Positions 1 to 64,000 of a stretch of DNA of 64,000 nt are shown piece by piece. Each line of letters starts with the position of its first letter. Positions within the stretch are counted from its first letter, which is position 1. A model generated the notes under the pieces. The model saw only the letters and a program-made list of their open reading frames with translations, did not search any database and had not been told where the DNA came from. The DNA is taken from positions 62,001 to 126,000 of the forward strand of contig JAPLSN010000031.1 of NCBI GenBank assembly GCA_026398615.1. The letters are read 5' to 3'. The position numbers and the translations under genes are program-made. The DNA is from Spirochaetota bacterium (lineage in GTDB: Bacteria; Spirochaetota; Spirochaetia; Treponematales; UBA12059).

Positions 1-1611
1 GAGGCGGCAGGGCCTGGGCTCCCCCAGCTGCGTCCTGAGCCTCGTCGAGATCTCGCCGATCTCCGCGCGCCGTTCCTGCGCGTCAAAAGCCTGCCTGAGG
101 CGCCTGACGGGTAGGTCACCTTCCCGCTCCTCCGTGTACACCGCGTCCGTGAGGATGCAGCCTTCCCTGCCGGGACGATCGAGCCCGAAGAAATCCCGCG
201 CCGCGTTGTTCCCTTCGATGAAGCCCAGGTTCCCGTCCAGGAGGGCCACGGGGTCGGACGTTCCTTCGAAGAGGCTGCGGTACCTGTGCTCGCTCGCCGC
301 GAGTTTCCCGCTCGTTTCGGTCAGCGTGCGGATCCGTTCCTCCAGGTTCTGGTTCAGCCCCTTGAGCTGGCCGTGGAGGAATCCGAGCCGGTTCGCGAGG
401 ATGAGGCCGCCGATGAGGAGGTTGCCGATCGGCGTCCCTGCGAGCGAGCGCAGGTAGATCCGTCCCAGGGAAGGCCGGCGCCCATCCATGACCGGCCGCT
501 TCCAGCGGCGGTACCCGTCCCTGAAGAATCGCCCGAGGATGTCGTATCCGAGATAGTACAGGGCCATGAGGAGTCCCGAGACCTGCCACACCCTGAGCAG
601 GTCGTGCGCGAAGGCATCCGGCGTAAGGGCTTGCGCGATCGCGAGGAAGGCGCAGAGGACGGCGTAGACCTTGCTCACCGACGCGGCCCGATTGTCGTTC
701 AGATTTTCGAGGAAAGCCCCGACGAAGGGGAGGATCAGGAAGAGGCTGCCCAGCTCGATATGGAAGAGCAGGTCGCTGTCCGGAACGAAGAAGTACACGG
801 TGTGGGTGCGGGCGAAGAGATAGATCGCGAGATCGATGGAAAACAGGCCGTAGAAGAGATTGTGCCTGTCCTGGGGACGGACGAAGAAAATGAAGATGTG
901 GTACAGGCCGATGAAGAGGTAGAGGCCGATCAGCGCCACCGGCCAGAGTTCCGCATTCCGGCGCTGGATGAGCTCGTAGGTCCCGACGAAGTACGGTTCG
1001 GCCTGGTGGAGGCCGGCGGGGGGGGAAGGTCGGGTCGGCCACGATGCTGATGACGATGAGGTTGGCGCTCGGGCGGAAGAGCGACCCGTCGACCGGGAAA
1101 TAGATGTCCCGGACGTACGGTGCTTCGCTATCCTGCCGTTCGCGTCGAGATGGATTTCCGAGCGTATCTTCGTTCCGTTGAGGAATATTTCCCAGTCGTC
1201 GCCCAGTGCGGCGAAGTGGATTCCCGGTACCAGCGGAGCTTCCGTGCTTCCTTCCCGTCCCCTTTTGAGGAAGGCGGCCATCTCGGCCCCGATCGTGAAG
1301 GGGATGGCGTAGGTGAACTCCATCTCGGGGTAGTTCGCCAGGGAGAAGAACGGCCGTTTCGCCACGCCCGCGAGGCCCAGCTCGATGGGTCGGGCGTATC
1401 TTCCCGCATTGCCGGTGGCGGGGAAGATCTTCCAGTCCGGGACTCCCGTCGGCATCCGGTTCTCGGCGCCGGGTTCGAACCCAGTACGGATGTAGAGGGG
1501 AAATTCATTGAGGTTGATATAGAGAGGGTCACCGGATGCCTGGAGCGGCAGGACAGCGGCCAGCAGGACGAGGACGGCCAACGCCGGGGATCGGGGGAGC
1601 TTCAGGTTCAT
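1..1611 (-). CDS. 7TM-DISM receptor with PAS domain, 3' end outside window, two compensating frameshifts
   Basis: Signal-transduction membrane protein, incomplete at the window edge. The start at 1611 gives a signal peptide (MNLKLPRSPALAVLVLLAAV), then a periplasmic 7TMR-DISMED2-like beta domain (about residues 28-195), about seven hydrophobic helices (about 205-400, with IGLYLFIGLYHIFIFF near the beginning), a coiled coil (LNQNLEERIRTLTET) and a PAS-like segment (RYRSLFEGTSDPVALLDGN). The output domain is not visible. The starting frame is open to position 1, but between about 1136 and 1020 the family-like sequence (DIYFPVDGSLFRPSANLIV) lies in another frame. One base seems to be missing near 1131-1138 and one extra in the C8 tract (G8 on +) near 1018-1025. 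Either the assembly carries two errors or the gene is a variant; the receptor assignment itself is firm. Confidence 0.8.
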   Translation of the reverse strand, partial: MNLKLPRSPALAVLVLLAAVLPLQASGDPLYINLNEFPLYIRTGFEPGAENRMPTGVPDWKIFPATGNAGRYARPIELGLAGVAKRPFFSLANYPEMEFTYAIPFTIGAEMAAFLKRGREGSTEAPLVPGIHFAALGDDWEIFLNGTKIRSEIHLDANGRIAKHRTSGTSISRSTGRSSARAPTSSSSASWPTRPSPPAGLHQAEPYFVGTYELIQRRNAELWPVALIGLYLFIGLYHIFIFFVRPQDRHNLFYGLFSIDLAIYLFARTHTVYFFVPDSDLLFHIELGSLFLILPFVGAFLENLNDNRAASVSKVYAVLCAFLAIAQALTPDAFAHDLLRVWQVSGLLMALYYLGYDILGRFFRDGYRRWKRPVMDGRRPSLGRIYLRSLAGTPIGNLLIGGLILANRLGFLHGQLKGLNQNLEERIRTLTETSGKLAASEHRYRSLFEGTSDPVALLDGNLGFIEGNNAARDFFGLDRPGREGCILTDAVYTEEREGDLPVRRLRQAFDAQERRAEIGEISTRLRTQLGEPRPCRL

Positions 1612-1710
1612 GGGCAATATTTTATCACATTCATGCCGGTCGCGCCATCGTCATCACGGGGTTTCACCAGCCTGCCAGGGAAAGGATAACCTGCCTGACT
1701 TGCCCGTCGG

Positions 1711-2028
1711 TTACACCATGGGTTCGCTATAGAGATCGCTGCCGCAATTGGGACAACCACCGTTGCTTATGAATCTATCTTTGGATCCTTTCCATCCGCA
1801 ATTCTGGCAATAAGCGATCCCCGAGGGACGCGATCTGAAAACCGGTTCAAGGAGGATCGCCAGGAAGACGATCCCCAGCAACAGCCAGATCCCCTCGGCC
1901 ATCCAGCCTTGCTTTACCGGCATAACCCGTACCAGCAGTTTTTTCAGCCAATTGAACCCGAATCTTTCCCCCGTAAAACCGACCGCGCCGAGAAAAACCC
2001 CGATTCCAGAGATTATCACGCGAATCAT
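1711..2028 (-). CDS. small membrane protein with C-terminal zinc ribbon
   Basis: A 105-residue protein of unknown function. The N-terminus is hydrophobic (MIRVIISGIGVFLGAVGFTG), a second transmembrane helix lies at about residues 42-62 (GIWLLLGIVFLAILLEPVF), and the C-terminus has two Cys-x-x-Cys knuckles (YCQNCGWKG and GCPNCGSDL), a rubredoxin-like zinc ribbon presumably on the cytoplasmic face. A GGAGG ribosome-binding site sits just upstream of ATG 2028. The gene is divergent from the DUF4139 gene, and the 220-bp gap between them would hold both promoters. It is not part of an obvious operon. The zinc-ribbon call rests only on the cysteine spacing; no catalytic domain is present. Confidence 0.75.
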   Translation of the reverse strand: MIRVIISGIGVFLGAVGFTGERFGFNWLKKLLVRVMPVKQGWMAEGIWLLLGIVFLAILLEPVFRSRPSGIAYCQNCGWKGSKDRFISNGGCPNCGSDLYSEPMV

Positions 2029-2251
2029 ATGATGCCTCCTTCATGTCGAAGATCCTGGATGTTGGACTTGCATTTGTCAATGGTAAAAACCAATCATGTC
2101 AATGTTCCTGTGCAGGTATTCCATCGGATCGGCTTTCCGGATGACCAGGGGGAATACCGCACAACGAAGGGCCCGGGCGTGGAGGGAGGCTTTCCCCTAT
2201 CGCCTGCACTATACTCTTGGGCATGACATCACGTTGCTCGAGGAGTGCGCC

Positions 2252-4315
2252 ATGCGTCGTATCCGTTCGTCCGTTCGTTTCCTTGCCTTGATCGTCGCCT
2301 TCGCGGCCGCCAGCGCGGTCACCGTTTTCGCCCAGCAGTCATCCGGGGCCGCCCCGACCGAGCTGCCCGTCACCCGCGTCGTGCTTTTTTCATCCGGCGT
2401 GGGGTATTTCGAGCATCGGGGGAACGTGACGGGGGACGCCGTCGTCCTCCTTCCCTTCGGCGTGGCCGACGTCAACGACGCCCTCAAGTCGCTCGTCGTC
2501 AGGGACGAGGGTAGCGGGTCGCCATCGGTGAGTTATCCGTCGCAGGAGAGCCTGGACCGCGCCCTCAAGGGTTTCCGCGTCGACCTTTCGGGCGCGCCCA
2601 GGGTGGCCGACATGCTTGCCCGCCTGCGCGGAGCGGAGATCTCGGTGGACGTGCCCGCGACCCTCACGGGGCGCATAGTCGGCGTGGAACAGCGTCCCGG
2701 CAAGGAGCCGGGAACGACGGTCCAGTACCTCGTCATCCTGACGCAGGACGGGGTGCGTGCGCTCCCGATGGACGGCATCGCCGCGTTCAGGTTCACGGAC
2801 AGGCGCATCACCGACGATTTCGAGCGGGCCCTCGCGCTTGTGCTGGCGGCGCAGGACACGCAGCGCCGCGTGCTGGAACTGAAGCTCCCGGGCACCCAGA
2901 AGCGCGAGGCTGCGGTCGGCTACGTCGTCGCCGCCCCGATCTGGAAGGCGTCGTACCGCCTCGACCTCGCGGGCGCAAAGCCATATTTCCAGGGCTGGGC
3001 GATCGTCGACAATCCGACGGAAGAGGACTGGAGGAACGTGCAGCTTTCGCTGGTGAGCGGCCGCCCCGTTTCCTTCATCCAGGACCTCTACAGCCCGCTC
3101 TACGTCGAGAGGCCGGAAATCCCGTTGGCGATCGCCGGGGCCGCGAAGCCGAGGTCCTTCGAGTCGGGGCTCGCGGGAGCGGGGGACGAGGAGTCGTACG
3201 CGGAAGAGTACGAGAAGGACAAGGCCTACGGGGCGGCGCCGCGCTCGGCCATGGCCCCGTCACCCTCCCCGTCGGCGAAGGCCGCCTCGGGCGGGGTGAG
3301 GGGGAGCGATGCGCCGTCCGAAGCGATGATGGTGCCGAGGGAATTCGAGACCGCGCGCGCGAAAGCCGCCGGGGAGCTCTTCGAGTTCACCGTGAAGAAA
3401 CCGGTGACGCTCGAACGCAGGCGGAGCGCGATGCTCCCCCTCGTCGCCGCCGAACTCCAGGTCGAAAAGGTTTCTGTCTACGCACCCGACAAGGGCGCGC
3501 CCATGGTCGGAGCCAGGATCACGAACAATACGGGGATGAAGCTGCCCGCCGGGCCGATCACCGTATTCGACGGCGGCGTATACGCGGGCGACGCGCTCGT
3601 GGATTTTCTCCCCGAGAAGGACAAGCGCCTCATCGTCTATGGCGACGACCTTTCGCTCATCGCAGACTCCCTGATGACGTCAGCTGAAGAGACGATCGGC
3701 GTCGCGATATCGAAGGGCGTCCTCAAGTTCTCGAGGAGGACGACCTGGACCAGGACGTACAACTTCAGGAATTCGGGCGCCATAGCGAAGCGCGTCGTCA
3801 TCGAGCATCCCGTCATCGGGGGCGCCGAGCTTTTCGAGCCGAAGGCGTACGAGGAGAAGGCGGGGAACGTGTACCGCTTCAGCCTGCCGGTCGCCTCGGG
3901 GGCGCAGGTGTCGTACGTCGTGAAGGAACGTTCGCCGAGGACCGACGCGGTCCTCATCGGGAACCTGGGCAACGACGCCCTCGTCATGTACTCGTCGAGC
4001 AAGGAGATCCCTCCCGCCGTGCGCGACGCGCTGAAGAAGGCGACCGACCTCAGGCGCAGGCTGGACGACGCGAAGCGCGCGTTGGCTGACCTTCAGGCAA
4101 GGAAGAACGACCTTTCCACGGAGCAGGGGCGGATCAGGCAGAACCTGGACGCGGTCGGAAGCGATACCTCCCAGGGCCAGCAGTACCTCAAGAAGCTGCT
4201 CGACGCGGAGAACGAGATCGAGGCGGTTTCGAAGGGCATCCTCGAAGCCCGCAAGGCGGCCCAGGACGCCCAGACCGCCTACGAGACCTACCTGGCCAAC
4301 CTTTCCATCGAGTGA
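2252..4315 (+). CDS. DUF4139 domain-containing secreted protein
   Basis: A 687-residue exported protein. The ATG at 2252 is preferred to in-frame starts back to 2096 because it begins a clean signal peptide (MRRIRSSVRFLALIVAFAAA...VFAQQ) and follows a TATACT hexamer at 2210-2215. The mature N-terminus (RVVLFSSGVGYFEHRGNV) is the typical opening of DUF4139/MuiA-like proteins. A Pro/Ala/Ser-rich low-complexity linker lies at about residues 330-350 and a coiled coil closes the protein (about 590-680, repeated KRALADLQARKNDL-type heptads). The family's molecular role is unknown; a periplasmic or cell-surface location is inferred. It stands alone, flanked by divergent and tandem unrelated genes. 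Confidence 0.88.
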   Translation: MRRIRSSVRFLALIVAFAAASAVTVFAQQSSGAAPTELPVTRVVLFSSGVGYFEHRGNVTGDAVVLLPFGVADVNDALKSLVVRDEGSGSPSVSYPSQESLDRALKGFRVDLSGAPRVADMLARLRGAEISVDVPATLTGRIVGVEQRPGKEPGTTVQYLVILTQDGVRALPMDGIAAFRFTDRRITDDFERALALVLAAQDTQRRVLELKLPGTQKREAAVGYVVAAPIWKASYRLDLAGAKPYFQGWAIVDNPTEEDWRNVQLSLVSGRPVSFIQDLYSPLYVERPEIPLAIAGAAKPRSFESGLAGAGDEESYAEEYEKDKAYGAAPRSAMAPSPSPSAKAASGGVRGSDAPSEAMMVPREFETARAKAAGELFEFTVKKPVTLERRRSAMLPLVAAELQVEKVSVYAPDKGAPMVGARITNNTGMKLPAGPITVFDGGVYAGDALVDFLPEKDKRLIVYGDDLSLIADSLMTSAEETIGVAISKGVLKFSRRTTWTRTYNFRNSGAIAKRVVIEHPVIGGAELFEPKAYEEKAGNVYRFSLPVASGAQVSYVVKERSPRTDAVLIGNLGNDALVMYSSSKEIPPAVRDALKKATDLRRRLDDAKRALADLQARKNDLSTEQGRIRQNLDAVGSDTSQGQQYLKKLLDAENEIEAVSKGILEARKAAQDAQTAYETYLANLSIE

Positions 4316-4323
4316 TGCGGCAA

Positions 4324-4353
4324 CGCGGCAGGGAACGGGAGTTTCCCGCCGCG
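4324..4353 (+). terminator. possible hairpin terminator after the DUF4139 gene
   Basis: Just past the stop at 4315, CGCGGC-a-GGGA (4324-4334) pairs with TCCC-GCCGCG (4344-4353) around a 9-nt loop, with one bulged base. No T-run follows, so intrinsic termination is uncertain. Confidence 0.35.
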
Positions 4354-4562
4354 GCGAGCGAATCGGCGTATGGCACCGAGCGCCGGCGGACGGTCGCCCC
4401 TGGCTTTCCAGGCCAGCGCAGACAGGCAATGGGCTTCCGACGGAGTGAACTTGAGCCTATCGACGCCGATTTCCGCGAGTGCACTGCGGGCTCGCAGCCT
4501 GGCGGCGGGGAAGGGTGCTACAATTCCCGTGGGTAGCCACATTATCCATCCAGGGAGTATCC

Positions 4563-5849
4563 ATGATGAAAGGGACCAAATCCGGAATCGCGTCCGCTTT
4601 CACGATCGCTCTTGTACCCGCGTTCGTTTCCTGCGCGCAGGTCAAACCCCCGGAACCTTCCCCGCAGGCGGGATCCGGGTGGGAAACGGTCGCGGAGACC
4701 TTCGTCGAAAAGGCCGACACCACCCACGCCTGCCTCGTCATGGTGGACGGAACGACCGTGTTCGAAGCCTACGCATGGCCCTGCGGCCCCGGCGACAGGC
4801 ACAAGCTGGCGTCGTTCACCAAGAGCGTACTCTCGGTCCTCGTCGGGATCACGGTCGGCGAAGCGAAGATTCCATCGCTCGACGCGAAGCCGGGCACGCG
4901 GTTTTACTACAATTCCGGCGCGTCCCACCTCCTGTCGGGCATCCTCCAGAAGGACGTGGGCAAGACCGCTCGCGACTACGCGGCGGAAAAGCTTTTTTCA
5001 CACCTCGGCATCACGGACTTCTTCTGGGGAGCCGACCGGAACGGCGTCACCATGGGCTGCAGCGGCCTCCAGCTCACGGCGAGGCAGCTTGCGACGATAG
5101 GCCGGCTCCTGCTCGCCCGGGGCGAGTGGGACGGCAGGCGCATCGTGAGCGCGGCATGGATCGACGAGTCGACGACGAAGCAGGTCGACACGTCTTCGGG
5201 TCTCGCGGGGCGGTACGGCTACGGCTACCAGTGGTGGATGAACCCCTCGGGCGGTTTTTCCGGCCGGGGTTACGGCGGGCAGTACCTTCTCGTCGACCCG
5301 AAGCGCAAGATCGTGGCGGTCTTCTTCGGCTCGAATTTTGACGACGATTTCTTCATGCCCGAGAGGCTTCTGGCCCAGGCCATGGTCCCCGCCGCCGAAA
5401 AGGGAGGCGCCAAGGTCGATGTGGCTCTCGCGTCCCGGCTGGCGGCGCTCGCGCAGGCAGCCGGCAAGGGGCCGACTCCCGTTCCGCCTGCGCCGCTCCC
5501 CGCGAAAGCGGCGGCCATCTCGGGCAGGCGCATCCTGCTCTCCGACGGATCGGCATCCGCCTTCACGTTCCCGAAAGCGGACGAGGCCGTGTGGACCATG
5601 GAGACGGGCGGGTCCCCGGGCTCCTTCCCCATGGGCCTGGACGGCCGTTTCCGCTCGGGCTTCCTCGGAGAGGCATTCGGGCTGGCGCCCCCGAACCCCG
5701 TCTTCGCGCGCGGCGGATGGGAAGGGGAGGACGTCCTCCGCGCCGAGCTGACGCTCTCGTACGACTCGTACACCTACGTGTTCCGTTTCAGGTTCCCCGC
5801 AGGTGGCACCGTCGAGGAGAGCTGCTTCGTGCCGGAACTCGGGCAGTAG
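4563..5849 (+). CDS. beta-lactamase-fold serine hydrolase, lipoprotein, internal segment missing
   Basis: A 428-residue class C beta-lactamase/penicillin-binding-protein family protein. The ATG at 4563 (or 4566) follows AGGGAGTATCC and starts a lipoprotein signal (ALVPAFVSC), so it should be membrane-anchored. The SxxK nucleophile motif is SFTK (about residue 85) and the YxN motif is YYNSGAS (about 117). In relatives these motifs are separated by roughly 90-110 residues that include a LLTMTSGL-like helix; here only about 30 residues lie between them and the chain jumps from KIPSLDAK to PGTRFYYN. That suggests an in-frame internal deletion, so activity is doubtful. The rest (LTARQLATIGRLLLARGEWDG and the C-terminal beta domain) is intact. 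Transcribed alone. Confidence 0.85.
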   Translation: MMKGTKSGIASAFTIALVPAFVSCAQVKPPEPSPQAGSGWETVAETFVEKADTTHACLVMVDGTTVFEAYAWPCGPGDRHKLASFTKSVLSVLVGITVGEAKIPSLDAKPGTRFYYNSGASHLLSGILQKDVGKTARDYAAEKLFSHLGITDFFWGADRNGVTMGCSGLQLTARQLATIGRLLLARGEWDGRRIVSAAWIDESTTKQVDTSSGLAGRYGYGYQWWMNPSGGFSGRGYGGQYLLVDPKRKIVAVFFGSNFDDDFFMPERLLAQAMVPAAEKGGAKVDVALASRLAALAQAAGKGPTPVPPAPLPAKAAAISGRRILLSDGSASAFTFPKADEAVWTMETGGSPGSFPMGLDGRFRSGFLGEAFGLAPPNPVFARGGWEGEDVLRAELTLSYDSYTYVFRFRFPAGGTVEESCFVPELGQ

Positions 5850-5894
5850 ATCGAGCGCCTGTCCGGAAAGGTGGAATGAAGGGACGCGATTATT

Positions 5895-5943
5895 GAGCCA
5901 ATCTAAAAAGGCGGTTACTTCAGAAATTGGCTTTTCAGTTTCT
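5895..5943 (+). terminator. possible terminator hairpin
   Basis: GAGCCAAT (5895-5902) can pair with ATTGGCTT (5936-5943) across a long loop, followed by a short T stretch. It lies between the convergent serine-hydrolase gene and the FlaA operon. The stem is short, so support is weak. Confidence 0.3.
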
Positions 5944-6032
5944 CACGCTTCTTGTCTTTTGGGCGAAGCGCTAAGAAACCTGCGCGGGAACAAGGTTGCT
6001 CTTTCAAAAGCCGTCTGACTTTCAGAAGAGCC

Positions 6033-6788
6033 TCATTTATTCGCGTATTCCGGCACCGGAAATTCCCGGACGAGTTTCACCGCTTCGCCGCAATACACCG
6101 CCATGTCGAAATCGAGCCATATCTCCCGAATGCGGATGAGCACCGGGGCATTCCCGTTTTTTGGCTTCGAGCAACAGATGCCCGCGAGCCGCCTGTACGG
6201 GAGGGATCCGGGCGCGAGCGCCACGGTCTTGAGTTCCCCGGACCTGACTTCGTCGATATATCGCGGGTTGACGTTGACCCGGAGTTCGCAGCCGGGGCCG
6301 AAGCCCGAACCGAAATGGATATAGGTTTCCTGGGCTTTTTCGTCAGCCAGGACGACGCTGATGGCGACGCCAGGGTCGCTCGACGAAGCGAGAACGCTGA
6401 CTGACTTGATGGCACCGACATTGGAAAGCAGTCCCGTGCCAGAAAAGCCCCCGATGGATTCGTCGGATGCGACGATGCCGGAGGGCGGCAGGATGGCCAC
6501 GCCGGTCGTACCCGCGGGAGCCCGGGAAAAATCGACGATGGCTTCGAGCGCGCCCGAGGGGCAGGCGGCGCTGTCCGGAGCGGCTGCCCTGATTGACGAC
6601 GATGGACCTGCCTTCGCGCCCGATGGAAGGAATACGACAACCCAGCGCGTCGGGTCCGGGGAGTACGGCGTGCCGGATTCCCCGGACCGCGGTGCAAGGT
6701 CCGAAAAATCGATGAGGGTTTGCTGGTCAGAATGGGCGACTCCCATCGCGAAGCACGCGAGTACAAGTGCCGTCATGGTCCGTTTCAT
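6033..6788 (-). CDS. FlaA-family flagellar filament outer-layer-like protein
   Basis: A 251-residue exported protein, last gene of the five-gene operon 10330->6033. The ATG at 6788 starts a signal peptide (MKRTMTALVLACFAMGVAHS). The body follows the order of treponemal FlaA: LIDFSDLAP near the mature N-terminus, a glycine-rich GTGLLSNVGAIKSVSVLAS block, YIHFGSGFGP, then NPRYIDEVRSGELKT and a final IREIWLDFDMAVYCGEAV, all of which I match to FlaA (for example NNPSYISDVRS and FKDVKIIYDKAV). FlaA coats the periplasmic flagellar filament in spirochaetes. It lies 14 nt after the preceding stop. Divergence from canonical FlaA means a sheath role is probable, not proven. Confidence 0.75.
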   Translation of the reverse strand: MKRTMTALVLACFAMGVAHSDQQTLIDFSDLAPRSGESGTPYSPDPTRWVVVFLPSGAKAGPSSSIRAAAPDSAACPSGALEAIVDFSRAPAGTTGVAILPPSGIVASDESIGGFSGTGLLSNVGAIKSVSVLASSSDPGVAISVVLADEKAQETYIHFGSGFGPGCELRVNVNPRYIDEVRSGELKTVALAPGSLPYRRLAGICCSKPKNGNAPVLIRIREIWLDFDMAVYCGEAVKLVREFPVPEYANK

Positions 6789-6802
6789 GGTTTTCCCCCG
6801 CC

Positions 6803-7360
6803 TCACTGTATCAACCGGGAGCCGCCGCGAATGGACAGCTCGCCGATGAATACCACGCAATCCCCGATGGGAACGGAAGCATCAAGGTAGATCACTAGGG
6901 CCTTGAAGGCCAGACCTCCGAATTTGCCGTTCACGGTGTGCGTCAGGCGCCGGGCGCCGGGAAAATTGGCGGTGCCGAGATCGAATTCGTGGCTGCGCCC
7001 CGAGCCATCCCCGAGCAGCACGGCCACCCTGAAGGGAAGGTCCGTGCCATAGACGGTAAGGCTCAATTCCTTCAAGGTCCGGTATTCCGGGTTTTCCCGG
7101 CTGGTTGCCGCCTGAACCAGGTAGTACACGGTTCCGTCGCCGGGGGGCTTTTCGAGGAGGATGCCGAGAAACCTGCCATCGCGTTCCGTATCCGTGATTT
7201 TCAGGAGCGGCGTGAACGCGGGATCCGAATAGCCGTCCGCAACCACCTTCCAGTCCGACGGATTCCCGGTAAAAACCAGTTCGAGCGTTGCATCCTGGGC
7301 CGGGAGGCGGCCGCCCGCAGCGAGCAGGAACAGCAGGGCAAGAGCCGGATGCCGTGTCAT
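6803..7360 (-). CDS. short FlaA-like exported protein
   Basis: A 185-residue protein with a signal peptide (MTRHPALALLFLLAAGGRLPAQ) and a single FlaA-like beta domain: DWKVVADGYSDPAF, KELSLTVYGTDLPFRVAVLL, HEFDLGTANFPGARRLTHTV and a closing CVVFIGELSIRGG. These correspond to the FlaA pattern of a hydrophobic strand with a wide-tryptophan or tyrosine patch, an internal GNLAFNGW-like turn and a terminal FFDQLKY-like strand. It is shorter than canonical FlaA (about 230-350 residues). ATG 7360 overlaps the stop of the upstream HEAT gene, so translation is likely coupled. Assignment is by pattern only. Confidence 0.65.
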   Translation of the reverse strand: MTRHPALALLFLLAAGGRLPAQDATLELVFTGNPSDWKVVADGYSDPAFTPLLKITDTERDGRFLGILLEKPPGDGTVYYLVQAATSRENPEYRTLKELSLTVYGTDLPFRVAVLLGDGSGRSHEFDLGTANFPGARRLTHTVNGKFGGLAFKALVIYLDASVPIGDCVVFIGELSIRGGSRLIQ

Positions 7361-8724
7361 CGTGTAACCCCGTAGACAGCCAGGAGATTCCCGGCCGCGA
7401 CGACGCGCAGGAGGGGGTTATTGTCTTCCCGCATGAAATCCCGCAACAGGAGTGAGTGCTTCCCTTTTCCCTGCCGGCCGACAAGCTCCAGCGCCGCGGC
7501 CCGAACGAGGATGTCCCCGTTTCCGGACAGGAGCGTGATCACGCGATCAGGCATGCGTGCCTCGGGCCCCGCCAGGAATCCGCGGAGAGCGATTCTCCCC
7601 AGGTTCGGATCTTCCCGGTCCAGGAGGAATTCCAGGCAAGCCGTGCGTTGTATCGAGTCCGGTGAATCAGCGACGATACCGGCATACCGGTACTGAACCC
7701 CTGCGGGGAACGTCGACAGCAGGTCCTGGAAATCCTTCAGGTGCTTTTTCTCCGGCACGCCGGCCAGGAAAAAAGCGAGGGCATTGTTCACGACCGTGGA
7801 CGGGAATACGGCGGACGGCACGGGATTCCGCTCCGCTTCGGCGGGGACGGGAATGCCGTATTTTCTGGCGGCGTCGGCATCGAGAGAAAGACGCCCGTTC
7901 CCGGGAGTGACGCCCGTCGCGACCACGGTACGACTCAGTTTCAGGCGATACAACAGCGCCTGGAAAAGCAGTTCGTCCAGCGTGAAGGACCGGGAATCCG
8001 GTTCCCTTCCCTTCAGGATGCCCGCACGATCCTGCATCGCATACACGATCCTGTCGAGCGGGAGCTTTTTCGCCTTGAAGTCCAGATAGAGCCGGCTGTA
8101 CTCGTCGACGCGGACGTCCCGGTCCCAGGGATAGAACACCAGGAGATCCAGATACCTGCGGTCCTTCGTTTCGAGATATTTCCGGGACAGCAGGCAGGCC
8201 CCGAAGGCGCCCTTCCGGCCACCGTCCAGGCCGAGCAGGAAGAGGTTGGAAAATTGCGTTATCTTGTCGTAACCTATCATGGCGAAAAGGCCCTGCGGGC
8301 CGATCCAGTTCCAGATGGATTCCTCGTTGGCGCGGAGCCAATCCAGGGTGCGTGCCGGATCAAGGCTGAACAGGGTTTCAAGGGCGGCATCCCTGAACAG
8401 GGCAAAGCCGGGGGTCGTGATCTCGGAGCCTGGATCCTGGAAGAGCGCCAGGACCGGCTCGTAGGCCAGTTTCGGTGGAAGATGCCGCAGCATGCGGATC
8501 GCCGCTTCCTTGACAAGGTGGTTTCCGGAATCGAGACCCGCCAGGACGATGTCGCGCGCTTCGGGCAGGCAGGCAGTGATGGTTTTTTGCTCTTCGGCGG
8601 AAAGCGTGCCGCCCGCCTGCGCCCATGCCGATGCGCCCGACAGCGCCAGGAGGGTTGCCAGGAACAGCGCGCCGGAACGACCATGCATCCAGGCGGGGGA
8701 TTCGCGAGGTTGCGGCCTTTTCAC
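7357..8724 (-). CDS. exported HEAT-repeat-like protein in the FlaA operon
   Basis: A 455-residue helical protein. The frame opens with GTG at 8724, overlapping the preceding stop; ATG 8688 gives a better signal peptide (MHGRSGALFLATLLALSGAS...WAQ). HEAT-like helical pairs follow: EARDIVLAGLDSGNHLVKEAAIRMLRHLP, FRDAALETLFSLDPA, and at the C-terminus DRVITLLSGNGDILVRAAALELVGRQG and NPLLRVVAAGNLLAVYG. The middle (about 150-330) is less repetitive. HEAT scaffolds usually bind other proteins, so a partner of the FlaA-like proteins made by the same operon is a reasonable inference. Translationally coupled to both neighbours. Confidence 0.7.
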   Translation of the reverse strand: MKRPQPRESPAWMHGRSGALFLATLLALSGASAWAQAGGTLSAEEQKTITACLPEARDIVLAGLDSGNHLVKEAAIRMLRHLPPKLAYEPVLALFQDPGSEITTPGFALFRDAALETLFSLDPARTLDWLRANEESIWNWIGPQGLFAMIGYDKITQFSNLFLLGLDGGRKGAFGACLLSRKYLETKDRRYLDLLVFYPWDRDVRVDEYSRLYLDFKAKKLPLDRIVYAMQDRAGILKGREPDSRSFTLDELLFQALLYRLKLSRTVVATGVTPGNGRLSLDADAARKYGIPVPAEAERNPVPSAVFPSTVVNNALAFFLAGVPEKKHLKDFQDLLSTFPAGVQYRYAGIVADSPDSIQRTACLEFLLDREDPNLGRIALRGFLAGPEARMPDRVITLLSGNGDILVRAAALELVGRQGKGKHSLLLRDFMREDNNPLLRVVAAGNLLAVYGVTR

Positions 8725-9386
8725 CAGGTACCTTCCATGGAATCGACCTCCCGGTCGGTCGCGAAGAAAAAGTCAGCCGTGGCGTCCATCAGGTCGAGAC
8801 CGAACGTCATCGCCGGGCTTCCCCTGCAGGTCATGACGAAGCCGGCGACGGACAGGCCGAGCTGTCCCGGCAGGTACCCGTCCAGCTGGGGTATCCCGGG
8901 AGGGATGGATGCCGAACAGTACTTGACGCCCGGTTCGGCACGGACGGAAACGGGAAGCTCGTATTCGATGCCATGGATGTCGCGCACGATCAGCGCGCAG
9001 GAAACGGCGCCCGATTCCGGCCCCGTCATCCAGAACGAGACGAGCTTGACGATCCCGGGAACCGACGGTCGCACCGGGAAGAGCAGGCGGAAACGCCTGG
9101 TCCCGACGCCGCCGGGAACTGCGACGCGGAGGAACGAGGTGTTGCTCCTGCCGGGATGCTCGCGTTCCTGGGCGGCAGCGAGTTCGGGACCCGCCGGGAG
9201 CCATGACAGCACGATGTCCTTCGAGTCGGCCGACAGGCTTCTGCCCGGCTCGTTCTCGATCGCGTCGAGCACGATGTTCTTCAGGGACTCCCGGCCGTTG
9301 CCCGCCCCGGTCATGTCGATATCCTGGCTTGTCGCAAGCGATGCGGCGCAGGCCGCGAGCAACGCGAACGCGAATGCCTTTTTCAT
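8721..9386 (-). CDS. FlaA-like exported protein
   Basis: A 221-residue protein; ATG 9386 overlaps the upstream stop (ATGA) and starts a signal peptide (MKKAFAFALLAACAASLATS). An upstream in-frame extension to 9647 lies inside the preceding gene and is rejected. FlaA-like features are IVLDAIENEPGRSLS near the mature start, IVKLVSFWMTGPESG, CALIVRDIHGIEYELPV (compare LEILVRDAQGRVHTLP of FlaA), LSVAGFVMTCRGSPAM and a terminal strand. The domain layout is that of PF04620. Two cysteines in the mature part are unusual. Third gene-pair member of the operon with four-base overlaps on both sides. Confidence 0.68.
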   Translation of the reverse strand: MKKAFAFALLAACAASLATSQDIDMTGAGNGRESLKNIVLDAIENEPGRSLSADSKDIVLSWLPAGPELAAAQEREHPGRSNTSFLRVAVPGGVGTRRFRLLFPVRPSVPGIVKLVSFWMTGPESGAVSCALIVRDIHGIEYELPVSVRAEPGVKYCSASIPPGIPQLDGYLPGQLGLSVAGFVMTCRGSPAMTFGLDLMDATADFFFATDREVDSMEGTW

Positions 9387-10330
9387 GGGCGTGCCTCGAG
9401 CGCCGTGACGGTGAGCGCGTCGAAATAGAAATACAGGGTGCCCTTCCGGAGGCTCAGGGGATCGCAGCGGATGACGAAACCAGTGATGGCCAGGGGGATG
9501 CCCGCGAGCTCCTGCGGGATGACGAGGGTCATTTTTTTCCAGCCCATGAAGTCGAGCCTGCCCCAGAATGCTTCGCCGACCGGTTTCCCCGCCGCATCGC
9601 CGAGCCTGAGCCACAATACATGATCCGTGTTGTTCCCGTAGACCCATGCGTCGAGGCTCCTGATCGACGGGACGGGCAGGGGTCTGGCCGGGGAAATCAG
9701 CAGCGCGTAATCGCGGACATCGAGGAATTCCGCCTTCACGCCAAGGACGTTCCGCTGCGGATTCCGGACTGCCGTTTCCCCCCGCGGATTCGCGGCCAGG
9801 TCGATGGGAGCTCCGGGCCGCAGGGCGCTGGCGATCCTGATCCCCGCGGCGTCCGCCGGGCAGGAGGCAGTCCAGCCTGAAGGTTTTTCGAAGTCATCGA
9901 TCAGCCTGGCCGCGGGGAGAACGGGGAATTCCCTGGCGAGCCGCGCCAGGAAATCGGCCGTATCTCCACCCCCGATGACCCCGAGCAGCGCGACCGCTTG
10001 TGCATGGACTTCGGCATGGAAGGGTTTTTCGGGAAGCCGCCTGCCCGGGCCGGTGAACAAGCCTTCGCCGGCCAGCGATTCCAGGATGGCGACCAATTCA
10101 TCCCGGTTGTCCCGGAAGCTCCCCGTGTTCCTGCCGAATTCGTCCCGAATCATCGAGATGATCGCCAGCCTGGACGATTCCGAGTCCTGGGTTGCGACCT
10201 GACGGATGACCTGGATGAAAAAGGCGGATTCGGGGAAATCCGCCGCGCCGTCCTGGGCCGGTGTGGGGGACCCGGCCAGGATCATGAGCGCGAGAGCCAT
10301 GCCGGACAGCCGTAAATTCGGGACGACCAT
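9383..10330 (-). CDS. HEAT-like/FlaA-domain fusion protein, first gene of the operon
   Basis: A 315-residue exported protein (signal MVVPNLRLSGMALALMILAG...PAQ). Residues about 30-140 are alpha-helical and HEAT-like (FIQVIRQVATQDSESSRLAI, DELVAILESLAGEGLF, VHAQAVALLGVIGGGDTADF). Residues about 145-315 are a good FlaA domain: NVLGVKAEF, SIRSLDAWVYGNNTDHVLWL, WGRLDFMGWKKMTLVIPQEL, ITGFVIRCDPLSLRKGTLYF and YFDALTV match FlaA's NVLGVKVAF, FWVWGANYAYEL, FNGWRNVIVNIP and FFDQLKY in order. The two modules found separately in the operon are joined here in one chain, which supports a physical link between HEAT and FlaA-like partners. A sigma70-type promoter lies at 10434-10462. Confidence 0.75.
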   Translation of the reverse strand: MVVPNLRLSGMALALMILAGSPTPAQDGAADFPESAFFIQVIRQVATQDSESSRLAIISMIRDEFGRNTGSFRDNRDELVAILESLAGEGLFTGPGRRLPEKPFHAEVHAQAVALLGVIGGGDTADFLARLAREFPVLPAARLIDDFEKPSGWTASCPADAAGIRIASALRPGAPIDLAANPRGETAVRNPQRNVLGVKAEFLDVRDYALLISPARPLPVPSIRSLDAWVYGNNTDHVLWLRLGDAAGKPVGEAFWGRLDFMGWKKMTLVIPQELAGIPLAITGFVIRCDPLSLRKGTLYFYFDALTVTALEARP

Positions 10331-10433
10331 GGATCAACCCGCCTTGTGCATGGCGCCGCCCGGCCGTGATTCAGGGGATGCCCCTTGCCGACAACTGCCC
10401 CGGTGCCAAGACGACACGCCATGCTCTTCGGAA

Positions 10434-10462
10434 AGCATAGTATCCCGGGAGTTCTTTATCAA
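10434..10462 (-). promoter_or_regulatory. sigma70-type promoter of the FlaA/HEAT operon
   Basis: On the minus strand TTGATA (10457-10462) and TATGCT (10434-10439) are separated by exactly 17 nt, about 105 nt upstream of the start at 10330. Good match to the vegetative consensus, and in an AT-rich pocket of an otherwise G+C-rich region. Confidence 0.65.
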
Positions 10463-10505
10463 TATTTTTTGGGCTTCGAACTTCTGTGTGGGTAGGTTTC
10501 GCGCT

Positions 10506-10539
10506 ACTGCGCAAAGGTTTCACGACACTGCGTAAAGGT
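10506..10539 (+). repeat. direct repeat, possible operator
   Basis: ACTGCGCAAAGGT (10506-10518) and ACTGCGTAAAGGT (10527-10539) match at 12 of 13 positions and are 21 bp apart, that is two helical turns. They lie between the divergent FlaA operon promoter and the methionine-sulfoxide reductase gene. A binding site for a regulator is an inference. The rest of 10331-10672 shows no gene. Confidence 0.45.
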
Positions 10540-10672
10540 CGCAAAGAAGTTCAAGGAAAAGGATTCTCTCTGATGGCGAATCGATCAATCATTCCAGGCT
10601 TGTTCCTTGGCGTTCTCTGTTGGCGCTGCAACGGCCCTTGCCGGAGTCCCCGAGTCGTGGCATGATGGCTCC

Positions 10673-11143
10673 ATGACCGAGGAACGACGCGCCGGTGCAT
10701 ATGAGCGCATCCTTGCCCAGCTCCAGCCGCTCATCGTGGAAGAATCGCCTGACTTGATCGCCGGCATGGCCACGATCTGCGCGGTGCTTCACGCCAAGCT
10801 CAGGCATCACTCCTGGACCGGCTTTTACCTCGTCGCCGGGGAGGACGAACTGCACGTGGGCCCCTACCAGGGCTCCGTCGCGTGCCAGGTACTCAAGGGG
10901 CGCGGCGTCTGCCTGGCTTCGGTTCAGCGCAAGGCGCCCGTCGTCGTACCCGATGTCGAAGCCTTCCCCGGGCACATCGCCTGCGATTCCCGTTCGAAGA
11001 GCGAGATCGTCACGCCGCTCATGAAGAACGGCCGCGTCGTCGCCGTGCTGGACATCGATTCCGAAAGCCTCGCCCGGTTCGACGAGGACGATGTCGCGCC
11101 GCTTGCGAAGATCGTCGGGCTTCTCGAAAGGCTCTGCCCGTAG
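10673..11143 (+). CDS. msrC: GAF-type free methionine-(R)-sulfoxide reductase
   Basis: A 156-residue cytoplasmic enzyme that reduces free L-methionine-(R)-sulfoxide with thioredoxin-type electrons, part of oxidative damage repair. It is one GAF domain. Family signatures are SWTGFYL (about 47-53), GPYQGSVAC, GRGVC and VVVPDVEAFPGHIACDS. All three cysteines of the family mechanism are present (Cys71, Cys80, Cys104). ATG 10673 gives the normal family length; earlier in-frame codons from 10607 would add a non-family extension. It is convergent with the cyclase gene 53 bp downstream and probably monocistronic. Confidence 0.93.
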   Translation: MTEERRAGAYERILAQLQPLIVEESPDLIAGMATICAVLHAKLRHHSWTGFYLVAGEDELHVGPYQGSVACQVLKGRGVCLASVQRKAPVVVPDVEAFPGHIACDSRSKSEIVTPLMKNGRVVAVLDIDSESLARFDEDDVAPLAKIVGLLERLCP

Positions 11144-11195
11144 CCGGGCTGGAAGGCTGCCTCCCGTCGAGCGGCGTTCGTGATTCCTATACGAT

Positions 11196-12665
11196 CTAGT
11201 CGGCGGCCGCGGCGAACTCGATCGGATCGTCGTGATGGGCGCCGATCGCCTTGCCCTTCGAGAAGTACTCCCTGACGCTCGCTTCGATGAAGGTCATGAA
11301 ACCCGGGAGCAGGACTTCCTCGAAATAGCGTTGCCGTTCGCCGCGGCGCCGGGATTCGTCGAAAAGAGCGTTCATCTCGCGGATCCGGTCCTTCATCCAC
11401 GCGTCCCATGAATCGAAACGCTCGATGTCGCCAATGACCGTCTTGAGCGGCTTCAGGGAATCCTGGATCTTCCCGAGCGCGTTGAGGAGCTGGAATAGGC
11501 TGACGGATGATTCGATTTTCTCCAGGACCCCCCGTTCGTCCCCGCCGCGCTCCTCGACGAGCTTGCGGAATTTCCCGGGCAGGAGGAACCTGAAGATCTC
11601 AGCCTTCCTGATGGCGATCTCGTGTTCGCGGAAAAATTCCTCGAAGGCGTGGCTGACGAGGCGGTTCCCCCGGTAGTACTTGATGAGGTTGATGATCGGG
11701 CCGATGCCCTCTTCGCCCTTCTCGAGGCAGAATTCCACCTGGCGCCATACGTCCTCGGGAAGGTCGGGATTCGCCTGGACCGACCACGACGGAAACATCG
11801 CCTGCCTCTTGTCCGAAAGGATCACCTCGCGGTAGGCAAAGAGCTCGTCGCGCCTGATCGTCTGGTAGAATCCGGATGCCTTGGACCGGAAGGTTTTATG
11901 GTAGGTTCCTACGAGATCGGTCCGTTCGAGCGCTTCCATGAGGCGGCGCGAAATCCTGATGCCGTCGGCGGGGGCGGAAGCTTCCATCCTGCGGGCTTCG
12001 ATCACGGGGACGCCGATGACATCCCATTGCTTGGCGCCTTCCGGTCCGAAGCTGCCGACGCACACGTCCCCGAGGGCCGCGCCGACGCGGATGCGGACCT
12101 GGAACATGCTGGAAACGCTGGATGCCAGGGCCATGCTCTCCCGGAGTGACCTGATGATGAGGAAGGCCTGGGAGAGCGCCGTGCGCGCGTCCGGATCGAT
12201 GTCGGAAGGTATGAAATCGACGTCGGCCCGGTTGAAGAGCCGGCAGGATTCCTGTATCTCGACGCAGGTCTGGAAGAGGAGCCGCGCGATGAGCGTTTCT
12301 GCCTCTTCGGGCGCGAGGCCGGAACAGGTCGGATCGATGAAACCGCCGAAATGGAACATGATGGAATCGCCGGCGATCTTGTTCAGGTAGCCGCCCCGCT
12401 TCTTGAGCGTGAGGAGGAAAGCGGTGTAGAGGCCGTTGAGCAGGCGCTGGTTTTCCCGCGGGGAGAGCCAGGTGGACATGTACGAATAGTCGACGATATC
12501 GGCGAATCCGACGCCGACGCAGGATTCATCCGGGGCGTCGGGGATATTCCCATGCTCGACGAGGAACTCCTCGAGCTGGCGGTTCAGGAAGGTTTCGGCG
12601 ATTTTCGCCTTGAGAAGGTCTTCGTCGGAGAGACCGTCACGGGCGTTTTTTTCTGATTGAATCAT
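11196..12665 (-). CDS. class III adenylate/guanylate cyclase-domain protein
   Basis: A 489-residue soluble protein. ATG 12665 is chosen because GGAAGGAAAC lies directly upstream; 12680 and 12710 are poorer. The cyclase domain (about 35-250) shows the first metal-binding aspartate in VGFADIVDYSYM, the second in IAGDSIMFHFGG, and WDVIGVPVIEARRM, where the transition-state arginine is kept but the usual asparagine (V-N-L-A-x-R) reads isoleucine. The second half (about 290-489) is helical with no recognised domain and contains DSLKPLKTVIGDIERFDSW. No membrane segment. cAMP production is the family role, but the Asn loss makes activity or specificity uncertain. Confidence 0.82.
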   Translation of the reverse strand: MIQSEKNARDGLSDEDLLKAKIAETFLNRQLEEFLVEHGNIPDAPDESCVGVGFADIVDYSYMSTWLSPRENQRLLNGLYTAFLLTLKKRGGYLNKIAGDSIMFHFGGFIDPTCSGLAPEEAETLIARLLFQTCVEIQESCRLFNRADVDFIPSDIDPDARTALSQAFLIIRSLRESMALASSVSSMFQVRIRVGAALGDVCVGSFGPEGAKQWDVIGVPVIEARRMEASAPADGIRISRRLMEALERTDLVGTYHKTFRSKASGFYQTIRRDELFAYREVILSDKRQAMFPSWSVQANPDLPEDVWRQVEFCLEKGEEGIGPIINLIKYYRGNRLVSHAFEEFFREHEIAIRKAEIFRFLLPGKFRKLVEERGGDERGVLEKIESSVSLFQLLNALGKIQDSLKPLKTVIGDIERFDSWDAWMKDRIREMNALFDESRRRGERQRYFEEVLLPGFMTFIEASVREYFSKGKAIGAHHDDPIEFAAAAD

Positions 12666-12858
12666 GTTTCCTTCCGTCATGCGGCTTGGGTTCCCCTTCG
12701 TCGGGCGCAATCGTCAGGCCGATGGTCGCTCCGTCTTCGGGCGGGCGACGCACGACCGCTCATGCATAGTGTACGAAATCCGGCGCCGGTTTGGAAGCCC
12801 ACCGCGCGGAGATTTTCGGGATGTTCGCATCGTTCGCGCTGGCCGCCGCGGCGTACCG

Positions 12859-13710
12859 TCAGGGCAACCTGAACACCTTCACGGTCATCCTGACGTCGAC
12901 GACCGGACGGTCCTTCTTCCCCGTCGCGGCGTCGGCGATCCGGAGATCGGTGTTCGAAAAGTTCGCCCTGCCGGCCTTGATCGACGTGAGGTTCGAGCCC
13001 GACAGGTCGGCTCCCCCCAGATCGGCGGCGGTCAGGTCGCTGCCCGCGAGCATCGCCCCGCGGAACGTCGTTCCCCGCAGTCTGGCGCCGCGCAGGTCGG
13101 AGCCGGGGAAGGAGCCTCCGGCCAGCGAGAGGTAATTGAGCCGACCGCCGGGGCATGTACCCGTCTTCCTGAATCGCGCCGCGTCCTCGGCCGAGTAGGG
13201 TTCGAATTCCCCGCCGTCCGGACCGATAGTCGAGGCATCCACGACGATCGAATCGAGCCTCGTGTCGTTGGACACGGCGTTCTTCAGGTTGGCGCCTGAA
13301 AAGTCGGCGCGATCCAGGTCGCAGGACAGGAAGGCCGTGTTTCCGAGATCAGTGCCGCGGAAATCGCAGGATGTGAAGTTCGAATTCCTCAGGTTGCATG
13401 CGTGCAGCGAAGCCCCGGCGAAAAAGGCGCCCGAGAAATTCGTTCCCTTGATCTGATCCCCGAGGCCCCACACCGAGGCTTTCGTGAAATCCGCGCCGGA
13501 CGCGTCGGCCCCCGCCAGCGTGACGTCGTAGAGGTCGGCATGCGCGAAGTTCGCCCCGGAAAGCTTCGCGTTCCTGAAATCCGCGTTCTTGAAGTCGGCG
13601 TTGAAGAACCGGGCTCCCGCATAGTTCCTGGCGGCGATCGCCGCCGGGCGCTTGCCGGCTCCACGACACGCATCTATAGTTACGGTGTCATCCGCGCAGG
13701 AGGTTCCCAA
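12859..13710 (-). CDS. pentapeptide-repeat protein
   Basis: About 280 residues dominated by A(D/N)LXX-type pentapeptide repeats forming a right-handed quadrilateral beta helix: FFNADFKNADFRNAKLSGAN, ADLYDVTLAGADASGADFTK and, after a non-repeat insert (about 150-190, EFEPYSAEDAARF), LRGARLRGTTFRGAML and GSDLTAADLGGADLSGSN. The start is unresolved. The only upstream start in frame is TTG at 13710, which shares its base with the ATG of the divergent DUF2804 gene and lies over that gene's promoter. ATG 13673 is in another frame, so a small 5' frameshift is possible. Role unknown; such proteins are scaffolds or DNA mimics in known cases. Confidence 0.8.
   Translation of the reverse strand: MGTSCADDTVTIDACRGAGKRPAAIAARNYAGARFFNADFKNADFRNAKLSGANFAHADLYDVTLAGADASGADFTKASVWGLGDQIKGTNFSGAFFAGASLHACNLRNSNFTSCDFRGTDLGNTAFLSCDLDRADFSGANLKNAVSNDTRLDSIVVDASTIGPDGGEFEPYSAEDAARFRKTGTCPGGRLNYLSLAGGSFPGSDLRGARLRGTTFRGAMLAGSDLTAADLGGADLSGSNLTSIKAGRANFSNTDLRIADAATGKKDRPVVDVRMTVKVFRLP
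13652..13680 (+). promoter_or_regulatory. sigma70-type promoter of the DUF2804 gene
   Basis: TTGCCG (13652-13657), a 17-nt spacer, then TATAGT (13675-13680), 29 nt before ATG 13710. An AGGAGG ribosome-binding site follows at 13698-13703. Confidence 0.6.
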
Positions 13711-14747
13711 TGCAGCATGAGATCACCGCGCCCCTGGACCTGCTCGGGGCAGACGGGCGCATCGTCGAGGAAGGCTGGGCCCGCCAGCCCTTCTGGCAGT
13801 ACCAACGTGCCCGGATACGGGCCGGGTGGCATCGCATCAAGGAATGGGACTACTGGTCGGTGCTCTCGCACGGGGGGCGTTTCGGCATCACGCTCACGAT
13901 GAGCGACCTCGGCTACGCGGGGATGTTCGCGCTCTGTTACCTGGACTTCGAGCGGAAATATTTCCGGCAGGTGGACAGCCTCTGCCTCCTGCCGCGCGGA
14001 CGCACCGGCTTCCCGGCCGGGAGCGATGGGGGCCGCGTCGCTTTTGCCGACAAGAAGCTCGCCATCGAATTCTCGTACGAAGCGGGGCACAGGACGCTCG
14101 CTTTCCGCGCCCCCGGCCTTGCCGACGCCGAAGGGAACGTCGGGCTCGAAGGCCGCATCGAGCTCGGGCAGCCGGCCTTCACGGAGAGCATGAACATCGC
14201 CACGTCTTGGGCCGAAAACCGCCGGGCGTTCTATTACAACCGCAAGATCAACTGCGTGCCGGCGTCGGGCGGTTTCACGATCGGGGGAAAGGCGTACACC
14301 TTCGACCCCGCGAAGGACTTCGGCGGCCTGGACTGGGGACGCGGCCGCTGGACCTACCGGAACCGCTGGTACTGGAGTTCCGGATCCGGCCGGGTCGGCG
14401 GCGAACCCTTCGGCTTCAACCTCGGCTACGGCTTCTCCGACCGATCGCCCGCCAGCGAAAACATGCTGTTGTATCGGGGCAGGGCGCACAAGCTCGACGA
14501 CGTCGCGTTCCATCTCGACGAACGCGACTACACCCGGCCCTGGCGCTTCACGGGTTCCGGCGGGCGCTTCGAGATGGACTTCACGCCCCTCGTCGACCGC
14601 CATTCGCTCACGGACCTCCTGCTCATCCGCTCGGTACAGCACCAGGTATTCGGTCTCTTCACCGGCACGGCCGTCCTGGACGACGGCACGCGCATCGAGT
14701 TGAAAGACTTCCTCGGCTTCGCGGAAGATGTGCTGAACTGCTGGTGA
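13710..14747 (+). CDS. DUF2804 domain-containing protein
   Basis: A 345-residue cytoplasmic protein covering the full DUF2804 family length. It opens with MQHEITAPLDLLGADGRIVE and contains the family blocks KEWDYWSVLSHGG, ATSWAENRRAFYYNRKINC, DFGGLDWGRGRWTYRNRWYW and FGFNLGYGFSDRSPASENML. Tryptophan and tyrosine content is high. The biochemical role is unknown; the beta-rich fold resembles lipocalin-like hydroxylases in layout only. AGGAGG lies 7 nt before ATG 13710 and a good promoter lies upstream. It is followed after 112 bp by the MBL-hydrolase gene, which may be co-transcribed. Confidence 0.88.
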   Translation: MQHEITAPLDLLGADGRIVEEGWARQPFWQYQRARIRAGWHRIKEWDYWSVLSHGGRFGITLTMSDLGYAGMFALCYLDFERKYFRQVDSLCLLPRGRTGFPAGSDGGRVAFADKKLAIEFSYEAGHRTLAFRAPGLADAEGNVGLEGRIELGQPAFTESMNIATSWAENRRAFYYNRKINCVPASGGFTIGGKAYTFDPAKDFGGLDWGRGRWTYRNRWYWSSGSGRVGGEPFGFNLGYGFSDRSPASENMLLYRGRAHKLDDVAFHLDERDYTRPWRFTGSGGRFEMDFTPLVDRHSLTDLLLIRSVQHQVFGLFTGTAVLDDGTRIELKDFLGFAEDVLNCW

Positions 14748-14859
14748 CCGTTTTCGCGTCAGGCCCCATTGAGCCTCGTCGTTTTTTTCGTTGGCGAAGC
14801 CTTGCGTCGCCCGAAAGGCACGGCGATAATCTTCCGGATACCCCACGCAAGGATGAACG

Positions 14860-15621
14860 ATGAAAACGATCACGCTGGACGATGGACTTTCCGTGTATCG
14901 GTTCGATCCGCCGCCCGGCGAGATCGAGGGACTCAACTTCATGGCCGTCGTCGAGGGCGGCGAAGTCCTGTTCCTCGACTGCGGGTACCGCGCGTGCATG
15001 GCTGCGGCCCTCGGGGAGCTTCAGCGGCTTGGCGCCAGTCCGGTCCGTGCGATCGTGTCGCATTACCATGACGACCATGCCCAGGGACTCGAACTCCTTC
15101 CCGGCATCGAAACCTGGGGCAGCGAAGCATGGCGCGCCACGGTCGACATCTGGTTCGAACCCGGGAAGCGCGACGCCCTGGAACCGGACCACCCGGTCGA
15201 CGGGCCGACGATCCTGCGCTTCGGCAGGCGATCCATCGAGATAGTCCCGTTGCCAGGCCACACGGAAGATTCCCTGGCGATCGTGATCGACGGCACCTGG
15301 CTCTATGCGGCCGATGCCATCCTCCTGACCAACGACGGCGCGCCGCTCCTGCCGTCCGTGCACGCGCGTCCGGTCTCGAAGCACATGGCGGCGATCGACT
15401 GGCTGCGCGAACGGGCCGACTGCGTCATGATCCCCGGCCATGGCGCCGTCCTTGCCGGCCGCGCGGCGATCGAGCGCGACCTGGACAACCGTCGGCGCTA
15501 CCTCGAAGCCATTTCCGGGGCGGTCGAGTCCGGCGGAGGGCGCATCTCTTTCGAAGATGCCGTCGCGGGCTGCGATCCGCCTTTCCTCGGCAGGGAATGG
15601 CACGAGCACAATTACCGCTAG
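14860..15621 (+). CDS. MBL-fold metallo-hydrolase
   Basis: A 253-residue cytoplasmic metallo-beta-lactamase-fold enzyme. The HxHxDH metal site is SHYHDDHAQG (about 67-76), followed by LPGHTEDS, LYAADAILL (bridging aspartate) and MIPGHGAVL. All expected metal ligands for a binuclear site are present. The substrate cannot be read from sequence: the fold includes lactonases, glyoxalases and phosphodiesterase-like enzymes. No signal peptide, so it is not a periplasmic beta-lactamase. Confidence 0.9.
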   Translation: MKTITLDDGLSVYRFDPPPGEIEGLNFMAVVEGGEVLFLDCGYRACMAAALGELQRLGASPVRAIVSHYHDDHAQGLELLPGIETWGSEAWRATVDIWFEPGKRDALEPDHPVDGPTILRFGRRSIEIVPLPGHTEDSLAIVIDGTWLYAADAILLTNDGAPLLPSVHARPVSKHMAAIDWLRERADCVMIPGHGAVLAGRAAIERDLDNRRRYLEAISGAVESGGGRISFEDAVAGCDPPFLGREWHEHNYR

Positions 15622-15820
15622 AGGCGGGCGAGGACACCACGGTGGGCGCGGCTGGCGCCGTTCCCTGAAGGAAAAGCCGGGGCACCGAGGGAACGAGTGC
15701 GACCACGATCAGCCAGGCTCGGGCGAGCGGCCGGAGCCAGCGGTGCAGCCTGACGGAACTCCCTGAACCGCGGGGTCAGAGGCAAGGGGACAGCCCGCCG
15801 ATGAAAGAAGGGTCATCCCG

Positions 15821-16138
15821 TCACCGCATGCGGTTCAGTTCATCCTCGCTCAGGATATCGCCGTGGAGCTTGCGGGTGCAGTCGGGGCAGATGCCGAGGC
15901 TGAAGCGGGCGTCCGAGATGGGCTTTCCCTTCTCTCCGACGGTCTCCCGGAGTGCGCGGGTCTTGATCCTCACCTGGCGCCGCTGGAAGAAAAAGCTCCC
16001 GGCGAGGAAGAGGAAGGTGACCATCAGCGAGGCCGCCCGTACCCGGGCCATCGTGGCGCGGAAGTTGATGTCCGACTGCCCGTACTGGATCCAGCGCCGG
16101 TTGATGGCCGCACGTTCCTCCTTCGATATTTTCTGCAT
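15821..16138 (-). CDS. small membrane protein with C-terminal CPDC motif
   Basis: A 105-residue protein: an N-terminal basic helix (MQKISKEERAAINRRWIQ), one transmembrane helix (ASLMVTFLFLAGSFFF, about 36-51), a basic segment and a C-terminal FSLGICPDCTRKLHGDILSE. The CPxC plus KLHGD tail resembles the short zinc-knuckle-like ends of sensor or response-regulator proteins, but no second Cys pair is present. Function unknown. It is convergent with the MBL gene, and 15622-15820 between them holds no gene. Confidence 0.6.
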   Translation of the reverse strand: MQKISKEERAAINRRWIQYGQSDINFRATMARVRAASLMVTFLFLAGSFFFQRRQVRIKTRALRETVGEKGKPISDARFSLGICPDCTRKLHGDILSEDELNRMR

Positions 16139-16263
16139 GCCTTGACCGATAATGTCGTCGCCGATGGTTAATTGCCGGAATCAGCCGACGAGAGATTGCC
16201 GGTTTCCCGTCCAAAATAAGGGGCCCACCTCTCGCCGTTTTCTGGGATTATCCTCGCTGGCCA

Positions 16264-17415
16264 TCAGTATTTCTCCAATAAATATAAATATTCTTTAACA
16301 TGAATATCGCGATTGAATAAATTTCGACTACCACGAAATGCATTATACTTTGTCTCCAGAACAGTCAATTTACCGTATTTCTTGAGTAATTCAACCATTT
16401 GATCCAGAGAAATATGCCCTTCTGAATTAAAGGATATCAAGAGATACTTTGCTTTTAGTTTGTGAACCAATTCAGATAATGCAAGGTAGGCAGATTTTTT
16501 TCTATTATATTGTGAACGGTTCCAGTCATCGGGAATACCTGAGACATTAGATATTGACTCAGGTTTTTTGTAATCCAATAAAGCATTCAGCATAAAGTAA
16601 TTTGAACCGTATGGATGCTGATTATATGGCGGATCCAAATAGGCAACATCTACTTCAGGCAGAATTTCACAAATAATATTGGAATCTCCGTTATAGACAT
16701 GGCAATCACAATTGTAATTACTGAATATTGGCTGAGGTATGATTATATTGCCGGTTATTCTAAATAATGCATCTTGGTTTTTGCCCCCAAATTGACCGAT
16801 TCCAGTATCTGTATTCTTATAAAATCCTTTAAAAACACCAGATGTATTTGCATGAATGGAAGCTTCTGACAGGAGGGGTGCAAGTAGGAATTTTTTGTAG
16901 TAATCAGGAACGGATTCAATCAACTGGCGAGCCGTATCCAGATATTTGGCATTCCTGGTTGTAAAAAAAACTCTTTCTCCTTCCTTGATCTCCTTGTCAT
17001 CAAAGGGAGCATACATTTCAGCAATAAAACCAGAATGAAAAGGTTCATGTTCAAGTTGATATTTTATTTCATTGAATATTTCATTGAACTTAGTGTATTC
17101 AAAATCGGCAATATTTGTTAAGTAACATTGATTGATAATTGTTGCATATTTTTCTAGGTCATTGGTATACAGGGTCTCTGAATATTGCTTAAGATATCTG
17201 GAAACAACACCAGAACCGGAAAAAACATCAAAAGTATCCAATTTGTGCTTTCCGAGCCTTTTTCTGATTATTTCAAGCCCATTTCCAATAAAATCCAACA
17301 AAGTACGCTTATTTCCAATATATGTTATTAATTGCTCTGTAAGAAAATCGGAATTTTCAACCGGTGTTTCATTTGTATCTATTGCAAGCAACTCAAGGTG
17401 AATAGACACTTGCAT
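16264..17415 (-). CDS. D12-class DNA adenine methyltransferase, solitary, AT-rich
   Basis: A 383-residue N6-adenine DNA methyltransferase. The motif order is X, I, IV as in the D12 class: LITYIGNKRTLLDFIGNG (about 29-46), TFDVFSGSGVVSRYLK (SAM binding, about 60-76) and VAYLDPPYNQHPYGSNYF (catalytic DPPY, about 255-272). Length suits a type II orphan enzyme. The gene is visibly AT-rich, unlike both neighbours, with the shift beginning near 16255 and ending near 17480, which points to transfer. No restriction endonuclease gene is next to it. ATG 17415 has GGGGG immediately adjacent; GTG 17409 would have better ribosome-binding-site spacing. Recognition sequence unknown. Confidence 0.92.
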   Translation of the reverse strand: MQVSIHLELLAIDTNETPVENSDFLTEQLITYIGNKRTLLDFIGNGLEIIRKRLGKHKLDTFDVFSGSGVVSRYLKQYSETLYTNDLEKYATIINQCYLTNIADFEYTKFNEIFNEIKYQLEHEPFHSGFIAEMYAPFDDKEIKEGERVFFTTRNAKYLDTARQLIESVPDYYKKFLLAPLLSEASIHANTSGVFKGFYKNTDTGIGQFGGKNQDALFRITGNIIIPQPIFSNYNCDCHVYNGDSNIICEILPEVDVAYLDPPYNQHPYGSNYFMLNALLDYKKPESISNVSGIPDDWNRSQYNRKKSAYLALSELVHKLKAKYLLISFNSEGHISLDQMVELLKKYGKLTVLETKYNAFRGSRNLFNRDIHVKEYLYLLEKY

Positions 17416-17517
17416 CCCCCAATGTAAAACTATCGGAAAAGATTTTCATTTTTTATCAATAATGACTTCTGCAGCACATTCTCCATATTTTGCGCGAAGC
17501 GTCCATCGAACAACCCG

Positions 17518-18840
17518 CTAGAACGTTATGCAGGATCCGACCGCCGCGCTCCAGCCGCCATCGCGCCCGGATTCGTAGACATCGCCGCCCCCGCCTGCGT
17601 TCGAGGAGATGGATGCGAACATTTCGAAACCCTGAAGCGGCTTCCAGCGGACGCCTCCGGAAACCTGGGCGGACGCGTCGACCGGCGAGTAAAGGCCGCG
17701 GAGGAAGCAGAACCATGCGTCCGACTGCCAGGTGGCTTCGCCGAAAGCGGATGCCGCATACGGGTCGGGCGCGGACGAAGCTCCCGGCGTCGGCATCGAG
17801 GGTGCAGACGGCGATCGGGGAATCGGCGAAGCGTCCCAGGTTCCGAAGGGCCGTACCCGCCCCTCGACCCGCAGCCCGAACGTCCCCGCGCCGAGCGCGA
17901 TATCGTGGTAGATCCCCCCGCTCGTCTCCCAGGTCTTGCCCGAACCGAGCGGGTCGTCGTCGGGCAGGATCACCGAACTCGACAGCTGGAGGTCCGCGAG
18001 GAAGCGCCCCTGGACCGACGCGTAGGGCCGCCAGGTTCCCGCGTCAGGGTCGCGGAGGCAGCCGGCTTCGACCTTGACGCCCGCCGGCTTGGAGTAAACC
18101 CGCGCCGCGCAGCGAACGCTTTCCAGGCCTGCCTGTTCCGGCTCGGGAGCATCTGGCACGCCCAACGATTTCGCGATCGAGGCGGACAGCGGGAATTCGG
18201 GGGGCAGGAACACGGCTTCCGCGAATGAAAAGTCACCTAGCGGGACGTAGAGCGACGCAAGCCAGGCGCTGGGGTCCGAGATCGTTTCCGCGGTCAGGTC
18301 CGCGTCCGCGGCGAAACCGAACACGACGTCGCCTGAGTTGAACACGCGGCCTTCCCCCCAGGTGCCGGTCGTCTTGCCCATAGTGAGCCGCACGCCGGCG
18401 AGCCTCGCCTTCACGAAAGCCTTGCGGATGCCGAAGGATGCCGCGTTGCCGAAGAGGGCTTCGACGACAACCTGGCCTTTCACGTCGCGCGATCCTTCCG
18501 AATCGAACGAGAACCTCGCCGTTCCGTAGGACGCGGTCGTCGCGTCGCCGTCGGTTCCACGCCTGCAAATCATGAAGAAATCCGCCTCCGTCGTTACCGG
18601 GGCGGCGCGGCTTTCCATCGCACCTGTGTCGCGTGCGCCCGTGACGACGGTCGCGGGATCTTCAGCCGGGGCATCGGCTTCGGGCGCCGTCCCGACGCCG
18701 ACGACTTCGATGCCGGCCGGCATGTCCGCGCCCGGCTCGATCGCGTCCTGCGCGACCGCGTCGCGGGCGAAGGCGGCCAACGCGAGGAAGACGAGCGCCG
18801 CGACGGACGCGACCGACTTCCGGAGGGGCTTTCTCACCAT
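17518..18840 (-). CDS. outer-membrane beta-barrel protein of the TetR-controlled Lol-type operon
   Basis: A 440-residue exported protein: signal peptide (MVRKPLRKSVASVAALVFLALAAFARDAVA), an acidic low-complexity stretch, then alternating amphipathic strands such as GVRLTMGKTTGTWGEGRVFNS and WLASLYVPLGDFSFAEAVFL, ending in SAAVGSCITF with a C-terminal aromatic residue as in barrels. The TGTWGEGRVFNSGD turn resembles the KQTVGWGISRFYQ turn of the barrel at 31639-33063, so the two are probably paralogues. ATG overlaps the end of the LolA-like gene. Likely the outer-membrane end of the exporter encoded by this operon. Confidence 0.75.
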   Translation of the reverse strand: MVRKPLRKSVASVAALVFLALAAFARDAVAQDAIEPGADMPAGIEVVGVGTAPEADAPAEDPATVVTGARDTGAMESRAAPVTTEADFFMICRRGTDGDATTASYGTARFSFDSEGSRDVKGQVVVEALFGNAASFGIRKAFVKARLAGVRLTMGKTTGTWGEGRVFNSGDVVFGFAADADLTAETISDPSAWLASLYVPLGDFSFAEAVFLPPEFPLSASIAKSLGVPDAPEPEQAGLESVRCAARVYSKPAGVKVEAGCLRDPDAGTWRPYASVQGRFLADLQLSSSVILPDDDPLGSGKTWETSGGIYHDIALGAGTFGLRVEGRVRPFGTWDASPIPRSPSAPSMPTPGASSAPDPYAASAFGEATWQSDAWFCFLRGLYSPVDASAQVSGGVRWKPLQGFEMFASISSNAGGGGDVYESGRDGGWSAAVGSCITF

Positions 18841-19592
18841 GACAGGTTTTCCAGGGTGAAGATCTTCGGATCGATCGGGACGTCCACCTCGACCTTGCGG
18901 AACAGGAGCTCGGTCTTCGTGCCGGTCTTCATCATGTCGCGCACCGTGATGCGCCCGTTGAAGGGGCGGCCGCCGGCCATCCTTACGTCGGAAAAGCGGA
19001 GTTCCTTGAGGAGTTTCCCGGAGAGCGCGTAGGAGCGGACCATGACCGGCAGGAAGGTCGCGGCGTCCACCCAGACTTCCTGCTTCGGGTAGGCGACGTT
19101 CTTCGTCTTGGCGTCGAGGACGAGGAGCCAGGCAGTCCTGCCGTCGATGACTTCCTTACGCTCCAGGCGCGGGGTGTAGTTGAGCCGGCGCGTCCTCGTG
19201 CCCGTCATGTCCTCGTAGGAGATGTCGCTCCCCGCCATGCTCTGCCTGAGCGCCGCGCCCTGGAGCCGCATGACTTCCTCGGCGTCCGGGAAGTAGAGGT
19301 AGAGCTCCTTCGAGTTCTTGAGGATCTTCTGTCCCTTTTCCGCCGCCGAGGTAAACTCGATCAGCGTGTCGTCGGCGCCGCGCGCCTGGTTGATGAAGTC
19401 AGTCCTGCGCGTGCCCAGCGAATCGGTGATCGACATCGTGGCTTCGCTCCGGAGCGTGGAGTAGGTCTGCGCCGCGTCGAGGCGGGCGAGTATCCCGTCC
19501 GCGGTGGGCGCTTCCTGCGCGGCGGCGGGCATCGCCGGCGAGAGCGCGGCGAGCGTCGCCAGCATGATGGCTGTCATGTCCCGAAATCCCAT
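18834..19592 (-). CDS. LolA-like outer membrane lipoprotein-sorting protein
   Basis: A 252-residue periplasmic carrier of the outer-membrane-lipoprotein-sorting family. ATG 19592 is chosen for the GGAGG just upstream and the resulting signal peptide (MGFRDMTAIMLATLAALSPA...AAAQ). Characteristic blocks are YSTLRSEATMSITDSLGTRR, GQKILKNSKELYLYFPDAEE, RLNYTPRLERKEVIDGRTAW and KQEVWVDAATFLPVMVRSY; the half-barrel fold carries a hydrophobic cargo across the periplasm. It lies 19 nt after the permease stop and overlaps the barrel gene. Cargo unknown (lipoprotein, lipid or drug). Confidence 0.87.
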   Translation of the reverse strand: MGFRDMTAIMLATLAALSPAMPAAAQEAPTADGILARLDAAQTYSTLRSEATMSITDSLGTRRTDFINQARGADDTLIEFTSAAEKGQKILKNSKELYLYFPDAEEVMRLQGAALRQSMAGSDISYEDMTGTRTRRLNYTPRLERKEVIDGRTAWLLVLDAKTKNVAYPKQEVWVDAATFLPVMVRSYALSGKLLKELRFSDVRMAGGRPFNGRITVRDMMKTGTKTELLFRKVEVDVPIDPKIFTLENLSW

Positions 19593-19611
19593 GATTCCTC
19601 CGATCATCGTT

Positions 19612-20871
19612 TCATTCCCTGAGGGCATCGACCGGCCGCACGCGGGCAGCCATCCACGCGGGGAGCAGCGACGCGATCCCCGCGACCGCGACCGCGAGAC
19701 CGGCGGCCGACGCCGTCGTGGCCAAGGTCGGCGCCGGCCGGACGATCGACGGGAAATCGAGCTCGATTCCGTTCATGAGGCCGCCGAGGTTTATTCCCGT
19801 TTTCGCCAGACATAGCGTCACGCCTGAGCCGACGGCGCTCCCCGCGGCGACCCCGCCGATCGCGATGATGACCGATTCTACGAAGAACATGGCCACGAGT
19901 TCGCCGCCCCGCATCCCCATGGCGCCGAGCGCGCCGATCTCGCCCCTGCGCTCGAAGATGACCATCATGGTCGTGTTCACGACGACCGTGCTCCCGAGCA
20001 GGGCCAGCATGACCGCCATCGAGTTGTAGATCGCCGTCACGAACTGCATGAGCGCGTAGGAGATATCCGATTTTTCCCAGCTCGCCGCCTCGAGACCGCG
20101 CGTCGCCATGGCGTCGTTCCAGCCGGCTGCCGTCAGGTTCGCGTCCCTTCCGTCGCGCAGCTTCGCGAGCACCTCGATCACCGAACCGTCCATGCGGAGC
20201 CATTCCTGCACCTTGACGATGGACGCGGCGAAGGTGCCGACCGAGAGCGCTGGTACCGGGTACCGCGCGATGCCGACGACCGCGACGGTGACGCCGTAGA
20301 GGCTGCGGTCCCTCGTGATCGTCGTGAAGGTGAATTTGCCCCCGACGTCAAGGCCGAGATCGGCGGCGAGCCGTTCGCCGACGACGACCTCGCGGGCGCC
20401 AGAGGCGGGTTCGCGTCCGCGGACGAGCAGGGACGGGTAGTCTGAATAGGCTTTCTCCCGCGTGAAATCCAGCCCGATGCCGCGCACCATGCGGCGGCGG
20501 TCGCCCCGCTGTATCCATGCCTCGAACGAGATCCGCGGCACGGCCACCGCCGTCTCCGGCTTCGCCTCGACCCAGCGGACGACCGCCTCGCCGTCCGCGA
20601 CCCCGAGGTGGAGCGGGTTGAGCATGCGGCTCTTTTCCCAGGCGGGGTTCGCGATCTTCACATGGCCGGAAGTGAAGGTCTGGACGTTGTACGCCAGCTC
20701 CTTCTTCATGCCCCCGAAGAAGGCGAACCCGAACGACAGGGCCGCGGCCACGACGGCGATGGCGCTCGCGGACAGCAGGCTCCGCCGCTTGTTGCGGAGC
20801 ACGTTCCGCCAGGCGATGGCGCCCAGCCTGATTCCGGGTATCCCGTGCGCTCGCCTGGACCGTTCACGCAT
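19612..20871 (-). CDS. ABC transporter permease, FtsX/LolCE type (second of pair)
   Basis: A 419-residue inner-membrane permease. One transmembrane helix at about 30-55 (SLLSASAIAVVAAALSFGFA), a large periplasmic domain (about 60-270), then three helices around 280-410 with the FtsX-family signature FERRGEIGALGAMGMRGGEL. Works with the ATPase at 22189-22926. GGMKKELAYNVQTFTSGHVKI resembles LolC/E rather than MacB. Its start overlaps the stop of the first permease by 8 nt. Confidence 0.88.
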   Translation of the reverse strand: MRERSRRAHGIPGIRLGAIAWRNVLRNKRRSLLSASAIAVVAAALSFGFAFFGGMKKELAYNVQTFTSGHVKIANPAWEKSRMLNPLHLGVADGEAVVRWVEAKPETAVAVPRISFEAWIQRGDRRRMVRGIGLDFTREKAYSDYPSLLVRGREPASGAREVVVGERLAADLGLDVGGKFTFTTITRDRSLYGVTVAVVGIARYPVPALSVGTFAASIVKVQEWLRMDGSVIEVLAKLRDGRDANLTAAGWNDAMATRGLEAASWEKSDISYALMQFVTAIYNSMAVMLALLGSTVVVNTTMMVIFERRGEIGALGAMGMRGGELVAMFFVESVIIAIGGVAAGSAVGSGVTLCLAKTGINLGGLMNGIELDFPSIVRPAPTLATTASAAGLAVAVAGIASLLPAWMAARVRPVDALRE

Positions 20872-22192
20872 GGCGCATGCACTCCACGACGGTCATGCGC
20901 ACCGCGCGGCGCGCGGGTACGACGGACACGGCGACCGACAGCAGCGCGCCGACGGCGACGGCCTGCAGCATGACGACGGGATGCCACGCACCGCGCAGGA
21001 TCCCGGAGAAGGGCAGGTCGACGTCCACGATGTCGAGGAGCGGCGTCATGTCGATCCCGAACGCGACGAAGGGCGCATTGACCGCCGAGGCGAGGAGGAT
21101 GCCCGCCGCCGCGCCGATGACCCCGATCGCGCCTGCTTCGACGAGGAGCATCGCGACGACTTCGCGGTCGCGCATACCCTGCGCCCGCAGCGCTCCGATC
21201 TCGCGCGTCCGCTCGAGCACGGAGAGGAGCATCGCGTTCGAAACGCCCACCGCCGCGATGATGAACACGAGGAGCAGCAGCACGCGGCTGATGCCCCGCC
21301 GGCTTTCCACGAAGCCGACGAAGTCGGCTCCCACGACGCGCCAGGGCAGGACCGCGAGCCCCGCGAAGCCCGCATTTTCCAGCGCGGCGCCGAGCTTCCC
21401 CGCGGCGCGCGCGGCGTCAGCCTCCTCGGGGAAGGCGACCGCGACCTGGTTGACCGATCCACCGAGTCCGAGGCATTCGTCCGCCGCCGACAGCGTCAGG
21501 TACGCGTTGACGCGGTTGACGGCCGCGTTGGGCGTCGCCACGATGCCGATAATCTCGGCGTCGATGGTCTGCCAGGCGCCGTCCTTCGTCCGCGTCACCA
21601 CGGTGAGCGACCATCCGACCTGCGCGCCCAGGGTTTCCGCGAGCTTCGAACCCAGGACGATGCCCTGGTCGCTTTCGCGCAGCCAGCGGCCTTCGCGGAC
21701 CGTCTCGCCGAGCCTGAAGACGGCGCCGTCCCGTCCGGGATCGATCGCCGTGATCCTGGCGACCGCCGACCCGTCCTCGGGCCAGGGCTCCCCGCCCACG
21801 ACCAGTTCGCCCGAAAACACCGCGCGGGGCGTCGCCGCGAACCCCGCCTTCGCCGCGGCTGCCACGACACCCGCGGGATCGTCGATGTCGATGTCGAGCG
21901 GGAGCGAGTCCTTGTCGGCGGCGTAGCGTTCGTTCTGGACCTGCATTCCCCCGATGTCGTACCACACCATGCTCCGGGCGCCGTCGTTCTCGAGCCCGGC
22001 GATGAGCGAATCGAACAGCACGAACATGCAGAGCCCCGCCGCGAGCGCGGACGCGGTGATGGCGGTCCTGCGCTTCCGCCTGCGGAGGTTCCTGAGCGCG
22101 AGCGAGGCGAGGCGGATCGCGACCCGGAACTTACCGCCCGATCCGTCTTCCCGTCCGCCCGTCATGATGCGCGGACCCGGTCCGCTTTTCAT
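20864..22192 (-). CDS. ABC transporter permease, FtsX/LolCE type (first of pair)
   Basis: A 442-residue inner-membrane permease with the same architecture as its partner: helix at about 45-65 (TAITASALAAGLCMFVLF), periplasmic domain, and a C-terminal three-helix block including LERTREIGALRAQGMRDREV. The periplasmic part (IDPGRDGAVFRLGETVREGR) is typical of Lol/MacB permeases. ATG 22192 overlaps the ATPase stop; a start at 22165 (MTGGRE) is also possible. The two permeases would form a heterodimer. Confidence 0.88.
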   Translation of the reverse strand: MKSGPGPRIMTGGREDGSGGKFRVAIRLASLALRNLRRRKRRTAITASALAAGLCMFVLFDSLIAGLENDGARSMVWYDIGGMQVQNERYAADKDSLPLDIDIDDPAGVVAAAAKAGFAATPRAVFSGELVVGGEPWPEDGSAVARITAIDPGRDGAVFRLGETVREGRWLRESDQGIVLGSKLAETLGAQVGWSLTVVTRTKDGAWQTIDAEIIGIVATPNAAVNRVNAYLTLSAADECLGLGGSVNQVAVAFPEEADAARAAGKLGAALENAGFAGLAVLPWRVVGADFVGFVESRRGISRVLLLLVFIIAAVGVSNAMLLSVLERTREIGALRAQGMRDREVVAMLLVEAGAIGVIGAAAGILLASAVNAPFVAFGIDMTPLLDIVDVDLPFSGILRGAWHPVVMLQAVAVGALLSVAVSVVPARRAVRMTVVECMRHA

Positions 22193-22926
22193 GATATGCG
22201 GACCTCGTCCGCCATGATCGCGCCGTCGTGGAGGGACACGAGCCTGCGCGCCCTCTCCATCACCATCCTGTCATGCGTCGAGAAGACGAAGGTAGTCCCG
22301 TGCCGCTCGTTCATCGCCTGCATGAGGTCGAGGATGGCTTCGCCGGTCGTCGAATCGAGGTTCGCGGTGGGCTCGTCCGCCAGCACGAGCGCGGGCCGCT
22401 TCACGAGGGCGCGCGCCACCGCGACGCGCTGCTGCTGCCCGCCGGACATCCGCGACGGGAACCTTTCCTCCTTTCCCGAAAGGCCCACTTCGGCCAGCAT
22501 TGCCCGGGCCTTGTCCCGCGCTTCGCGCCCGGGAACCCCGAGGAGCTCGAGGGGGAGGGCTACGTTTTCGACCGCGGTGAGCACCGGGACGAGGTGGTAG
22601 GACTGGAAGATGAAGCCGAGCCGTTCGCGCCTGAAATCGGCGAGTCCGGATTTCCGCATCCGGGCGATGTCGCGTCCTTCGATGAACAGGTCGCCTGAGT
22701 CGACGACGTCGATGCAGCCGATCAGGTTGAGCAGGGTGGTCTTCCCCGACCCGGAGGGACCCGCGATCGAGAGGAATTCCCCCGCGGCGATGTCCAGGTC
22801 GATGCCGCGCAACGCCCGGATCTCGTCGTCCCCCGCGTGGTAGGTTTTCGAGACGCCGCGCAGGCTTGCCAGCGGGGCCGCGGCGCCTGCCTGTGCGTAC
22901 GACGTTCCCCGGATGCCTTCATTCAT
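22189..22926 (-). CDS. ABC transporter ATP-binding protein, LolD/MacB type
   Basis: A 245-residue ATPase. Walker A is GPSGSGKTT, the Q-loop is in GFIFQSYHLVPVLTAVENV, the signature is MSGGQQQR, Walker B is ALVLADEPT, and the H-loop is in STHDRMV. Opening LASLRGVSKTYHAGDDEIRA is LolD/MacB-like. The start at ATG 22926 is taken because upstream in-frame sequence lacks family similarity and lies inside tetR. The gene overlaps tetR by 8 nt and the first permease by 4 nt. It may also serve the ATPase-less operon at 27842-33063. Confidence 0.93.
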   Translation of the reverse strand: MNEGIRGTSYAQAGAAAPLASLRGVSKTYHAGDDEIRALRGIDLDIAAGEFLSIAGPSGSGKTTLLNLIGCIDVVDSGDLFIEGRDIARMRKSGLADFRRERLGFIFQSYHLVPVLTAVENVALPLELLGVPGREARDKARAMLAEVGLSGKEERFPSRMSGGQQQRVAVARALVKRPALVLADEPTANLDSTTGEAILDLMQAMNERHGTTFVFSTHDRMVMERARRLVSLHDGAIMADEVRIS

Positions 22927-23524
22927 GGCGTTCTCCCCGCGATGCGCGCGTACCGGCCTCGCTTCCTTCCGGCCGCAGGCCCCTGGCGAAAATCGCGACG
23001 GCCTCGGCGACCGAAGCCTCCTCGTCGTCCGTGCCGAGCCCCGAGGGGAATATCTGCGGCAGGACGGCCTGTCCCGCGACGAGGGAAAAGAAGAGGCGGA
23101 GCACGGTGCGTGAATCGACGTCCTTGCGGATCTCGCCCCGGGCGCGCGCGGTTTCGAAGACGGGTTCCGCGGCCTCCTCGATAAGGCATCTGGCGGGTTG
23201 TAGGAACACGGGTTCGGCGAAGACGCGGAAGAAGATGTCCGTCTGCCCGGCAAGGATGTGCCGCTTCGTCGGAAAGTACTTGAAGACGATGGCTTCGGAG
23301 ACGCCGGCCAATTCGGCGATCTCGCGGGTGCGTCCGCCTTCGAATCCCTTCTTCGAAAACACGGTCAGCGAAGCGTCCAGGATCTGACGTTCGCGGAGCG
23401 CGCGAACACCGGTTTCCCCGCCGGCATCCCGGCCGGTCGCCTGCGGCCCGGCGGCTTCCGGCGGCTGAGCCGCCCCGTTCATGAGCCGGGTGATTTCCCG
23501 GAAGAACCCCGTTGATTCATCCAT
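22919..23524 (-). CDS. TetR/AcrR-family transcriptional regulator
   Basis: A 201-residue repressor. After a 40-residue variable N-terminus, the helix-turn-helix is RQILDASLTVFSKKGFEGG-RTREIAELAGVSEAIVFKYFPTKRHIL (about 46-92), with the C-terminal ligand-binding domain beyond. First gene of the exporter operon and so probably its autoregulator. Two dyad elements (23587-23604 and 23641-23655) flank its promoter. The downstream exporter suggests induction by a transported compound. Confidence 0.93.
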   Translation of the reverse strand: MDESTGFFREITRLMNGAAQPPEAAGPQATGRDAGGETGVRALRERQILDASLTVFSKKGFEGGRTREIAELAGVSEAIVFKYFPTKRHILAGQTDIFFRVFAEPVFLQPARCLIEEAAEPVFETARARGEIRKDVDSRTVLRLFFSLVAGQAVLPQIFPSGLGTDDEEASVAEAVAIFARGLRPEGSEAGTRASRGERHE

Positions 23525-23586
23525 GAGCGTTCCTTGCCTGGTTCGGGACTATGCAGTCGTTATGGCAGCGTGGATTTGTTTGATAT

Positions 23587-23604
23587 GGTAAGTGTTTACT
23601 CACC
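23587..23604. promoter_or_regulatory. putative TetR operator, downstream dyad
   Basis: GGTAAGTGTTTACTCACC is an imperfect inverted repeat (GGTnAGT....ACTnACC, 12 matching outer positions) placed right after the expected transcription start of the tetR operon, a position where binding would block initiation. Confidence 0.6.
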
Positions 23605-23613
23605 AATGGAACG

Positions 23614-23642
23614 ACGGTAGCGGTTCGCTGTGGAAAAGTCAA
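23614..23642 (-). promoter_or_regulatory. promoter of the tetR-exporter operon
   Basis: On the minus strand TTGACT (23637-23642) and TACCGT (23614-23619) are 17 nt apart, about 90 nt upstream of the tetR start. It is bracketed by the two putative operators. Confidence 0.6.
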
Positions 23643-23655
23643 GTGAGTGCTTACG
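23641..23655. promoter_or_regulatory. second TetR-like half-site cluster
   Basis: AAGTGAGTGCTTACG repeats the GTGAGT and (G)TAAG(C) half-sites of the dyad at 23587-23604 but with closer spacing, and overlaps the -35 box. Probably a second, weaker operator. Confidence 0.45.
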
Positions 23656-23684
23656 CGCTATCGTGAGATGAAACGGTCCTGAGC

Positions 23685-23963
23685 CTAGGCGTACTCTACG
23701 GAAAACCCCGGGAATTCCTTTTCGAGCTCCTCGCGCAGCATGCGCTCGATGCCCTGTTTGACCACGCCGTTGATCGCGTAGCAGGCGGGGCACTCGAACC
23801 TCGGTGTGGCTATGTCGAGGTGGACGACGATGACGCGTTCCTTCGCGGAGTAGGTGAATTTCGAGACGAAACCCAGCTCGGACAGCGACAGTTCGGACTG
23901 GGGTTCCTTGACGCGCTCGAGGACGGCGTCGAACTTGGCCCTGGCGGCGGAATCGACATCCAT
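23685..23963 (-). CDS. DUF59/NifU-like small protein
   Basis: A 92-residue protein, start ATG 23963 (the longer in-frame extension lies inside the upstream gene). Core LGFVSKFTYSAKERVIVVHLDIATPRFECPACYAI...EELEKEFPGFSVEYA has the alpha-beta pattern of MIP18/DUF59 or NifU-C-like Fe-S assembly domains, including a CPAC motif at about 65-68 that could hold a cluster or metal. Last gene of the ArsA-type cluster, 4 nt after the previous stop. Family call is tentative. Confidence 0.65.
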   Translation of the reverse strand: MDVDSAARAKFDAVLERVKEPQSELSLSELGFVSKFTYSAKERVIVVHLDIATPRFECPACYAINGVVKQGIERMLREELEKEFPGFSVEYA

Positions 23964-23967
23964 GATC

Positions 23968-24606
23968 TCACTCCTTCGGCCTTTCCAAAAAATCACCGAG
24001 CCTCGGAAGCACGGCCCTGAGGTCTTCCGCGATGACTCCCTTGCGGGGAAGGGTATGCAGGAAGAAGGTCCTGTTGTCGGGGTATGCGCAGAAATGCCGG
24101 AGGCGGGCGGGATCGGGCATCGCGGCAAGGAGCGACTCCAGTTCGCGCGAAAGGTCGGCGCCGGACCAGAGGAGGGTGAAGCGCCTGCCCCCGGCCTCGG
24201 TCTCCCTGCGCTCCATCCGCTCGATTCCGTCTATCTTCGCGCTCCGCAGGTGCTTGCTGTCGATGAGGTGCGCTTCGCCGCGGAGTTTCTTCTTCGTGAA
24301 GATGTTCACGAAAAAACGATCCTCGATACCGAGAAGGCGCGATATGGGGAGGTAAAGCAGCGAATGGCGCGGGCTCAGGGTGATCGTGCCCTTGGCGCTC
24401 GTCCAGGGATCCGACAGCGAATAGGCGAAGTTGTGTCCGATCGTGCCGCCGATGTTGACGTAGTTCGTCGTGGAGGGCCTGAGCGCCTCTTCGGCCCCGC
24501 GCGAGATGGTCGAGGCGATGAAGCGGTTCTGCCTCATGCCGAAGAAGTAGCGGAGCGTGGCGGCGAGCGCCAGGATGACGAGGGCGGTGAGGAGAAGCGG
24601 ATTCAT
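23968..24606 (-). CDS. membrane-anchored protein of the ArsA-type cluster
   Basis: A 212-residue protein with one N-terminal transmembrane helix (MNPLLLTALVILALAATLRYFFG) and a soluble, mainly beta domain (NYVNIGGTIGHNFAYSL, GTITLSPRHSLLYLPISRLL, DRFFVNIFTKKKLRGEAHLI) facing the cytoplasm by the positive-inside rule. I do not recognise a named family. Start overlaps the ArsA stop by 4 nt, so the two are translationally coupled and likely work together. Confidence 0.7.
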   Translation of the reverse strand: MNPLLLTALVILALAATLRYFFGMRQNRFIASTISRGAEEALRPSTTNYVNIGGTIGHNFAYSLSDPWTSAKGTITLSPRHSLLYLPISRLLGIEDRFFVNIFTKKKLRGEAHLIDSKHLRSAKIDGIERMERRETEAGGRRFTLLWSGADLSRELESLLAAMPDPARLRHFCAYPDNRTFFLHTLPRKGVIAEDLRAVLPRLGDFLERPKE

Positions 24607-25535
24607 GGGGTTCCTTTCCCGGTCGCGGCCAGGAAATCGGCCGCCAGGCGCGAGGTATCGATGCTGCGGAGATCTTCGCGGTCATGGAGCCCCGCGGGCA
24701 GGAAGTCGAAATCGAACAGGGGCGTTTCCGCGAATCGCCGGTCCAGCGTCCATTCCGCCGTGGACACGCCGCGCTTGTTGAGGCAGAGCCCCGAGAGCGG
24801 GATGTCGATGCGATCGAGCTCGTCCTTGATCCTGAAGGCTTCCGAAACGGAGAGCCGGTCGGGATTGATGATGACGGCGATGTAGCTCTCATCGCTGAAG
24901 AGCGCGGAGAGCCCCGCGAGGCGGGTCTTGATGGAACTGAGCTTGCCGTAGACCTTGTCGTCCTTCTTGTCGACGCAGCCCGAGGCCACGGGAGAAGCAG
25001 GATTGATCCGCGTTATGGACTGGCGGCGATCGAGGATCCGCTCCCGGAGCTTCGAGAGCTCCGAGACCCAGAGTTTCGAGATCGCCGGCATCGCCAGGAA
25101 GCGCAGGGAAAGCGCCGTCGGAGGCGTGTCGTAGACGACGATGTCGAAATCGCCCGAGAGGTCGCGGCGTATGTGCTCGATGGCCCAGAGCACCGCGTAT
25201 TCCTCGGTGCCCGGAGCGTATTTCATGATCTTGAAGAAGGAATCCAGGTTCAGGGACAGGTTGTAGGAGTAGGTCGACGCGAGTTCGGCCCTGCTCTCCT
25301 CGAGATACCTCTCGACCCAGGCGCCCAGGTCGACTTCGAGGGCGGAAAGCCCGCTCTCCACTTGCCGCGGTTCCCCGCCCAGCGAAGCCCCGAGGACGTC
25401 GCCGAGGTTATGGGCCGGATCGAGCGATGCGACGAGGACGCGCTTCCCCGAACGCGCGAGGGAGAGCGCGAAGGCGGCGGAGAGGGTCGTCTTCCCCACG
25501 CCGCCCTTCCCCAGGAAAAACGCGTTCGTTCTCAT
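24603..25535 (-). CDS. ArsA/Get3-family ATPase
   Basis: A 310-residue deviant-Walker ATPase. P-loop FLGKGGVGKTTLSAAFALSL (7-26), switch I LDPAHNLGDVLG, and switch II VVYDTPPTALSLRFLAMPA match ArsA/Get3; the A-loop-like region ends in NPDRLSVSEAFRIKDEL. It is a single half, not the fused ArsA. The CxxC zinc motif of eukaryotic Get3 is absent, and no arsenic genes (arsB, arsC, arsR) are near, so a protein-targeting or assembly role is more likely than arsenite efflux. Middle gene of a four-gene cluster. Confidence 0.87.
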   Translation of the reverse strand: MRTNAFFLGKGGVGKTTLSAAFALSLARSGKRVLVASLDPAHNLGDVLGASLGGEPRQVESGLSALEVDLGAWVERYLEESRAELASTYSYNLSLNLDSFFKIMKYAPGTEEYAVLWAIEHIRRDLSGDFDIVVYDTPPTALSLRFLAMPAISKLWVSELSKLRERILDRRQSITRINPASPVASGCVDKKDDKVYGKLSSIKTRLAGLSALFSDESYIAVIINPDRLSVSEAFRIKDELDRIDIPLSGLCLNKRGVSTAEWTLDRRFAETPLFDFDFLPAGLHDREDLRSIDTSRLAADFLAATGKGTP

Positions 25536-25551
25536 GTATCTCCTGCCTGGC

Positions 25552-25836
25552 TCAGCCTATCTCGAGGATGCCCATGAGGGCGGCGAGAGGGTCGTGGGCG
25601 AAATCCGAGCGGGCGAGCATGATCGTGAGTTCGCGCTCCATGTGGGGAAGGATTTCCAGGGCGATGGGGGCGGGCGGCGACGGGAAGCCGACGAAACCGC
25701 CGAGAATGAGGAGCGAGAAAATGTTCTCGAGCTCCTTGAGCTCGAATTCGAGTATGGCTACGGCTTTTTCCCGATGCATCTGCACCGCCGCCGCGGCGAG
25801 CTTCCCGAAGAAACGGATGAATCCCTTTTTGTCCAT
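25552..25836 (-). CDS. small hypothetical protein preceding the ArsA-type ATPase
   Basis: A 94-residue protein with an amphipathic N-terminal helix (MDKKGFIRFFGKLAAAAVQMHREK), a hydrophobic centre (IFSLLILGGFVGFPSPPAPIA) and an acidic helical end. Not recognised. It ends 17 nt before the ATPase start and is the first gene of that cluster, just downstream of the cstA terminator. The hydrophobic helix could be a membrane anchor or a client for the Get3-like ATPase; both are inference. Confidence 0.6.
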   Translation of the reverse strand: MDKKGFIRFFGKLAAAAVQMHREKAVAILEFELKELENIFSLLILGGFVGFPSPPAPIALEILPHMERELTIMLARSDFAHDPLAALMGILEIG

Positions 25837-25865
25837 CGCCCTGGCCTTTCACTGGAAGGTAAAAA

Positions 25866-25892
25866 GAAAGGGCTTCACGGGGAAGCCCTTTC
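25866..25892 (-). terminator. intrinsic terminator of cstA
   Basis: An 11-bp stem (GAAAGGGCTTC at 25866-25876 with GAAGCCCTTTC at 25882-25892) with a 5-nt loop is followed, reading the minus strand, by a T5 run at 25865-25861. It is between cstA and the ArsA cluster. Confidence 0.85.
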
Positions 25893-25934
25893 CGCACCAT
25901 TTCCGGTTTTTCTCGAAACAAGACCGTAGGTTCA

Positions 25935-25978
25935 CCGGAGCGGGCTACCGTACGCATGCGGCCTGAAGCCCGCTCCGG
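25935..25978. repeat. 12-bp inverted repeat just after cstA
   Basis: CCGGAGCGGGCT (25935-25946) and AGCCCGCTCCGG (25967-25978) form a perfect stem with a 20-nt loop ending 7 nt past the cstA stop. No T-run; it may protect the 3' end or assist the terminator beyond it. Confidence 0.7.
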
Positions 25979-25984
25979 AAGGAA

Positions 25985-27682
25985 TCAGGCCGTGGCGGCC
26001 TTTTTGTCGCCGAAGTTCTTCAGGAATCCGGCGATCATGGTGAAGTTGAGAATGAGCATGAACAGGGTTATCGCGCCGACGACCGAGCCGGTGATGAGGT
26101 TCGGAACCTTCGCCATGTCCCTGAAGAAGACGGGGATGATCACGATCTCGTACCAGATGAGGGCCGCGGTGACCGTGACCCAGAGGAACACGGCCGGGAC
26201 AAGTACGATCATCGTGTACTTCGGATTGAGCTTCTTCTTGACCCAGACCGCGACGGTGAGCATGACGACCGAGGCAAGGAGTTGGTTGGCGCCGGAGAAG
26301 GCGGGCCACAGGGTCGTGTAGCCGCCGGAACGGGCGAGGAAGATGCCGACGAAGGCGATGATGATGGAAGCGACCCACTTGTTGTTGAATACCTTGTAGA
26401 TCACGGGGTTCTTGTCCTTCATCGGAAGCGCCATTTCCTGGATGATGTAACGCCCGAGCCTGTTCGTCGTATCCAGGGTCGTGAGTGCGAAGGTGGAGAC
26501 CCAGACCGCCGAGAAAAGGGTCATGAAGTTCATCGAGAGGAAGGGCAGCGTCGTGCTGACCATCGTGGCGAAGGACTGGACGAAGCGTCCGAGCGCGGGG
26601 GTCGTCATCAGCTTGTCGCCCAACGCGAGGCCGCCGAAGGCCGCGATGGAGATGATGACCAGGGTCGAGAGGAAACCCTCGACGAGCATGGCCCCGTAGC
26701 CCACGAACAGAGCGTCCTTCTCCTCCCTGAGCTGCTTGGAGCTCGTGCCGGAGGCGACCAGCGCGTGGAACCCGGAGAGGGCGCCGCACGCGATGATGAG
26801 CGGGACGGTCGGCCAGAAGGGGCTGGGCTGGAGGGCGCCGGCCGGGCCGATCAGCTTCGCGCTGAAGGTCGTGAAGACGGGGATGGCGTCGAAGGACCTG
26901 ACGCTGATCAGCGCCGCGATGCCGCCGGCGAGAAGGCCGAAGTAGAGGAAGAACGAGGACAGGTAGTCGCGGGGCTGCAGCAGCAGGTTCACCGGCAGCG
27001 TGGACGCGAGGACGATGTAGACGAAGATGATGAGGAAGTAGAGGTCCTTGCTCCACTTGACGGGGAGCAAGTTGCCACAGAAGAAGGCAACGCAGATGAG
27101 GACGAGGCCGATGAGGCTGCCCCAGCCAAGCCCGAGCTTGGACTTGTACATCGCGAAGCCCGCGATCACGGCGGCGACGCAGAAGAACACGAACGCGAAG
27201 AAGACGCGGCCGTCGGCGGCGAACTGGCCGGCGACGATGTCGCCGAACGCGGCGACCACGAGGATGCAGAGGAACATGGTGAACCAGCCGAAGGTCTTGC
27301 CGGCCTTCTTGCCGATCATGTCCTGGGCGACGAACTGCACCGAGCGGCCGTCGTAGCGTACGGAGGCCGCGAGGGCGAGGTAGTCGTGGATGGCGCCGAG
27401 GAAGATGTTGCCGAGCCATATCCAGAGGAGGCCGGGGAGCCAACCCCAGGCGACCGCCATGGCGGGACCGGTGATGGGGCCCGCGCCGGCGATGGACGCG
27501 AAATGGTGGCCGAAGAGGACATACTTGGACGTGGGTACGTAATCCACGCCGTCCGAAAGCCGTTTGGAGGGGGCTTCCGGAGCATCCTGACTCTTCAGCA
27601 GCTTGGTCTGGATGATTTTCCCGTACGTGAAGTAGAATATGAGATAAATGCCGATGGCGACCAAAGCGATAATCGTACTCAT
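25985..27682 (-). CDS. cstA: carbon starvation protein CstA family transporter
   Basis: A 565-residue polytopic inner-membrane protein of the CstA/BtsT family, which imports pyruvate or peptides. ATG 27682 follows AGGAGG. Family blocks are YVPTSKYVLFGHHFASIAGAGPITGPAMA in parts (for example GHHFASIAGAGPITGPA), WLGNIFLGAIHDYLAL, GTSSKQLREEKDALFVGYGA, LDTTNRLGRYI and FSGANQLLA. About 14-16 helices. Shorter than E. coli CstA (about 700), as in the short subfamily. It has its own strong promoter (27705-27733) and terminator, so it is monocistronic. The same frame stays open far upstream but that part is antisense to another gene. Confidence 0.95.
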   Translation of the reverse strand: MSTIIALVAIGIYLIFYFTYGKIIQTKLLKSQDAPEAPSKRLSDGVDYVPTSKYVLFGHHFASIAGAGPITGPAMAVAWGWLPGLLWIWLGNIFLGAIHDYLALAASVRYDGRSVQFVAQDMIGKKAGKTFGWFTMFLCILVVAAFGDIVAGQFAADGRVFFAFVFFCVAAVIAGFAMYKSKLGLGWGSLIGLVLICVAFFCGNLLPVKWSKDLYFLIIFVYIVLASTLPVNLLLQPRDYLSSFFLYFGLLAGGIAALISVRSFDAIPVFTTFSAKLIGPAGALQPSPFWPTVPLIIACGALSGFHALVASGTSSKQLREEKDALFVGYGAMLVEGFLSTLVIISIAAFGGLALGDKLMTTPALGRFVQSFATMVSTTLPFLSMNFMTLFSAVWVSTFALTTLDTTNRLGRYIIQEMALPMKDKNPVIYKVFNNKWVASIIIAFVGIFLARSGGYTTLWPAFSGANQLLASVVMLTVAVWVKKKLNPKYTMIVLVPAVFLWVTVTAALIWYEIVIIPVFFRDMAKVPNLITGSVVGAITLFMLILNFTMIAGFLKNFGDKKAATA

Positions 27683-27704
27683 AGTGCCTCCTGTATGTTT
27701 TTGC

Positions 27705-27733
27705 ATGCTAAGCCGGTATGAACGAGTTGTCAA
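27705..27733 (-). promoter_or_regulatory. sigma70-type promoter of cstA
   Basis: On the minus strand a perfect TTGACA (27728-27733), a 17-nt spacer and TAGCAT (27705-27710), ending 22 nt before the cstA start. One of the best consensus promoters in the window. Confidence 0.8.
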
Positions 27734-27841
27734 ATTGAATTTTCGGGACAAGGTTGACATCAGGGGCGCGGCGGCGGCAGAGTCTTTCCATGAACGACCG
27801 CATCGCGAGCCCCGCCGGGGACGCAGAGAAAGGGGACGCCC

Positions 27842-29320
27842 ATGGTTTGGAAGATCGCCGTCAGGAATTTGCTCCAGCACAAGGCGAAGACCGTCATCAT
27901 CGGCACGCTCGTGACGATCGGCATCATGCTCACCCTCGTGGGCAACTCGGTCATCGACTCGATAATCTCGATGATCTCCCGCAGCTTCATCCGGAACTAC
28001 ACCGCGGACATATTGGTCACCTCCTCGGAAACCATGGGCGCGGGCGTGTTCGGCGCCCAGAGCGACGACATGATGGGCCCGCCCGTCGTGCCCCTGCTCA
28101 AGGATTACGGCCGGGTGCTGCCCCTGGTCCGCGGGCTCCCGGGCGTCGCGTCCTTCACCTCCCAGCTGTCCGCGTACGCGATGATCAACCTCGAAGCGAA
28201 GGGCATGGACTACGGCCTCTTCTTCGGGATCGATCCGGCCGACTACTTCCGGACCATGGACGGCGCGCGGATCGTGGACGGCATGGGCCGCCGCCTGGAA
28301 CCGGGCGAGGACGGCATCATGCTGCACCGCACGGTCTGGAAGCGGATCAGGGACCAGCGCGGCGTGGAGCTCAAGCCCGGCGATCCCGTCCAGCTCAACA
28401 GCTTCGGCAACGTGGGGTTCAAGATACGCGAAGTCCCGCTCGTGGGCGTTTTCGAATTCGACAGCGCCAACGACCGCATGTTCGTCCCGTCCTTTGCCGA
28501 CGTCCGGACCCTGCGCTACCTCGGCGGACGGCACGGCGGCATCTCTGAAAAGGTGGAAGTCGACGCGTCCGCGACCGCCTATCTGGACGCCTCGGCGGAC
28601 GCCGGCATCGACAGCCTCTTCGGCAACGGAAGCGCCCAGGCTGCCCCTGCGCCGGCGCTTCGGACGGCTCCGGCGGCTGACCCGTTCGCCATCCTGGGAA
28701 AACCGGGCGGGCGGACCGCGGTTCCGGAAACCGAGGGTTCGTGGAACTTCGTGCTCATCCGGATGAAGGAAGGCGCCGACCCCGGTCCCGCGATCGAGTC
28801 GCTCAACGCGGCTTTCGACGACCTGGGCCTGCGCGCCCGTGCGCAGGGCTGGCAAATGTCGGCTTCGCCCGATTCCTTCACCTATGCCGGCGTCCAGCTG
28901 CTCTTCAACGCCTTCATCGTCATCCTGGCCTGCGTGTCGATCATCATCATCATGAACACCCTGGTCGCCTCCGTCATGGAGCGCACCGCGGAGATCGGCA
29001 CGATGCGCGCTCTCGGCGCGGGGAAGAAGCTCGTGTTCGGGATGTTCGTCGCCGAAACCTCGGTCATCACCGCGGTCTTCGGCGCGCTCGGCATCGCGCT
29101 CGGGTGGGCGATCGTTTCCCTGCTCGGCGCGGCGGGCATCCCGACGGACAACGACGCGCTCAGGTTCCTCGGCGGCGGGGGCATCCTCAAGCCCGCCGTA
29201 AGCACCGGTCCGCTCGTCGTCTCCTTCATCCTCATGGCGTTCATCGGGCTCGTATCGTGGGTGTTCCCGGTGCTCATGGCCCTCAAGGTCTCGCCCCTGC
29301 GGGCGATAACCACGGAATAG
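27842..29320 (+). CDS. ABC transporter permease, FtsX/LolCE type (operon 2, first)
   Basis: A 492-residue inner-membrane permease, start ATG 27842 after AAAGGGGACGCCC. N-terminal helix (IIGTLVTIGIMLTLVGNSV, about 18-36), a large periplasmic domain with an Ala/Pro-rich insert at about 265-290, and three C-terminal helices from about 355 (LLFNAFIVILACVSIIIIMN) bearing VMERTAEIGTMRALGAGKKL. It is the first gene of a four-gene operon lacking an ATPase. The larger periplasmic domain distinguishes it from the paralogues at 19612-22192. Confidence 0.9.
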   Translation: MVWKIAVRNLLQHKAKTVIIGTLVTIGIMLTLVGNSVIDSIISMISRSFIRNYTADILVTSSETMGAGVFGAQSDDMMGPPVVPLLKDYGRVLPLVRGLPGVASFTSQLSAYAMINLEAKGMDYGLFFGIDPADYFRTMDGARIVDGMGRRLEPGEDGIMLHRTVWKRIRDQRGVELKPGDPVQLNSFGNVGFKIREVPLVGVFEFDSANDRMFVPSFADVRTLRYLGGRHGGISEKVEVDASATAYLDASADAGIDSLFGNGSAQAAPAPALRTAPAADPFAILGKPGGRTAVPETEGSWNFVLIRMKEGADPGPAIESLNAAFDDLGLRARAQGWQMSASPDSFTYAGVQLLFNAFIVILACVSIIIIMNTLVASVMERTAEIGTMRALGAGKKLVFGMFVAETSVITAVFGALGIALGWAIVSLLGAAGIPTDNDALRFLGGGGILKPAVSTGPLVVSFILMAFIGLVSWVFPVLMALKVSPLRAITTE

Positions 29321-29331
29321 GGGGGAGAAGC

Positions 29332-30813
29332 ATGGTACTGCCCGGGATCGCGCTGCGCAACCTGAGCCGGCAGAAGCGCCGGAATTTCCTCCTCGCCGGG
29401 GCCCTGGCTTTCGGCGTCATGGTCATCGTCGCCGTGAACGGCCTCGTCGGGGGGCTCCTCTCGAGCATCCAGCGGAACGCCTCCGACCTCATCACCGGCC
29501 ACATCTTCTTCACGTCCATGTACAAGGACGTGAACGGCCGCCTCGTCCAGTCGGTCGACGACGATTCCCGGATGATCGCTGCCGTCTCGGAGCTGGGCCT
29601 CGACCACGTCTTCATGACGCGAAGGACCGGCGCGGGCGGCAGCATCGTCTTCAACGGGGAATCCGCGATGCGGCAGCTCGCCGGTGTCGACTGGAACGAG
29701 GAAAGCTACCTCGCGAAGAGCCTCCAGTTCGACGCTGGTTCCGCAGACGGGATGGCGGGAAGCGACGGCATCATCGTCTCCACGACTCTCGCCGAGATGC
29801 TGGGGCTCGTCCCCAAGTCCAAGCTGGACGCGGTCGAGCGCGACGGCCTGCGGCGCGAGCTGGCCGCGAAACTCAAGGCCGGGAGCGGGACGGGGAAAGC
29901 CGACCGCAAGCTCCTCCAGCGGCGCCTCAAGGCCGCCATCGCGGCGGCCGAGGAAGCGCGCAAGGGCGTGCGCGACGAGGCCATCGCCAAGTCGGCGGGC
30001 GAGACCCTCATCGTCCAGCTGTCGACCATCCATGGCCAGCAGAACGTAGGCGAGTTCAGGATCAGGGGCATCTACCGCGCCCAGTTCGACTTCTCGGCGT
30101 ACGTCGACAGGACAACGCTCAACCGCCTCGTGGACATGCCCGACCGGGCGTACAACCTCTTGGGGGTATACCTGAAGGACCCTTCCGACCTCGACGCCAA
30201 GACGGTCCGCCTCCATCAGGCCCTCGTCAAGGCCGGCTACGACATGTACCCGATCGAAAAGGTGATGGGCCGGGGCTCGGGCGACATCGCCTCGGAGCTC
30301 CAGCGGACGGATTTCAAGGGGTCGAAATACCTCGTGACGAACATCAACAACGAGCTCGGCGCCTTCATCAGGATCGCCGACGGAGTACGGGCCGCGAGCG
30401 GCGGGCTTTTCGCGATCATCATGGCCGTCATCATGGTCGGGATCGTGAACACTTTCCGCGTCGTGGTGTACGAGCGCACGAGGGAGATCGGCACGATGCG
30501 CGCCCTCGGGGCGCGGCGCTCCCAGGTGAGGAACCTCTTCCTGCTGGAGGCTCTCTTCCTTTCGCTCGGCGGGACCCTCGTCGGATTCGCGGCAGGATTC
30601 CTGATCCTGGCGGGCGTCCACCTCATGGAGTTCAACGCCTTCACCGAGCTCGCGTTCTTCCTGGAACGGGGCAGGCTCGCCTGGCGGGTCGAACCGGGCC
30701 TCCTGGCAGGATCGCTGGCCGTGGTCTGCGCCATGACCCTCGCCGCGGCCTCCATGCCGGCGGGGAAGGCCGCGCGCCTGCGGCCGGCCAACGCGCTTCG
30801 CGCCCAGTTCTGA
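29332..30813 (+). CDS. ABC transporter permease, FtsX/LolCE type (operon 2, second)
   Basis: A 493-residue permease; ATG 29332 follows GGGGGAGAAGC, 11 nt after the previous stop. N-terminal helix (FLLAGALAFGVMVIVAVNGL), a periplasmic domain with a charged helical insert (LKAGSGTGKADRKLLQRRL, about 180-215), and C-terminal helices with VYERTREIGTMRALGARRSQ. Partner of the first permease in a presumed heterodimer. An ATPase must come from elsewhere; the LolD-like one at 22189-22926 is the nearest candidate. Confidence 0.9.
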   Translation: MVLPGIALRNLSRQKRRNFLLAGALAFGVMVIVAVNGLVGGLLSSIQRNASDLITGHIFFTSMYKDVNGRLVQSVDDDSRMIAAVSELGLDHVFMTRRTGAGGSIVFNGESAMRQLAGVDWNEESYLAKSLQFDAGSADGMAGSDGIIVSTTLAEMLGLVPKSKLDAVERDGLRRELAAKLKAGSGTGKADRKLLQRRLKAAIAAAEEARKGVRDEAIAKSAGETLIVQLSTIHGQQNVGEFRIRGIYRAQFDFSAYVDRTTLNRLVDMPDRAYNLLGVYLKDPSDLDAKTVRLHQALVKAGYDMYPIEKVMGRGSGDIASELQRTDFKGSKYLVTNINNELGAFIRIADGVRAASGGLFAIIMAVIMVGIVNTFRVVVYERTREIGTMRALGARRSQVRNLFLLEALFLSLGGTLVGFAAGFLILAGVHLMEFNAFTELAFFLERGRLAWRVEPGLLAGSLAVVCAMTLAAASMPAGKAARLRPANALRAQF

Positions 30814-30892
30814 AAACGAGCGCCGCGCGGAAAACCAAGGGCAACGACGGCGGTGAGACGGACGATCCGCCTGCGCCTGAAAGAAGGACCAC

Positions 30893-31642
30893 ATGAAGAA
30901 GACCATCATCGTGTTGACCGGCTCGTTCATCCTCGCCGCTTCGGCCTTCGCCCAGGCGCCGGACTGGAACAGGACGCTCGGCCGTATCGACGAGATGGGC
31001 GATTTCGAAAACGGCGACTTTTCGGCGGAAATAACCCTGGTGTCGCAGAAGCCCGGAGAGGACGACACCGTCATCCAGGCCAGGTACTTCCGCCGCGACC
31101 GCGACGACAAGTTCGTCATCGTCATGCTCAAGCCGGATGTCCAGCGAGGCCAGGGCTACCTGAGTATCGGGGACGACCTGTGGTTCTACGACCCCGAGTC
31201 GCGCAAGTTCGCGTTTTCGTCCCTCAAGGACAGCTTCCAGGATTCCGACGCCCAGAATTCCGACTTTTCCTCGAGCAGCCTCCGCGAGGACTACTCGGTC
31301 GAGAGCTACGCGGACGGGAAGCTCGGCGGGGCCGATATCTGGGCAGCCGTCCTCGTCGCGAAGGACAAGGGCGTCGCCGTGCCAAAGCGCAAGCTGTGGA
31401 TACGCAAGGACAACCTGCTCGTCATGAAAGAGGAACACTACTCGCTCTCCGGCCGGCTCATGCGCACCATCGCCATCCCCAAGTACCAGTCGGTGAGCGG
31501 CAAGTTCGTCCCGGCGAGCATGTTGATCGTGGACGCCATCAAGGTCGGGGAGCGCACACAGATCACCTTCGCTTCCCCATCCGTGGAAAAGCTGCCCGAT
31601 TCCGTCTTCACGAAGACCTACCTCGAGCGGGTGAACCAGTGA
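30893..31642 (+). CDS. LolA-like outer membrane lipoprotein-sorting protein (operon 2)
   Basis: A 249-residue periplasmic protein with signal MKKTIIVLTGSFILAASAFA. Typical blocks are DFSAEITLVSQKPGEDDTV, ARYFRRDRDDKFVIVMLKP, GQGYLSIGDDLWFYDPESRK, SSLREDYSVESYADGKL and KRKLWIRKDNLLVMKEEHY. This resembles the DUF4292/OM lipoprotein-sorting family of paired permease-barrel operons more than classical LolA. Ends with an overlapping GTGA junction with the barrel gene. Confidence 0.9.
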   Translation: MKKTIIVLTGSFILAASAFAQAPDWNRTLGRIDEMGDFENGDFSAEITLVSQKPGEDDTVIQARYFRRDRDDKFVIVMLKPDVQRGQGYLSIGDDLWFYDPESRKFAFSSLKDSFQDSDAQNSDFSSSSLREDYSVESYADGKLGGADIWAAVLVAKDKGVAVPKRKLWIRKDNLLVMKEEHYSLSGRLMRTIAIPKYQSVSGKFVPASMLIVDAIKVGERTQITFASPSVEKLPDSVFTKTYLERVNQ

Positions 31643-33063
31643 AGGCCCGCGTCGCCGCGCTCGCCCTGGCGGCGGCGCTCCGTCTCGGGACCGGGGTCGC
31701 GCAGGAAGCTGCCGACGACATCGATTCGCTCTTCGAAGGCGGGGATTCCTCCGTGGTCGAGGAAGCCGTCACCGTGGAGAACCCCGAAGCCGCCGTCCTC
31801 GAGGACCGGGGCTTCGCCTGGGGCGGGAGCTTCGACGCCCGCCTCGGCGCCAGGCTCGCGTACGAAGACGCGGGTGCGATCGCGAACGACCCCTTGAATG
31901 GCAGCGAAAACCTCCTGGCTTCCCTGGACACGGCGCTCTGCTTCGACGCGAGGCCGGACCGGAACTACCGGGTCTACGGGAAATTCATCGTCGACTATCC
32001 CTTCGGCGACACCGTATCGGTGCCGGGCGGAAAACTCACGCTTGACAGCGTGAAGGTCTTCGAACTCTTCGCGGACTGGAACTGGGACGAGCGTCTCTTC
32101 TTACGCATCGGCAAGCAGACCGTAGGCTGGGGCATCTCCCGCTTCTACCAGTGCGCCGACCCGCTTTCCGTCGGGATCAAGGACCCCGAAAACCCGGAAG
32201 AAGACCTTGAAGGTCCGCTCGCGCTCAAGCTTTCCCTGCCCGTCGGGCCGCACACGCTCTACGGCTACGTCGTGGCCAAGGATTCCTATCTATCGGGCGA
32301 CCCGGCTTCCGCGAGCGCCTCGGACCTGGGCTACGGCGCCAAGGGAGATTTCCTCGTCGCGGTTCCCGAGAACCCCGTGTTCGGGAACGCCGAAGTTACG
32401 GCTGGCGCGTATTGGCAGCGGATGACGGCTCCCAAGGGCGTGTTCGGCGTTTCCACGAGCGTCGGCCAGGTGCAGCTGTTCTCCGACCAGGTCGTGAGCT
32501 GGGGACTGGACTACTTCAGGCTGACCGACGGGGAAGTTCCGCCGGGCATACGCGAAACCGAAAAACCCGCGGAGGGGCTTTTCTGGTCGGCCACCCTCGG
32601 CTTCCTCTACGTGAACAACGACTGGCACGCGACCCTCTACGGGGAATACTACTATAATGGGCCGGGGTCGCTCGATCCGGACTACCTATCGCTCCTGGCC
32701 GCGCGCTACGGCGCGGAACAGGAGCCGACGCTCCCGCCGCCGAAAACGATTTCCGCTTCCGACCTCGGTGCCTACCAGTTGCGGCACAATTCCAGCGTGA
32801 GCATCGCCTTCGACGAACTCTTCGGCAACGACAAGTTCGCCTTTTCCGCTTTCTGGCAGCAGAACTGGGTGGACCTGTCGGGCATGGCCGTGCCGCGCCT
32901 CTCCTTCACGCCCTTCGAGCATTTCACCGTCTCGGCCGGAGCCGTCGCCGGCTGGGGCGGGGACGGCTCCGAGTTCGTTCTCAAGACCTCGGATCCGACA
33001 TCGGGAAAACCCGCGCGCCTGACGGGTTTCATCGAGTTCACGCTGGGATCGGGGAAGTTCTAG
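31639..33063 (+). CDS. outer-membrane beta-barrel protein (operon 2)
   Basis: A 474-residue exported protein starting at GTG 31639, which overlaps the previous stop (GTGA); the sequence then gives a signal peptide (KARVAALALAAALRLGTGVAQ). An acidic segment (DDIDSLFEGGDSSVVEEAV) precedes about 16 strands, for example FIVDYPFGDTV, FLRIGKQTVGWGISRFYQCA and WHATLYGEYYYNGPGS, and the C-terminus ends FIEFTLGSGKF with a terminal Phe. An upstream in-frame extension to 30853 overlaps the LolA-like gene in another frame and is rejected. Likely the outer-membrane receptor or pore of this system. Confidence 0.8.
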   Translation: MKARVAALALAAALRLGTGVAQEAADDIDSLFEGGDSSVVEEAVTVENPEAAVLEDRGFAWGGSFDARLGARLAYEDAGAIANDPLNGSENLLASLDTALCFDARPDRNYRVYGKFIVDYPFGDTVSVPGGKLTLDSVKVFELFADWNWDERLFLRIGKQTVGWGISRFYQCADPLSVGIKDPENPEEDLEGPLALKLSLPVGPHTLYGYVVAKDSYLSGDPASASASDLGYGAKGDFLVAVPENPVFGNAEVTAGAYWQRMTAPKGVFGVSTSVGQVQLFSDQVVSWGLDYFRLTDGEVPPGIRETEKPAEGLFWSATLGFLYVNNDWHATLYGEYYYNGPGSLDPDYLSLLAARYGAEQEPTLPPPKTISASDLGAYQLRHNSSVSIAFDELFGNDKFAFSAFWQQNWVDLSGMAVPRLSFTPFEHFTVSAGAVAGWGGDGSEFVLKTSDPTSGKPARLTGFIEFTLGSGKF

Positions 33064-33150
33064 CAGGGTATTGGGGCGCTCCCGCATGGTTCAGGTTTTT
33101 AAACAAGATTTATAGGCCTTATGGCAGACTGAATATCCAAGAACGACGAA

Positions 33151-33162
33151 GGGACAGTCCCC
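33151..33162. repeat. REP-like palindrome GGGACAGTCCCC
   Basis: GGGACAGTCCCC lies 40 nt before the RAYT gene. The complementary-type copies at 34254 and 34312 suggest REP-like targets for the transposase. Confidence 0.55.
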
Positions 33163-33201
33163 AACGCAAGCATGAGTGCCAGACGCGGACGTTAATGATG
33201 C

Positions 33202-33726
33202 ATGCGCAAAGCAAGATCACTTTCCAACGGCGCCTACTACCACGTCAGTGCCCGGACCAACCGCAAGGAGTTCTTGCTGGGCACAAGACCATCCAGGAAC
33301 TTGCTTCTGGCGGTTTTAGTACAGGCCGTTGAAAAATTTGATTTCCGGATTGACAATTTTGTTATCATGGAAAACCACTTCCACCTCCTGCTTTGTCCAA
33401 GGAGCAATTCAAGTCTTTCCCTTTCAATGAAATGGATACTGGGAGTCTTCACCATGCGATACAACAGCATTTTCAAGACATGTGGACACTTTTGGGGCGC
33501 TCGCTTCTTCTCGTGCGCCCTGAACAGTTATGCTGAATATCTCAAAGTATTCCAATACATCGATCAAAACCCGGTCAAGGCAGGCAAGGTCGAAAAACCT
33601 GAAGATTGGGAATGGAGCGGCATTTATCACCACCGGGCAGGCCGTGACGATATCGTTTCGACCCCTCCGCCGTGGCTCGCTTATCGACATCAGCCGCTGC
33701 TTTTGGGGGCTAGTCCCCCAGCTTGA
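33202..33726 (+). CDS. REP-associated tyrosine transposase (RAYT, Y1_Tnp)
   Basis: A 174-residue HUH-type single-strand transposase of the IS200/IS605-related RAYT group. Opening MRKARSLSNGAYYHVSARTN is typical; the HUH motif is VIMENHFHLLL (about 53-63), and the catalytic-helix region is YLKVFQYIDQNPVKAG (about 113-128) with tyrosines nearby. Length is normal, no frameshift. Base composition is lower in G+C than neighbours. Palindromes GGG(G)ACTGTCCCC flank it. Such enzymes are domesticated and mobilise REP elements rather than themselves. Its stop (33724-33726) overlaps the -35 box of the toxin-antitoxin promoter. Confidence 0.92.
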   Translation: MRKARSLSNGAYYHVSARTNRKEFLLGTRPSRNLLLAVLVQAVEKFDFRIDNFVIMENHFHLLLCPRSNSSLSLSMKWILGVFTMRYNSIFKTCGHFWGARFFSCALNSYAEYLKVFQYIDQNPVKAGKVEKPEDWEWSGIYHHRAGRDDIVSTPPPWLAYRHQPLLLGASPPA

Positions 33727-33751
33727 CGTTATAACGTCACAACGCTATATT
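33723..33751 (+). promoter_or_regulatory. promoter of the toxin-antitoxin pair
   Basis: TTGACG (33723-33728), 17-nt spacer, TATATT (33746-33751), 20 nt before the antitoxin ATG. It overlaps the end of the RAYT gene. Confidence 0.75.
33724..33739. promoter_or_regulatory. perfect palindromic operator in the TA promoter
   Basis: TGACGTTATAACGTCA is a perfect 16-bp palindrome lying over the -35 box and the spacer. It is the expected site for autoregulation by the ribbon-helix-helix antitoxin. Confidence 0.75.
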
Positions 33752-33771
33752 CATTCGTAGAGGTACATTCC

Positions 33772-34005
33772 ATGAGCATCTATACCAAACGGGCAACCGT
33801 GTATTTTGATCCCGCCATGCATCATGCGCTTCAACACAAAGCGCTGGAGACCTCCCGTTCGGTTTCCGATCTCGTCAATGACGCGGTTCACTATGCCTTG
33901 GTTGAGGATACCGAGGATCTGGCCGCCTTTGAAGAACGGGTCAGCGAACCACTGGTCTCCTATGAAACCCTGCTTAAAGAACTCAAGGCCAATGGCCGTC
34001 TATAG
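33772..34005 (+). CDS. antitoxin, ribbon-helix-helix (RelB/CopG-like)
   Basis: A 77-residue protein. The N-terminal beta strand and helices (YTKRATVYFDPAMHHALQHK and SRSVSDLVNDAVHYAL) form a ribbon-helix-helix DNA-binding domain; the acidic C-terminal tail (EDTEDLAAFEERVSEPLVSY) would cover the toxin active site. AGAGG precedes ATG 33772. Overlaps the toxin gene by 14 nt. The promoter palindrome at 33724-33739 fits autoregulation. Confidence 0.9.
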   Translation: MSIYTKRATVYFDPAMHHALQHKALETSRSVSDLVNDAVHYALVEDTEDLAAFEERVSEPLVSYETLLKELKANGRL

Positions 34006-34249
34006 TATCTTTCTCAAGGACTCAGTCAGGAAAGATCTCGACTCAATTTCCACGGCAGACTTGAAAAAAATCATGGAACACATCGGGTCGCTTGCGGAAA
34101 ATCCCCGTCCCATTGGCTGTGAAAAGCTCACGGCGCAGGAAAAATACCGCATTCGCCAAGGGAACTATCGCATCATTTATTCGATACAGGATACCAGCCT
34201 GACCGTTTGGGTAGTCAAGGTTGGCCATCGTCGCGATGTATACCGATAG
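33992..34249 (+). CDS. RelE/ParE-family toxin
   Basis: An 85-residue toxin. ATG 33992 is inside the antitoxin gene in another frame; the sequence from there (MAVYSIFLKDSVRKDLDSIS) is the family start. Core KLTAQEKYRIRQGNYRIIYSI and the end VWVVKVGHRRDVYR match RelE/ParE mRNA interferase or gyrase poisons. Which of the two is undecidable by eye; the R-QGNYRIIY and VGHRRDVY basic motifs are shared. Complete, no frameshift. Confidence 0.92.
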   Translation: MAVYSIFLKDSVRKDLDSISTADLKKIMEHIGSLAENPRPIGCEKLTAQEKYRIRQGNYRIIYSIQDTSLTVWVVKVGHRRDVYR

Positions 34250-34545
34250 AAACGGGGACTGTCCCCCTAACACAAAGCCGCCCAGGCCGCCGCCTGCCGG
34301 AGTGCCGTCTCGGGGACTGTCCCCCGCCCAAGCCCGACCGCTGCGCGGTAAACTTAAGATCGCAGAACCACGATTCCCTTAGGTCTCTCCGGCTTAACGC
34401 CTCCGTTCCCAACGGGCCTCGAGGCCCGCAGTAAGCCAGCCAAGCCGCCCGCCATGGATGGCGGGCAACAGTCCCTCGCGCATTTTTTATTCTCAAAATG
34501 CGCGATATCTCAATTTTGGCACGGTGCCAAAATTGAGATTCCAAC
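34250..34545. repeat. gene-free block of palindromes
   Basis: No credible gene. It contains two GGGGACTGTCCCCC copies (34254-34267 and 34312-34325), a perfect 16-bp palindrome CGGGCCTCGAGGCCCG (34413-34428), a 9-bp stem GCCCGCCAT/ATGGCGGGC (34447-34466), a 10-bp stem CGCGCATTTT/AAAATGCGCG (34477-34504) and a 16-bp stem around one base (34507-34539). Long stretches read as open frames only because of the repeats. Confidence 0.8.
34507..34539. repeat. 33-bp near-perfect palindrome
   Basis: ATCTCAATTTTGGCAC (34507-34522) and its exact reverse complement (34524-34539) flank a single G. As RNA or extruded DNA it would form a long hairpin; it ends 7 nt from the stop of the FGE fragment. Confidence 0.85.
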
Positions 34546-34667
34546 TCAGGGGCGAACAACCCGGAAACCGATCATGTTGGACTGATTGTCCGGAACGTTG
34601 TAGAACCGGTTAGCCACGGTGCAGTAAGACGCATCGTAGTACCAGCTGCCGCCGCGAGCGACTCCAC
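34546..34667 (-). pseudogene. C-terminal fragment of a formylglycine-generating-enzyme (FGE-sulfatase) family protein
   Basis: Reading the minus strand into the stop at 34546-34548 gives about 40 residues: GVARGGSWYYDASYCTVANR then FYNVPDNQSNMIGFRVVRP. That is the conserved C-terminus of SUMF1/FGE-sulfatase proteins (RGGSW, NRF, GFRVVR), which are abundant in spirochaetes. Nothing of the rest of the domain is present. At its upstream end it runs directly into the ATPase fragment, so it is a dead remnant. Confidence 0.8.
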
Positions 34668-34868
34668 GACACCCCGCACCATCGTAAACTGCGCGGCTCC
34701 GGTCAAAATGAAGCGCCCGGCCTGACGATCCAGATCTATTTCCATTTTCATGTACTCGAATATTCCAGGCACCTCTTGGACTTCGTCCAAAATCACCCGA
34801 CCACCCAGTCTGGCCATGAATCCGAGCGGATCATCCTCGAAAAAAGCCCTGTTCTGCGGTGAATCGCG
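34668..34868 (-). pseudogene. internal fragment of an AAA ATPase of the DUF4143 family
   Basis: About 65 residues in one frame (NRAFFEDDPLGFMARLGG, VILDEVQEVPGIFEYMKMEI, RQAGRFILTGAAQFTM, VRGVVESLA) match the Walker B region and following sensor segment of AAA_14/DUF4143 ATPases. Walker A and the C-terminal nuclease-like domain are missing. The break point (VESLA) lies within the start of the FGE fragment's GVARGG codons, suggesting a join at a short shared sequence. Not functional. Confidence 0.75.
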
Positions 34869-34978
34869 TCCGCCTTCCCGGGCTTGACCGCCCCGGGATA
34901 GCACCTACAATTCAAGGATAGGCGGCTGCGGCGCGCTTTCGGTGCCGCGACCGACGAAGCGTCCCAGGAGGACCGGGC
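34869..34978. other. short intergenic stretch before the RICIN-CsgG gene
   Basis: No gene seen. It holds the upstream region of the gene at 34979 (TACAATTCAAGG just before GGATAGGCGG), with AGGAGG-like GGAGGACCGGGC immediately before the start. Confidence 0.5.
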
Positions 34979-36481
34979 ATGAGGACAGCATCCAGGGCAA
35001 GCGCCATCGCAGCGTCCGCGTTCATGATCTTTTCGGCGTGGGCGACACAGCGGGCCGACAGCCAGCAGGCCATCGCATTTCCCCAGGAGGGAGCCGAGTT
35101 CCACATCGTGAACGCGGCATGGGAAGCTCGCCTGGCGGCCGATCCGGGGCACGCCGAACTCGTCAGGCTCTTTGCGGATTCCGCCATCGGGGAATCCTTC
35201 GCGAGGTGGCGCTTCCGTCCGCTGGGCGATGGCTCCTGGGAGATCATCAATACCGCGACGGGGAAGGTCCTGGACGTGGAAGGAGGAACCAGGGACAAGC
35301 CGGTTCCCGTCAATGCCTTCACGTCGAACGGGAGCGTCGCCCAGCGCTGGAAGCTCCAGAAGGAAGCGCAGGGCTGGCGCATCGTCGCGGTCGTCAGCGG
35401 CATGGCATTGAGCGGGAAGGGCGAACTCAAGGACCGGCGCGGTCAGGCGTTCCAGATGCCCTGGACGGGCAAGCTCACCCAGGTATGGCGGATACTCCCG
35501 GCCGTCGGCGCGCCCGAAGCCGCCAGGCCCGAGTCGAGGTTCGCGCTGAAGCATGGAGATTCGGGCTTGTTCCTCACGGTCGTCAACGAAAAGGCCGGGC
35601 CGGTTCTCGTCCTCGAGCCGCGCAAGCCCGGGGACGTCCAATCCTGGCGCTTCAGGCAGGTAGAGGGCGGCGGCGGCATGATCGTTTCCGACGCGGCGGG
35701 CCTGGTCATCGGCGTTCCGTCCGGGAAGCCAGCGCCCCAGGCCGCGCTCGGACTCGTCCAGCCTGACAACAAGCCGGGTAAGCGCTGGGCGGTCAAGCGC
35801 GAAGACAACGGCGGCATGTTCATCGTTTCCCTGGAAGGACCACTCTGCGTCCAGCCCTGGGAGGACGGCGGCAGGATCCTGGTCCGGCTCGAATCCATTC
35901 GCCGCACGCAGGACCAGCGCTGGTACGCGGTGCCCGTGGAAGGGCAGGATGGCTCGTTCGGACCGTCAGCGAAACCCGCCGGGAAGGCTTCCCAGCCGAC
36001 GCAGGATGTCTCCGGGGATGCCGCGGCGAAACCGGAAACGGCAGGCACCGCAACTGCGGCGAAGTCCCAGGGAAAGCTGGCTTCGATGGCTTCGAAGAAA
36101 CTCGCGGTGGCGCCGGTGTCCACGGTGAACAGGGACATCACGGCGGAAACCCTGCTCGTCGTGCAGGACTTCCTCATCCACGCCTTCGTGAACTACTCGC
36201 AATCCGCGGTCCTGGACCGGGGCAGCGTCGAAAAACTGCTCGCGGAATACGAGTTCCAGACGAGCGACCTGGCCGACACTTCGAAAGCCGTGCAGCTGGG
36301 CAAGCTGGCCGGCGCCGACGCCATCGTCATCGGAAGCCTCAACATGGTGGGAAGCACGTACTACCTGACGGTGAAACTCGTGTCGGTTTCCACCGGGGAG
36401 ATCCTGGCTACCGCCATCGGCGAAGGCGAGGACGCTTCGTCCTTCCTGGAAATGTGCATGGCGGCGGTCAAGGGCATGTAG
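34979..36481 (+). CDS. secreted RICIN-type lectin/CsgG-domain fusion protein
   Basis: A 500-residue exported protein; ATG 34979 follows GGAGGACCGGGC and begins a signal peptide (MRTASRASAIAASAFMIFSAWA). Residues about 40-165 and 185-325 are two RICIN beta-trefoil-like repeats (QxW turns: RWRFRPLGDGSWEI, QRWKLQKEAQGWRI, QSWRFRQVEGG, QRWYAVPVEG). After an Ala/Pro/Ser linker (330-365), residues about 370-500 resemble the CsgG/LpoB-type domain: KLAVAPVSTVN, LLVVQDFLIHAFVNYSQSAVLDRG, VEKLLAEYEFQTSDLADTSK, KLAGADAIVIGSLNMVGST and VKLVSVSTGEILAT. The combination suggests a carbohydrate-binding envelope protein; it is unusual. Monocistronic. Confidence 0.8.
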   Translation: MRTASRASAIAASAFMIFSAWATQRADSQQAIAFPQEGAEFHIVNAAWEARLAADPGHAELVRLFADSAIGESFARWRFRPLGDGSWEIINTATGKVLDVEGGTRDKPVPVNAFTSNGSVAQRWKLQKEAQGWRIVAVVSGMALSGKGELKDRRGQAFQMPWTGKLTQVWRILPAVGAPEAARPESRFALKHGDSGLFLTVVNEKAGPVLVLEPRKPGDVQSWRFRQVEGGGGMIVSDAAGLVIGVPSGKPAPQAALGLVQPDNKPGKRWAVKREDNGGMFIVSLEGPLCVQPWEDGGRILVRLESIRRTQDQRWYAVPVEGQDGSFGPSAKPAGKASQPTQDVSGDAAAKPETAGTATAAKSQGKLASMASKKLAVAPVSTVNRDITAETLLVVQDFLIHAFVNYSQSAVLDRGSVEKLLAEYEFQTSDLADTSKAVQLGKLAGADAIVIGSLNMVGSTYYLTVKLVSVSTGEILATAIGEGEDASSFLEMCMAAVKGM

Positions 36482-36562
36482 AGCCGAACACGGGCCGGAT
36501 CCGCGCAAGCGTGCCCGGCCCGGCGCAATTCCTGCGCGATGCCATGGCCACGTACCCGAAAA

Positions 36563-38575
36563 TCAGAATTCCACCGAACGGACCAGGGCATCGTATTCCC
36601 CGGACTTCTTGAGCGAGTCCACCGCGGCCTGGATTTCGGCGACAAACGATTCCGGGGTAGCGCGGTTGAAAACCGCGTAGAGTTCGCCCGGTATCTCGTC
36701 GAGCTTGAATGCCCGTTTCATGGCGTCGCGGGGGCGCTGCATCACCTGGAGGAGGTACTCCACGCCTTCCTGGGTGAGGGGCAGGGCATCGGCCTTGCCG
36801 TTGAGGACGGTAAGGAGGGATTCGGACACGTCCCTCGTGTAATGGAGCTTTCCCTTCTCGTCGAGGCCTTTCCCCGCCAGGTAGTTGCCGAGACCGTCCC
36901 CGCGTACGACCGCGATACGGAGTGAGGCCAGGTCCTGGAAGGAGTATATCCGCGTCTCGCTGGCCGTGGGTACGTAGACCCAGAATTCAGTCGTGATGAT
37001 AGGGCCCGCGAAACGGTATTTGGCCTGCCGTTCGGGCGTCTTGAGCAGGTTGAGGACGCAGACCGGCCGATGCGATTCCAGGCGCTCGAGGAGCCGTTCC
37101 ATGCTGTCGATCTGGAAGACCGCGCGGCGCCCGATGCGGCGGAAGACTTCGCCCATCACGGTGATGTTGTGGCCGGAGGGGATGCCGTCCTTGACGTAGT
37201 TGTACGGCGGCATGCTCTCGGCCAGCACGTTGCCGATGGCGCGGTAGCGGCCCAGGGCCTTCCGGAGGAAGGCGACGTTCCGTTCGTTCATCGCTCCGAG
37301 CCTGGCCAGGAGCGAAACCGTGCCGCCGATGCGGACGATCCCGTCGCTTACCCGGATGAGCGAAGACTCGTTCTCGTCGGCGAGGCCGCGGACCCTTTTC
37401 ATGGACTCGTCCAGAAGGGAGACGCGCTGGCCCATGTCGGCGGCCGAGCTGCGGACGAGCTCGGTCCGCTCGAGCGCGGTCGAAAGCGAGAGGCTGATCC
37501 TGCCGCCGTCCTCGCGCATGCGGCCCGTGGTATCCCTCATCTCGCCGAAACCCTCGTCCATCTCGTGCATGCCCGAGAATACTTCCGTCATGGCGGAACG
37601 GAGCCGCTCCCCGGCCTCGCTCATGGCTCCTATGGTGTCGAGCACCTTCTTGAGGTCCTGCTGCATCTTGCCCGCGTTCCTGCCGGCTTCCTCCGCGAGA
37701 TTCCTCACTTCGCTGGCCACCACGGCGAAGCCCTGGCCTGCCTGGCCGGCGTGGGCGGCTTCGATGGCGGCGTTCATGGCGAGCAGGTTCGTCCTTGCCG
37801 CCACCGCGTTGATGATCGTGATGCTTGAAAGGAGTATCTTGGCCGAATCGGCCACGACGCGGATGGATTCCAGGGTTTCGCCGAGCACCTGGCCCGAACG
37901 CCTGGCCATCTCGCCCAGTTCCTCTGCGCGGACGCGCTTGACGGAAGCCGCTCCCGCGAGGACGCCGACGCCGTCGGTGAAACCCCGGACTCCCTCCGAA
38001 GCCTCGGCGACGGAAGACGCCTGCGATTCCACGAGGGAGCCCACGTCGCGCATGAAGCCGCGGATGCCTTCGGCGGCGTGTTCGACGCCCTTCACTTCGC
38101 CGAGCAGGTCCGCGAACTCCGAGCGCATCGAGGTCGAGCCGGCTTCGATCGAACCGAGTGAAACCTGGATGTCATTGGCGCGCGCCGCGAGGTCGATGCC
38201 GATTTCCTCGCTCTGGAGCGTCCCGTTCTTGGCTTCGACGACGAAGTCGGAGAGCCCGTTCATGAACGACTCCACGCTGGCCTTGAGCCGACCGAAGCCG
38301 GCGCCGCCCGAGTTCTTTTCGAGCGCATAGACAAGCTCGACCCGTGCGGCGCCCGCGGCGTCGATGGCCTCGGCGGCGCGCACGAGGCTTTTCCTGTCGG
38401 CCGACAGCATCCACAGGGAAACGGCCAGGACGGCTGCCGCGGAAAAGACGGCTGCCGCCTCCGTGAGGAGGGGCGCCCGGACTCCAAAAAGAGCCGCGGC
38501 GAGGAGGATCCCGGACGATGCGACCGAGACTGTCCCGGCCGCGGCGAAAGCGAAAATGCGGAGCATTCTGGTCAT
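36563..38575 (-). CDS. methyl-accepting chemotaxis protein with C-terminal SBP_bac_3 domain
   Basis: A 670-residue receptor, ATG 38575 after GGAGGATCCGTG. Two helices near the N-terminus (about 5-31 and 36-56) are separated by only about 5 residues, so there is no periplasmic sensor. No obvious HAMP follows. The signalling hairpin is INAVAARTNLLAMNAAIEAA-HAGQAGQGFAVVASEVRNLAEE (about 255-300). Residues about 455-670 form a type 3 solute-binding domain (NYVKDGIPSGHNITVMGEVF, RFAGPIITTEFWVYVP, LASLRIAVVRGDGLGN, VSESLLTVLNGKADALPL). Being after the signalling helices it would be cytoplasmic. The ligand is presumably a small cytosolic metabolite such as an amino acid. Confidence 0.88.
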   Translation of the reverse strand: MTRMLRIFAFAAAGTVSVASSGILLAAALFGVRAPLLTEAAAVFSAAAVLAVSLWMLSADRKSLVRAAEAIDAAGAARVELVYALEKNSGGAGFGRLKASVESFMNGLSDFVVEAKNGTLQSEEIGIDLAARANDIQVSLGSIEAGSTSMRSEFADLLGEVKGVEHAAEGIRGFMRDVGSLVESQASSVAEASEGVRGFTDGVGVLAGAASVKRVRAEELGEMARRSGQVLGETLESIRVVADSAKILLSSITIINAVAARTNLLAMNAAIEAAHAGQAGQGFAVVASEVRNLAEEAGRNAGKMQQDLKKVLDTIGAMSEAGERLRSAMTEVFSGMHEMDEGFGEMRDTTGRMREDGGRISLSLSTALERTELVRSSAADMGQRVSLLDESMKRVRGLADENESSLIRVSDGIVRIGGTVSLLARLGAMNERNVAFLRKALGRYRAIGNVLAESMPPYNYVKDGIPSGHNITVMGEVFRRIGRRAVFQIDSMERLLERLESHRPVCVLNLLKTPERQAKYRFAGPIITTEFWVYVPTASETRIYSFQDLASLRIAVVRGDGLGNYLAGKGLDEKGKLHYTRDVSESLLTVLNGKADALPLTQEGVEYLLQVMQRPRDAMKRAFKLDEIPGELYAVFNRATPESFVAEIQAAVDSLKKSGEYDALVRSVEF

Positions 38576-38729
38576 CACGGATCCTCCAGGGAATGTCGGA
38601 CGTGCGTGCGAACGGGGTCGCCTGTGCAGGCCATCGGATTGTATCATCGGAAATGCGGGGCAGGAAGGGAAAAGGAAGCGCCGCGGCGATCGGGTTCCGG
38701 ATCCAGGGGAAGGCCGGCCCCTGCCGGCG

Positions 38730-39893
38730 TCACCAGTCCAGCTTCGAGTAGTACCCGCCGCCCATCCTGAGGTAGATGAGGAACTGGTCGGCATAGCCCA
38801 TCCTGTCCACGGATGCCGCGTAGTTCCACGAAATGCCGCCGGACATCGTTCCCAGGTATTTCAGGCCGACGAGGTCGAACCAGGAGATGAAAGGGTAGTT
38901 CTCGAGGCGAATCTCGGCGCTCGCCCCTGGCAGGAGTCCGTTTTCGAATTCCAGTAGGGATGCACGGGCGTCGAAGCGCAAGGCCATGTCCTTGCCCGAA
39001 CCGCGGATGTCGTGGATGAGGGGAAGGACGAGCCCGAACCCGAGTTCGGCCTCCCCGAATCCCACCCCCGATTCGCCGATGGCGGCCTTGGCGGACGCGG
39101 CCGTCGAGATCCAGGGCCGCGGATTCCAGGTGGCCGCGATGCCGGGCTTGAACGTGGCGTCGCGCCCCAGGAACTGCGCGGCCGGCCCCAGCTTCATCTC
39201 CCTGCCGGCCAACTCGAAGAGCTTCTCGGCCGCGAGCCGCTCGATGAATTCGGCGGACAGCATCGCGTCGGCGCGCCATCCGTTCCAGGATACATCGGCG
39301 TAGAAGCGGTCGAAGGACGTGTCCTCGGTGATCGCGCCGGAATCGGCGGACACGGTCCCGTGGTCAAGGAGGGCGGGAGGTCCGGGATCGACCATCGGCT
39401 GGACCCGCAGGACCGCTCCCAGGGTCAGCCGGTCCTCCCCGCGACGGGCCTGGACGCCGCAGAGCGCCCAGCCGGAAAACCAGCCGAGGGATGCGTCTCC
39501 GTACTCGGATCCATAATCCTCCTTCGTACGGGCATCGAGCACGAGGGCGAACATGCTCGGCAGGAAGAGGGCGCGGAACGAAATGTCGTCGACGGTCAGG
39601 AAGCGGAAGTAGAAAAATCCGTCGATGCCGGCCAGGACGCCGCCGACCTCGCCGTCCACGGAGGGCAAGTCGATCCGCCGCGTGGTCGAGAGGATGTCGA
39701 GAATGCCGAGGAGGACCGGGTCGGCCTCATCGATCCAGGAATTGTACGCGGCAAGGACGCGGGGCAGGCTGACGGCGTTCTCGCTGGCTTCCAGGTACGC
39801 GGCGGGGTCGAGGACTTGCGCGGAGCCGATGGATGCCGCGAGCAGGGCCGCGGCAAGGGCGAAGGATTTCGGATGGGCGGGAAGGGTCATCAT
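38730..39893 (-). CDS. exported outer-membrane-like protein
   Basis: A 387-residue protein with signal MMTLPAHPKSFALAAALLAASIGSA and long amphipathic beta stretches such as FFYFRFLTVDDISFRALFL, GWFSGWALCGVQARRGEDRL, AELGFGLVLPLIHDIRGSG and MSGGISWNYAASVDRMGYA, ending GGGYYSKLDW. Such spirochaetal barrels are poorly classified; I do not recognise a named family. It is upstream of the chemoreceptor gene on the same strand with a 154-nt gap. No obvious lipobox. Confidence 0.7.
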   Translation of the reverse strand: MMTLPAHPKSFALAAALLAASIGSAQVLDPAAYLEASENAVSLPRVLAAYNSWIDEADPVLLGILDILSTTRRIDLPSVDGEVGGVLAGIDGFFYFRFLTVDDISFRALFLPSMFALVLDARTKEDYGSEYGDASLGWFSGWALCGVQARRGEDRLTLGAVLRVQPMVDPGPPALLDHGTVSADSGAITEDTSFDRFYADVSWNGWRADAMLSAEFIERLAAEKLFELAGREMKLGPAAQFLGRDATFKPGIAATWNPRPWISTAASAKAAIGESGVGFGEAELGFGLVLPLIHDIRGSGKDMALRFDARASLLEFENGLLPGASAEIRLENYPFISWFDLVGLKYLGTMSGGISWNYAASVDRMGYADQFLIYLRMGGGYYSKLDW

Positions 39894-40143
39894 CGCCTCC
39901 GGGAGGGCGGTCGGGAATGCACGTGGCGCCGCCCCCGGGGAAGAGGATATCGCGTTCTTTTCATATTGACAGGGAAATCGTGAAGCTCTCGTTCTGAGGC
40001 CGGATGCGAAGGGCTGCGGACCGGTTTCGCGTCCGCAGCCCCGAGCTTCGATGCGCTGGAATCAAGCGTATGGCTCCATCGTGGAAGCGGCCGCGGCGAG
40101 GCCCCAATCCCGGCGCCAGGGAAGCAGGGCAGGAGGAGGAGGC

Positions 40144-40528
40144 ATGAAACGACTGGCGCTCGCATCGCTCGCTATCCGTCCTGCCTTGCCCCATGATGGC
40201 GCAGGACAGCGCCCGAGAGAAATACCCGAACGAAATCCTGTTCACGGGCATCGGGCTGCCGTACGACCGCATCCTGACGGGATCGGTCGGCGCGGGCTGC
40301 GCCATCGTCGTTTCCACGCCCATGCCGGACGAGCCCCAAGCGCTGTGGCCGGTCGCGGCATTCACCCGCGCCACCCGATACCTGGCCGACTGGAAATCCT
40401 TTTCGCTCATCATCGCACCGACCTTCCCGCTGTCCGCGGAGTTCGAGCCGGAGACGGGACGTTTCGAAAAAACCGCCATCATCCTGGGGGCGGAAGCCGG
40501 CTTCGAGTTCCCGAGGAATATGCTTTGA
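40144..40528 (+). pseudogene. small exported protein with a frameshift in the signal peptide
   Basis: A GGAGGAGGAGGC ribosome-binding site leads into ATG 40144 and a signal-like MKRLALASLAI, but the frame then degenerates into RPALPHDGAGQRPRE. Removing one base near 40177 continues as VLPCPMMAQDSAREKYPNEIL and on to SVGAGCAIVVST, RYLADWKSFSLIIAPTFPLS and TAIILGAEAGFEFPRNML. So a one-base insertion separates the signal peptide from the body. As written only 40193-40528 (111 residues, from MMAQDS) would be translated without export. Function unknown; the strands suggest a small beta protein. Confidence 0.6.
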
Positions 40529-40655
40529 ACGGGAGGACGAAATAGAGGATCAGGTAGATCATCCCGACGACTCCGGGCAGGATCTTCACGAACAGGTTCA
40601 TCGTCCCCGGCCCGAACACGAAACCCATGACCTGGAAGGGGTCGCTGTCAAGCAT
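40479..40655 (-). CDS. possible small membrane protein
   Basis: A 58-residue reading frame with one hydrophobic helix (FVKILPGVVGMIYLILYFVL) followed by PFKAYSSGTRS. It overlaps the 3' end of the gene at 40144-40528 convergently. Start is uncertain: ATG 40655, 40628 or 40601, the last with GGGG upstream. The hydrophobic helix bounded by polar ends looks genuine, but a chance reading frame cannot be ruled out. Confidence 0.35.
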   Translation of the reverse strand: MLDSDPFQVMGFVFGPGTMNLFVKILPGVVGMIYLILYFVLPFKAYSSGTRSRLPPPG

Positions 40656-40769
40656 CGAAGCGGTCCATGCACGGTCCGACACTACGGGACGGGTTGTGGT
40701 ATGGCGCACTATCCGGGACTGGAACCTGAAAACCGTGCAACTGGCGGCGTTTTCCGGTATCCTGCATCC

Positions 40770-41408
40770 ATGAGCCGGGAAACCTGCTACCGCTGCCGGC
40801 GTCCGCTGGCGCTCTGCCTCTGCCCGCGGGAAGCCCCCATGGCGACGCGGACGCGCATCGTGCTCCTCATGCACATCAAGGAGTGGCGGCGGGAAAAATG
40901 CGCGACCGGACGGCTCACCTGCCTCCATCTGTCCAACAGCGAGATCATCCCGGGCGTCGCATTCGACGATAATCCGCGCGTGCGCGCCCTCGTCGACGAT
41001 CCGGGCAACTACCCCATGCTCCTCTATCCAGGCGAAAACGCGATCGACCTCAGCACGGGCACATTCCCTGCCGGCGCGCTCGGCGGCCGGCGGCTCGTCG
41101 TCTTCCTCGTCGACGCCACCTGGTCCTGCTCGCGCACGGTCCTCAAGGAGAGCCCCGGCCTGCTTGCCCTGCCCAGGCTCATGTTCTCGCTGCGGGAAAG
41201 GAGCCGCTTCGTCATCAAGCGCCAGCCGCAGGCGTGGTGCCTCTCCACGATCGAGGCGACGCACGAGCTGCTGCTGGCCCTCGAGGCGGCGGGCCTGGAC
41301 GAGTATCCCGACAAGCGGCGCCTGCTCGCCAGCTTCGACGCGATGCAGGATCTGCAGATCAGGATGTCGGCGCAAGCCGGGCACCCGCGTTTCGTGCCGC
41401 GGGAATAG
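40770..41408 (+). CDS. tapT: DTW-domain tRNA-uridine aminocarboxypropyltransferase
   Basis: A 212-residue protein of the DTW family, which transfers the 3-amino-3-carboxypropyl group of SAM to tRNA uridine 47 (acp3U). ATG 40770 gives the family start: N-terminal zinc-like ETCYRCRRPLALCLCP, then VLLMHIKEWRREKCATGRL (the H-x-x-E-x-x-R region), DATWSCSRTVLKESPGLLAL (DTW motif here D-A-T-W) and TIEATHELLLALEAAG. The in-frame upstream ATG at 40701 is not needed. Divergent from the small membrane protein. Confidence 0.9.
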   Translation: MSRETCYRCRRPLALCLCPREAPMATRTRIVLLMHIKEWRREKCATGRLTCLHLSNSEIIPGVAFDDNPRVRALVDDPGNYPMLLYPGENAIDLSTGTFPAGALGGRRLVVFLVDATWSCSRTVLKESPGLLALPRLMFSLRERSRFVIKRQPQAWCLSTIEATHELLLALEAAGLDEYPDKRRLLASFDAMQDLQIRMSAQAGHPRFVPRE

Positions 41409-41511
41409 CGGGCGGGACGATCCGCGGATTGGCGGCGGACCGGCGCATCCCGCGCCTGCGTACCGGGCATCGACGGGAAGGAACGGGAAAGCGTCGGAAA
41501 GGGAGAATGAT

Positions 41512-42798
41512 TCATATCTCCCTGGCGATGAGGTCGTCCCAAGTTTCCCTGCGCACCGAAAGCCGGTCCCTGCCTTCGCGGACCATGACCACGGCGGGGC
41601 GGGGGATGCGGTTGTAATTGCTCGCCATCGAGTGGTTGTAGGCTCCCGTCGTGAACACGGCGAGGATGTCGCCGGATTCGGGTTCGCACAACGCGATGTC
41701 GCGGATGAGGATGTCGCCCGTCTCGCAGCACTTGCCGGCCACGGTCACGACCCTCGATCGCGGTCCGTCGCACCTGTTCGCGACGATCGCGTCGTACCTG
41801 GCGCCGTAGAGCGCGGGCCGGGGATTGTCGGGCAGGCCGCCGTCGACGCCGACATAGGTCCTCACACCGGGTATCTCCTTGATCGAGCCTATCGTGTACA
41901 GGGTGATGCCGGCCTCGCCGACGATCCAGCGGCCGGGCTCGATGATCGCCCTCGGCATGGGAAGACCGTATTCGCCGCAGCGCCGTCGGACCTCGGCCAT
42001 CATCGCGTCGGTGAAATAGGCCAGCGGCTTCGGCTCGTCGGCATCCGTGTAGCGCACGCCGAAGCCGCCCCCGAGGTTCAGGTCCTTCGTCTCGAAGCCG
42101 TAATCCGCCTTCACATCCCGCATGAGCCGCGTCACCACCTCGATGGCCTTGAGGTGGGAATCGTTTTCGAGCAGCTGGGAACCGACGTGGAAATGAAAGC
42201 CCGTGAGCTCCACGCCTTTCATCGCGAGGGCCGCCCCGATGTAGCGCCCGCGTACGCGCGGATCGAGCGGTATGCCGAACTTGGAATCCAGCTGCCCGGT
42301 CGAGATGAAACGGTGGGTATGGCTGTCGACCCCGGGGGTCACGCGGAAGAGGATCTTCGCGCGCATTCCGCGTTCGAGGGCGATGGCGTTCAGGGCTTCC
42401 AGCTCGTACAGGTTGTCGACGACGACGCGCCCGACGCCGTATTCCACGGCGAGCCGGAGCTCTTCGATCGTCTTGTTGTTGCCGTGGAAAAAAATCCTGT
42501 CGCAGGGGAAACCCGCCCTGGCCGCAGCGTAGAGCTCGCCGCCCGAGACGACGTCGAGCCCGAGCCCTTCGGAAGCGACCATCCTGCACATTTCGAGGGT
42601 CTGGAAGGCCTTGCTCGCGAATACCGCGAAGGTCCACGGGTGCCGTTCGAGGAAGGTATCGCGGATCTCCCGCAGCCGTTCCCTGATGAGGGTTTCCGAC
42701 ATCACGTAGAGCGGGGTGCCGTATTTCTTCGCGAGGGCGACGGTGTCGCAGCCGTCGAACATGAAGTGACGGTCGGTCCCGGATTGCGCTCCCGCCAT
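41512..42798 (-). CDS. lysA: diaminopimelate decarboxylase
   Basis: A 428-residue PLP enzyme making L-lysine from meso-diaminopimelate. PLP lysine lies in FAVFASKAFQTLEM (about 56), the histidine in GFHFHVGSQL, the glycine loop is LNLGGGFGVRYT, EPGRWIVGEAG binds phosphate and CETGDIL carries the partner cysteine of the other subunit; NYNRIPRPAVVMV ends it. ATG 42798 overlaps the stop of the M19 dipeptidase by one base, so the pair is co-translated. The in-frame extension further upstream is antisense to nothing real and lies in the dipeptidase gene. Confidence 0.96.
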   Translation of the reverse strand: MAGAQSGTDRHFMFDGCDTVALAKKYGTPLYVMSETLIRERLREIRDTFLERHPWTFAVFASKAFQTLEMCRMVASEGLGLDVVSGGELYAAARAGFPCDRIFFHGNNKTIEELRLAVEYGVGRVVVDNLYELEALNAIALERGMRAKILFRVTPGVDSHTHRFISTGQLDSKFGIPLDPRVRGRYIGAALAMKGVELTGFHFHVGSQLLENDSHLKAIEVVTRLMRDVKADYGFETKDLNLGGGFGVRYTDADEPKPLAYFTDAMMAEVRRRCGEYGLPMPRAIIEPGRWIVGEAGITLYTIGSIKEIPGVRTYVGVDGGLPDNPRPALYGARYDAIVANRCDGPRSRVVTVAGKCCETGDILIRDIALCEPESGDILAVFTTGAYNHSMASNYNRIPRPAVVMVREGRDRLSVRRETWDDLIAREI

Positions 42799-43790
42799 CA
42801 ACCCAGTATCTCCCCTATCACGCGAAGCCAGTTGCCGCCCATGATCTTGCCGACCGTTTCGGCCGGGTGCCCCCGTTCGAGGAGGGCCGCCGTGATGCGC
42901 GGCATCTCGTCGCAGCCGCGGAGGGCGACGCCGTGCTTTTCGGTGAATCCGTCGAAATCGCTGCCGATGCCGACATGGTCGGGCCCGACGACCGAAAGGA
43001 AATGCTCGATATGCTCCACCACCCGCGGCAGGGTGACCCTGGCGGGATCCTTGTCCACGAAGATGCCGGCGAAGGTGACCGCCACGAGGCCCCCGGTGGC
43101 GGCGATGGCTTCCGCCTGGGCGTCGAGGAGGTTGCGGCGGTGATCGCAGAGGACGCGCGAGTTGGAATGGGAAGCGACGAGGGGGCGTCGCGCGACGGAA
43201 AGGAGTTCGTCGAGGGCTTCGTCCGAGAGGTGCGAGACATCGACGATCATGCCGAGCCTTTCCATCTCCGCCACGACCTTCCTGCCGAAATCCGTGAGCC
43301 CGTCGCTGCCTTCCGCGCCCACGCCGCGGGCCAATGCGTTGCGCCTGCTCCAGGTGAGGCCCATGAGGCGGACGCCGCGGGCGTAAAAGCCGCGGAGTTC
43401 GTCCATGCTCCCGCCGATCGCCTCGCCGCCTTCGATGGACACGAGGGCGGCGACCTTGCCCTCGCGCTTGGCACGGAGAATATCCGAAGCATTCAGGGCG
43501 GGGAAGAAGCGATCGCTCCGGTCGAAGGCATCCTCGACCCCGGCGAAAAGGCTCTTCGTGTAGGCGTTCGCCCCGGCGACGTTCTCGTCGTTCGTGAAGA
43601 GGGCCATGACCTGGCAGGTGACGCCGCCCTCGACCAGGCGCGGGAGATCGACATGGCCCTTCGTTTCGCGCTTGAGGAAGTCGCGAGGCGGCATGTCGTG
43701 GTCGGTGAAGCTCCTCCCGACGAGGTCGAGAGCCGTGTCGCAATGTCCATCGATGACGATGAGTTCTTCGTGGAGTTTCGCGTCAGCCAT
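42798..43790 (-). CDS. membrane dipeptidase, M19 family
   Basis: A 330-residue zinc dipeptidase. ATG 43790 (GGGGGACACC upstream) is preferred to 43922, which adds a non-family leader. Metal-binding blocks are IDGHCDTALD (HxD), SIEGGEAIGG (bridging Glu), VDVSHLSDE, ASHSNSR and GIGSDFDG. No signal peptide, so it is cytoplasmic, unlike renal dipeptidase. M19 enzymes accept D-configured second residues, in keeping with the D-amino-acid genes nearby. First gene of the pair with lysA. Confidence 0.94.
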   Translation of the reverse strand: MADAKLHEELIVIDGHCDTALDLVGRSFTDHDMPPRDFLKRETKGHVDLPRLVEGGVTCQVMALFTNDENVAGANAYTKSLFAGVEDAFDRSDRFFPALNASDILRAKREGKVAALVSIEGGEAIGGSMDELRGFYARGVRLMGLTWSRRNALARGVGAEGSDGLTDFGRKVVAEMERLGMIVDVSHLSDEALDELLSVARRPLVASHSNSRVLCDHRRNLLDAQAEAIAATGGLVAVTFAGIFVDKDPARVTLPRVVEHIEHFLSVVGPDHVGIGSDFDGFTEKHGVALRGCDEMPRITAALLERGHPAETVGKIMGGNWLRVIGEILG

Positions 43791-44007
43791 GTGGTGTCCC
43801 CCTCGCGGCGGGTTCGAGGGTAGCACGACGCCCCGGGAAACCGCAAGCTCAGGCAGCCCGTTCCGGGATTCGGTCCGTCCCGTGCCTCGCGGGCATTCCG
43901 GGAAGGACCGAAGCGCCATCAACCGAACTTGTCTTTTATGCGGATACCGCTATACTTCACGCGGATTGGCGCCGGCGACCGCGGCGGCCGAACGGAGTGA
44001 CCGGATC

Positions 44008-44736
44008 ATGAAACCCCGAATAGGAATCACCACTTTTTTCGATTCGAAGCCGCGCGGAGTCTATTCTTCGGTGGGCGATCACTACATCCGCTCGGTTTCC
44101 GCCGCCGGCGGCCTCCCCTTCATGCTGCCCACCGCGCCGTCCGAGGCGGAGCTGGGCGCCTATCTCGACGCCCTCGACGGCCTGCTTTTCACGGGAGGGG
44201 CCGACGTCTCGTCCGTCCTTTTCGGCCAGGAGCCGTCGAGGCAGGTGACGAACACCTGCCTGGCGCGGGACCGGTTCGAGCTTGCCCTGTTCGCTCTTGC
44301 CCACGAACGCGGCATGCCGGTCATGGGAATATGCCGCGGCCACCAGCTCATCAACATCGCCATGGGCGGCGACCTGTACCAGGACATCCACGCCTCGCTG
44401 CCCGACGCCGGGGGGCACAAGCAGGAGACCGACTCGATGGAGGAGCCCTACCACCACGTCGACATACTCGACGAGGAGAGCCGGATTTTCGCCGCGTTCG
44501 GCGAGCGCAGGATCCTGACCAATTCCTTCCACCACCAGGCGGTGAACCATCTGGCGCCGGGTTTGCGGGCGACCGCGCGCGCTCCCGACGGAATCCTCGA
44601 AGCCTACGAAGGCGACGATTCCAAGGGGTTCATCCTCTGTGTCCAGTTCCATCCCGAGGGTTTCACGCGGCGTTTCCCGATCTTCGTCCGCCTCTTCGAG
44701 GAGCTCGTGAAAGCCGCCGTCGCCTGGCGCGCCTGA
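44008..44736 (+). CDS. gamma-glutamyl-gamma-aminobutyrate hydrolase family (peptidase C26)
   Basis: A 242-residue class I glutamine-amidotransferase-fold hydrolase. Catalytic Cys is in VMGICRGHQLINIA (about 107), His and Glu in CVQFHPEGF (about 216-224); LLFTGGADVSSVLFGQEPS is the oxyanion loop. It cleaves gamma-glutamyl amides such as gamma-glutamyl-GABA or gamma-D-Glu peptides. ATG 44008 gives the family start (MKPRIGITT); the in-frame extension upstream to 43594 overlaps the dipeptidase and is rejected. Convergent with dppA-type aminopeptidase. Confidence 0.93.
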   Translation: MKPRIGITTFFDSKPRGVYSSVGDHYIRSVSAAGGLPFMLPTAPSEAELGAYLDALDGLLFTGGADVSSVLFGQEPSRQVTNTCLARDRFELALFALAHERGMPVMGICRGHQLINIAMGGDLYQDIHASLPDAGGHKQETDSMEEPYHHVDILDEESRIFAAFGERRILTNSFHHQAVNHLAPGLRATARAPDGILEAYEGDDSKGFILCVQFHPEGFTRRFPIFVRLFEELVKAAVAWRA

Positions 44737-44764
44737 GCGTCGACGGCAGCGCGGCCTCGGGTTT

Positions 44765-45571
44765 TCACAGGACGAAGAACAGGAATTTGAGGACGTCGAG
44801 CCAGGAGCCGGCAGCATAGGCCACTTCGTAAGGGCCTGTCTGCACGGCGCCCGGGTAGAAGGAGCCGCGATAGGCAAGATGGTGCTGCCTGAAACGGATC
44901 TCCATCCTGAATTCGTCGGGCAGCTTCAGGCAGCGGGAGTCCTTTTTCGCCGTGGCGGCGAAGGCGGCGGCGGCTTTTTCCCTTATCCGCGCCACCGCGA
45001 GGGCGGGTTGCAGGGAGATCGACGCGTTCCCCAGTCCCTCGCTGACGGCCACGGTGCCGATTCCCGGATCGAGCTTCGCCGCGCTCTCGCAGAGCAGCCT
45101 GTCTCCCGACAGGAAGAGCACGGGAACGCCGAAAAATGCCGCCGTGTAGGCGTTGATGAGGAACTCGCTCGCGAACCCGCCGTTGACGAGGACCCAGACG
45201 TTGGCGGTGTCCATCGTGTGAGCGAGCGGGTTGCCGTCCGAGCCGGCGCCGGAATGGTAGCCGACGAAGGCGGCTCCGTCGAAGCTCGAGTCGATGCCCG
45301 CCATCATGCTGAAGGGATCGCGCGTCCAGGCGCGCATGAGGCGCACGTTTTCGCTCAGCATCATCGGGTTGATGTTCCTGCCGGATCCGTGGGCGTCCTT
45401 GACGAAGATCTCCCCGACGCCCGCCTCGCAGGCGGCTTCGCAGACGGCCTGCACTTCCCTGGTCATCTGCTCCCGGAAATAGGCACCCTGCGCCTCGGCG
45501 ATTTCGGTCTCCTTCCAGTCGGCTATGCCGCAGACGCCCTCGATATCGGCGCTGACGTAGAGCTTCTTCAT
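44765..45571 (-). CDS. dppA: M55-family D-aminopeptidase
   Basis: A 268-residue zinc D-aminopeptidase of the DppA family, which releases N-terminal D-amino acids (D-Ala, Gly) from peptides and forms decameric rings. Metal-binding SADIEGVCGI (8-17), FVKDAHGSGRNINP (about 57-70), FVGYHSGAGS (about 102) and GNASISLQP are as expected. ATG 45571 overlaps the stop of the M20 gene. The pairing with an alanine racemase and a dipeptide ABC importer implies use of D-amino-acid peptides. Confidence 0.94.
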   Translation of the reverse strand: MKKLYVSADIEGVCGIADWKETEIAEAQGAYFREQMTREVQAVCEAACEAGVGEIFVKDAHGSGRNINPMMLSENVRLMRAWTRDPFSMMAGIDSSFDGAAFVGYHSGAGSDGNPLAHTMDTANVWVLVNGGFASEFLINAYTAAFFGVPVLFLSGDRLLCESAAKLDPGIGTVAVSEGLGNASISLQPALAVARIREKAAAAFAATAKKDSRCLKLPDEFRMEIRFRQHHLAYRGSFYPGAVQTGPYEVAYAAGSWLDVLKFLFFVL

Positions 45572-46767
45572 TCCGTACCTCCGGCTTTCGTGGTTTCAAG
45601 GAGACGCGACGCGATGCCCGCCTGCATCGCCACGCCGGTCACGAGGCAGTCCTCGTCGATGTCGAAGCGCGAATTGTGCAAGGGGGCCGTGATCCCCTTC
45701 GCCTCGTTCCCGCAGCCGAGGTGGTAGAAGGCTCCGGGGCGTTCCCTGATGAAGAAGGAAAAATCCTCGACGCCCATGCTCGGCTTGTCTTTCCAGCGGA
45801 CCGCGTCCTTCCCGAGCAGTTCGCCGGCCACCTCGACGATGGTGTCCACGGTCCTGTCGTGGTTGATCAGCGCCGTGTAGCCGTAGCTGAGCTCGAGCTC
45901 GCCTGAGCCCCCGAAGGAGGCCGCGACGCCCTCCACGACCGCCCGGGCTCGCGCGACGAGGGCGTCCCGCACGGCATCGCTCGTCGTCCTCATCGTGGCC
46001 GTCATCCTGACTTCGTCGGCGATTATGTTCGAGCGCTGCCCCCCCGAAATCGTGCCGATGGTGATGACGGCCTGTTCCAGGGGCGAAACGCAGCGGGCGA
46101 CCAGGGTGTTGAGCGTCATCACCACGTTGGCTGCGATGAGCACGGCGTCGATGCCCAGCTCGGGATAGGCACCGTGGGCGCCCTTGCCCCGTATCGTGAT
46201 CTTGAGCGTCGCGCTCGAGCCGTTGAGCGCGCCTTTCCTGACTTCGATGGTTCCCGTCGGGATGTAGGGCATGACGTGGAGGCCGATCACCCGGTCGACG
46301 CGCGGATTCTCGAGGCAGCCCCCGGCGATCATGATCTCGGCGCCGCCGTCGCCCTCTTCGTCGGGCTGGAAGAGCAGTTTTATGTTGCCGCGAAGGTTCT
46401 CCCGCCGCTCGGAGAAGTAACGCGCCACGCCGAGCAGGATGGCGGCATGCGCGTCGTGCCCGCAGGCATGCATGACGCCCGCGTTGCGCGAGCGGTACCC
46501 GACATCGTTCGCTTCGCTGATCGGCAGGGCGTCGATGTCGGCGCGCAAGGCCACCGTCGGTCCGCCCGAAGTCCCCTCGACGAGTCCCACAATGGACGTG
46601 CCGCCGCGCCGATGGGCTATTCCGAGCTCGTCGAGCCGGAGCGAGATGAGGTCCGACGTGGCCTTTTCACGGCGCCCGAGCTCGGGCGTCATGTGCAGCA
46701 GCCTGCGGACTTCGACCAGCCAGGGTTTCATGCCGGCGGCCGCTTCCAGTATTTCCGCCCTATCCAT
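45568..46767 (-). CDS. M20-family amidohydrolase
   Basis: A 399-residue metal-dependent amidohydrolase (IAA-amino-acid hydrolase/hippurate-type). Metal ligands in RADIDALP and HACGHDAHAAILLG, the catalytic Glu in FQPDEEGDGGAE, and a dimerisation domain containing GKGAHGAYPELGIDAV. GVEDFSFFIRERPGAFYHLG completes the site. Deacylates or cleaves N-acyl/peptidyl amino acids. Overlaps alr by 8 nt and dppA by 4 nt; the three form one operon. Confidence 0.95.
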   Translation of the reverse strand: MDRAEILEAAAGMKPWLVEVRRLLHMTPELGRREKATSDLISLRLDELGIAHRRGGTSIVGLVEGTSGGPTVALRADIDALPISEANDVGYRSRNAGVMHACGHDAHAAILLGVARYFSERRENLRGNIKLLFQPDEEGDGGAEIMIAGGCLENPRVDRVIGLHVMPYIPTGTIEVRKGALNGSSATLKITIRGKGAHGAYPELGIDAVLIAANVVMTLNTLVARCVSPLEQAVITIGTISGGQRSNIIADEVRMTATMRTTSDAVRDALVARARAVVEGVAASFGGSGELELSYGYTALINHDRTVDTIVEVAGELLGKDAVRWKDKPSMGVEDFSFFIRERPGAFYHLGCGNEAKGITAPLHNSRFDIDEDCLVTGVAMQAGIASRLLETTKAGGTE

Positions 46768-47947
46768 GCCGATCCTCCCGGTCCAGAAGGTAATCGACGA
46801 CCTCGGCCTCGCGTCCTTCGCGCAGATAGACGCGGGGAACCCTGCGCCCGATCGAGCTGATGATCTCGTTGCGGTTCGTCCCCGCCCAGTCGGCGACTTC
46901 GAGGAGGCTTATCCGCTCCCCTTCCGGTGCGCCGCCGGGCGATCCGAAGAGCAGGACCTCGTCGCCCTCGGCGACCGAGGGCACCCCGCTCACGTCGACC
47001 ATGAGCTGGTCCATGCAGATGAGGCCGACGACGGGCGCCCGGGCGCCCCGCACCAGCACGCGGGCCTTGTTCGAAAGACAGCGCTTGTACCCGTCGGCGT
47101 AGCCGACGGGCAGGGTCGCGACCAGCGCGCCTCCTGCCGGCGCAGTCCACGAGGAATCGTAGGAGACGCCTTCGCCTTCCGGCACCCGGGCAAGCCTGGC
47201 TATTCGAGACCTCAAGGCCGCCACCTCGAAAATATCCACGTCCTCGTAAAGGGGGGTTCTCATGGGCCTGACGCCGAGGAGAACGGCGCCCGCCCTCACC
47301 ATGTCGAGCCTGTACTCCGGGTAGCGCATGAGCCCGATGCTGTCGCAGACGTGCCGCAGGGGGAAGGAAACGCCCAGGCTTGCCGCGCCGGAGACGATCT
47401 CCATGAAGAGATCGAACTGTCTCCGGTCGGAATCGGCGTCGCGCAGCGCGAGGTGGGTGAATATGCCCCCGAGCTCGAGGCCCGGGAGCGCGGCCATGCG
47501 GGCAAGCAGCCCGGGAGTATCGGGGCCGGGTACGATGCCGAGCCGGTGCATGCCCGTATCCAGCTTGACATGGGCGCGGGCGCGGCAGCCCAGGGAGACG
47601 GCGATCCGCGAGAGGATCCGGGCCTGCCGCAGGCCGGAGATCGTCGTCACGAGGTCCTGCCTTACCGCATGGCCGAGGTACTCGTCGGGAGTATGCCCCA
47701 TGACCAGAACGGGAACGCCCGCGAAATGCCCGCGAAGCTCGATGGCTTCGGGGAGGCAGGCCACGGCCAGCATGTCCACGCCCCCGGCGAGGAGTTCTTT
47801 CGCCACACGGACCGCGCCCAGCCCGTAGCCGTCGGCCTTGAGCACCGCCGCGAGCAGCGGTGCCGGCGAGCCCAGCATCCCGCGCACTTCGCGCAGGTTG
47901 TGCCCGATGGCGTCGAGATCGACCTCGAGGCGCGTGCTTCTCGTCAT
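46760..47947 (-). CDS. alr: alanine racemase
   Basis: A 395-residue PLP racemase interconverting L- and D-alanine. PLP lysine in VLKADGYGLGAVRVA (about 41), substrate tyrosine in EGVSYDSSWTAPAG, and HVKLDTGMHRLGI plus ICMDQLMVDVSG are family blocks. ATG 47947 is preferred; the in-frame upstream codons to 48160 lack similarity. As part of an operon with M20 and M55 enzymes it may serve D-alanine catabolism as much as wall synthesis. Confidence 0.95.
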   Translation of the reverse strand: MTRSTRLEVDLDAIGHNLREVRGMLGSPAPLLAAVLKADGYGLGAVRVAKELLAGGVDMLAVACLPEAIELRGHFAGVPVLVMGHTPDEYLGHAVRQDLVTTISGLRQARILSRIAVSLGCRARAHVKLDTGMHRLGIVPGPDTPGLLARMAALPGLELGGIFTHLALRDADSDRRQFDLFMEIVSGAASLGVSFPLRHVCDSIGLMRYPEYRLDMVRAGAVLLGVRPMRTPLYEDVDIFEVAALRSRIARLARVPEGEGVSYDSSWTAPAGGALVATLPVGYADGYKRCLSNKARVLVRGARAPVVGLICMDQLMVDVSGVPSVAEGDEVLLFGSPGGAPEGERISLLEVADWAGTNRNEIISSIGRRVPRVYLREGREAEVVDYLLDREDRHG

Positions 47948-48040
47948 CGGGCGGCTTCCGGGGCCGTGATTTCCGGTAGATGCATCCCGCGCATTATACA
48001 GCAGGCCCGGCCAGCGTCCAGAAAAATCGCGCGAACCCGT

Positions 48041-48069
48041 TTGACGAATCGCCCGGGCGGTGGAATACT
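48041..48069 (+). promoter_or_regulatory. promoter of the peptide ABC-importer operon
   Basis: TTGACG (48041-48046), 17-nt spacer, AATACT (48064-48069), 50 nt before ATG 48120. GGGGGGACATTGAG gives the ribosome-binding site. Confidence 0.65.
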
Positions 48070-48119
48070 GTTCCGTTGATGCTCTTGCACAATCCATCTT
48101 GCCCAGGGGGGACATTGAG

Positions 48120-49940
48120 ATGAAGAAACTCCTCGTACCGCTCTGCATCATTTTCGCCATCGCTGCCGCGATGCCCGTCGCCGCCCAGAGGAAGTCGGCG
48201 GACTACAGCACGCTCTACGCGGGCGAGCTTTCGACGGTCAATTACTTCAACTCGGCTTCGGAAAACGAACAGATCATGTCGGCCAACACGGTCGACGGGC
48301 TGGTCGAGTACGACAGGTACGGCATCGTCCGGCCTTCGCTCGCGAAGGCCTGGACGACCTCGCCCGACGGCCTCGTGTGGACCTTCACCCTGAAGCCGGG
48401 CCTCAAGTGGGTGACCTGGGAGGGCAAGGATTACGCGGAGGTCGTGGCCCAGGACTGGGTGGACTCGGCCAAATATTTCATGACCAAGGCGAACGCCTCC
48501 CCCACGGCCGACATCATCTACGGCATCGTCAAGAACGGCGAGGCCTATTTCAAGGGCACCGTAACCGATTTCGGGCAGGTAGGCGTCAAGGCCAAGGACA
48601 AGTACACCCTCGAGTACACCCTCGCGAAGCCCGTGCCCTACTTCCTCTCGATGCTGACCTACGTGTCATTCCTCCCGGTCAACGGCAGGTTCCTGGCCGA
48701 GCAGGGCTCGAAATTCGGCACCGACAACAAGGCGATGCTCTACAACGGCGCCTACATCATGACGGTCTTCGAACCCCAGGTCAGCCGCGAGCTCGTCAGG
48801 AACGAAAAGTACTGGGACAAGGCCAATGTCCCCATCAAGCGCCTCATCTTCAAGTACAACAAGGAGATGAGCACCCTCGGTCCCGAGCTCTTCGCCCGCG
48901 GCGAGATAACCTACATCGGCATTCCGAGCTCGATCATCGATACCTGGCTGAAGGATCCCGCCAGGAAGGATCTGGTGCGACCTTCGCGCGTGAGCGCCTA
49001 TACCTATTTCTATGCCCTCAACTTCAGCCCGAAATTCCCGGCCGAATACGGGCCCGAAAACTGGGCGGTCGCGGTCAATAACCTTTCCTTCCGCAAGGCC
49101 CTTTTCCACTCGCTGGACCGCAAGGCGGCCATGCTCACCTCCGAACCCTACACGCCCGAGCGCCGGCTCCAGACCACCATCACCCCGCGCAACATCATCG
49201 GGAGCGGCGGCAAGGACTATGTCGACATGGCGGAGCTGGCGGCCATGACCAGGACCGAGTCCTTCAACAAGGCCAAGGCCCTCGAGTTCAAGGCCAAGGC
49301 GATGAAGGAGCTTGCCGGCAAGGCCAGTTTCCCCGTCAAGATCCCGATGCCCTACAATTCGAGCAGCACCGAGTGGACGAACCGGGCGCAGGTCGTCGAG
49401 CAGCAGCTCGAGACCCTCCTCGGCAAGGACTTCATCGACGTCATCCCGCTGTCCTTCCCTGCGACCGGCTTCCTGGGCGCCACCCGCCGGGCCGGCAACT
49501 ACGCCATGCAGGAATGCAACTGGGGTCCCGACTACGCCGATCCCGAGACCTACACCGATCCCTTCGTCACGGGCTCGAACTACAACTGGCCCGAGCTCGC
49601 GCAGGGCTACGCCGAGGCGAACGGCAAGTCCAAGTACGAAAACATGGTCGATGCGGCCAAGGCCGTCGTGACCGACATGAAGAAGCGCTATGAACTCTTC
49701 GCCAGGGCGGAGGCATACTTCATCGACCAGGCCTTCGTGATCCCCTATGCCCTCGGCGGCGGCGGGTATGAAGGGTCCAAGCTCGAGCCTTTCACCTGCC
49801 CCTTCGCCCAATTCGGGATGTCCAACCTGAAGTTCAAGGGCCAGATCGTCCGTGACAAGGCATACTCCACGGAGGAGTACACCAGGCTCGAGGCAGCCTG
49901 GAACGCGGAACGCCTGGCCGCGCTGCAGAAGGCCAAGTAG
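48120..49940 (+). CDS. peptide ABC transporter substrate-binding protein (family 5)
   Basis: A 606-residue solute-binding protein of the OppA/DppA type. Signal peptide MKKLLVPLCIIFAIAAAMPVAAQ with no lipobox, so it is a free periplasmic protein. Family 5 blocks are SENEQIMSANTVDGLVEYDR, IVRPSLAKAWTTSPDGLVWT, FTLKPGLKWVTWEGKDYAEV, YNGAYIMTVFEPQVSRELVR and NWGPDYADPETYTDPF. ATG 48120 is set by GGGGGG and the signal sequence. First gene of a five-gene importer operon, separated from the permease genes by a MITE-like insertion. Confidence 0.93.
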   Translation: MKKLLVPLCIIFAIAAAMPVAAQRKSADYSTLYAGELSTVNYFNSASENEQIMSANTVDGLVEYDRYGIVRPSLAKAWTTSPDGLVWTFTLKPGLKWVTWEGKDYAEVVAQDWVDSAKYFMTKANASPTADIIYGIVKNGEAYFKGTVTDFGQVGVKAKDKYTLEYTLAKPVPYFLSMLTYVSFLPVNGRFLAEQGSKFGTDNKAMLYNGAYIMTVFEPQVSRELVRNEKYWDKANVPIKRLIFKYNKEMSTLGPELFARGEITYIGIPSSIIDTWLKDPARKDLVRPSRVSAYTYFYALNFSPKFPAEYGPENWAVAVNNLSFRKALFHSLDRKAAMLTSEPYTPERRLQTTITPRNIIGSGGKDYVDMAELAAMTRTESFNKAKALEFKAKAMKELAGKASFPVKIPMPYNSSSTEWTNRAQVVEQQLETLLGKDFIDVIPLSFPATGFLGATRRAGNYAMQECNWGPDYADPETYTDPFVTGSNYNWPELAQGYAEANGKSKYENMVDAAKAVVTDMKKRYELFARAEAYFIDQAFVIPYALGGGGYEGSKLEPFTCPFAQFGMSNLKFKGQIVRDKAYSTEEYTRLEAAWNAERLAALQKAK

Positions 49941-49974
49941 GAGCGAACCGTCCCTCGGAGGCTGTCAGGGAAAT

Positions 49975-50113
49975 TCACCATGGGCACGGAGGAACACGGA
50001 GAGGATGTCGTTGCCTCGAAGATGTACGGCAATGTGGGGAAAACGGATGGGGTTTTCCATTTCACCCTCTCTATTCCTCTTTTCCGTGCTCTGATTCCGT
50101 GCCTCCGTGGTTG
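49975..50113. mobile_element. MITE-like inverted-repeat element inside the importer operon
   Basis: The left end CACGGAGGAACACGGAG (49985-50001) and the right end, whose complement reads CCACGGAGGCACGG, are imperfect inverted copies of the (A/C)CACGGAGG-type repeat, and a GGAAAAC/GTTTTCC stem sits inside. No coding potential. It separates the solute-binding gene from the first permease, where an operon normally has a tight junction. Confidence 0.55.
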
Positions 50114-50180
50114 CATTTTTTCTGAAAGCCCCATTACGTCTCAGTCGATGCAGGGGGATGGGCTTGAGGCCCGCGGCACG

Positions 50181-51125
50181 ATGGCAAAGTACATGTTGAA
50201 GCGCCTGGCGCAATCGGTCGTGACATTGTTCATCGTCGTCACCGCCGTGTTCCTCCTCATGCGGCTCCTTCCCGTCGAGGGCTATCTCGGAGAGCGCTAC
50301 GACAAGCTCAGCCCGGAACAACGAGAGGCGATACTCCAGAAAATGGGCCTCCTCGACCCTTGGTACGTCCAGATCGGGAGCTTCTACTCGAAGCTCGCAC
50401 ACGGCGACCTCGGCACTTCGGCCATCTACCGCAAGGATGTCCCCGTCCTCCAGGTCATCGCTCCGCGGGTGCCTTACTCCGTCCGCTTCGGGCTCGTGGC
50501 GATGGCACTCTCCCTCGCCGCGGGCCTTGCGATGGGCGTGCACATGGCCAGGTACAAGGGCCGTTTCTGGGACCGGACCTGGACGGTCTACATCGTCCTC
50601 ATCAACGCCGTACCCTCCGCCGTCTACCTCCTGTTCATCCAGCTCTACGGGACGGACCTCCTGAAGGTCCCCCTGCTTTTCGACAAGTACAAGTTCCAGA
50701 GCTGGGTCTTGCCGGCGATCTCCATGTCCCTGGGCGGCATCGCGGGGTACGCCATGTGGATGAGGCGCTTCATGGTGGACGAACTCAACAAGGATTACAT
50801 CAAGCTCGCCCGGGCCAAGGGCATGACGAGTTCGGCGATCATGGTCAGGCACGTCATGCGCAACGCCTACGTGCCCATGGCCCAATACCTCCCGGCGGCC
50901 ATACTCGCGACGGTTTCCGGTTCGATCTACATCGAGTCCCTGTACTCGATACCCGGCATGGGCGGCCTCCTCGTGGACGTCATACAGCGCCAGGACAACC
51001 CGATGGTCCAGGCCCTCGTCCTGATATTCTCGTCCATCGGCATACTCGGCCTTTTCCTGGGCGACGTCCTGATGGCGGCCTTCGACCCGCGCATCAAGTT
51101 CGCGAAGAGCGAAGGAGCCCGATGA
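50181..51125 (+). CDS. peptide ABC transporter permease, DppB/OppB type
   Basis: A 314-residue permease with about six helices: AQSVVTLFIVVTAVFLLMRL at the N-terminus, then blocks PYSVRFGLVAMALSLAAGLA, NAVPSAVYLLFIQLYG, EAA-loop-like ELNKDYIKLARAKGMTSSAI (coupling helix) and NAYVPMAQYLPAAILATVS. ATG 50181 is the family start; in-frame sequence back to 49980 belongs to the MITE-like element. Overlaps the next gene (ATGA). Confidence 0.95.
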   Translation: MAKYMLKRLAQSVVTLFIVVTAVFLLMRLLPVEGYLGERYDKLSPEQREAILQKMGLLDPWYVQIGSFYSKLAHGDLGTSAIYRKDVPVLQVIAPRVPYSVRFGLVAMALSLAAGLAMGVHMARYKGRFWDRTWTVYIVLINAVPSAVYLLFIQLYGTDLLKVPLLFDKYKFQSWVLPAISMSLGGIAGYAMWMRRFMVDELNKDYIKLARAKGMTSSAIMVRHVMRNAYVPMAQYLPAAILATVSGSIYIESLYSIPGMGGLLVDVIQRQDNPMVQALVLIFSSIGILGLFLGDVLMAAFDPRIKFAKSEGAR

Positions 51126-52129
51126 TGGCCGACGGGAAGGCGGTTGCCGCCGGTCCGCCCGCCGCCGTCGTGGCGAAAGGCGACGCCGCCGCGGGAGCCG
51201 ATCCCGCGCTCTTCACCTTCGCCGAGTTCGACCGCGACGCCGGCGAACGCATCGGCTGGTCCAACTATTCCTACTGGCGCTCGACGCTGCACATGTTCCT
51301 CAGGAACAGGGTGGCGCTTTTCCTCCTCGTGCTCCTCGGAACGATCCTCGCCTTCACCTTCCTCCAGCCTTTGCTCCCCAACCAGAGAAGTCCCACGCTC
51401 ATCAACATCGATCCCGCGACGGGGCGGCAGTTCAGGAATCTCGTACCGAGCGCGGAGTACTGGTTCGGCACCAACTCCATCGGGCAGGACCTCTGGTCGC
51501 GGATCTGGTCGGGAACCCGGACCAGCCTCCTCATCGGCATCATCGTGGGCGTGGTCGAAATGGTTCTCGGCATAGCCTTCGGCGCGATCTGGGGCTACGT
51601 GCGGAAGGCCGACCGAGTGTTCACGGAGGTCTACAACGTCCTCAACAACATCCCGACCACGATAGTCCTCATGCTCCTCGCCTACATCATGAGGCCGAGC
51701 TTCCAGACCATGGTCATCGCGATGTGCGCCGCGGGCTGGCATGGCGTGGCCCGCTTCGTGCGCAACCAGATAGTCATCATCCGCGACCGCGAATACAACC
51801 TCGCGTCGCGCTGCCTCGGCACGCCGACGCACCGGATCATCATGAAGAACCTCCTGCCCTACCTCGTGTCCGTCATCATGCTCCAGACCGCGCTCTCCAT
51901 CCCGGGTACCATCGGCTGGGAGGTTTTCCTCACCTATATCGGCATCGGACTTCCCGTGAGCATCCCCTCCCTCGGGAACCTCGTGAACGAGGGCCGCCTC
52001 ATCATGATGGCGCCGGAGCTGCGTTACCAGCTCATATTCCCGACGATAGTCGTCTCGATCATCACCATCTCGTTCTACGTGCTCGGCAACGCGTTCTCCG
52101 ACGCGTCCGATCCGCGAAACCACGTATGA
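51122..52129 (+). CDS. peptide ABC transporter permease, DppC/OppC type
   Basis: A 335-residue permease. A 40-residue cytoplasmic N-terminus with an Ala-rich stretch precedes the first helix (FLLVLLGTILAFTFLQPLL); TNSIGQDLWSRIWSGTRTSLLIG is the OppC signature region, and IRDREYNLASRCLGTPTHRI is the coupling helix. ATG 51122 overlaps the previous stop; 51125 is equally possible. Forms the membrane channel with the DppB-type permease. Confidence 0.95.
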   Translation: MMADGKAVAAGPPAAVVAKGDAAAGADPALFTFAEFDRDAGERIGWSNYSYWRSTLHMFLRNRVALFLLVLLGTILAFTFLQPLLPNQRSPTLINIDPATGRQFRNLVPSAEYWFGTNSIGQDLWSRIWSGTRTSLLIGIIVGVVEMVLGIAFGAIWGYVRKADRVFTEVYNVLNNIPTTIVLMLLAYIMRPSFQTMVIAMCAAGWHGVARFVRNQIVIIRDREYNLASRCLGTPTHRIIMKNLLPYLVSVIMLQTALSIPGTIGWEVFLTYIGIGLPVSIPSLGNLVNEGRLIMMAPELRYQLIFPTIVVSIITISFYVLGNAFSDASDPRNHV

Positions 52130-53187
52130 AGGCAGCACCCATGGACGGAAGGAAACCCATCCTCTCGGTACGGGACCTCGTGGTGAAATTCGACCTGCGG
52201 GGCAGGACGCTCACGGCCATCCGCGGCGCCTCGCTCGATCTCCTCGAGGGGGAGACCCTCGCCATCGTGGGCGAATCGGGTTCGGGCAAGTCGGTCTTCA
52301 CGAAGACCTTCATAGGCATGCTCGACCAGAACGGCCGCGTCGACTCCGGGAGCATTGAGTTCGAGGGAGCCGACCTGGCCGGGTACGCCACCGAGGCGGA
52401 GTGGCTCCGCGTCCGGGGCAGGAAAATCTCGATGGTCTTCCAGGATCCGATGACGGCCCTCAATCCCCTGCGCAGCATCGGCAGGCAGATCCAGGAAGTC
52501 GTCGAGATGCACCGGGGCATGTCCGGCAGGCAGGCGGAGCTGGCCGCGATCGAACTGCTCGACCACGTCGGCATCCCCGATCCCGTCCGCCGCTTCCGGC
52601 AGTTTCCGCACGAATTTTCCGGCGGCATGCGCCAGAGGGTCGTGATCGCGATCGCCATGGCCTGCAAGCCGCGCATACTCATCTGCGACGAACCCACGAC
52701 GGCGCTCGACGTCACGATCCAGGCCCAGATACTCCGGCTCATCAAGGCTCTCCAGAGCGATTTCGGGTTCACGACCATCTACATCACGCACGACCTCGGG
52801 GTCGTGGCGAACGTCGCGGACCGGGTGGCAGTGATGTACGCCGGGCAGATCGTCGAAACGGGCAGCGCGGAGGATGTTTTCTACGATCCACGCCATCCCT
52901 ACACCTGGGCCCTCCTTTCCTCCCTTCCCCAGCTCGGCGTGAAGGGCAAGCCCCTGTTCTCGATTTCGGGCACGCCGCCCAACCTGTTCAACGAGATCAA
53001 GGGCGACGCCTTTGCGCCGCGCAATCCCAGGGCGCTCAGGATCGACTTCGAGCTGCAGCCACCCATGTTCCAGGTCAGCCCCGGTCATCAGGCGGCGACC
53101 TGGCTCCTCGACCCGCGCGCGCCCGCCCTGGAACCGCCTGCCGCCATCCAGGCCATGAGGGCCAGGTACCCCGGGGGCGAACGATGA
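52126..53187 (+). CDS. peptide ABC transporter ATP-binding protein, DppD/OppD type
   Basis: A 353-residue ATPase: Walker [10 protein letters not shown]-loop [20 protein letters not shown], signature FSGGMRQR, Walker [14 protein letters not shown]-loop ITHDLGVV, and the C-terminal oligopeptide extension ([20 protein letters not shown]) typical of OppD. The cysteines of the Fe-S type extension are not evident. ATG 52126 overlaps the permease stop; ATG 52141 is an alternative. Confidence 0.96.
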
Positions 53188-54122
53188 GCGACGGCACCGA
53201 CAAACTCCTCGAGATCAGGAACCTCAGGGTCGATTTCCCCGTCAGGGGCGGCCTGTTCACCGCGGTCAGGGACGTGAACTTCTCCATACGCAAGGGCGAG
53301 ACCTTCGGTCTCGTCGGCGAATCGGGTTCGGGCAAGACCACGATCGGCCGGGCGATCGTGAGGATCGCCCAGGCGAGCTCCGGCGAGATACTGTTCAGGG
53401 GCCGCAGGATCAACGGCAGGATAACGAGGGAGCTCGACTCCGAGGTCGTGCAGAAGATCCAGATGATCTTCCAGGACCCGATGGCTTCGCTCAACGAGCG
53501 GGCGAAGGTCGACTACATCGTGTCCGAAGGCATAATCAACCTCGGGAAGTTCAAGAACGAGGCGGAGCGCCTCGCGCTCGTGGAGAAGGCCCTGCTCGAG
53601 GTCGGGCTGCTGCCCGAGTTCGCGAGCCGCTTTCCCCACGAATTCTCCGGCGGCCAACGCCAGCGCATCGGCATCGCGCGCTCCCTCATCATGGAGCCCG
53701 AGCTCGTCATCTGCGACGAACCCATCTCGGCCCTCGACGTGTCGATCCGGGCGCAGGTGCTGAACCTCATGTCCGAGCTGCAGAAGAGCAAGGGCCTCAC
53801 CTACCTGTTCATCGCCCACGACCTCTCCGTCGTGCGATTCATCACGGACAGGATCGCCGTCATCAACAAGGGCGAGCTGGTGGAGCTCGCCGAAACCGAG
53901 GAGCTGTTCGCGCATCCCCTGCATCCCTACACGCGGGCCCTGCTTTCCGCCATTCCGGTACCCGATCCCATACTCGAGCGGAAGAAGGTTCTGATCGTCT
54001 ACGATCCCGCCTCCCGCGACTACCGGACGGACAAGCCAGCCTGGACCGAGATTGCCGCCGGGCACTTCGCCCGGGCCAACGAAGCCGAGGCCGCGGAGTA
54101 TCGGCGCCTCCTGGCGCGCTGA
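53184..54122 (+). CDS. peptide ABC transporter ATP-binding protein, DppF/OppF type
   Basis: A 312-residue ATPase, last gene of the importer operon. Walker [11 protein letters not shown]-loop [18 protein letters not shown], signature FSGGQRQR, Walker [16 protein letters not shown]-loop IAHDLSVV, and the OppF-type end ([16 protein letters not shown]). A usual inserted segment after the Q-loop is slightly longer. ATG 53184 overlaps the previous stop. Completes SBP-BCDF. Confidence 0.96.
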
Positions 54123-54134
54123 AGGCACTGCGTC

Positions 54135-55019
54135 GTGCCCGGACCGCTTCCCGAGAAGAACGTCGTCTATGGAATGTACTCGGGCCTGGCCCTCCTCATG
54201 GATATCCATCGTTCCGAAAAGCCCAACGGGCTTGGAATCCTTTTCGTCGGCGGCTCTGGATGGGAATCCTCCCTCGAATGGAATGCCGTCGGATTGAAGG
54301 ACAAGGAGAGTCAGATCGGTACCTGGGTGCCGACGCTCCTGCGTGCCGGGTACACGGTATTCGCCGTCAACCATCGCGCGGCGCCCCGCTTCCGCTATCC
54401 CGCGGCGCTCGAGGACGTACAGAGGGCCGTTCGCTTCATCCGCTTCCATGCCGGCGAATACGGCATCGCCGCGGACCGCATCGGCGCGGTGGCGGGTTCG
54501 TCGGGCGCGCACCTGGTCGCCCTCGCCGCGATGCTCGGCTCGGGCGGGACGGGCAGCGACGGCGATCCCGTCAATCGAGAAAGCGCCACCCTGCAATGTA
54601 TCGTCCTGCGGGAAGCGCCGACCGACCTCCGGAGGATGCTCCAGGACGCCGACGGGGAAGGCGCCGCCTATGTCCTTTCATTCATGGGGAGCCGGGGCGC
54701 GGGCGCTTCGCCCGACCCGGAACCGTACTCCGCGGCCTCTCCGATAACGCATGTGACGCGTGCCGCCCCGCCGGTATTGCTGATCCACGGCGATGCGGAC
54801 AGGACGGTTCCGTATGGCCAATCCGTCGCGATGGAAGCGGCCCTGCGCGCGGCCGGCGTGAACGCCAGGCTCCTCAGGATTCCCGGCGGCATCCATGCCC
54901 CCGACTTCGGGGCGGAGGGGAAGCCGCATCCCGAATGGCCCGACTATCTCGGGGAGATGGTCTCCTGGCTCGACGGAAATTTTGGGGTTCAACCTGGTTC
55001 GGTTTTTTCGACGCGTTGA
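54135..55019 (+). CDS. alpha/beta-hydrolase (HSL-type esterase)
   Basis: A 294-residue alpha/beta hydrolase starting at GTG 54135, 12 nt after the importer operon. The catalytic serine lies in AVAGSSGAHLVAL (GSSGA nucleophile elbow, about 118-122), Asp in LIHGDADRTVP and His in PGGIHAPDFG. The HSL HGGG oxyanion motif is replaced by FVGGSGW. The last residues (about 284-294) come from sequence also readable as a HEPN fragment on the other strand, so its C-terminus may have been altered. Substrate unknown. Confidence 0.85.
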   Translation: MPGPLPEKNVVYGMYSGLALLMDIHRSEKPNGLGILFVGGSGWESSLEWNAVGLKDKESQIGTWVPTLLRAGYTVFAVNHRAAPRFRYPAALEDVQRAVRFIRFHAGEYGIAADRIGAVAGSSGAHLVALAAMLGSGGTGSDGDPVNRESATLQCIVLREAPTDLRRMLQDADGEGAAYVLSFMGSRGAGASPDPEPYSAASPITHVTRAAPPVLLIHGDADRTVPYGQSVAMEAALRAAGVNARLLRIPGGIHAPDFGAEGKPHPEWPDYLGEMVSWLDGNFGVQPGSVFSTR

Positions 55020-55137
55020 GCCAAGGAAGAAGCGTCCGTGGAATTTCCCGTTTGTTTCTCGCGAGGACCGCTTTCAGCAGTTTCTCTGCCGCCTGCTGAC
55101 AACGGAAACAGATCACCTCGAGCGGTAACGGTCGCAT
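54990..55137 (-). pseudogene. HEPN-domain fragment
   Basis: About 35 residues on the minus strand, EVICFRCQQAAEKLLKAVLARNKREIPRT, match the conserved C-terminal helix region of HEPN-domain proteins (CFHxQQAAEKxLKALL...PRTH), the usual partners of MNT nucleotidyltransferases. The N-terminal HEPN helices are missing, and there is no MNT gene. The frame runs on across the end of the hydrolase gene. A broken toxin-antitoxin-like remnant. Confidence 0.65.
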
Positions 55138-55221
55138 CCCGATATGGAAGCTCGGCGTCGGGAAACAGTGTATGATGCGTAAATGGCCTGACCATCCTGT
55201 ATGCGATCGGTACTGAAGGTC

Positions 55222-55707
55222 TCAATAGAAGGTCGCGCCGATGCCCCCGAGCGAATAGAGGAGGCTCGCAGCCAGGCCGAGCTCGGCGGCCGCCCAGAGG
55301 AGGGCGCGCTTCGCCTGAGGGAAGAAATCCTTGTTTGGTGCGCCCGGGCTGGCGCGTCCGATCGGCCCTTCGTCCCAGCGCGCGGCCACGCGGAGCAGCT
55401 GTTCGGGCGGACGATCGGCAACCTCGCCGGAACCGCCGCCGATACCTCGTTCCGCCTCGACGCGAGCGTCGGGACCGACGGGCTTTCCCGTCTTTCCCCC
55501 GCGCATCGCGGAGGGGGATCCCATGAAACCGTCGTCGCGCAGCTGCAACAGCCAGGCGATGAGGATGTATGCCAACATGAAGAAGGGGAGGAATACCGCG
55601 AGGTAATATAGCCTCCCTAAACCGGCGAGGGCCAGGAGACAGGAGATGCCGGCCGCGATGGACGCGAGGATCGTGCCGTTCAACAGGTCGGAAAACATGC
55701 GCCGCAT
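55222..55707 (-). CDS. small multi-pass membrane protein
   Basis: A 161-residue protein of unknown function. Two adjacent transmembrane helices (GTILASIAAGISCLLALAGL and YYLAVFLPFFMLAYILIAWL) near the N-terminus, a polar loop of about 70 residues (GSPSAMRGGKTGKPVGPDAR onward), and a third helix at the end (ALLWAAAELGLAASLLYSLG). ATG 55707 has GGGAGAGACCCG upstream and is preferred to 55824. Stands alone between the hydrolase and serine-hydrolase genes. Confidence 0.65.
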   Translation of the reverse strand: MRRMFSDLLNGTILASIAAGISCLLALAGLGRLYYLAVFLPFFMLAYILIAWLLQLRDDGFMGSPSAMRGGKTGKPVGPDARVEAERGIGGGSGEVADRPPEQLLRVAARWDEGPIGRASPGAPNKDFFPQAKRALLWAAAELGLAASLLYSLGGIGATFY

Positions 55708-55827
55708 CGGGTCTCTCCCTGCCGGGGTGATACTGGGGCAGGATGGGCGGCTTGTCAACAATGAAAACGACGGGTGGCGCATCACGCCGGCCCGGGGCGG
55801 AAAGACGAAGGAAAGGAGACGCACGCG

Positions 55828-57156
55828 ATGAACGATACCATGCTACCCCCGGAAGCCGGCCGGGAACTGGACCGCCGGCTCACCGCGGTCCTGGACAAGC
55901 CGGGGGCCGAGCTTTCCGGCCTCGCCGTCGTGGCAGTCCGGGGCGAGGATGTCGTCTACGAAGGATATTTCGGCCACCGCACTTTCGATGCGGCGGGGCG
56001 CCGCGGGCTGCTTCCCGTCGACCGCGAAACCAGGTTCCGCGTCGCCTCCCTGTCCAAGACGGTCACCGGTATCGGCGTCATGCGGCTCGTCGAAAGGGGA
56101 CTCCTCGATCCCGACGCCGATCTCTCGGATTGCCTCGGCTTTCCCCTGCGGAACCCGCACTACCCCGACGCGGCCATCACGGCGCGCATGCTCCTGTCGC
56201 ATACCTCGTCCCTGCGCGACGAGGGTTTCTACTTCCCGCCGCTCCCGCAGCGGATCGAAGAACTCCTCCTGCCCGGCGGGCGGTACTATGAAGACGGCCT
56301 GCACTTCGCCGGACCGGCGGCAGGAAAGGACAATGCGCCCGGCCGCCGCTACTGCTACTGCAACCTGGGCTTCGGTCTCATCGGGACCTGCATCGAGCGC
56401 CTCTCGGGCCAGCGCTTCGATCTCTACATGCGCGACGAAGTCCTTTCTCCCCTGGGCATCGACGGGAGCTTCAACGTCAACCTTCTCTCCGATGCCGGGT
56501 TCGGGAACATCGCCCCGCTCTACAGGAAAGCCCGGGGCGAGGACGGTCCCTGGGATCGCGAGGGTCCCTGGCTGGCCCAGGTCGACGACTACCGGGGAAT
56601 CAGGCCGACCCTGCCCATGCGCGTCGATGACGCCGGGAACCACCCACCCCCCAGGCTCGAGGACTATGTCATCGGCATGAACGGGTCGCTCTTCTCCCCG
56701 CAGGGAGGCTTGCGCATCTCGGCCTTCGACCTGTCGAAAATCCTGCGCGCGTTCATGAACGGCGGCCGCCTCGGGAGCGTGCGCCTCCTCGAGAGCCGGA
56801 CGGTCGCCACCATGATGACCAGTCAGTGGAAGCACGATCCCGGGAAGGACAACGGCGAGGTTTGCGGAATGACCCGCGAAACCGGGCTTGCGCTCATGCA
56901 TACCACCGACACGGAAGACGGTTACGGGAGCGACCGCCTGGTGGCGGAGGGAGGGGTGAAGCTGTGGGGACATCACGGCGACGCCTACGGTCTCCTCGGC
57001 GGCCTGCTCTTCGAACCCGCGGGAAAATTCGGTTTCGTCTACCTGGTCGGGGGCGAAAGCGTCCCGCCGGCGGGGAACAGGGGCAGGTTCTCCTCGTTTT
57101 TCATCTGGGAGGAGGAGATCCATGCGGCGATGATCGATATGCTGAGACCGCGCTGA
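55828..57156 (+). CDS. beta-lactamase-family serine hydrolase
   Basis: A 442-residue class C beta-lactamase-fold hydrolase, complete, unlike the one at 4563-5849. Nucleophile motif SLSKTVTGIGVMRLV (SxxK, about residue 78), LLSHTSSLRDEGFYFP, YxN-like YCYCNLGFGLIG and HGDAYGLLGGLLF as the KTG-like HxG motif. No signal peptide, so cytoplasmic. ATG 55828 follows GGAAAGGAGACGCACGCG. EstB-type esterase or peptidase activity is likely; the substrate is not known. Confidence 0.9.
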   Translation: MNDTMLPPEAGRELDRRLTAVLDKPGAELSGLAVVAVRGEDVVYEGYFGHRTFDAAGRRGLLPVDRETRFRVASLSKTVTGIGVMRLVERGLLDPDADLSDCLGFPLRNPHYPDAAITARMLLSHTSSLRDEGFYFPPLPQRIEELLLPGGRYYEDGLHFAGPAAGKDNAPGRRYCYCNLGFGLIGTCIERLSGQRFDLYMRDEVLSPLGIDGSFNVNLLSDAGFGNIAPLYRKARGEDGPWDREGPWLAQVDDYRGIRPTLPMRVDDAGNHPPPRLEDYVIGMNGSLFSPQGGLRISAFDLSKILRAFMNGGRLGSVRLLESRTVATMMTSQWKHDPGKDNGEVCGMTRETGLALMHTTDTEDGYGSDRLVAEGGVKLWGHHGDAYGLLGGLLFEPAGKFGFVYLVGGESVPPAGNRGRFSSFFIWEEEIHAAMIDMLRPR

Positions 57157-57179
57157 CGAAAGCCGCGCCGATGCGGGCT

Positions 57180-58367
57180 TCAGTTTCCGGGGAGCTCCGG
57201 CGTCAGCCTTCCTTCGGGGAAGATCAGGTAGACCGCGCCGCCCGAGGCTTCCAGCCAACGGTCCTCGAGTTCGGCCCGCGGGTAGATGCGCCTCACCTCG
57301 TCGTCGCTTTTCGCCGCTGGCTCGTTCATCACGGGATTCCCCCCGCGGTCGAAGCCCACGAGCAGGGTGAGGTGGCCCCTGCTCCTCGCGACGGGCGCGT
57401 TCGACAGGGGGCGCCCCGTTTCCGCGTTCCACGAGACGCTCATGACCACGGGAATGCCCGAAGCGATCCAGGGCTCGAGCCGCGCAAGACTGTCGAATCG
57501 CGCAACCTGCGCTTCGTAGCCCGGGCTCCCGGCATATGCGGCGTTGAAGGACCAGTTGCCGCAGCCGTCGTAGACCCGGTCCCGGACGCCTGCCACGGCG
57601 GCGCGCACCCGCGACTCGCGGTCGCCCGTCTCTCCACGCCAGTAGCCAAGGACCATCGACACCGCCGTGGGGCTGCACCAGACGTCGCCCCCGTCGGGAT
57701 AGACCATCTGCGAGCTGCACGGCACGCCCGGGATGACGCGATCCCACAAATACGGGTCGCCCGCCACGGCAGAACGCGCCTCGCCCTTCGCTCCCGAGTA
57801 CGCGATCGAGAAAAACCTGAGCGCCGGAACGGCCCCATCGCGGACGGAGAACAGCCTGACCCTGGCCTGCAGGGCGTCGGCGGGCCTCGTTACCGCCAGC
57901 GTGTCGCAGCGAACGACGCCTTCTGCGTCCTCCTGTCCCTTGACCGAGTGCCGCCCGACCGTCGAGTCGTCCGCAGCCCAGACGCCGAGATTGTACCACC
58001 TCGTCCAGGTTCCGGCGGAACGGGCGCGGAGCAGGATCTCGAGCCAGGTACCGGGGGGCGCATCGGCGTTCCACGAGGGAATGGCTTCCGCCGCCGCGAA
58101 GGATGTCGCAAGCTCGGGCCCCAACGCTTCGCTGACGAGAAACACTCCCCCGTTGTAGAAGTCGCCGCCCTCGTATGATCCGGGCGCGCAGGGATCTTCC
58201 CCCCGCGCGGCCGTCCCGGGATCGAGTACGACGCGTCCCGATTCCAGCACTGCGCCCGAGAGCTTCCATTCGCTCAGGCCGCCAGTACGGGCGCGCCATG
58301 ATGCGAAACCGGTCCTGTAGGTTCCCGAGGGGATAGTACCCTTCGGACTCTGTCGCATGACGTTCAT
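57180..58367 (-). CDS. peptidase C39-like (C39_2) family protein
   Basis: A 395-residue protein. The N-terminal half (about 1-190) is beta-rich with a jelly-roll-like segment (WLEILLRARSAGTWTRWYNL); the C-terminal half has the C39-type papain fold: VPCSSQMVYPDGGDVWCSPTA in parts (catalytic Cys in DVWCSPTAVSMV), His in RGHLTLLVGFD, and the third residue in NPVMNEPAA, where the usual DPA reads NEP. No signal peptide. It overlaps the threonine synthase stop by 4 nt, an unusual coupling. Possibly a peptide or isopeptide cleaver. Confidence 0.8.
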   Translation of the reverse strand: MNVMRQSPKGTIPSGTYRTGFASWRARTGGLSEWKLSGAVLESGRVVLDPGTAARGEDPCAPGSYEGGDFYNGGVFLVSEALGPELATSFAAAEAIPSWNADAPPGTWLEILLRARSAGTWTRWYNLGVWAADDSTVGRHSVKGQEDAEGVVRCDTLAVTRPADALQARVRLFSVRDGAVPALRFFSIAYSGAKGEARSAVAGDPYLWDRVIPGVPCSSQMVYPDGGDVWCSPTAVSMVLGYWRGETGDRESRVRAAVAGVRDRVYDGCGNWSFNAAYAGSPGYEAQVARFDSLARLEPWIASGIPVVMSVSWNAETGRPLSNAPVARSRGHLTLLVGFDRGGNPVMNEPAAKSDDEVRRIYPRAELEDRWLEASGGAVYLIFPEGRLTPELPGN

Positions 58368-59587
58368 GTCCGTCGTTCCTCCTCGAGGACGGATTCCAGC
58401 CTGCCTTCAAGCCCGTTCACGGGGCAATCGAGGACCTCCACGGCGTGGAGGCGGAAGACATCGAGGTCCTTGAGCCCGGAACCCGTGAGGACGATGACCA
58501 CGCGGTCGTCCTTGCCGATCGCGCCCTTCGCCCGCAGCTTGCGGACGGCGGCCAGCGTCGTCGCGGTTCCCGGCTCGACGAAGAATCCCGAGCGGGCGTA
58601 GCGGAGCTGGGAATCGAGGATCTCCTCCTCGGTCGCATCCTCGGCCAGCCAGCCGTATTCGTATGCCTTCGCGAGTATCTCCTCGCCCCCCGGCGGCTTG
58701 CCGGAAGTGAGGGCTTCGGCGACGGTATGGAAGTCCCTGAAGGGCACCACGGTCCGGCTGCCGGTCCTGATGGCGCTGACCAGGGGGCTGTTGGCGGCCG
58801 CCTGGACGACGACCATCCGCGGAAGGCGCGAGACGAGGCCCGCGGCGAGGAGTTCGCGGTAGCCCTTGAACAGGCCCCTGATGTGGCCGCAGGCGGAGCT
58901 GGGAACGACGACGAAATCGGGAACGGAGCCATGGAGGGCCTCGAAGAGCTCGAAGGCTTCCATCTTGTAGCCCTCCGCACGGATCGGGCCGTTGCCCGAA
59001 ACGATGCGGAGGGCGAATCGCGGGGCCAGGCCGAGGACGCGCGACTTCATCTCCGCATAATCCGCCCCGCCTATCCTGAACACCCTGGCGCCGTGCACGG
59101 CCATGGCGAGGATCTTCTCGCGCGGGGCGAAGTCGGGGAGGAAGACGAGGACGCCCAATCCCGCTCGGGCGCCGTAGGCGGCCATGGACTGGCCCATGTT
59201 CCCGGTGGATATGGTCGCGGTGAGGGTCTCGTCCCGCTCCGTCGCCATGATCGAGCAGGCGATCGAACCCCTGTCCTTGAAGCTCCAGGTGGGATTCATC
59301 GTCTCGTTCTTGAGGAGGAGGCCATCGATCCCCGTGTATTCCTTCAAGGCCGGGCCCGCGTCGACGAGGGGCGTCGACCCCTCGCCCAGGGAGAGTTCGG
59401 GATGACTGGCCTCGAAAGGCATGAACTCGGCAAAGCGATCCCAGGTCCGGTCGCCGGGCCTGGCACGAGCCTTCTCGATTCCCGGCATGACGACTTCGAG
59501 GGATTCGCCGTTTTCGGCGAACTCCTCGAGCCGGTCGAACGGGTACTCGATACCCGTGAGCGTCGAACGCAGATGAACATCCCGCAT
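58364..59587 (-). CDS. thrC: threonine synthase
   Basis: A 407-residue PLP enzyme making L-threonine from O-phospho-homoserine. PLP lysine in PTWSFKDRGSIACS (about 110), ISTGNMGQSMAAYGA, the phosphate loop SGNGPIRAEGYKMEAFELFE and C-terminal VVIVLTGSGLKD. Length and the single-domain form fit the bacterial short type. Upstream of, and overlapping, the C39-type gene, which is thus co-translated with it. Confidence 0.94.
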   Translation of the reverse strand: MRDVHLRSTLTGIEYPFDRLEEFAENGESLEVVMPGIEKARARPGDRTWDRFAEFMPFEASHPELSLGEGSTPLVDAGPALKEYTGIDGLLLKNETMNPTWSFKDRGSIACSIMATERDETLTATISTGNMGQSMAAYGARAGLGVLVFLPDFAPREKILAMAVHGARVFRIGGADYAEMKSRVLGLAPRFALRIVSGNGPIRAEGYKMEAFELFEALHGSVPDFVVVPSSACGHIRGLFKGYRELLAAGLVSRLPRMVVVQAAANSPLVSAIRTGSRTVVPFRDFHTVAEALTSGKPPGGEEILAKAYEYGWLAEDATEEEILDSQLRYARSGFFVEPGTATTLAAVRKLRAKGAIGKDDRVVIVLTGSGLKDLDVFRLHAVEVLDCPVNGLEGRLESVLEEERRT

Positions 59588-59606
59588 GCCGTTTACCCCT
59601 TTCTCG

Positions 59607-60524
59607 TCAATTGATTCCCTGGTGCAGCCCGATCAGGGAGACGCCGGCGAGGGTCAGGACGAGGCCCATGGCGCGCCGGGCTCCCACGCGCTGGCCGAAG
59701 AATGCGCGCGCGAGGATGACAGTCAGTGCGGGATACAGCGACGTCACGACCGAAACGATCATGAGCGGTCCCGTCCGGCTCGCGGCCAGGAAGGCCGCAC
59801 TGCCCGAGGCGTCGAAGGCGCCGCCCGAGAGAGCCGCCGCGATGCCGCCGTACAGCGGGATCCTCCACGGACTCCCCGATCCCGCGCCCGCGTCCACGGG
59901 GGAGGCGCGCATCCCGGGTGCCGGGACGGCCCGCAGCGAAAGGAGGAGAGCCACGACGAGCATGGAGACCATGCGAGCCGAAAAGAGCGGCCAGAGCCCG
60001 GCGTCGGCGCGCATGAGCGAAACTGCCGCGTAAAAAGCGCCAAGAAGCAGGCCGGCCGCCGCCCCGAGGAGGAGGGAGGAGCGGAGCCGGTGCTGGCCAT
60101 CCGGTTTGCCGTCGTCCCAGGACAGGAGCGCGATGGCCGGCAGACAGAGGACCGCACCGGCAAGGGCGGTGAAGGGCGGGCGCTCGCCGCGGACGGCGCC
60201 GAGCATCGCCGGTACGAGGGCCGCGATGAGGGCGGAGACCGGCGCGACGACGACCACGATGCCGGTCGCGATGCCCCGGTAGAGGGCCGCAAGCCCCGCG
60301 GCGGCCGCGATGCCGGCGGCCGCGCTCAGCGGCAGGTCGGCGAGGGCGAGGCTGCCCGCCGACGCGAAGGGCGCCAGGACCAGGAGGAGGGCCGCTCCCG
60401 CGAACTGCGAGAGGAGGAGGCTCCTGCGCAGGCCGAAGCCGCGCACGGCAAGGCCCCCGCAGAAGTCGCCTGCGCCGAAGAGCAGGGCCGCGGCGAGGGA
60501 GAGAGCGGTCGACAGCGGGCTCAT
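59607..60524 (-). CDS. EamA/DMT-family transporter
   Basis: A 305-residue inner-membrane transporter of the drug/metabolite superfamily: ten helices in two EamA repeats, the first beginning MSPLSTALSLAAALLFGAGD and the second at about 155 (SLLLGAAAGLLLGAFYAAVS). Blocks LYPALTVILARAFFGQRVGA and GLVLTLAGVSLIGL are characteristic. ATG 60524 or GTG 60530 may start it. Probably an exporter of amino acids or metabolites; the neighbourhood fits amino acids. 19 nt upstream of thrC, same strand. Confidence 0.92.
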   Translation of the reverse strand: MSPLSTALSLAAALLFGAGDFCGGLAVRGFGLRRSLLLSQFAGAALLLVLAPFASAGSLALADLPLSAAAGIAAAAGLAALYRGIATGIVVVVAPVSALIAALVPAMLGAVRGERPPFTALAGAVLCLPAIALLSWDDGKPDGQHRLRSSLLLGAAAGLLLGAFYAAVSLMRADAGLWPLFSARMVSMLVVALLLSLRAVPAPGMRASPVDAGAGSGSPWRIPLYGGIAAALSGGAFDASGSAAFLAASRTGPLMIVSVVTSLYPALTVILARAFFGQRVGARRAMGLVLTLAGVSLIGLHQGIN

Positions 60525-60548
60525 GGTCACGTTAATCCGAAAACCTTT

Positions 60549-61496
60549 TCAGACCACGAGCGCGGCTTCGATCATCTCGAGGCCGGGCGTCGCCGATTCC
60601 GCGTCGAGGACCGCCTCGACGCCGAAGGGCAGGGTCATCGTCGGGCTGCAGTGCCCTGCCATGAGCCCCATGATGACCGGCTTGCCCGCCGGAGCGATGA
60701 CGTCACGGAAAACCTGTTCGAGCGACAGCGAGGGTTTGCCTTCCTCGGGACCGCAGTCGTTCCAGTCGCCTAGGACGATCCCGGCGCACTCGTCGAACTT
60801 GCCCGCGAGCCTGAGCTGGGTGAGCATGCGGTCGATGCGGTAGGGACGCTCGCCCGTGTCCTCGAAGAAGAGGATTTTTCCGCGAGCGTCGAGCTCCCAG
60901 GGAGTGCCCATCGCGGCCGCGACGAGGGAGAGGTTGCCGCCGATGAGTTCCCCCCGCGCCCTGCCGGGCACGAGGACGGTCGGCGCGGGAGCGGAGAGGG
61001 GATTGTCGAGCCTGCCGAGCGGAGTCGTGGCGCCGAGGGCCGCGAGCCAGCTGCCCGTCGAGTATCCCTCGCCCTCGAGCAGGACGTCGGACACGCCCAT
61101 CGGCCCGTGGAAGGTGACGAGCGAACACGCGTGATTCAGGGCCAGGTGGATGCCCGTGATATCGCTGTAGCCCACGAAGACCTTGGGCGTGCGCGCGATG
61201 GCCCCGTAGTCCAGGGCATCGAGTATGCGCGGCGTCCCATAGCCGCCCTTCAGGCAGACGATCCCGCGTATCGCCGGGTCGGCGAAGAAGGCGTTGACGT
61301 CGGTGGCGCGGGTCCCGTCGCTGCCCGCCAGGTAGCCATAGGCCGCGCGGCAGCTCGCTCCGACCTTCACCCTGAAGCCGAGGCGCTCGAGGGCAGCGAC
61401 CGCCTTCTCCGCCTGCCCGGGATCCCTGAGGCTTCCCGAGGGCGAGATCAGCCCCACGAGGTCGCCGGCCGAGAGGGCTTTCGGCTTCGTTTTCAC
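60549..61496 (-). CDS. ldcA: LD-carboxypeptidase, S66 family
   Basis: A 315-residue serine LD-carboxypeptidase that removes the terminal D-alanine from cytoplasmic murein tetrapeptides during wall recycling (microcin-resistance MccF is a close relative). Nucleophile Ser in VFVGYSDITGIHL (about 114), catalytic Glu in ILFFEDTGERPYRIDRML, His in LMAGHCSPTMTLPFGV. CLKGGYGTPRILDALDY and TFHGPMGV are family blocks. No signal peptide: cytoplasmic. Its start overlaps the dapF stop by 4 nt. Whether LdcA or MccF-like cannot be separated by eye. Confidence 0.93.
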   Translation of the reverse strand: MKTKPKALSAGDLVGLISPSGSLRDPGQAEKAVAALERLGFRVKVGASCRAAYGYLAGSDGTRATDVNAFFADPAIRGIVCLKGGYGTPRILDALDYGAIARTPKVFVGYSDITGIHLALNHACSLVTFHGPMGVSDVLLEGEGYSTGSWLAALGATTPLGRLDNPLSAPAPTVLVPGRARGELIGGNLSLVAAAMGTPWELDARGKILFFEDTGERPYRIDRMLTQLRLAGKFDECAGIVLGDWNDCGPEEGKPSLSLEQVFRDVIAPAGKPVIMGLMAGHCSPTMTLPFGVEAVLDAESATPGLEMIEAALVV

Positions 61497-62386
61497 TGTT
61501 TGCCTCCTGATGGATCCGGAAGGGGAAGGTCATGAGCCGCGGTGCCTGGATTCAGGCGGGCGAGGAGGTCACCGGAAAAGTTGCCCTCGAAAGTCTTCTC
61601 GACGGGACCCGTCATGAGGACGGTGCCGCCCGAGAATCGTATCTCGAGGCAACCGCCGGGCATGCGCACGGTCACGTCGTCGCCCACGAGGCCGAGGCGC
61701 CGTGCGGCCGCGGCCGCCGCGCAGCTCGAGCTCCCCGAGGCGAGGGTGTACCCGGCGCCGCGCTCCCAGATCGAGATGCGGATCCCGGAAGGGCCGAGGA
61801 CTTCGAGAAACTGCACGTTGACGCGATCGGGGAACATGGCGGACCGTTCTATGAGGGGGCCGACTTCCCGCGCCACGTCCTCCGATGAGCCGAGGCCGAG
61901 GACGACGCAGTGCGGATTCCCCATCGAAAGGCACGTTATGCGGCATCGGTGGCCCCCGAATTCCGCCGCGTGGTCGACCAGCTCTGACTCTCTGGCCAGG
62001 ACGGGAACGGACGCCGCCTGGAAGTCCGGCGGCCCCATGTCGATCCGCACGAGCTTGGCTTCCGCGTCGACGATCGAAGCGGTGACGCGCCCTCCCTTCG
62101 TGAGGAGGGAGAATTCGCTCCCGGCTGAGAAGCCCCGTTCGTACAGGTACCACGAAAAGATGCGCAGGCCGTTCCCGCTCTTGGCCGCCTCGCTGCCGTC
62201 CGGGTTGAAGATGCGGAGGTCGGGACCTCCGCCCCCGAGCGGTCCGAGGAGGATGCCGTCAGAACCGATGCCGCGATGCCGGTCGCAGACGGCGCGCACG
62301 GCTGCAGGCGTCGGCTCGAAGGCGAAGTCCGATGGATCGATCACGATGTAATCATTGCCCAGTCCGTCATACTTGCGAAAATGCAT
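61493..62386 (-). CDS. dapF: diaminopimelate-epimerase family protein with Ser in both catalytic Cys positions
   Basis: A 297-residue protein with two DapF half-domains: MHFRKYDGLGNDYIVIDP, DGILLGPL, NPDGSEAAKSGNGLRIF, MGNPHCVVLG and ERGAGYTLASGSSSCAAAAA. In E. coli the acid-base cysteines sit in CGNG (Cys73) and CGSG (Cys217); here both read serine (Ser70 in SGNG, Ser217 in SGSS), with a Cys five residues later (222). ATG 62386 fits the family start. It overlaps ldcA, and LysA lies in the same window, so a diaminopimelate role is still plausible, but the chemistry should be checked. Confidence 0.88.
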   Translation of the reverse strand: MHFRKYDGLGNDYIVIDPSDFAFEPTPAAVRAVCDRHRGIGSDGILLGPLGGGGPDLRIFNPDGSEAAKSGNGLRIFSWYLYERGFSAGSEFSLLTKGGRVTASIVDAEAKLVRIDMGPPDFQAASVPVLARESELVDHAAEFGGHRCRITCLSMGNPHCVVLGLGSSEDVAREVGPLIERSAMFPDRVNVQFLEVLGPSGIRISIWERGAGYTLASGSSSCAAAAAARRLGLVGDDVTVRMPGGCLEIRFSGGTVLMTGPVEKTFEGNFSGDLLARLNPGTAAHDLPLPDPSGGKQ

Positions 62387-62685
62387 GCACGATTCCTTGC
62401 GGCTCGAACGGCCGACGGGGCCATTATACCCTTGACGTGCGTACAGTCCAGAAGGAAATCCCATGATCGCGATTCTTGCCCCGGACGGTGATCGGGATGA
62501 GGTCGAGACGGCGATGCGTGCGATGAACGCCTCCACGCGGAATCGTGCCGGTACTCCCGGCGGTAATGGTGCCCCGTGACGGCCGAATGGACCTGGATGG
62601 CGGGGGAAATTTCGGCTTCCCGGTGCCATCATCCGGATGAACTCCCGGGAAAACCCGGTTTTCCGGGAGTGCACCTGGTCTGGAA
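62387..62685. other. gene-free interval upstream of dapF
   Basis: No credible gene on either strand. It contains a hairpin near its upper end (62641-62670) and TTGACG-like and CATTATACC sequences (around 62422-62434) that could serve as promoter elements for dapF. Confidence 0.5.
62641..62670 (-). terminator. hairpin downstream of the hypothetical gene at 62686
   Basis: ACTCCCGG(G)AAAAC (62641-62654) pairs with GTTTTCCGGGAGT (62658-62670) with one bulged G and a 3-nt loop. It lies 15 nt past the stop of the gene at 62686. There is no T-run on the minus side, so termination efficiency is unknown. Confidence 0.55.
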
Positions 62686-63165
62686 TTACTTTCGGAAGAA
62701 TCCCTTTACCAACCGTTTCACCATGAGCAATAAACCGTGGCCAGCTTCCCGTTGTGCCGTTCCCAGGATCCGGTCCTTCAGATTCTGCGATCCGGTACCC
62801 CGTGTGCCTGCGCCTTGAGAGCCCTCCCCGCGGGGTGCTTTTCCATCGGATTTCCCGAGCGCTTTGAAACCGTATTCGGTCTTCCAACCCGTTCCCCCAT
62901 CGCGGAACTCGACGAACACCCGGCACGCGGTCTCAACGTTCAGGCCGCCGGATTCCAGTTCGAGCCCGGAATTGTCGGAATGGAAAAGGTACAGACCGAC
63001 ATTGCCTGCACCCGAAGCCGCCGAAATGCTGGAGTCGCCGCAACTGAAGTTGCAGTGCTCGAGACCATGACCGATCCGGCGGAGAACCGCGAGGATCTGT
63101 TCTTCGGATGGATTGCCGATGGTGGATCCTTCCGAGGGTTCAAGCAGGGCGTCGTTTGTGGACAT
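62686..63165 (-). CDS. hypothetical protein
   Basis: A 159-residue protein not recognised. The N-terminal half (STIGNPSEEQILAVLRRIGH, LEHCNFSCGDSSISAASGAG, LYLFHSDNSGLELESGG) is folded-looking with three cysteines; the C-terminal half has a Gly-rich charged linker (GKAPRGEGSQGAGTRGTGSQ) and a basic helix (GLLLMVKRLVKGFFRK) that may touch the membrane. ATG 63165 is preceded by AGGAGGAATTC. No obvious partner. Confidence 0.7.
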   Translation of the reverse strand: MSTNDALLEPSEGSTIGNPSEEQILAVLRRIGHGLEHCNFSCGDSSISAASGAGNVGLYLFHSDNSGLELESGGLNVETACRVFVEFRDGGTGWKTEYGFKALGKSDGKAPRGEGSQGAGTRGTGSQNLKDRILGTAQREAGHGLLLMVKRLVKGFFRK

Positions 63166-63295
63166 GAATTCCTCCTGGCTCCGTGTATGAAAGCATAGTG
63201 TAGACCTGTAATGGCAGGAGCGCAAATTGATTGCAGCCGAGAATAACGGGAACCGTCATGCGGGCGGCTTTCGGGCGCCGGGTCGTGGGCTTTTC

Positions 63296-63324
63296 GAGCC
63301 CGCCGCGTCGTCCGCGGCGGGCTC
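63296..63324 (-). terminator. strong hairpin after the last outer-membrane protein gene
   Basis: A perfect 12-bp G+C-rich stem, GAGCCCGCCGCG (63296-63307) with CGCGGCGGGCTC (63313-63324), 5-nt loop, lying 10 nt past the stop at 63334. No T-run on the minus side. Confidence 0.6.
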
Positions 63325-63333
63325 GTCATCATT

Positions 63334-64000
63334 TCAATATTTTATTTCGAGCGAAAGCTGGACCGAGTCGCTGTCGTCGAACTGGCCGAAGAGGCTGTCT
63401 TCGTCCCCGGCGTAGAGCCTGCCGGAAAGGGCCAGCGTGGCGATGTCGCGCCAGGTCCAGGCGACCTGGGGTCGTAGGGCGTACGACGCGCTCTCGAACT
63501 CCCAGATGCCCGTCATGGAGACCGCCAGGGTTTCGTTCAGCAGCTTTCCCTCCGCGCGGGCGATGAGCATCGTGGAGGAGTAGTGCTCCGCGTAATCCAC
63601 GTCGCCGGCCGTGTCGGCTTCCGCGGGCATGAGGACGTACTCGCCCTTGCCCTGGACGTTCACGTTGAGGACGCCCAGGGGAAGGTCGCGGTCGAAGCCG
63701 AGCACCCAGCCGGCCGTGCCGTTCTTGACCACGGGGTCGTCGCCGGCCAGGTCCTTGGTCAGGCGGACGGCTCCTTCGGCGCGCAGGTTGAAGCCTGCGA
63801 GCACGGCCGCGGCTTCTGCGCCGGCCATGTACGCCCGTTCGTAGCTGATTTCCGCGTGCGGGTCGGAGGCGGCGCTGATGCCCGTCACGTCCACGAGCTG
63901 GACGATGGGGTCGCGGAGGTAGCCTGCGAAGCCCATGAAGCCCCAGTCCACGGGTCCGGTCGTCGTCGTGAAGCGCAGGCCGCCCTGGCCATACTCGAGG
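63334..64000 (-). CDS. outer-membrane beta-barrel protein, 5' part outside window
   Basis: The visible 221 residues continue past 63951 upstream to the window edge (EYGQGGLRFTTTTGPVDWGF), so the true start is beyond 64000. Amphipathic strands AVLAGFNLRAEGAVRLTKDL, WVLGFDRDLPLGVLNVNVQG, MLIARAEGKLLNETLAVSMT and a C-terminal VQLSLEIKY with aromatic end are barrel features. Similar in general character to the barrel at 31639-33063. A short hairpin follows. Confidence 0.75.
   Translation of the reverse strand, partial: LEYGQGGLRFTTTTGPVDWGFMGFAGYLRDPIVQLVDVTGISAASDPHAEISYERAYMAGAEAAAVLAGFNLRAEGAVRLTKDLAGDDPVVKNGTAGWVLGFDRDLPLGVLNVNVQGKGEYVLMPAEADTAGDVDYAEHYSSTMLIARAEGKLLNETLAVSMTGIWEFESASYALRPQVAWTWRDIATLALSGRLYAGDEDSLFGQFDDSDSVQLSLEIKY

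Follow-up and report, generated by a model that had tools for sequence, protein, structure and literature searches.

The window, the whole stretch of 64,000 nucleotides analysed here, is part of contig 14 (211,681 bp) of a Spirochaetota genome assembled to 3.38 Mb in 43 contigs and 99% complete. A maximum-likelihood two-breakpoint fit delimits within it an AT-rich block of ~1.2 kb (16263-17491), with a GC content of 0.338 inside and 0.668 outside and a log-likelihood gain of 190. Among the other 1152-bp stretches of the window outside the masked neighbourhood, none falls below 0.494, and the sharply bounded island of the initial annotation (16255-17480) is borne out by the fitted edges. According to the segmentation, this foreign block is a single gene with a short leader: the coding sequence of a solitary D12-class N6-adenine DNA methyltransferase (MTase) of 383 aa (16264-17415, minus strand), whose stop codon coincides with the block edge, and ~76 bp 5′ of its start (17416-17491, minus strand). 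This upstream stretch is AT-rich as well, travels with the gene and is probably its promoter or leader; a promoter scan of it returned chance-level sites only and no convincing sigma-70 site.

The block lies between two intact genes of the same strand, neither of which is interrupted. It follows the stop codon of a 440-aa upstream gene (17518-18840, minus strand) and lies 5′ of the start of a 105-aa downstream gene (15821-16138, minus strand). Both encode proteins with no Pfam or PADLOC match, and neither gene had usable homologues in 57 other genomes when an empty site was sought by synteny. The features expected of mobile-element cargo are absent from the block: Pfam and PADLOC detected neither phage genes nor an integrase or transposase within the island or adjoining it, and its ends carry no target-site duplication or terminal repeat, the longest shared direct repeat being 7 bp against a shuffled mean of 6.5. 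Further along the window (11196-13710), a nucleotide cyclase (Guanylate_cyc, with weak similarity to Pycsar cyclases) adjoins a pentapeptide-repeat protein.

The MTase reading frame is open from an ATG start, and its product matches MethyltransfD12 (PF02086) with 69.9 bits against a cut-off of 22, as well as the Type II and orphan MTase models of PADLOC (best score 400 bits). The conserved domain starts at about residue 20. Every invariant column of 22 aligned sequences is present, DPPY included, the catalytic motif reading DPPYNQHPY. The protein can be assigned to the D12 class on its score above the Pfam gathering threshold and its intact SAM-binding and DPPY motifs. Foldseek places its AlphaFold2 model (mean pLDDT 81.6) closest to Escherichia coli Dam (4rtj) and DpnM (2dpm). 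The gene had been called a complete adenine methyltransferase, and to judge from sequence and predicted fold it is an intact D12-class N6-adenine MTase, predicted to be catalytically active. A foreign gene could still have proved normal in its codon use, but 43 host-like ORFs average 0.774 (sd 0.103) in GC3 where this gene has 0.29, and its codon “surprise” lies 4.3 sd above that of the same ORFs (z = 4.3).

EcoRI-family endonucleases and their remnants

The initial annotation found no nuclease partner, and for the EcoRI family this can now be extended to the whole genome. PADLOC detected no nuclease or restriction-modification (R-M) gene among 9 neighbouring proteins, the weak matches being the nucleotide cyclase and permeases, and neither PF02963 nor an alignment of partner endonucleases had any match in the 99%-complete assembly. 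The locus therefore does not hold a complete EcoRI-family R-M system, no EcoRI-family nuclease is encoded in trans, and within this scope the solitary status of the gene stands.

Searching for the nuclease partners of its nearest relatives, as had been suggested, did reveal a candidate. On the Paracoccus marcusii plasmid pCP157_17, an MTase of 46% identity is directly followed by an EcoRI-family endonuclease, which scores 60 bits with Pfam EcoRI (PF02963) and matches EcoRI structures at E 9e-15. An EcoRI-family endonuclease also adjoins an MTase 63% identical to the window’s in a Stahlbacteria MAG. The endonuclease profile was applied to 153 loci, made up of the window, 23 relatives, the best 80 of 586 genome stretches, 48 viral contigs and the plasmid; it matched in 23, always in a gene adjoining the MTase. 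Viral contigs, near-duplicates among them, account for 20 of these 23 loci; the enzyme is truncated in L093 and cut by the contig end in L171. All 14 partner endonucleases that were aligned carry the PD..ExK and GNAxER residues unchanged. MTase relatives are encoded by 48 viral contigs, and the endonuclease-MTase neighbourhood, in either gene order, occurs in 20 of these 48 and in 5 of 390 genomes of the order. One viral contig, L167, carries two such pairs in inverted orientation (3298-5108 and 7474-9257).

The endonuclease itself is found in 13 of the 390 genomes. Five have an intact enzyme adjoining an MTase copy (G161, G189, G203, G262 and G327), and two of them, G327 and G262, combine this complete pair with a second MTase copy on another contig. 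It is truncated in G181, the source of L093; the enzyme of G033, G040 and G060 is EcoRI-like but of a different kind, and no MTase of this family lies within 1.5 kb of it; the remaining four have broken genes or fragments. The family resembles EcoRI-family Type II systems in the endonucleases that adjoin its members, with their PD..ExK and GNAxER residues, but differs in that no such endonuclease is present in this assembly and in that the window MTase is of the D12 class, whereas M.EcoRI belongs to another Pfam family.

Partners of other types were considered as well. PADLOC was applied to 184 neighbours of 99 solitary loci, covering the 25 most frequent of 43 and of 72 families. Among the matches listed were one Type II endonuclease, in L067, and one Type IV enzyme; L035 and L089 each have a Dam-like gene as a further neighbour bearing MTase motifs. 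The L067 endonuclease was set aside as a partner because its own MTase directly follows it. Both lie in an AT-rich insert beside the solitary MTase (4934-7095), and different R-M genes accumulate at this one site.

Some loci retain traces of the lost enzyme. In L093, the endonuclease frame opens at the MTase stop codon but is interrupted by a stop 17 codons on, with the remainder of the enzyme beyond it, whereas L080, 91% identical to L093 at the DNA level, keeps a 38-codon 5′ stub of the same endonuclease. For the window and for all but one of 99 solitary rows (L092, whose contig ends at the MTase), making 99 loci, we compared the 200 bases 3′ of the gene by score with endonuclease N-termini, alongside 352 control stretches. 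Fossils of the endonuclease 5′ end, scoring above the control maximum of 53, were found in five loci (L035, L080, L036, L112 and L104). Such fossils in several loci indicate that the nuclease was lost several times in the MTase family. The window copy scored 30 against a control mean of 27.2 and that same maximum, with no recognisable endonuclease remnant in these 200 bases; it was presumably orphaned before it arrived. In the window, the MTase stop overlaps a downstream ATG (TGATG), which is similar to the endonuclease arrangement; the peptide that it would begin does not score above controls, and we do not count it as a remnant.

That one family includes complete systems alongside endonucleases in partial decay, 5′ stubs and clean orphans makes it a concrete case of how a solitary MTase originates. 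Oliveira et al. 2014, in the part of their study that bears on this point, found that solitary MTases in general seldom derive from the decay of complete systems (PMC4176335).

Distribution and movement of the gene

The window gene proved to belong to an orphan family that spans the order and whose ancestral nuclease partner can be identified, a context that the initial annotation had missed. Homologues at E ≤ 0.001 are present in 312 of 390 genomes of the order; 68 of these matches are weaker than 1e-80, leaving close homologues in ~244 of the 390. The gene is near-ubiquitous in two families of the order. Of 148 genomes sampled across the class, 41 match at E ≤ 1e-80. In the window’s own family (f1), a close homologue occurs in 4 of 23 genomes, the window’s counted; 17 have distant relatives only and 2 have none. 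In most of the 17, the place of the close homologue is taken by a distant relative of 550-610 aa (33-41% identity) with a long C-terminal extension and host-like GC, as at L044-L050 from f1 genomes and G051. A contig scan with the window protein as the single query found no relative, whereas the family profile returned 586 stretches, 582 of them encoding relatives, of which the best 80 were studied as genome loci. We found no publication that describes this family as a Spirochaetia orphan, which is weak evidence of absence.

In a tree of 149 rows, from which 9 duplicate and 7 partial MTases had been dropped, the window copy falls in a set of 67 (SH-aLRT 97), where it is joined by 65 solitary chromosomal copies and one whose endonuclease has decayed. 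A more careful tree, built on 59 of these 67 rows, gives weak support to the exact position and neighbours of the window copy. It does reject a single clade for the four f1 copies (AU p = 4e-6), and for three of them with p = 0.033, so that f1 probably gained the gene more than once. Several of the copies on contigs labelled Bacteroidales, Dysgonamonadaceae, Planctomycetaceae or Bacillota (L064, L085, L081, L126, L107 and L111) group with spirochaete ones; these contigs could reflect transfer or could be mis-binned. As for the window gene, the claim of a recent acquisition holds in part. Its gain by transfer is supported by its foreign composition and codon use and by the scattered f1 copies, but “recent” can be retained only in the sense of unameliorated. 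The nearest copies, found in another family of the order, are 66% identical, and neither a donor nor a date can therefore be assigned.

Comparison of close copies points to a very small unit of movement. L080 and L093 have 1,296 bp in common at 91% identity and nothing else in their 11-13 kb; this block extends from shortly before the gene to 51 bp past its end. Similarly, L104 and L123 have 1,293 bp in common at 86.5%, and L066 and L083 1,099 bp at 87%; no other common block was found for these pairs, some loci being short. As read from these alignments, near-identical MTase copies (86-91%) can relocate without their flanks, with ~1.3 kb in common. The long flanks in common to L025 and L079, L042 and L043, and L036 and L037 reflect ordinary inheritance.

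A foreign, AT-rich composition like that of the window gene is also usual in the family. Among the best 80 of the 586 stretches, two of which were left out for short flanks, MTase GC lies more than 5 points under that of the flanks in 56 of 78 loci and more than 5 points over it in none. MTase GC3 is also lower than that of neighbouring ORFs, with a mean difference of -0.107 over 81 loci, whereas 473 control ORFs average -0.000 (sd 0.069; p = 2e-15). GC-rich versions of the gene exist (0.64 in L031 and L034), and AT-rich coding is therefore not forced by the protein. In four close groups, made up almost entirely of solitary copies (one group includes L093 with its broken endonuclease), dN/dS is 0.07-0.18 across 17 pairs. 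Such ratios show purifying selection on solitary copies, so that the MTase is maintained without its nuclease.

Solitary MTases as such are known; what is unusual in this family is the order-wide spread, the identifiable lost partner and the mobility of the bare gene. A close parallel is provided by the “roving” MTases of the Bacteroides fragilis group, described as orphan Type II MTases that move between genomes (PMC10333322). In what that paper reports, many of these are tied to mobile elements or prophages, whereas the unit in the window’s family is the gene with ~0.1 kb of flank.

Predicted recognition site and function

We predicted the recognition site by analogy with two chromosomal 6mA MTases, AamA of Acinetobacter baumannii and Cj0208 of Campylobacter, which is a solitary MTase. 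L199, an A. baumannii gene between ribD and riboflavin synthase that we take to be the probable AamA orthologue, is a D12 protein and aligns full length with the window’s family at 34% identity. Both MTases have a published AATT-core site: Cj0208 (M.CjeNI) is reported to make RAm6ATTY, a Campylobacter coli homologue being annotated as a FokI-type methylase (PMC3526280, PMC4687069, PMC4889913), and AamA, termed an orphan, was assigned GAATTC or TTTRAATTYAAA (PMC10483419). On the nuclease side, EcoRI residues Asn141, Ala142 and Arg145 are described as contacting the AATT core (PMC4081073); in our own reading of the numbering, these belong to the GNAxER loop of the partner endonucleases. The window MTase is thus predicted to recognise an AATT-core palindrome, most likely GAATTC or RAATTY. 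This is only a prediction, as AamA is distant where compared (through L199), L199 is only its probable orthologue, and a 39%-identical enzyme cited in the AamA study has another motif (PMC10483419); given such low identity to characterised homologues, it could be wrong. GAATTC occurs 26 times in the window against 23.4 expected, and this lack of depletion speaks neither for nor against the site.

Taken together, we consider it likely that an EcoRI-family Type II R-M system which lost its endonuclease left this gene as its modification half, and that the gene moves among Spirochaetia chromosomes as a bare unit of 1.2-1.3 kb. In this scheme, loss of the endonuclease from an EcoRI-type system would leave a solitary MTase, whose gene would then pass between chromosomes with almost nothing attached. 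The window copy would be expressed and would methylate the second adenine of its AATT-core palindrome genome-wide. It may be kept because the mark protects the host from EcoRI-type systems of phages and plasmids, because it serves gene regulation, or both. We favour protection: as EcoRI-type systems occur on viral contigs and plasmids, an MTase of matching specificity in the chromosome would weaken their attack. A bolder version, to which we give only tentative credence, is that the ~1.25-kb gene acts as an epigenetic “vaccine”, passed bare among Spirochaetia and near-fixed in parts of the order, which would confer immunity to element-borne EcoRI-family systems and create a shared AATT-core methylome. 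The predicted 6mA mark would extend over much of the order, host-associated treponemes included, and, if real, would affect the acceptance of foreign DNA by these bacteria.

The main rival holds that the MTase is a domesticated housekeeping regulator whose mark controls genes or the cell cycle and for which protection is incidental. Dam, CcrM and CamA are lineage-wide orphan MTases of this kind, and the window’s family resembles them in being widespread in the order, near-ubiquitous in two of its families and under purifying selection with no endonuclease. Loss of the orphan AamA was moreover reported to slow A. baumannii growth in some media (PMC10483419). However, a settled housekeeping gene would hardly be as patchy as the close homologue is in f1 and across the class, nor would its position shift between close relatives while its composition usually stays foreign. 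It is possible, though we doubt it, that regulation is the primary role.

That the MTase instead arrived as the anti-restriction gene of a phage or conjugative element, since deleted around it, seems rather improbable. Viral contigs do encode relatives, and phages are said to carry solitary MTases commonly, in the passages of the survey cited above that concern them (PMC4176335), but the foreign block is reduced to the MTase and 76 bp, with no mobility gene in or beside it, and other relocated copies are just as bare. A misassembled or mis-binned piece of another genome, conceivable in an assembly of 43 contigs, is very hard to reconcile with a mid-contig block that has intact host genes on both sides and the MTase stop codon as its edge, and with isolated AT-rich copies recurring in many unrelated assemblies, including the single-contig G053 and G034. 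Apart from the solitary MTase, the genome has one other D12 gene, a Dam-like MTase on contig 1 (L051, 1699-2553). Its compact cluster (80-5873) has the look of a defence locus and also encodes a 540-aa protein having a sub-threshold match to TnsA-like endonucleases, a HerA-like ATPase (2466-4523) and a 445-aa protein with no PADLOC match.

Follow-up and report, generated by a model that had tools for sequence, protein, structure and literature searches.

The gene studied here lies on the minus strand at positions 36563–38575 of the window, the 64,000-nucleotide stretch of DNA that was analysed. It is a complete fusion of a chemoreceptor and a solute-binding (SBP) domain, and its open reading frame, with exactly these bounds, encodes a protein of 670 aa, designated P0001. 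Inspection of the sequence placed a Shine-Dalgarno motif, GGAGG, at 38583–38587 on the same strand, 7 nt ahead of the ATG at 38575; translation could also begin at an in-frame GTG at 38578. The convergent neighbour on the plus strand (34979–36481) encodes a 500-aa product with an apparent signal peptide, in which three RicinB_lectin_2 stretches and a CsgG-like region form an unusual combination. Upstream of P0001, the minus-strand gene at 38730–39893 encodes a 387-aa product with an apparent signal peptide, a barrel-like C-terminus and no Pfam match.

Five segments were distinguished in P0001, all encoded on the minus strand. Kyte-Doolittle analysis located transmembrane (TM) helix 1 at residues about 7–33 (38477–38557) and TM helix 2 at residues about 36–59 (38399–38470). 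They are followed by a degenerate HAMP-like segment at residues 60–93 (38297–38398), recognized by alignment with the HAMP of related receptors, and by the MCP signalling hairpin at residues 94–445 (37241–38296), within which Pfam MCPsignal matched residues 220–342 with 88.4 bits against a cut-off of 34.6. The C-terminal SBP_bac_3 domain occupies residues 446–670 (36566–37240), with a Pfam match of 51.1 bits at residues 452–665 against a cut-off of 26.4. The solved structures closest to P0001 were MCP hairpins (E to 7e-19) and amino-acid-binding proteins. The receptor part had a GC3 of 0.85 and the SBP part one of 0.84, both similar to that of the neighbouring genes, and therefore gave no sign of chimeric assembly.

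Only a few residues lie between the two TM helices, which are almost adjacent as the initial annotation had described, and thus P0001 has no periplasmic sensor domain, leaving SBP_bac_3 as its only recognizable sensor and, as also claimed earlier, its only ligand-binding-like part. Hydropathy analysis detected no TM-like window after residue 75; the highest value, 1.56, was found at the hairpin tip, where a hydrophobic peak is a normal feature of MCPs. In the stretch between the hairpin and the SBP the top value was 1.23, in a window containing Arg and Asp, and neither a signal peptide nor a TM segment was detected by hydropathy directly before the SBP domain. A third TM helix between the signalling region and the SBP, the feature that would speak against a cytoplasmic domain, was looked for and is absent, so the SBP should be cytoplasmic by the predicted topology. 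The positive charges, Arg at the N-terminal end and Arg/Lys following TM2, are those expected for an N-in, C-in orientation. By this prediction the domain has neither the export signal nor the extracytoplasmic placement of SBP_bac_3 proteins.

The signalling part of P0001 matches that of the ordinary receptors of its lineage. Residues 94–445 aligned with them nearly without gaps, at about 30% identity over about 350 residues, and the hairpin tip, TNLLAMNAAIEAAHAG, is nearly identical to that of its relatives, so that P0001 should fit normal arrays. It has, in other words, the conserved hairpin with a highly conserved tip that is expected of an MCP. The ordinary relatives carry a periplasmic sensor and HAMP, and related receptors end at the very residue where the SBP of P0001 starts. 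Pfam HAMP gave no match in P0001 up to E = 1, and the degenerate HAMP-like stretch still aligns. The layout in the initial annotation stood, and the degeneracy of HAMP is a point added to it; HAMP is not obligatory for MCPs. The canonical methylation motif [ASTG][ASTG]xx[EQ][EQ]xx[ASTG][ASTG] was absent from P0001, while it was present at equivalent places in six of the seven related receptors and in the second fusion described below. Because an ordinary receptor (L036) also lacks the motif, its loss does not disqualify P0001 as an MCP; adaptation of P0001 may be unusual or absent. The genome gave 2 CheA, 6 CheW-domain, 3 CheR and 4 flagellin matches. Since both chemotaxis partners and a motor are thus encoded, P0001 most likely feeds chemotaxis.

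A search for the same architecture at the class level (395 genomes, SBP part as query) revealed a second fusion of 678 aa, L083, in a genome (G453) of another family of the same class. It consists of two close TM helices with a short loop between them, HAMP at residues 64–114, MCP at 231–390 and SBP at 458–678, and no hydrophobic segment was found between its hairpin and SBP either. P0001 (residues 125–666) and L083 were joined by one continuous BLASTP alignment (E 5e-60), and in both proteins 193 residues separate the hairpin tip from the PYNY motif of the SBP. With a complete SBP domain, no third TM helix and the same layout in L083, the earlier placement of the SBP after the signalling hairpin on the cytoplasmic side holds at the level of sequence. 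In the trees, both fusion hairpins fell into one receptor clade (support 98/96), and both fusion SBPs grouped with the same free SBPs. The tests did not reject a single origin (p-AU 0.24 and 0.27), with which the two fusions are compatible.

The fusion is otherwise rare in the genomes searched. It was found in 0 of 22 other genomes of the same family, and neither the SBP part nor the whole protein as query retrieved a second fusion from 59 related genomes, in which the best matches outside the P0001 gene did not extend beyond the receptor part and typically spanned residues 94–445. A whole-protein scan of the contigs of its own genome gave only two matches, to the MCP tip. No second fusion was found at the phylum level; with four to seven candidates scored per genome in the phylum and class searches, the apparent rarity is an estimate of limited sensitivity. 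For other phyla, the coverage consisted of plasmid and phage records plus one pattern-based scan. With P0001 as query the plasmid and phage records gave SBP-type matches only, the L083 matches among plasmid records included Treponema receptors, which together with the receptor type would fit a spirochaete, and a scan of viral contigs found no SBPs. One suspected second fusion (G402:C25, L079) was rejected, since the domain at the C-terminus of this MCP is hemerythrin. The open-access literature searched gave no description of a membrane-anchored MCP that ends in an SBP_bac_3 domain.

The SBP fold of P0001 is complete by profile, covering SBP_bac_3 positions 6–126 of 132. The SBP part alone matched amino-acid-binding proteins of the PDB with E down to 2e-9, among which AncQR aligned over 8–218 of 224. 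AlphaFold models made without an alignment reached mean pLDDT values of 48 and 38, too low to be informative. The closest relatives of the domain are free, exported, single-gene SBPs of the PPYNY type with apparent signal peptides, the best being L042 at 28% identity. The other two large SBP_bac_3 proteins of the genome are sensor kinases, in which the SBP is N-terminal and outside the membrane. Among the residues of amino-acid recognition, the carboxylate-binding Arg in TPER was the sole clear one retained, and the amine-binding Asp was not at its usual place in sequence alignments, so that the ligand need not be a plain alpha-amino acid. As a consequence of the predicted topology, P0001 would most likely read a cytosolic ligand. 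Upstream of the P0001 gene, with other genes in between, the minus strand at 42798–48160 carries a cluster encoding an M19 dipeptidase, an M55 D-aminopeptidase, an M20 peptidase and an alanine racemase, a possible hint that the metabolites of interest are D-amino acids or peptides.

Ligand binding by the P0001 domain could be altered or lost. The SBP-like domain might then have a structural role or act as a docking site, for instance for another cytosolic protein or the membrane-proximal bundle, and the receptor would be constitutive or a relay member of the array. The long branch of the P0001 SBP in the tree, the partial loss of amino-acid pocket residues, the lost methylation motif and the degenerate HAMP are all in keeping with such a role, but the profile shows the whole fold to be retained, including PPYNY, the TPER arginine and the GP motif, and the same fusion with the same geometry occurs in L083, whose SBP retains more family residues than that of P0001. 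We regard the loss of binding as unlikely, though it is the most probable of the alternatives.

Genes for a receptor and an SBP are also found side by side elsewhere, which makes such a pair a plausible precursor of the fusion. Fusion look-alikes from tblastn in Salinivibrio and Vibrio were rejected, as each proved to be two adjacent genes: a receptor gene followed by an exported SBP gene, after a gap of 27 bp in Salinivibrio and 21 bp in Vibrio. The Salinivibrio pair is surrounded by further SBPs and a diguanylate cyclase. In Salinivibrio kushneri (L113, NZ_CP114589.1, 45723–51198) the cluster runs SBP, MCP, SBP, diguanylate cyclase, and an extra SBP gene runs in the other direction. ABC transporter genes are missing from the stretch shown, and the cluster represents orphan SBPs grouped with signalling genes. 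A same-strand MCP gene lay beside a free SBP of this group at 4 of 16 loci (L086, L094, L096 and L098; a raw count). These gene pairs point to an orphan SBP family that probably serves chemotaxis and not transport, a role that is testable. By analogy with them, the fusion most likely arose from neighbouring genes for a receptor and its partner SBP with loss of the export signal, and without its signal peptide the fused SBP would end up in the cytoplasm. In the tree the fused hairpins had closer relatives than the MCPs of the gene pairs, so the origin from a gene pair is an analogy and not a traced event.

The occurrence of such pairs, the draft state of the genome (43 contigs) and the lack of the fusion in the other family members would also suit a one-off accidental fusion, or an assembly error that joined a receptor gene with an adjacent SBP gene. 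This explanation is very improbable in view of the unbroken frame, the uniform GC3 across the junction, the proper ribosome-binding site, the absence of any signal peptide left at the junction and, from an independent genome, the matching layout and spacing of L083. That the SBP lies outside the cell after all, through an unrecognized membrane passage or an odd topology with a periplasmic C-terminus, is hardly credible: nearly all SBP_bac_3 domains lie outside the cytoplasm and apparent signal peptides occur in the free relatives, but in both P0001 and L083 the hairpin-to-SBP stretch is without a hydrophobic segment, the hairpin has to be cytoplasmic to reach CheA, and its connection to the SBP is just a few residues long.

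P0001 is probably a chemoreceptor that has lost its external sensor and carries a cytoplasmic binding module at its tail end, a real and rare design. We consider it reasonably likely that P0001 is a membrane-anchored chemoreceptor whose only recognizable sensor is a cytoplasmic C-terminal SBP of the Venus-flytrap type, and that the signal passes via the C-terminal helix. The short TM hairpin would anchor the protein, and the signalling hairpin would project into the cytoplasm, where its tip should contact CheA/CheW. Because the antiparallel hairpin folds back, its C-terminal end would be located near the membrane, and the SBP would be joined there with almost no linker. On binding a small molecule inside the cell, the closing SBP would put strain on the C-terminal helix of the bundle, or rotate it, and thereby change CheA activity; the signal would enter by this helix and not by the TM2-HAMP route. 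Ligand binding and this direction of signalling are what we infer from the architecture. More tentatively, P0001 and L083 may belong to a rare but recurring class in which a binding-protein fold was relocated to the cytoplasm and wired to the C-terminal MCP helix, so that the cell would steer by the level of an internal metabolite after uptake, with neither a periplasmic sensor nor canonical methylation sites. If so, the solute-binding fold works as a cytosolic chemotaxis sensor, and P0001 offers a natural construct for asking how a C-terminal ligand domain of the MCP bundle controls CheA.

In chemotaxis mediated by binding proteins, as in BasT/BasB and CosT/CosB of Halobacterium and in Tar with the maltose-binding protein, an SBP likewise informs the chemoreceptor, and the genes of the two can be neighbours. 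The SBP of those systems is a separate, extracytoplasmic protein that docks on a periplasmic domain, whereas that of P0001 is fused and predicted to be cytoplasmic. This theme has been described (PMC9602780), and cytosolic proteins matching SBP profiles are known from the same source. SBP_bac_3 also acts as a direct sensor in the BvgS-type sensor kinases (PMC5829827) and in RmcA (PMC8846402); in these the domain is periplasmic, unlike the predicted location in P0001.

Sensors at the C-terminus of MCPs are established as well. DcrH of Desulfovibrio vulgaris (PMC9388753) is membrane-anchored, with an MCP hairpin followed by a cytoplasmic C-terminal hemerythrin sensor, and P0001 has the same layout by its predicted topology. 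DcrH, however, contains a periplasmic region too, and its diiron site senses oxygen or redox, while P0001 has no periplasmic domain and its sensor is a Venus-flytrap solute-binding domain. A DcrH-like chemoreceptor with a C-terminal hemerythrin domain was seen in the same class, in the 761-aa frame of L079, and by eye another receptor with a C-terminal hemerythrin-like sequence adjoins the free SBP gene at L094. TlpD-type receptors of Helicobacter pylori carry a C-terminal CZB domain (PMC6715182, PMC13001251); like P0001 they read the cytosol with a sensor placed after the signalling hairpin, but TlpD is soluble and its CZB domain binds zinc. Among archaeal chemoreceptors, a ligand-binding domain placed C-terminal to the MA domain is a recognized arrangement, and SBP_bac domains occur among chemoreceptor sensors (PMC9680633); the text consulted there describes no receptor with a short TM hairpin and a C-terminal SBP_bac_3. 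Since C-terminal sensors on chemoreceptors are already known, with hemerythrin in DcrH and CZB in TlpD, P0001 is a variation on an established layout, and what appears new in it, going by the open-access literature, is the type of sensor, SBP_bac_3, at the C-terminus of a membrane-anchored MCP.
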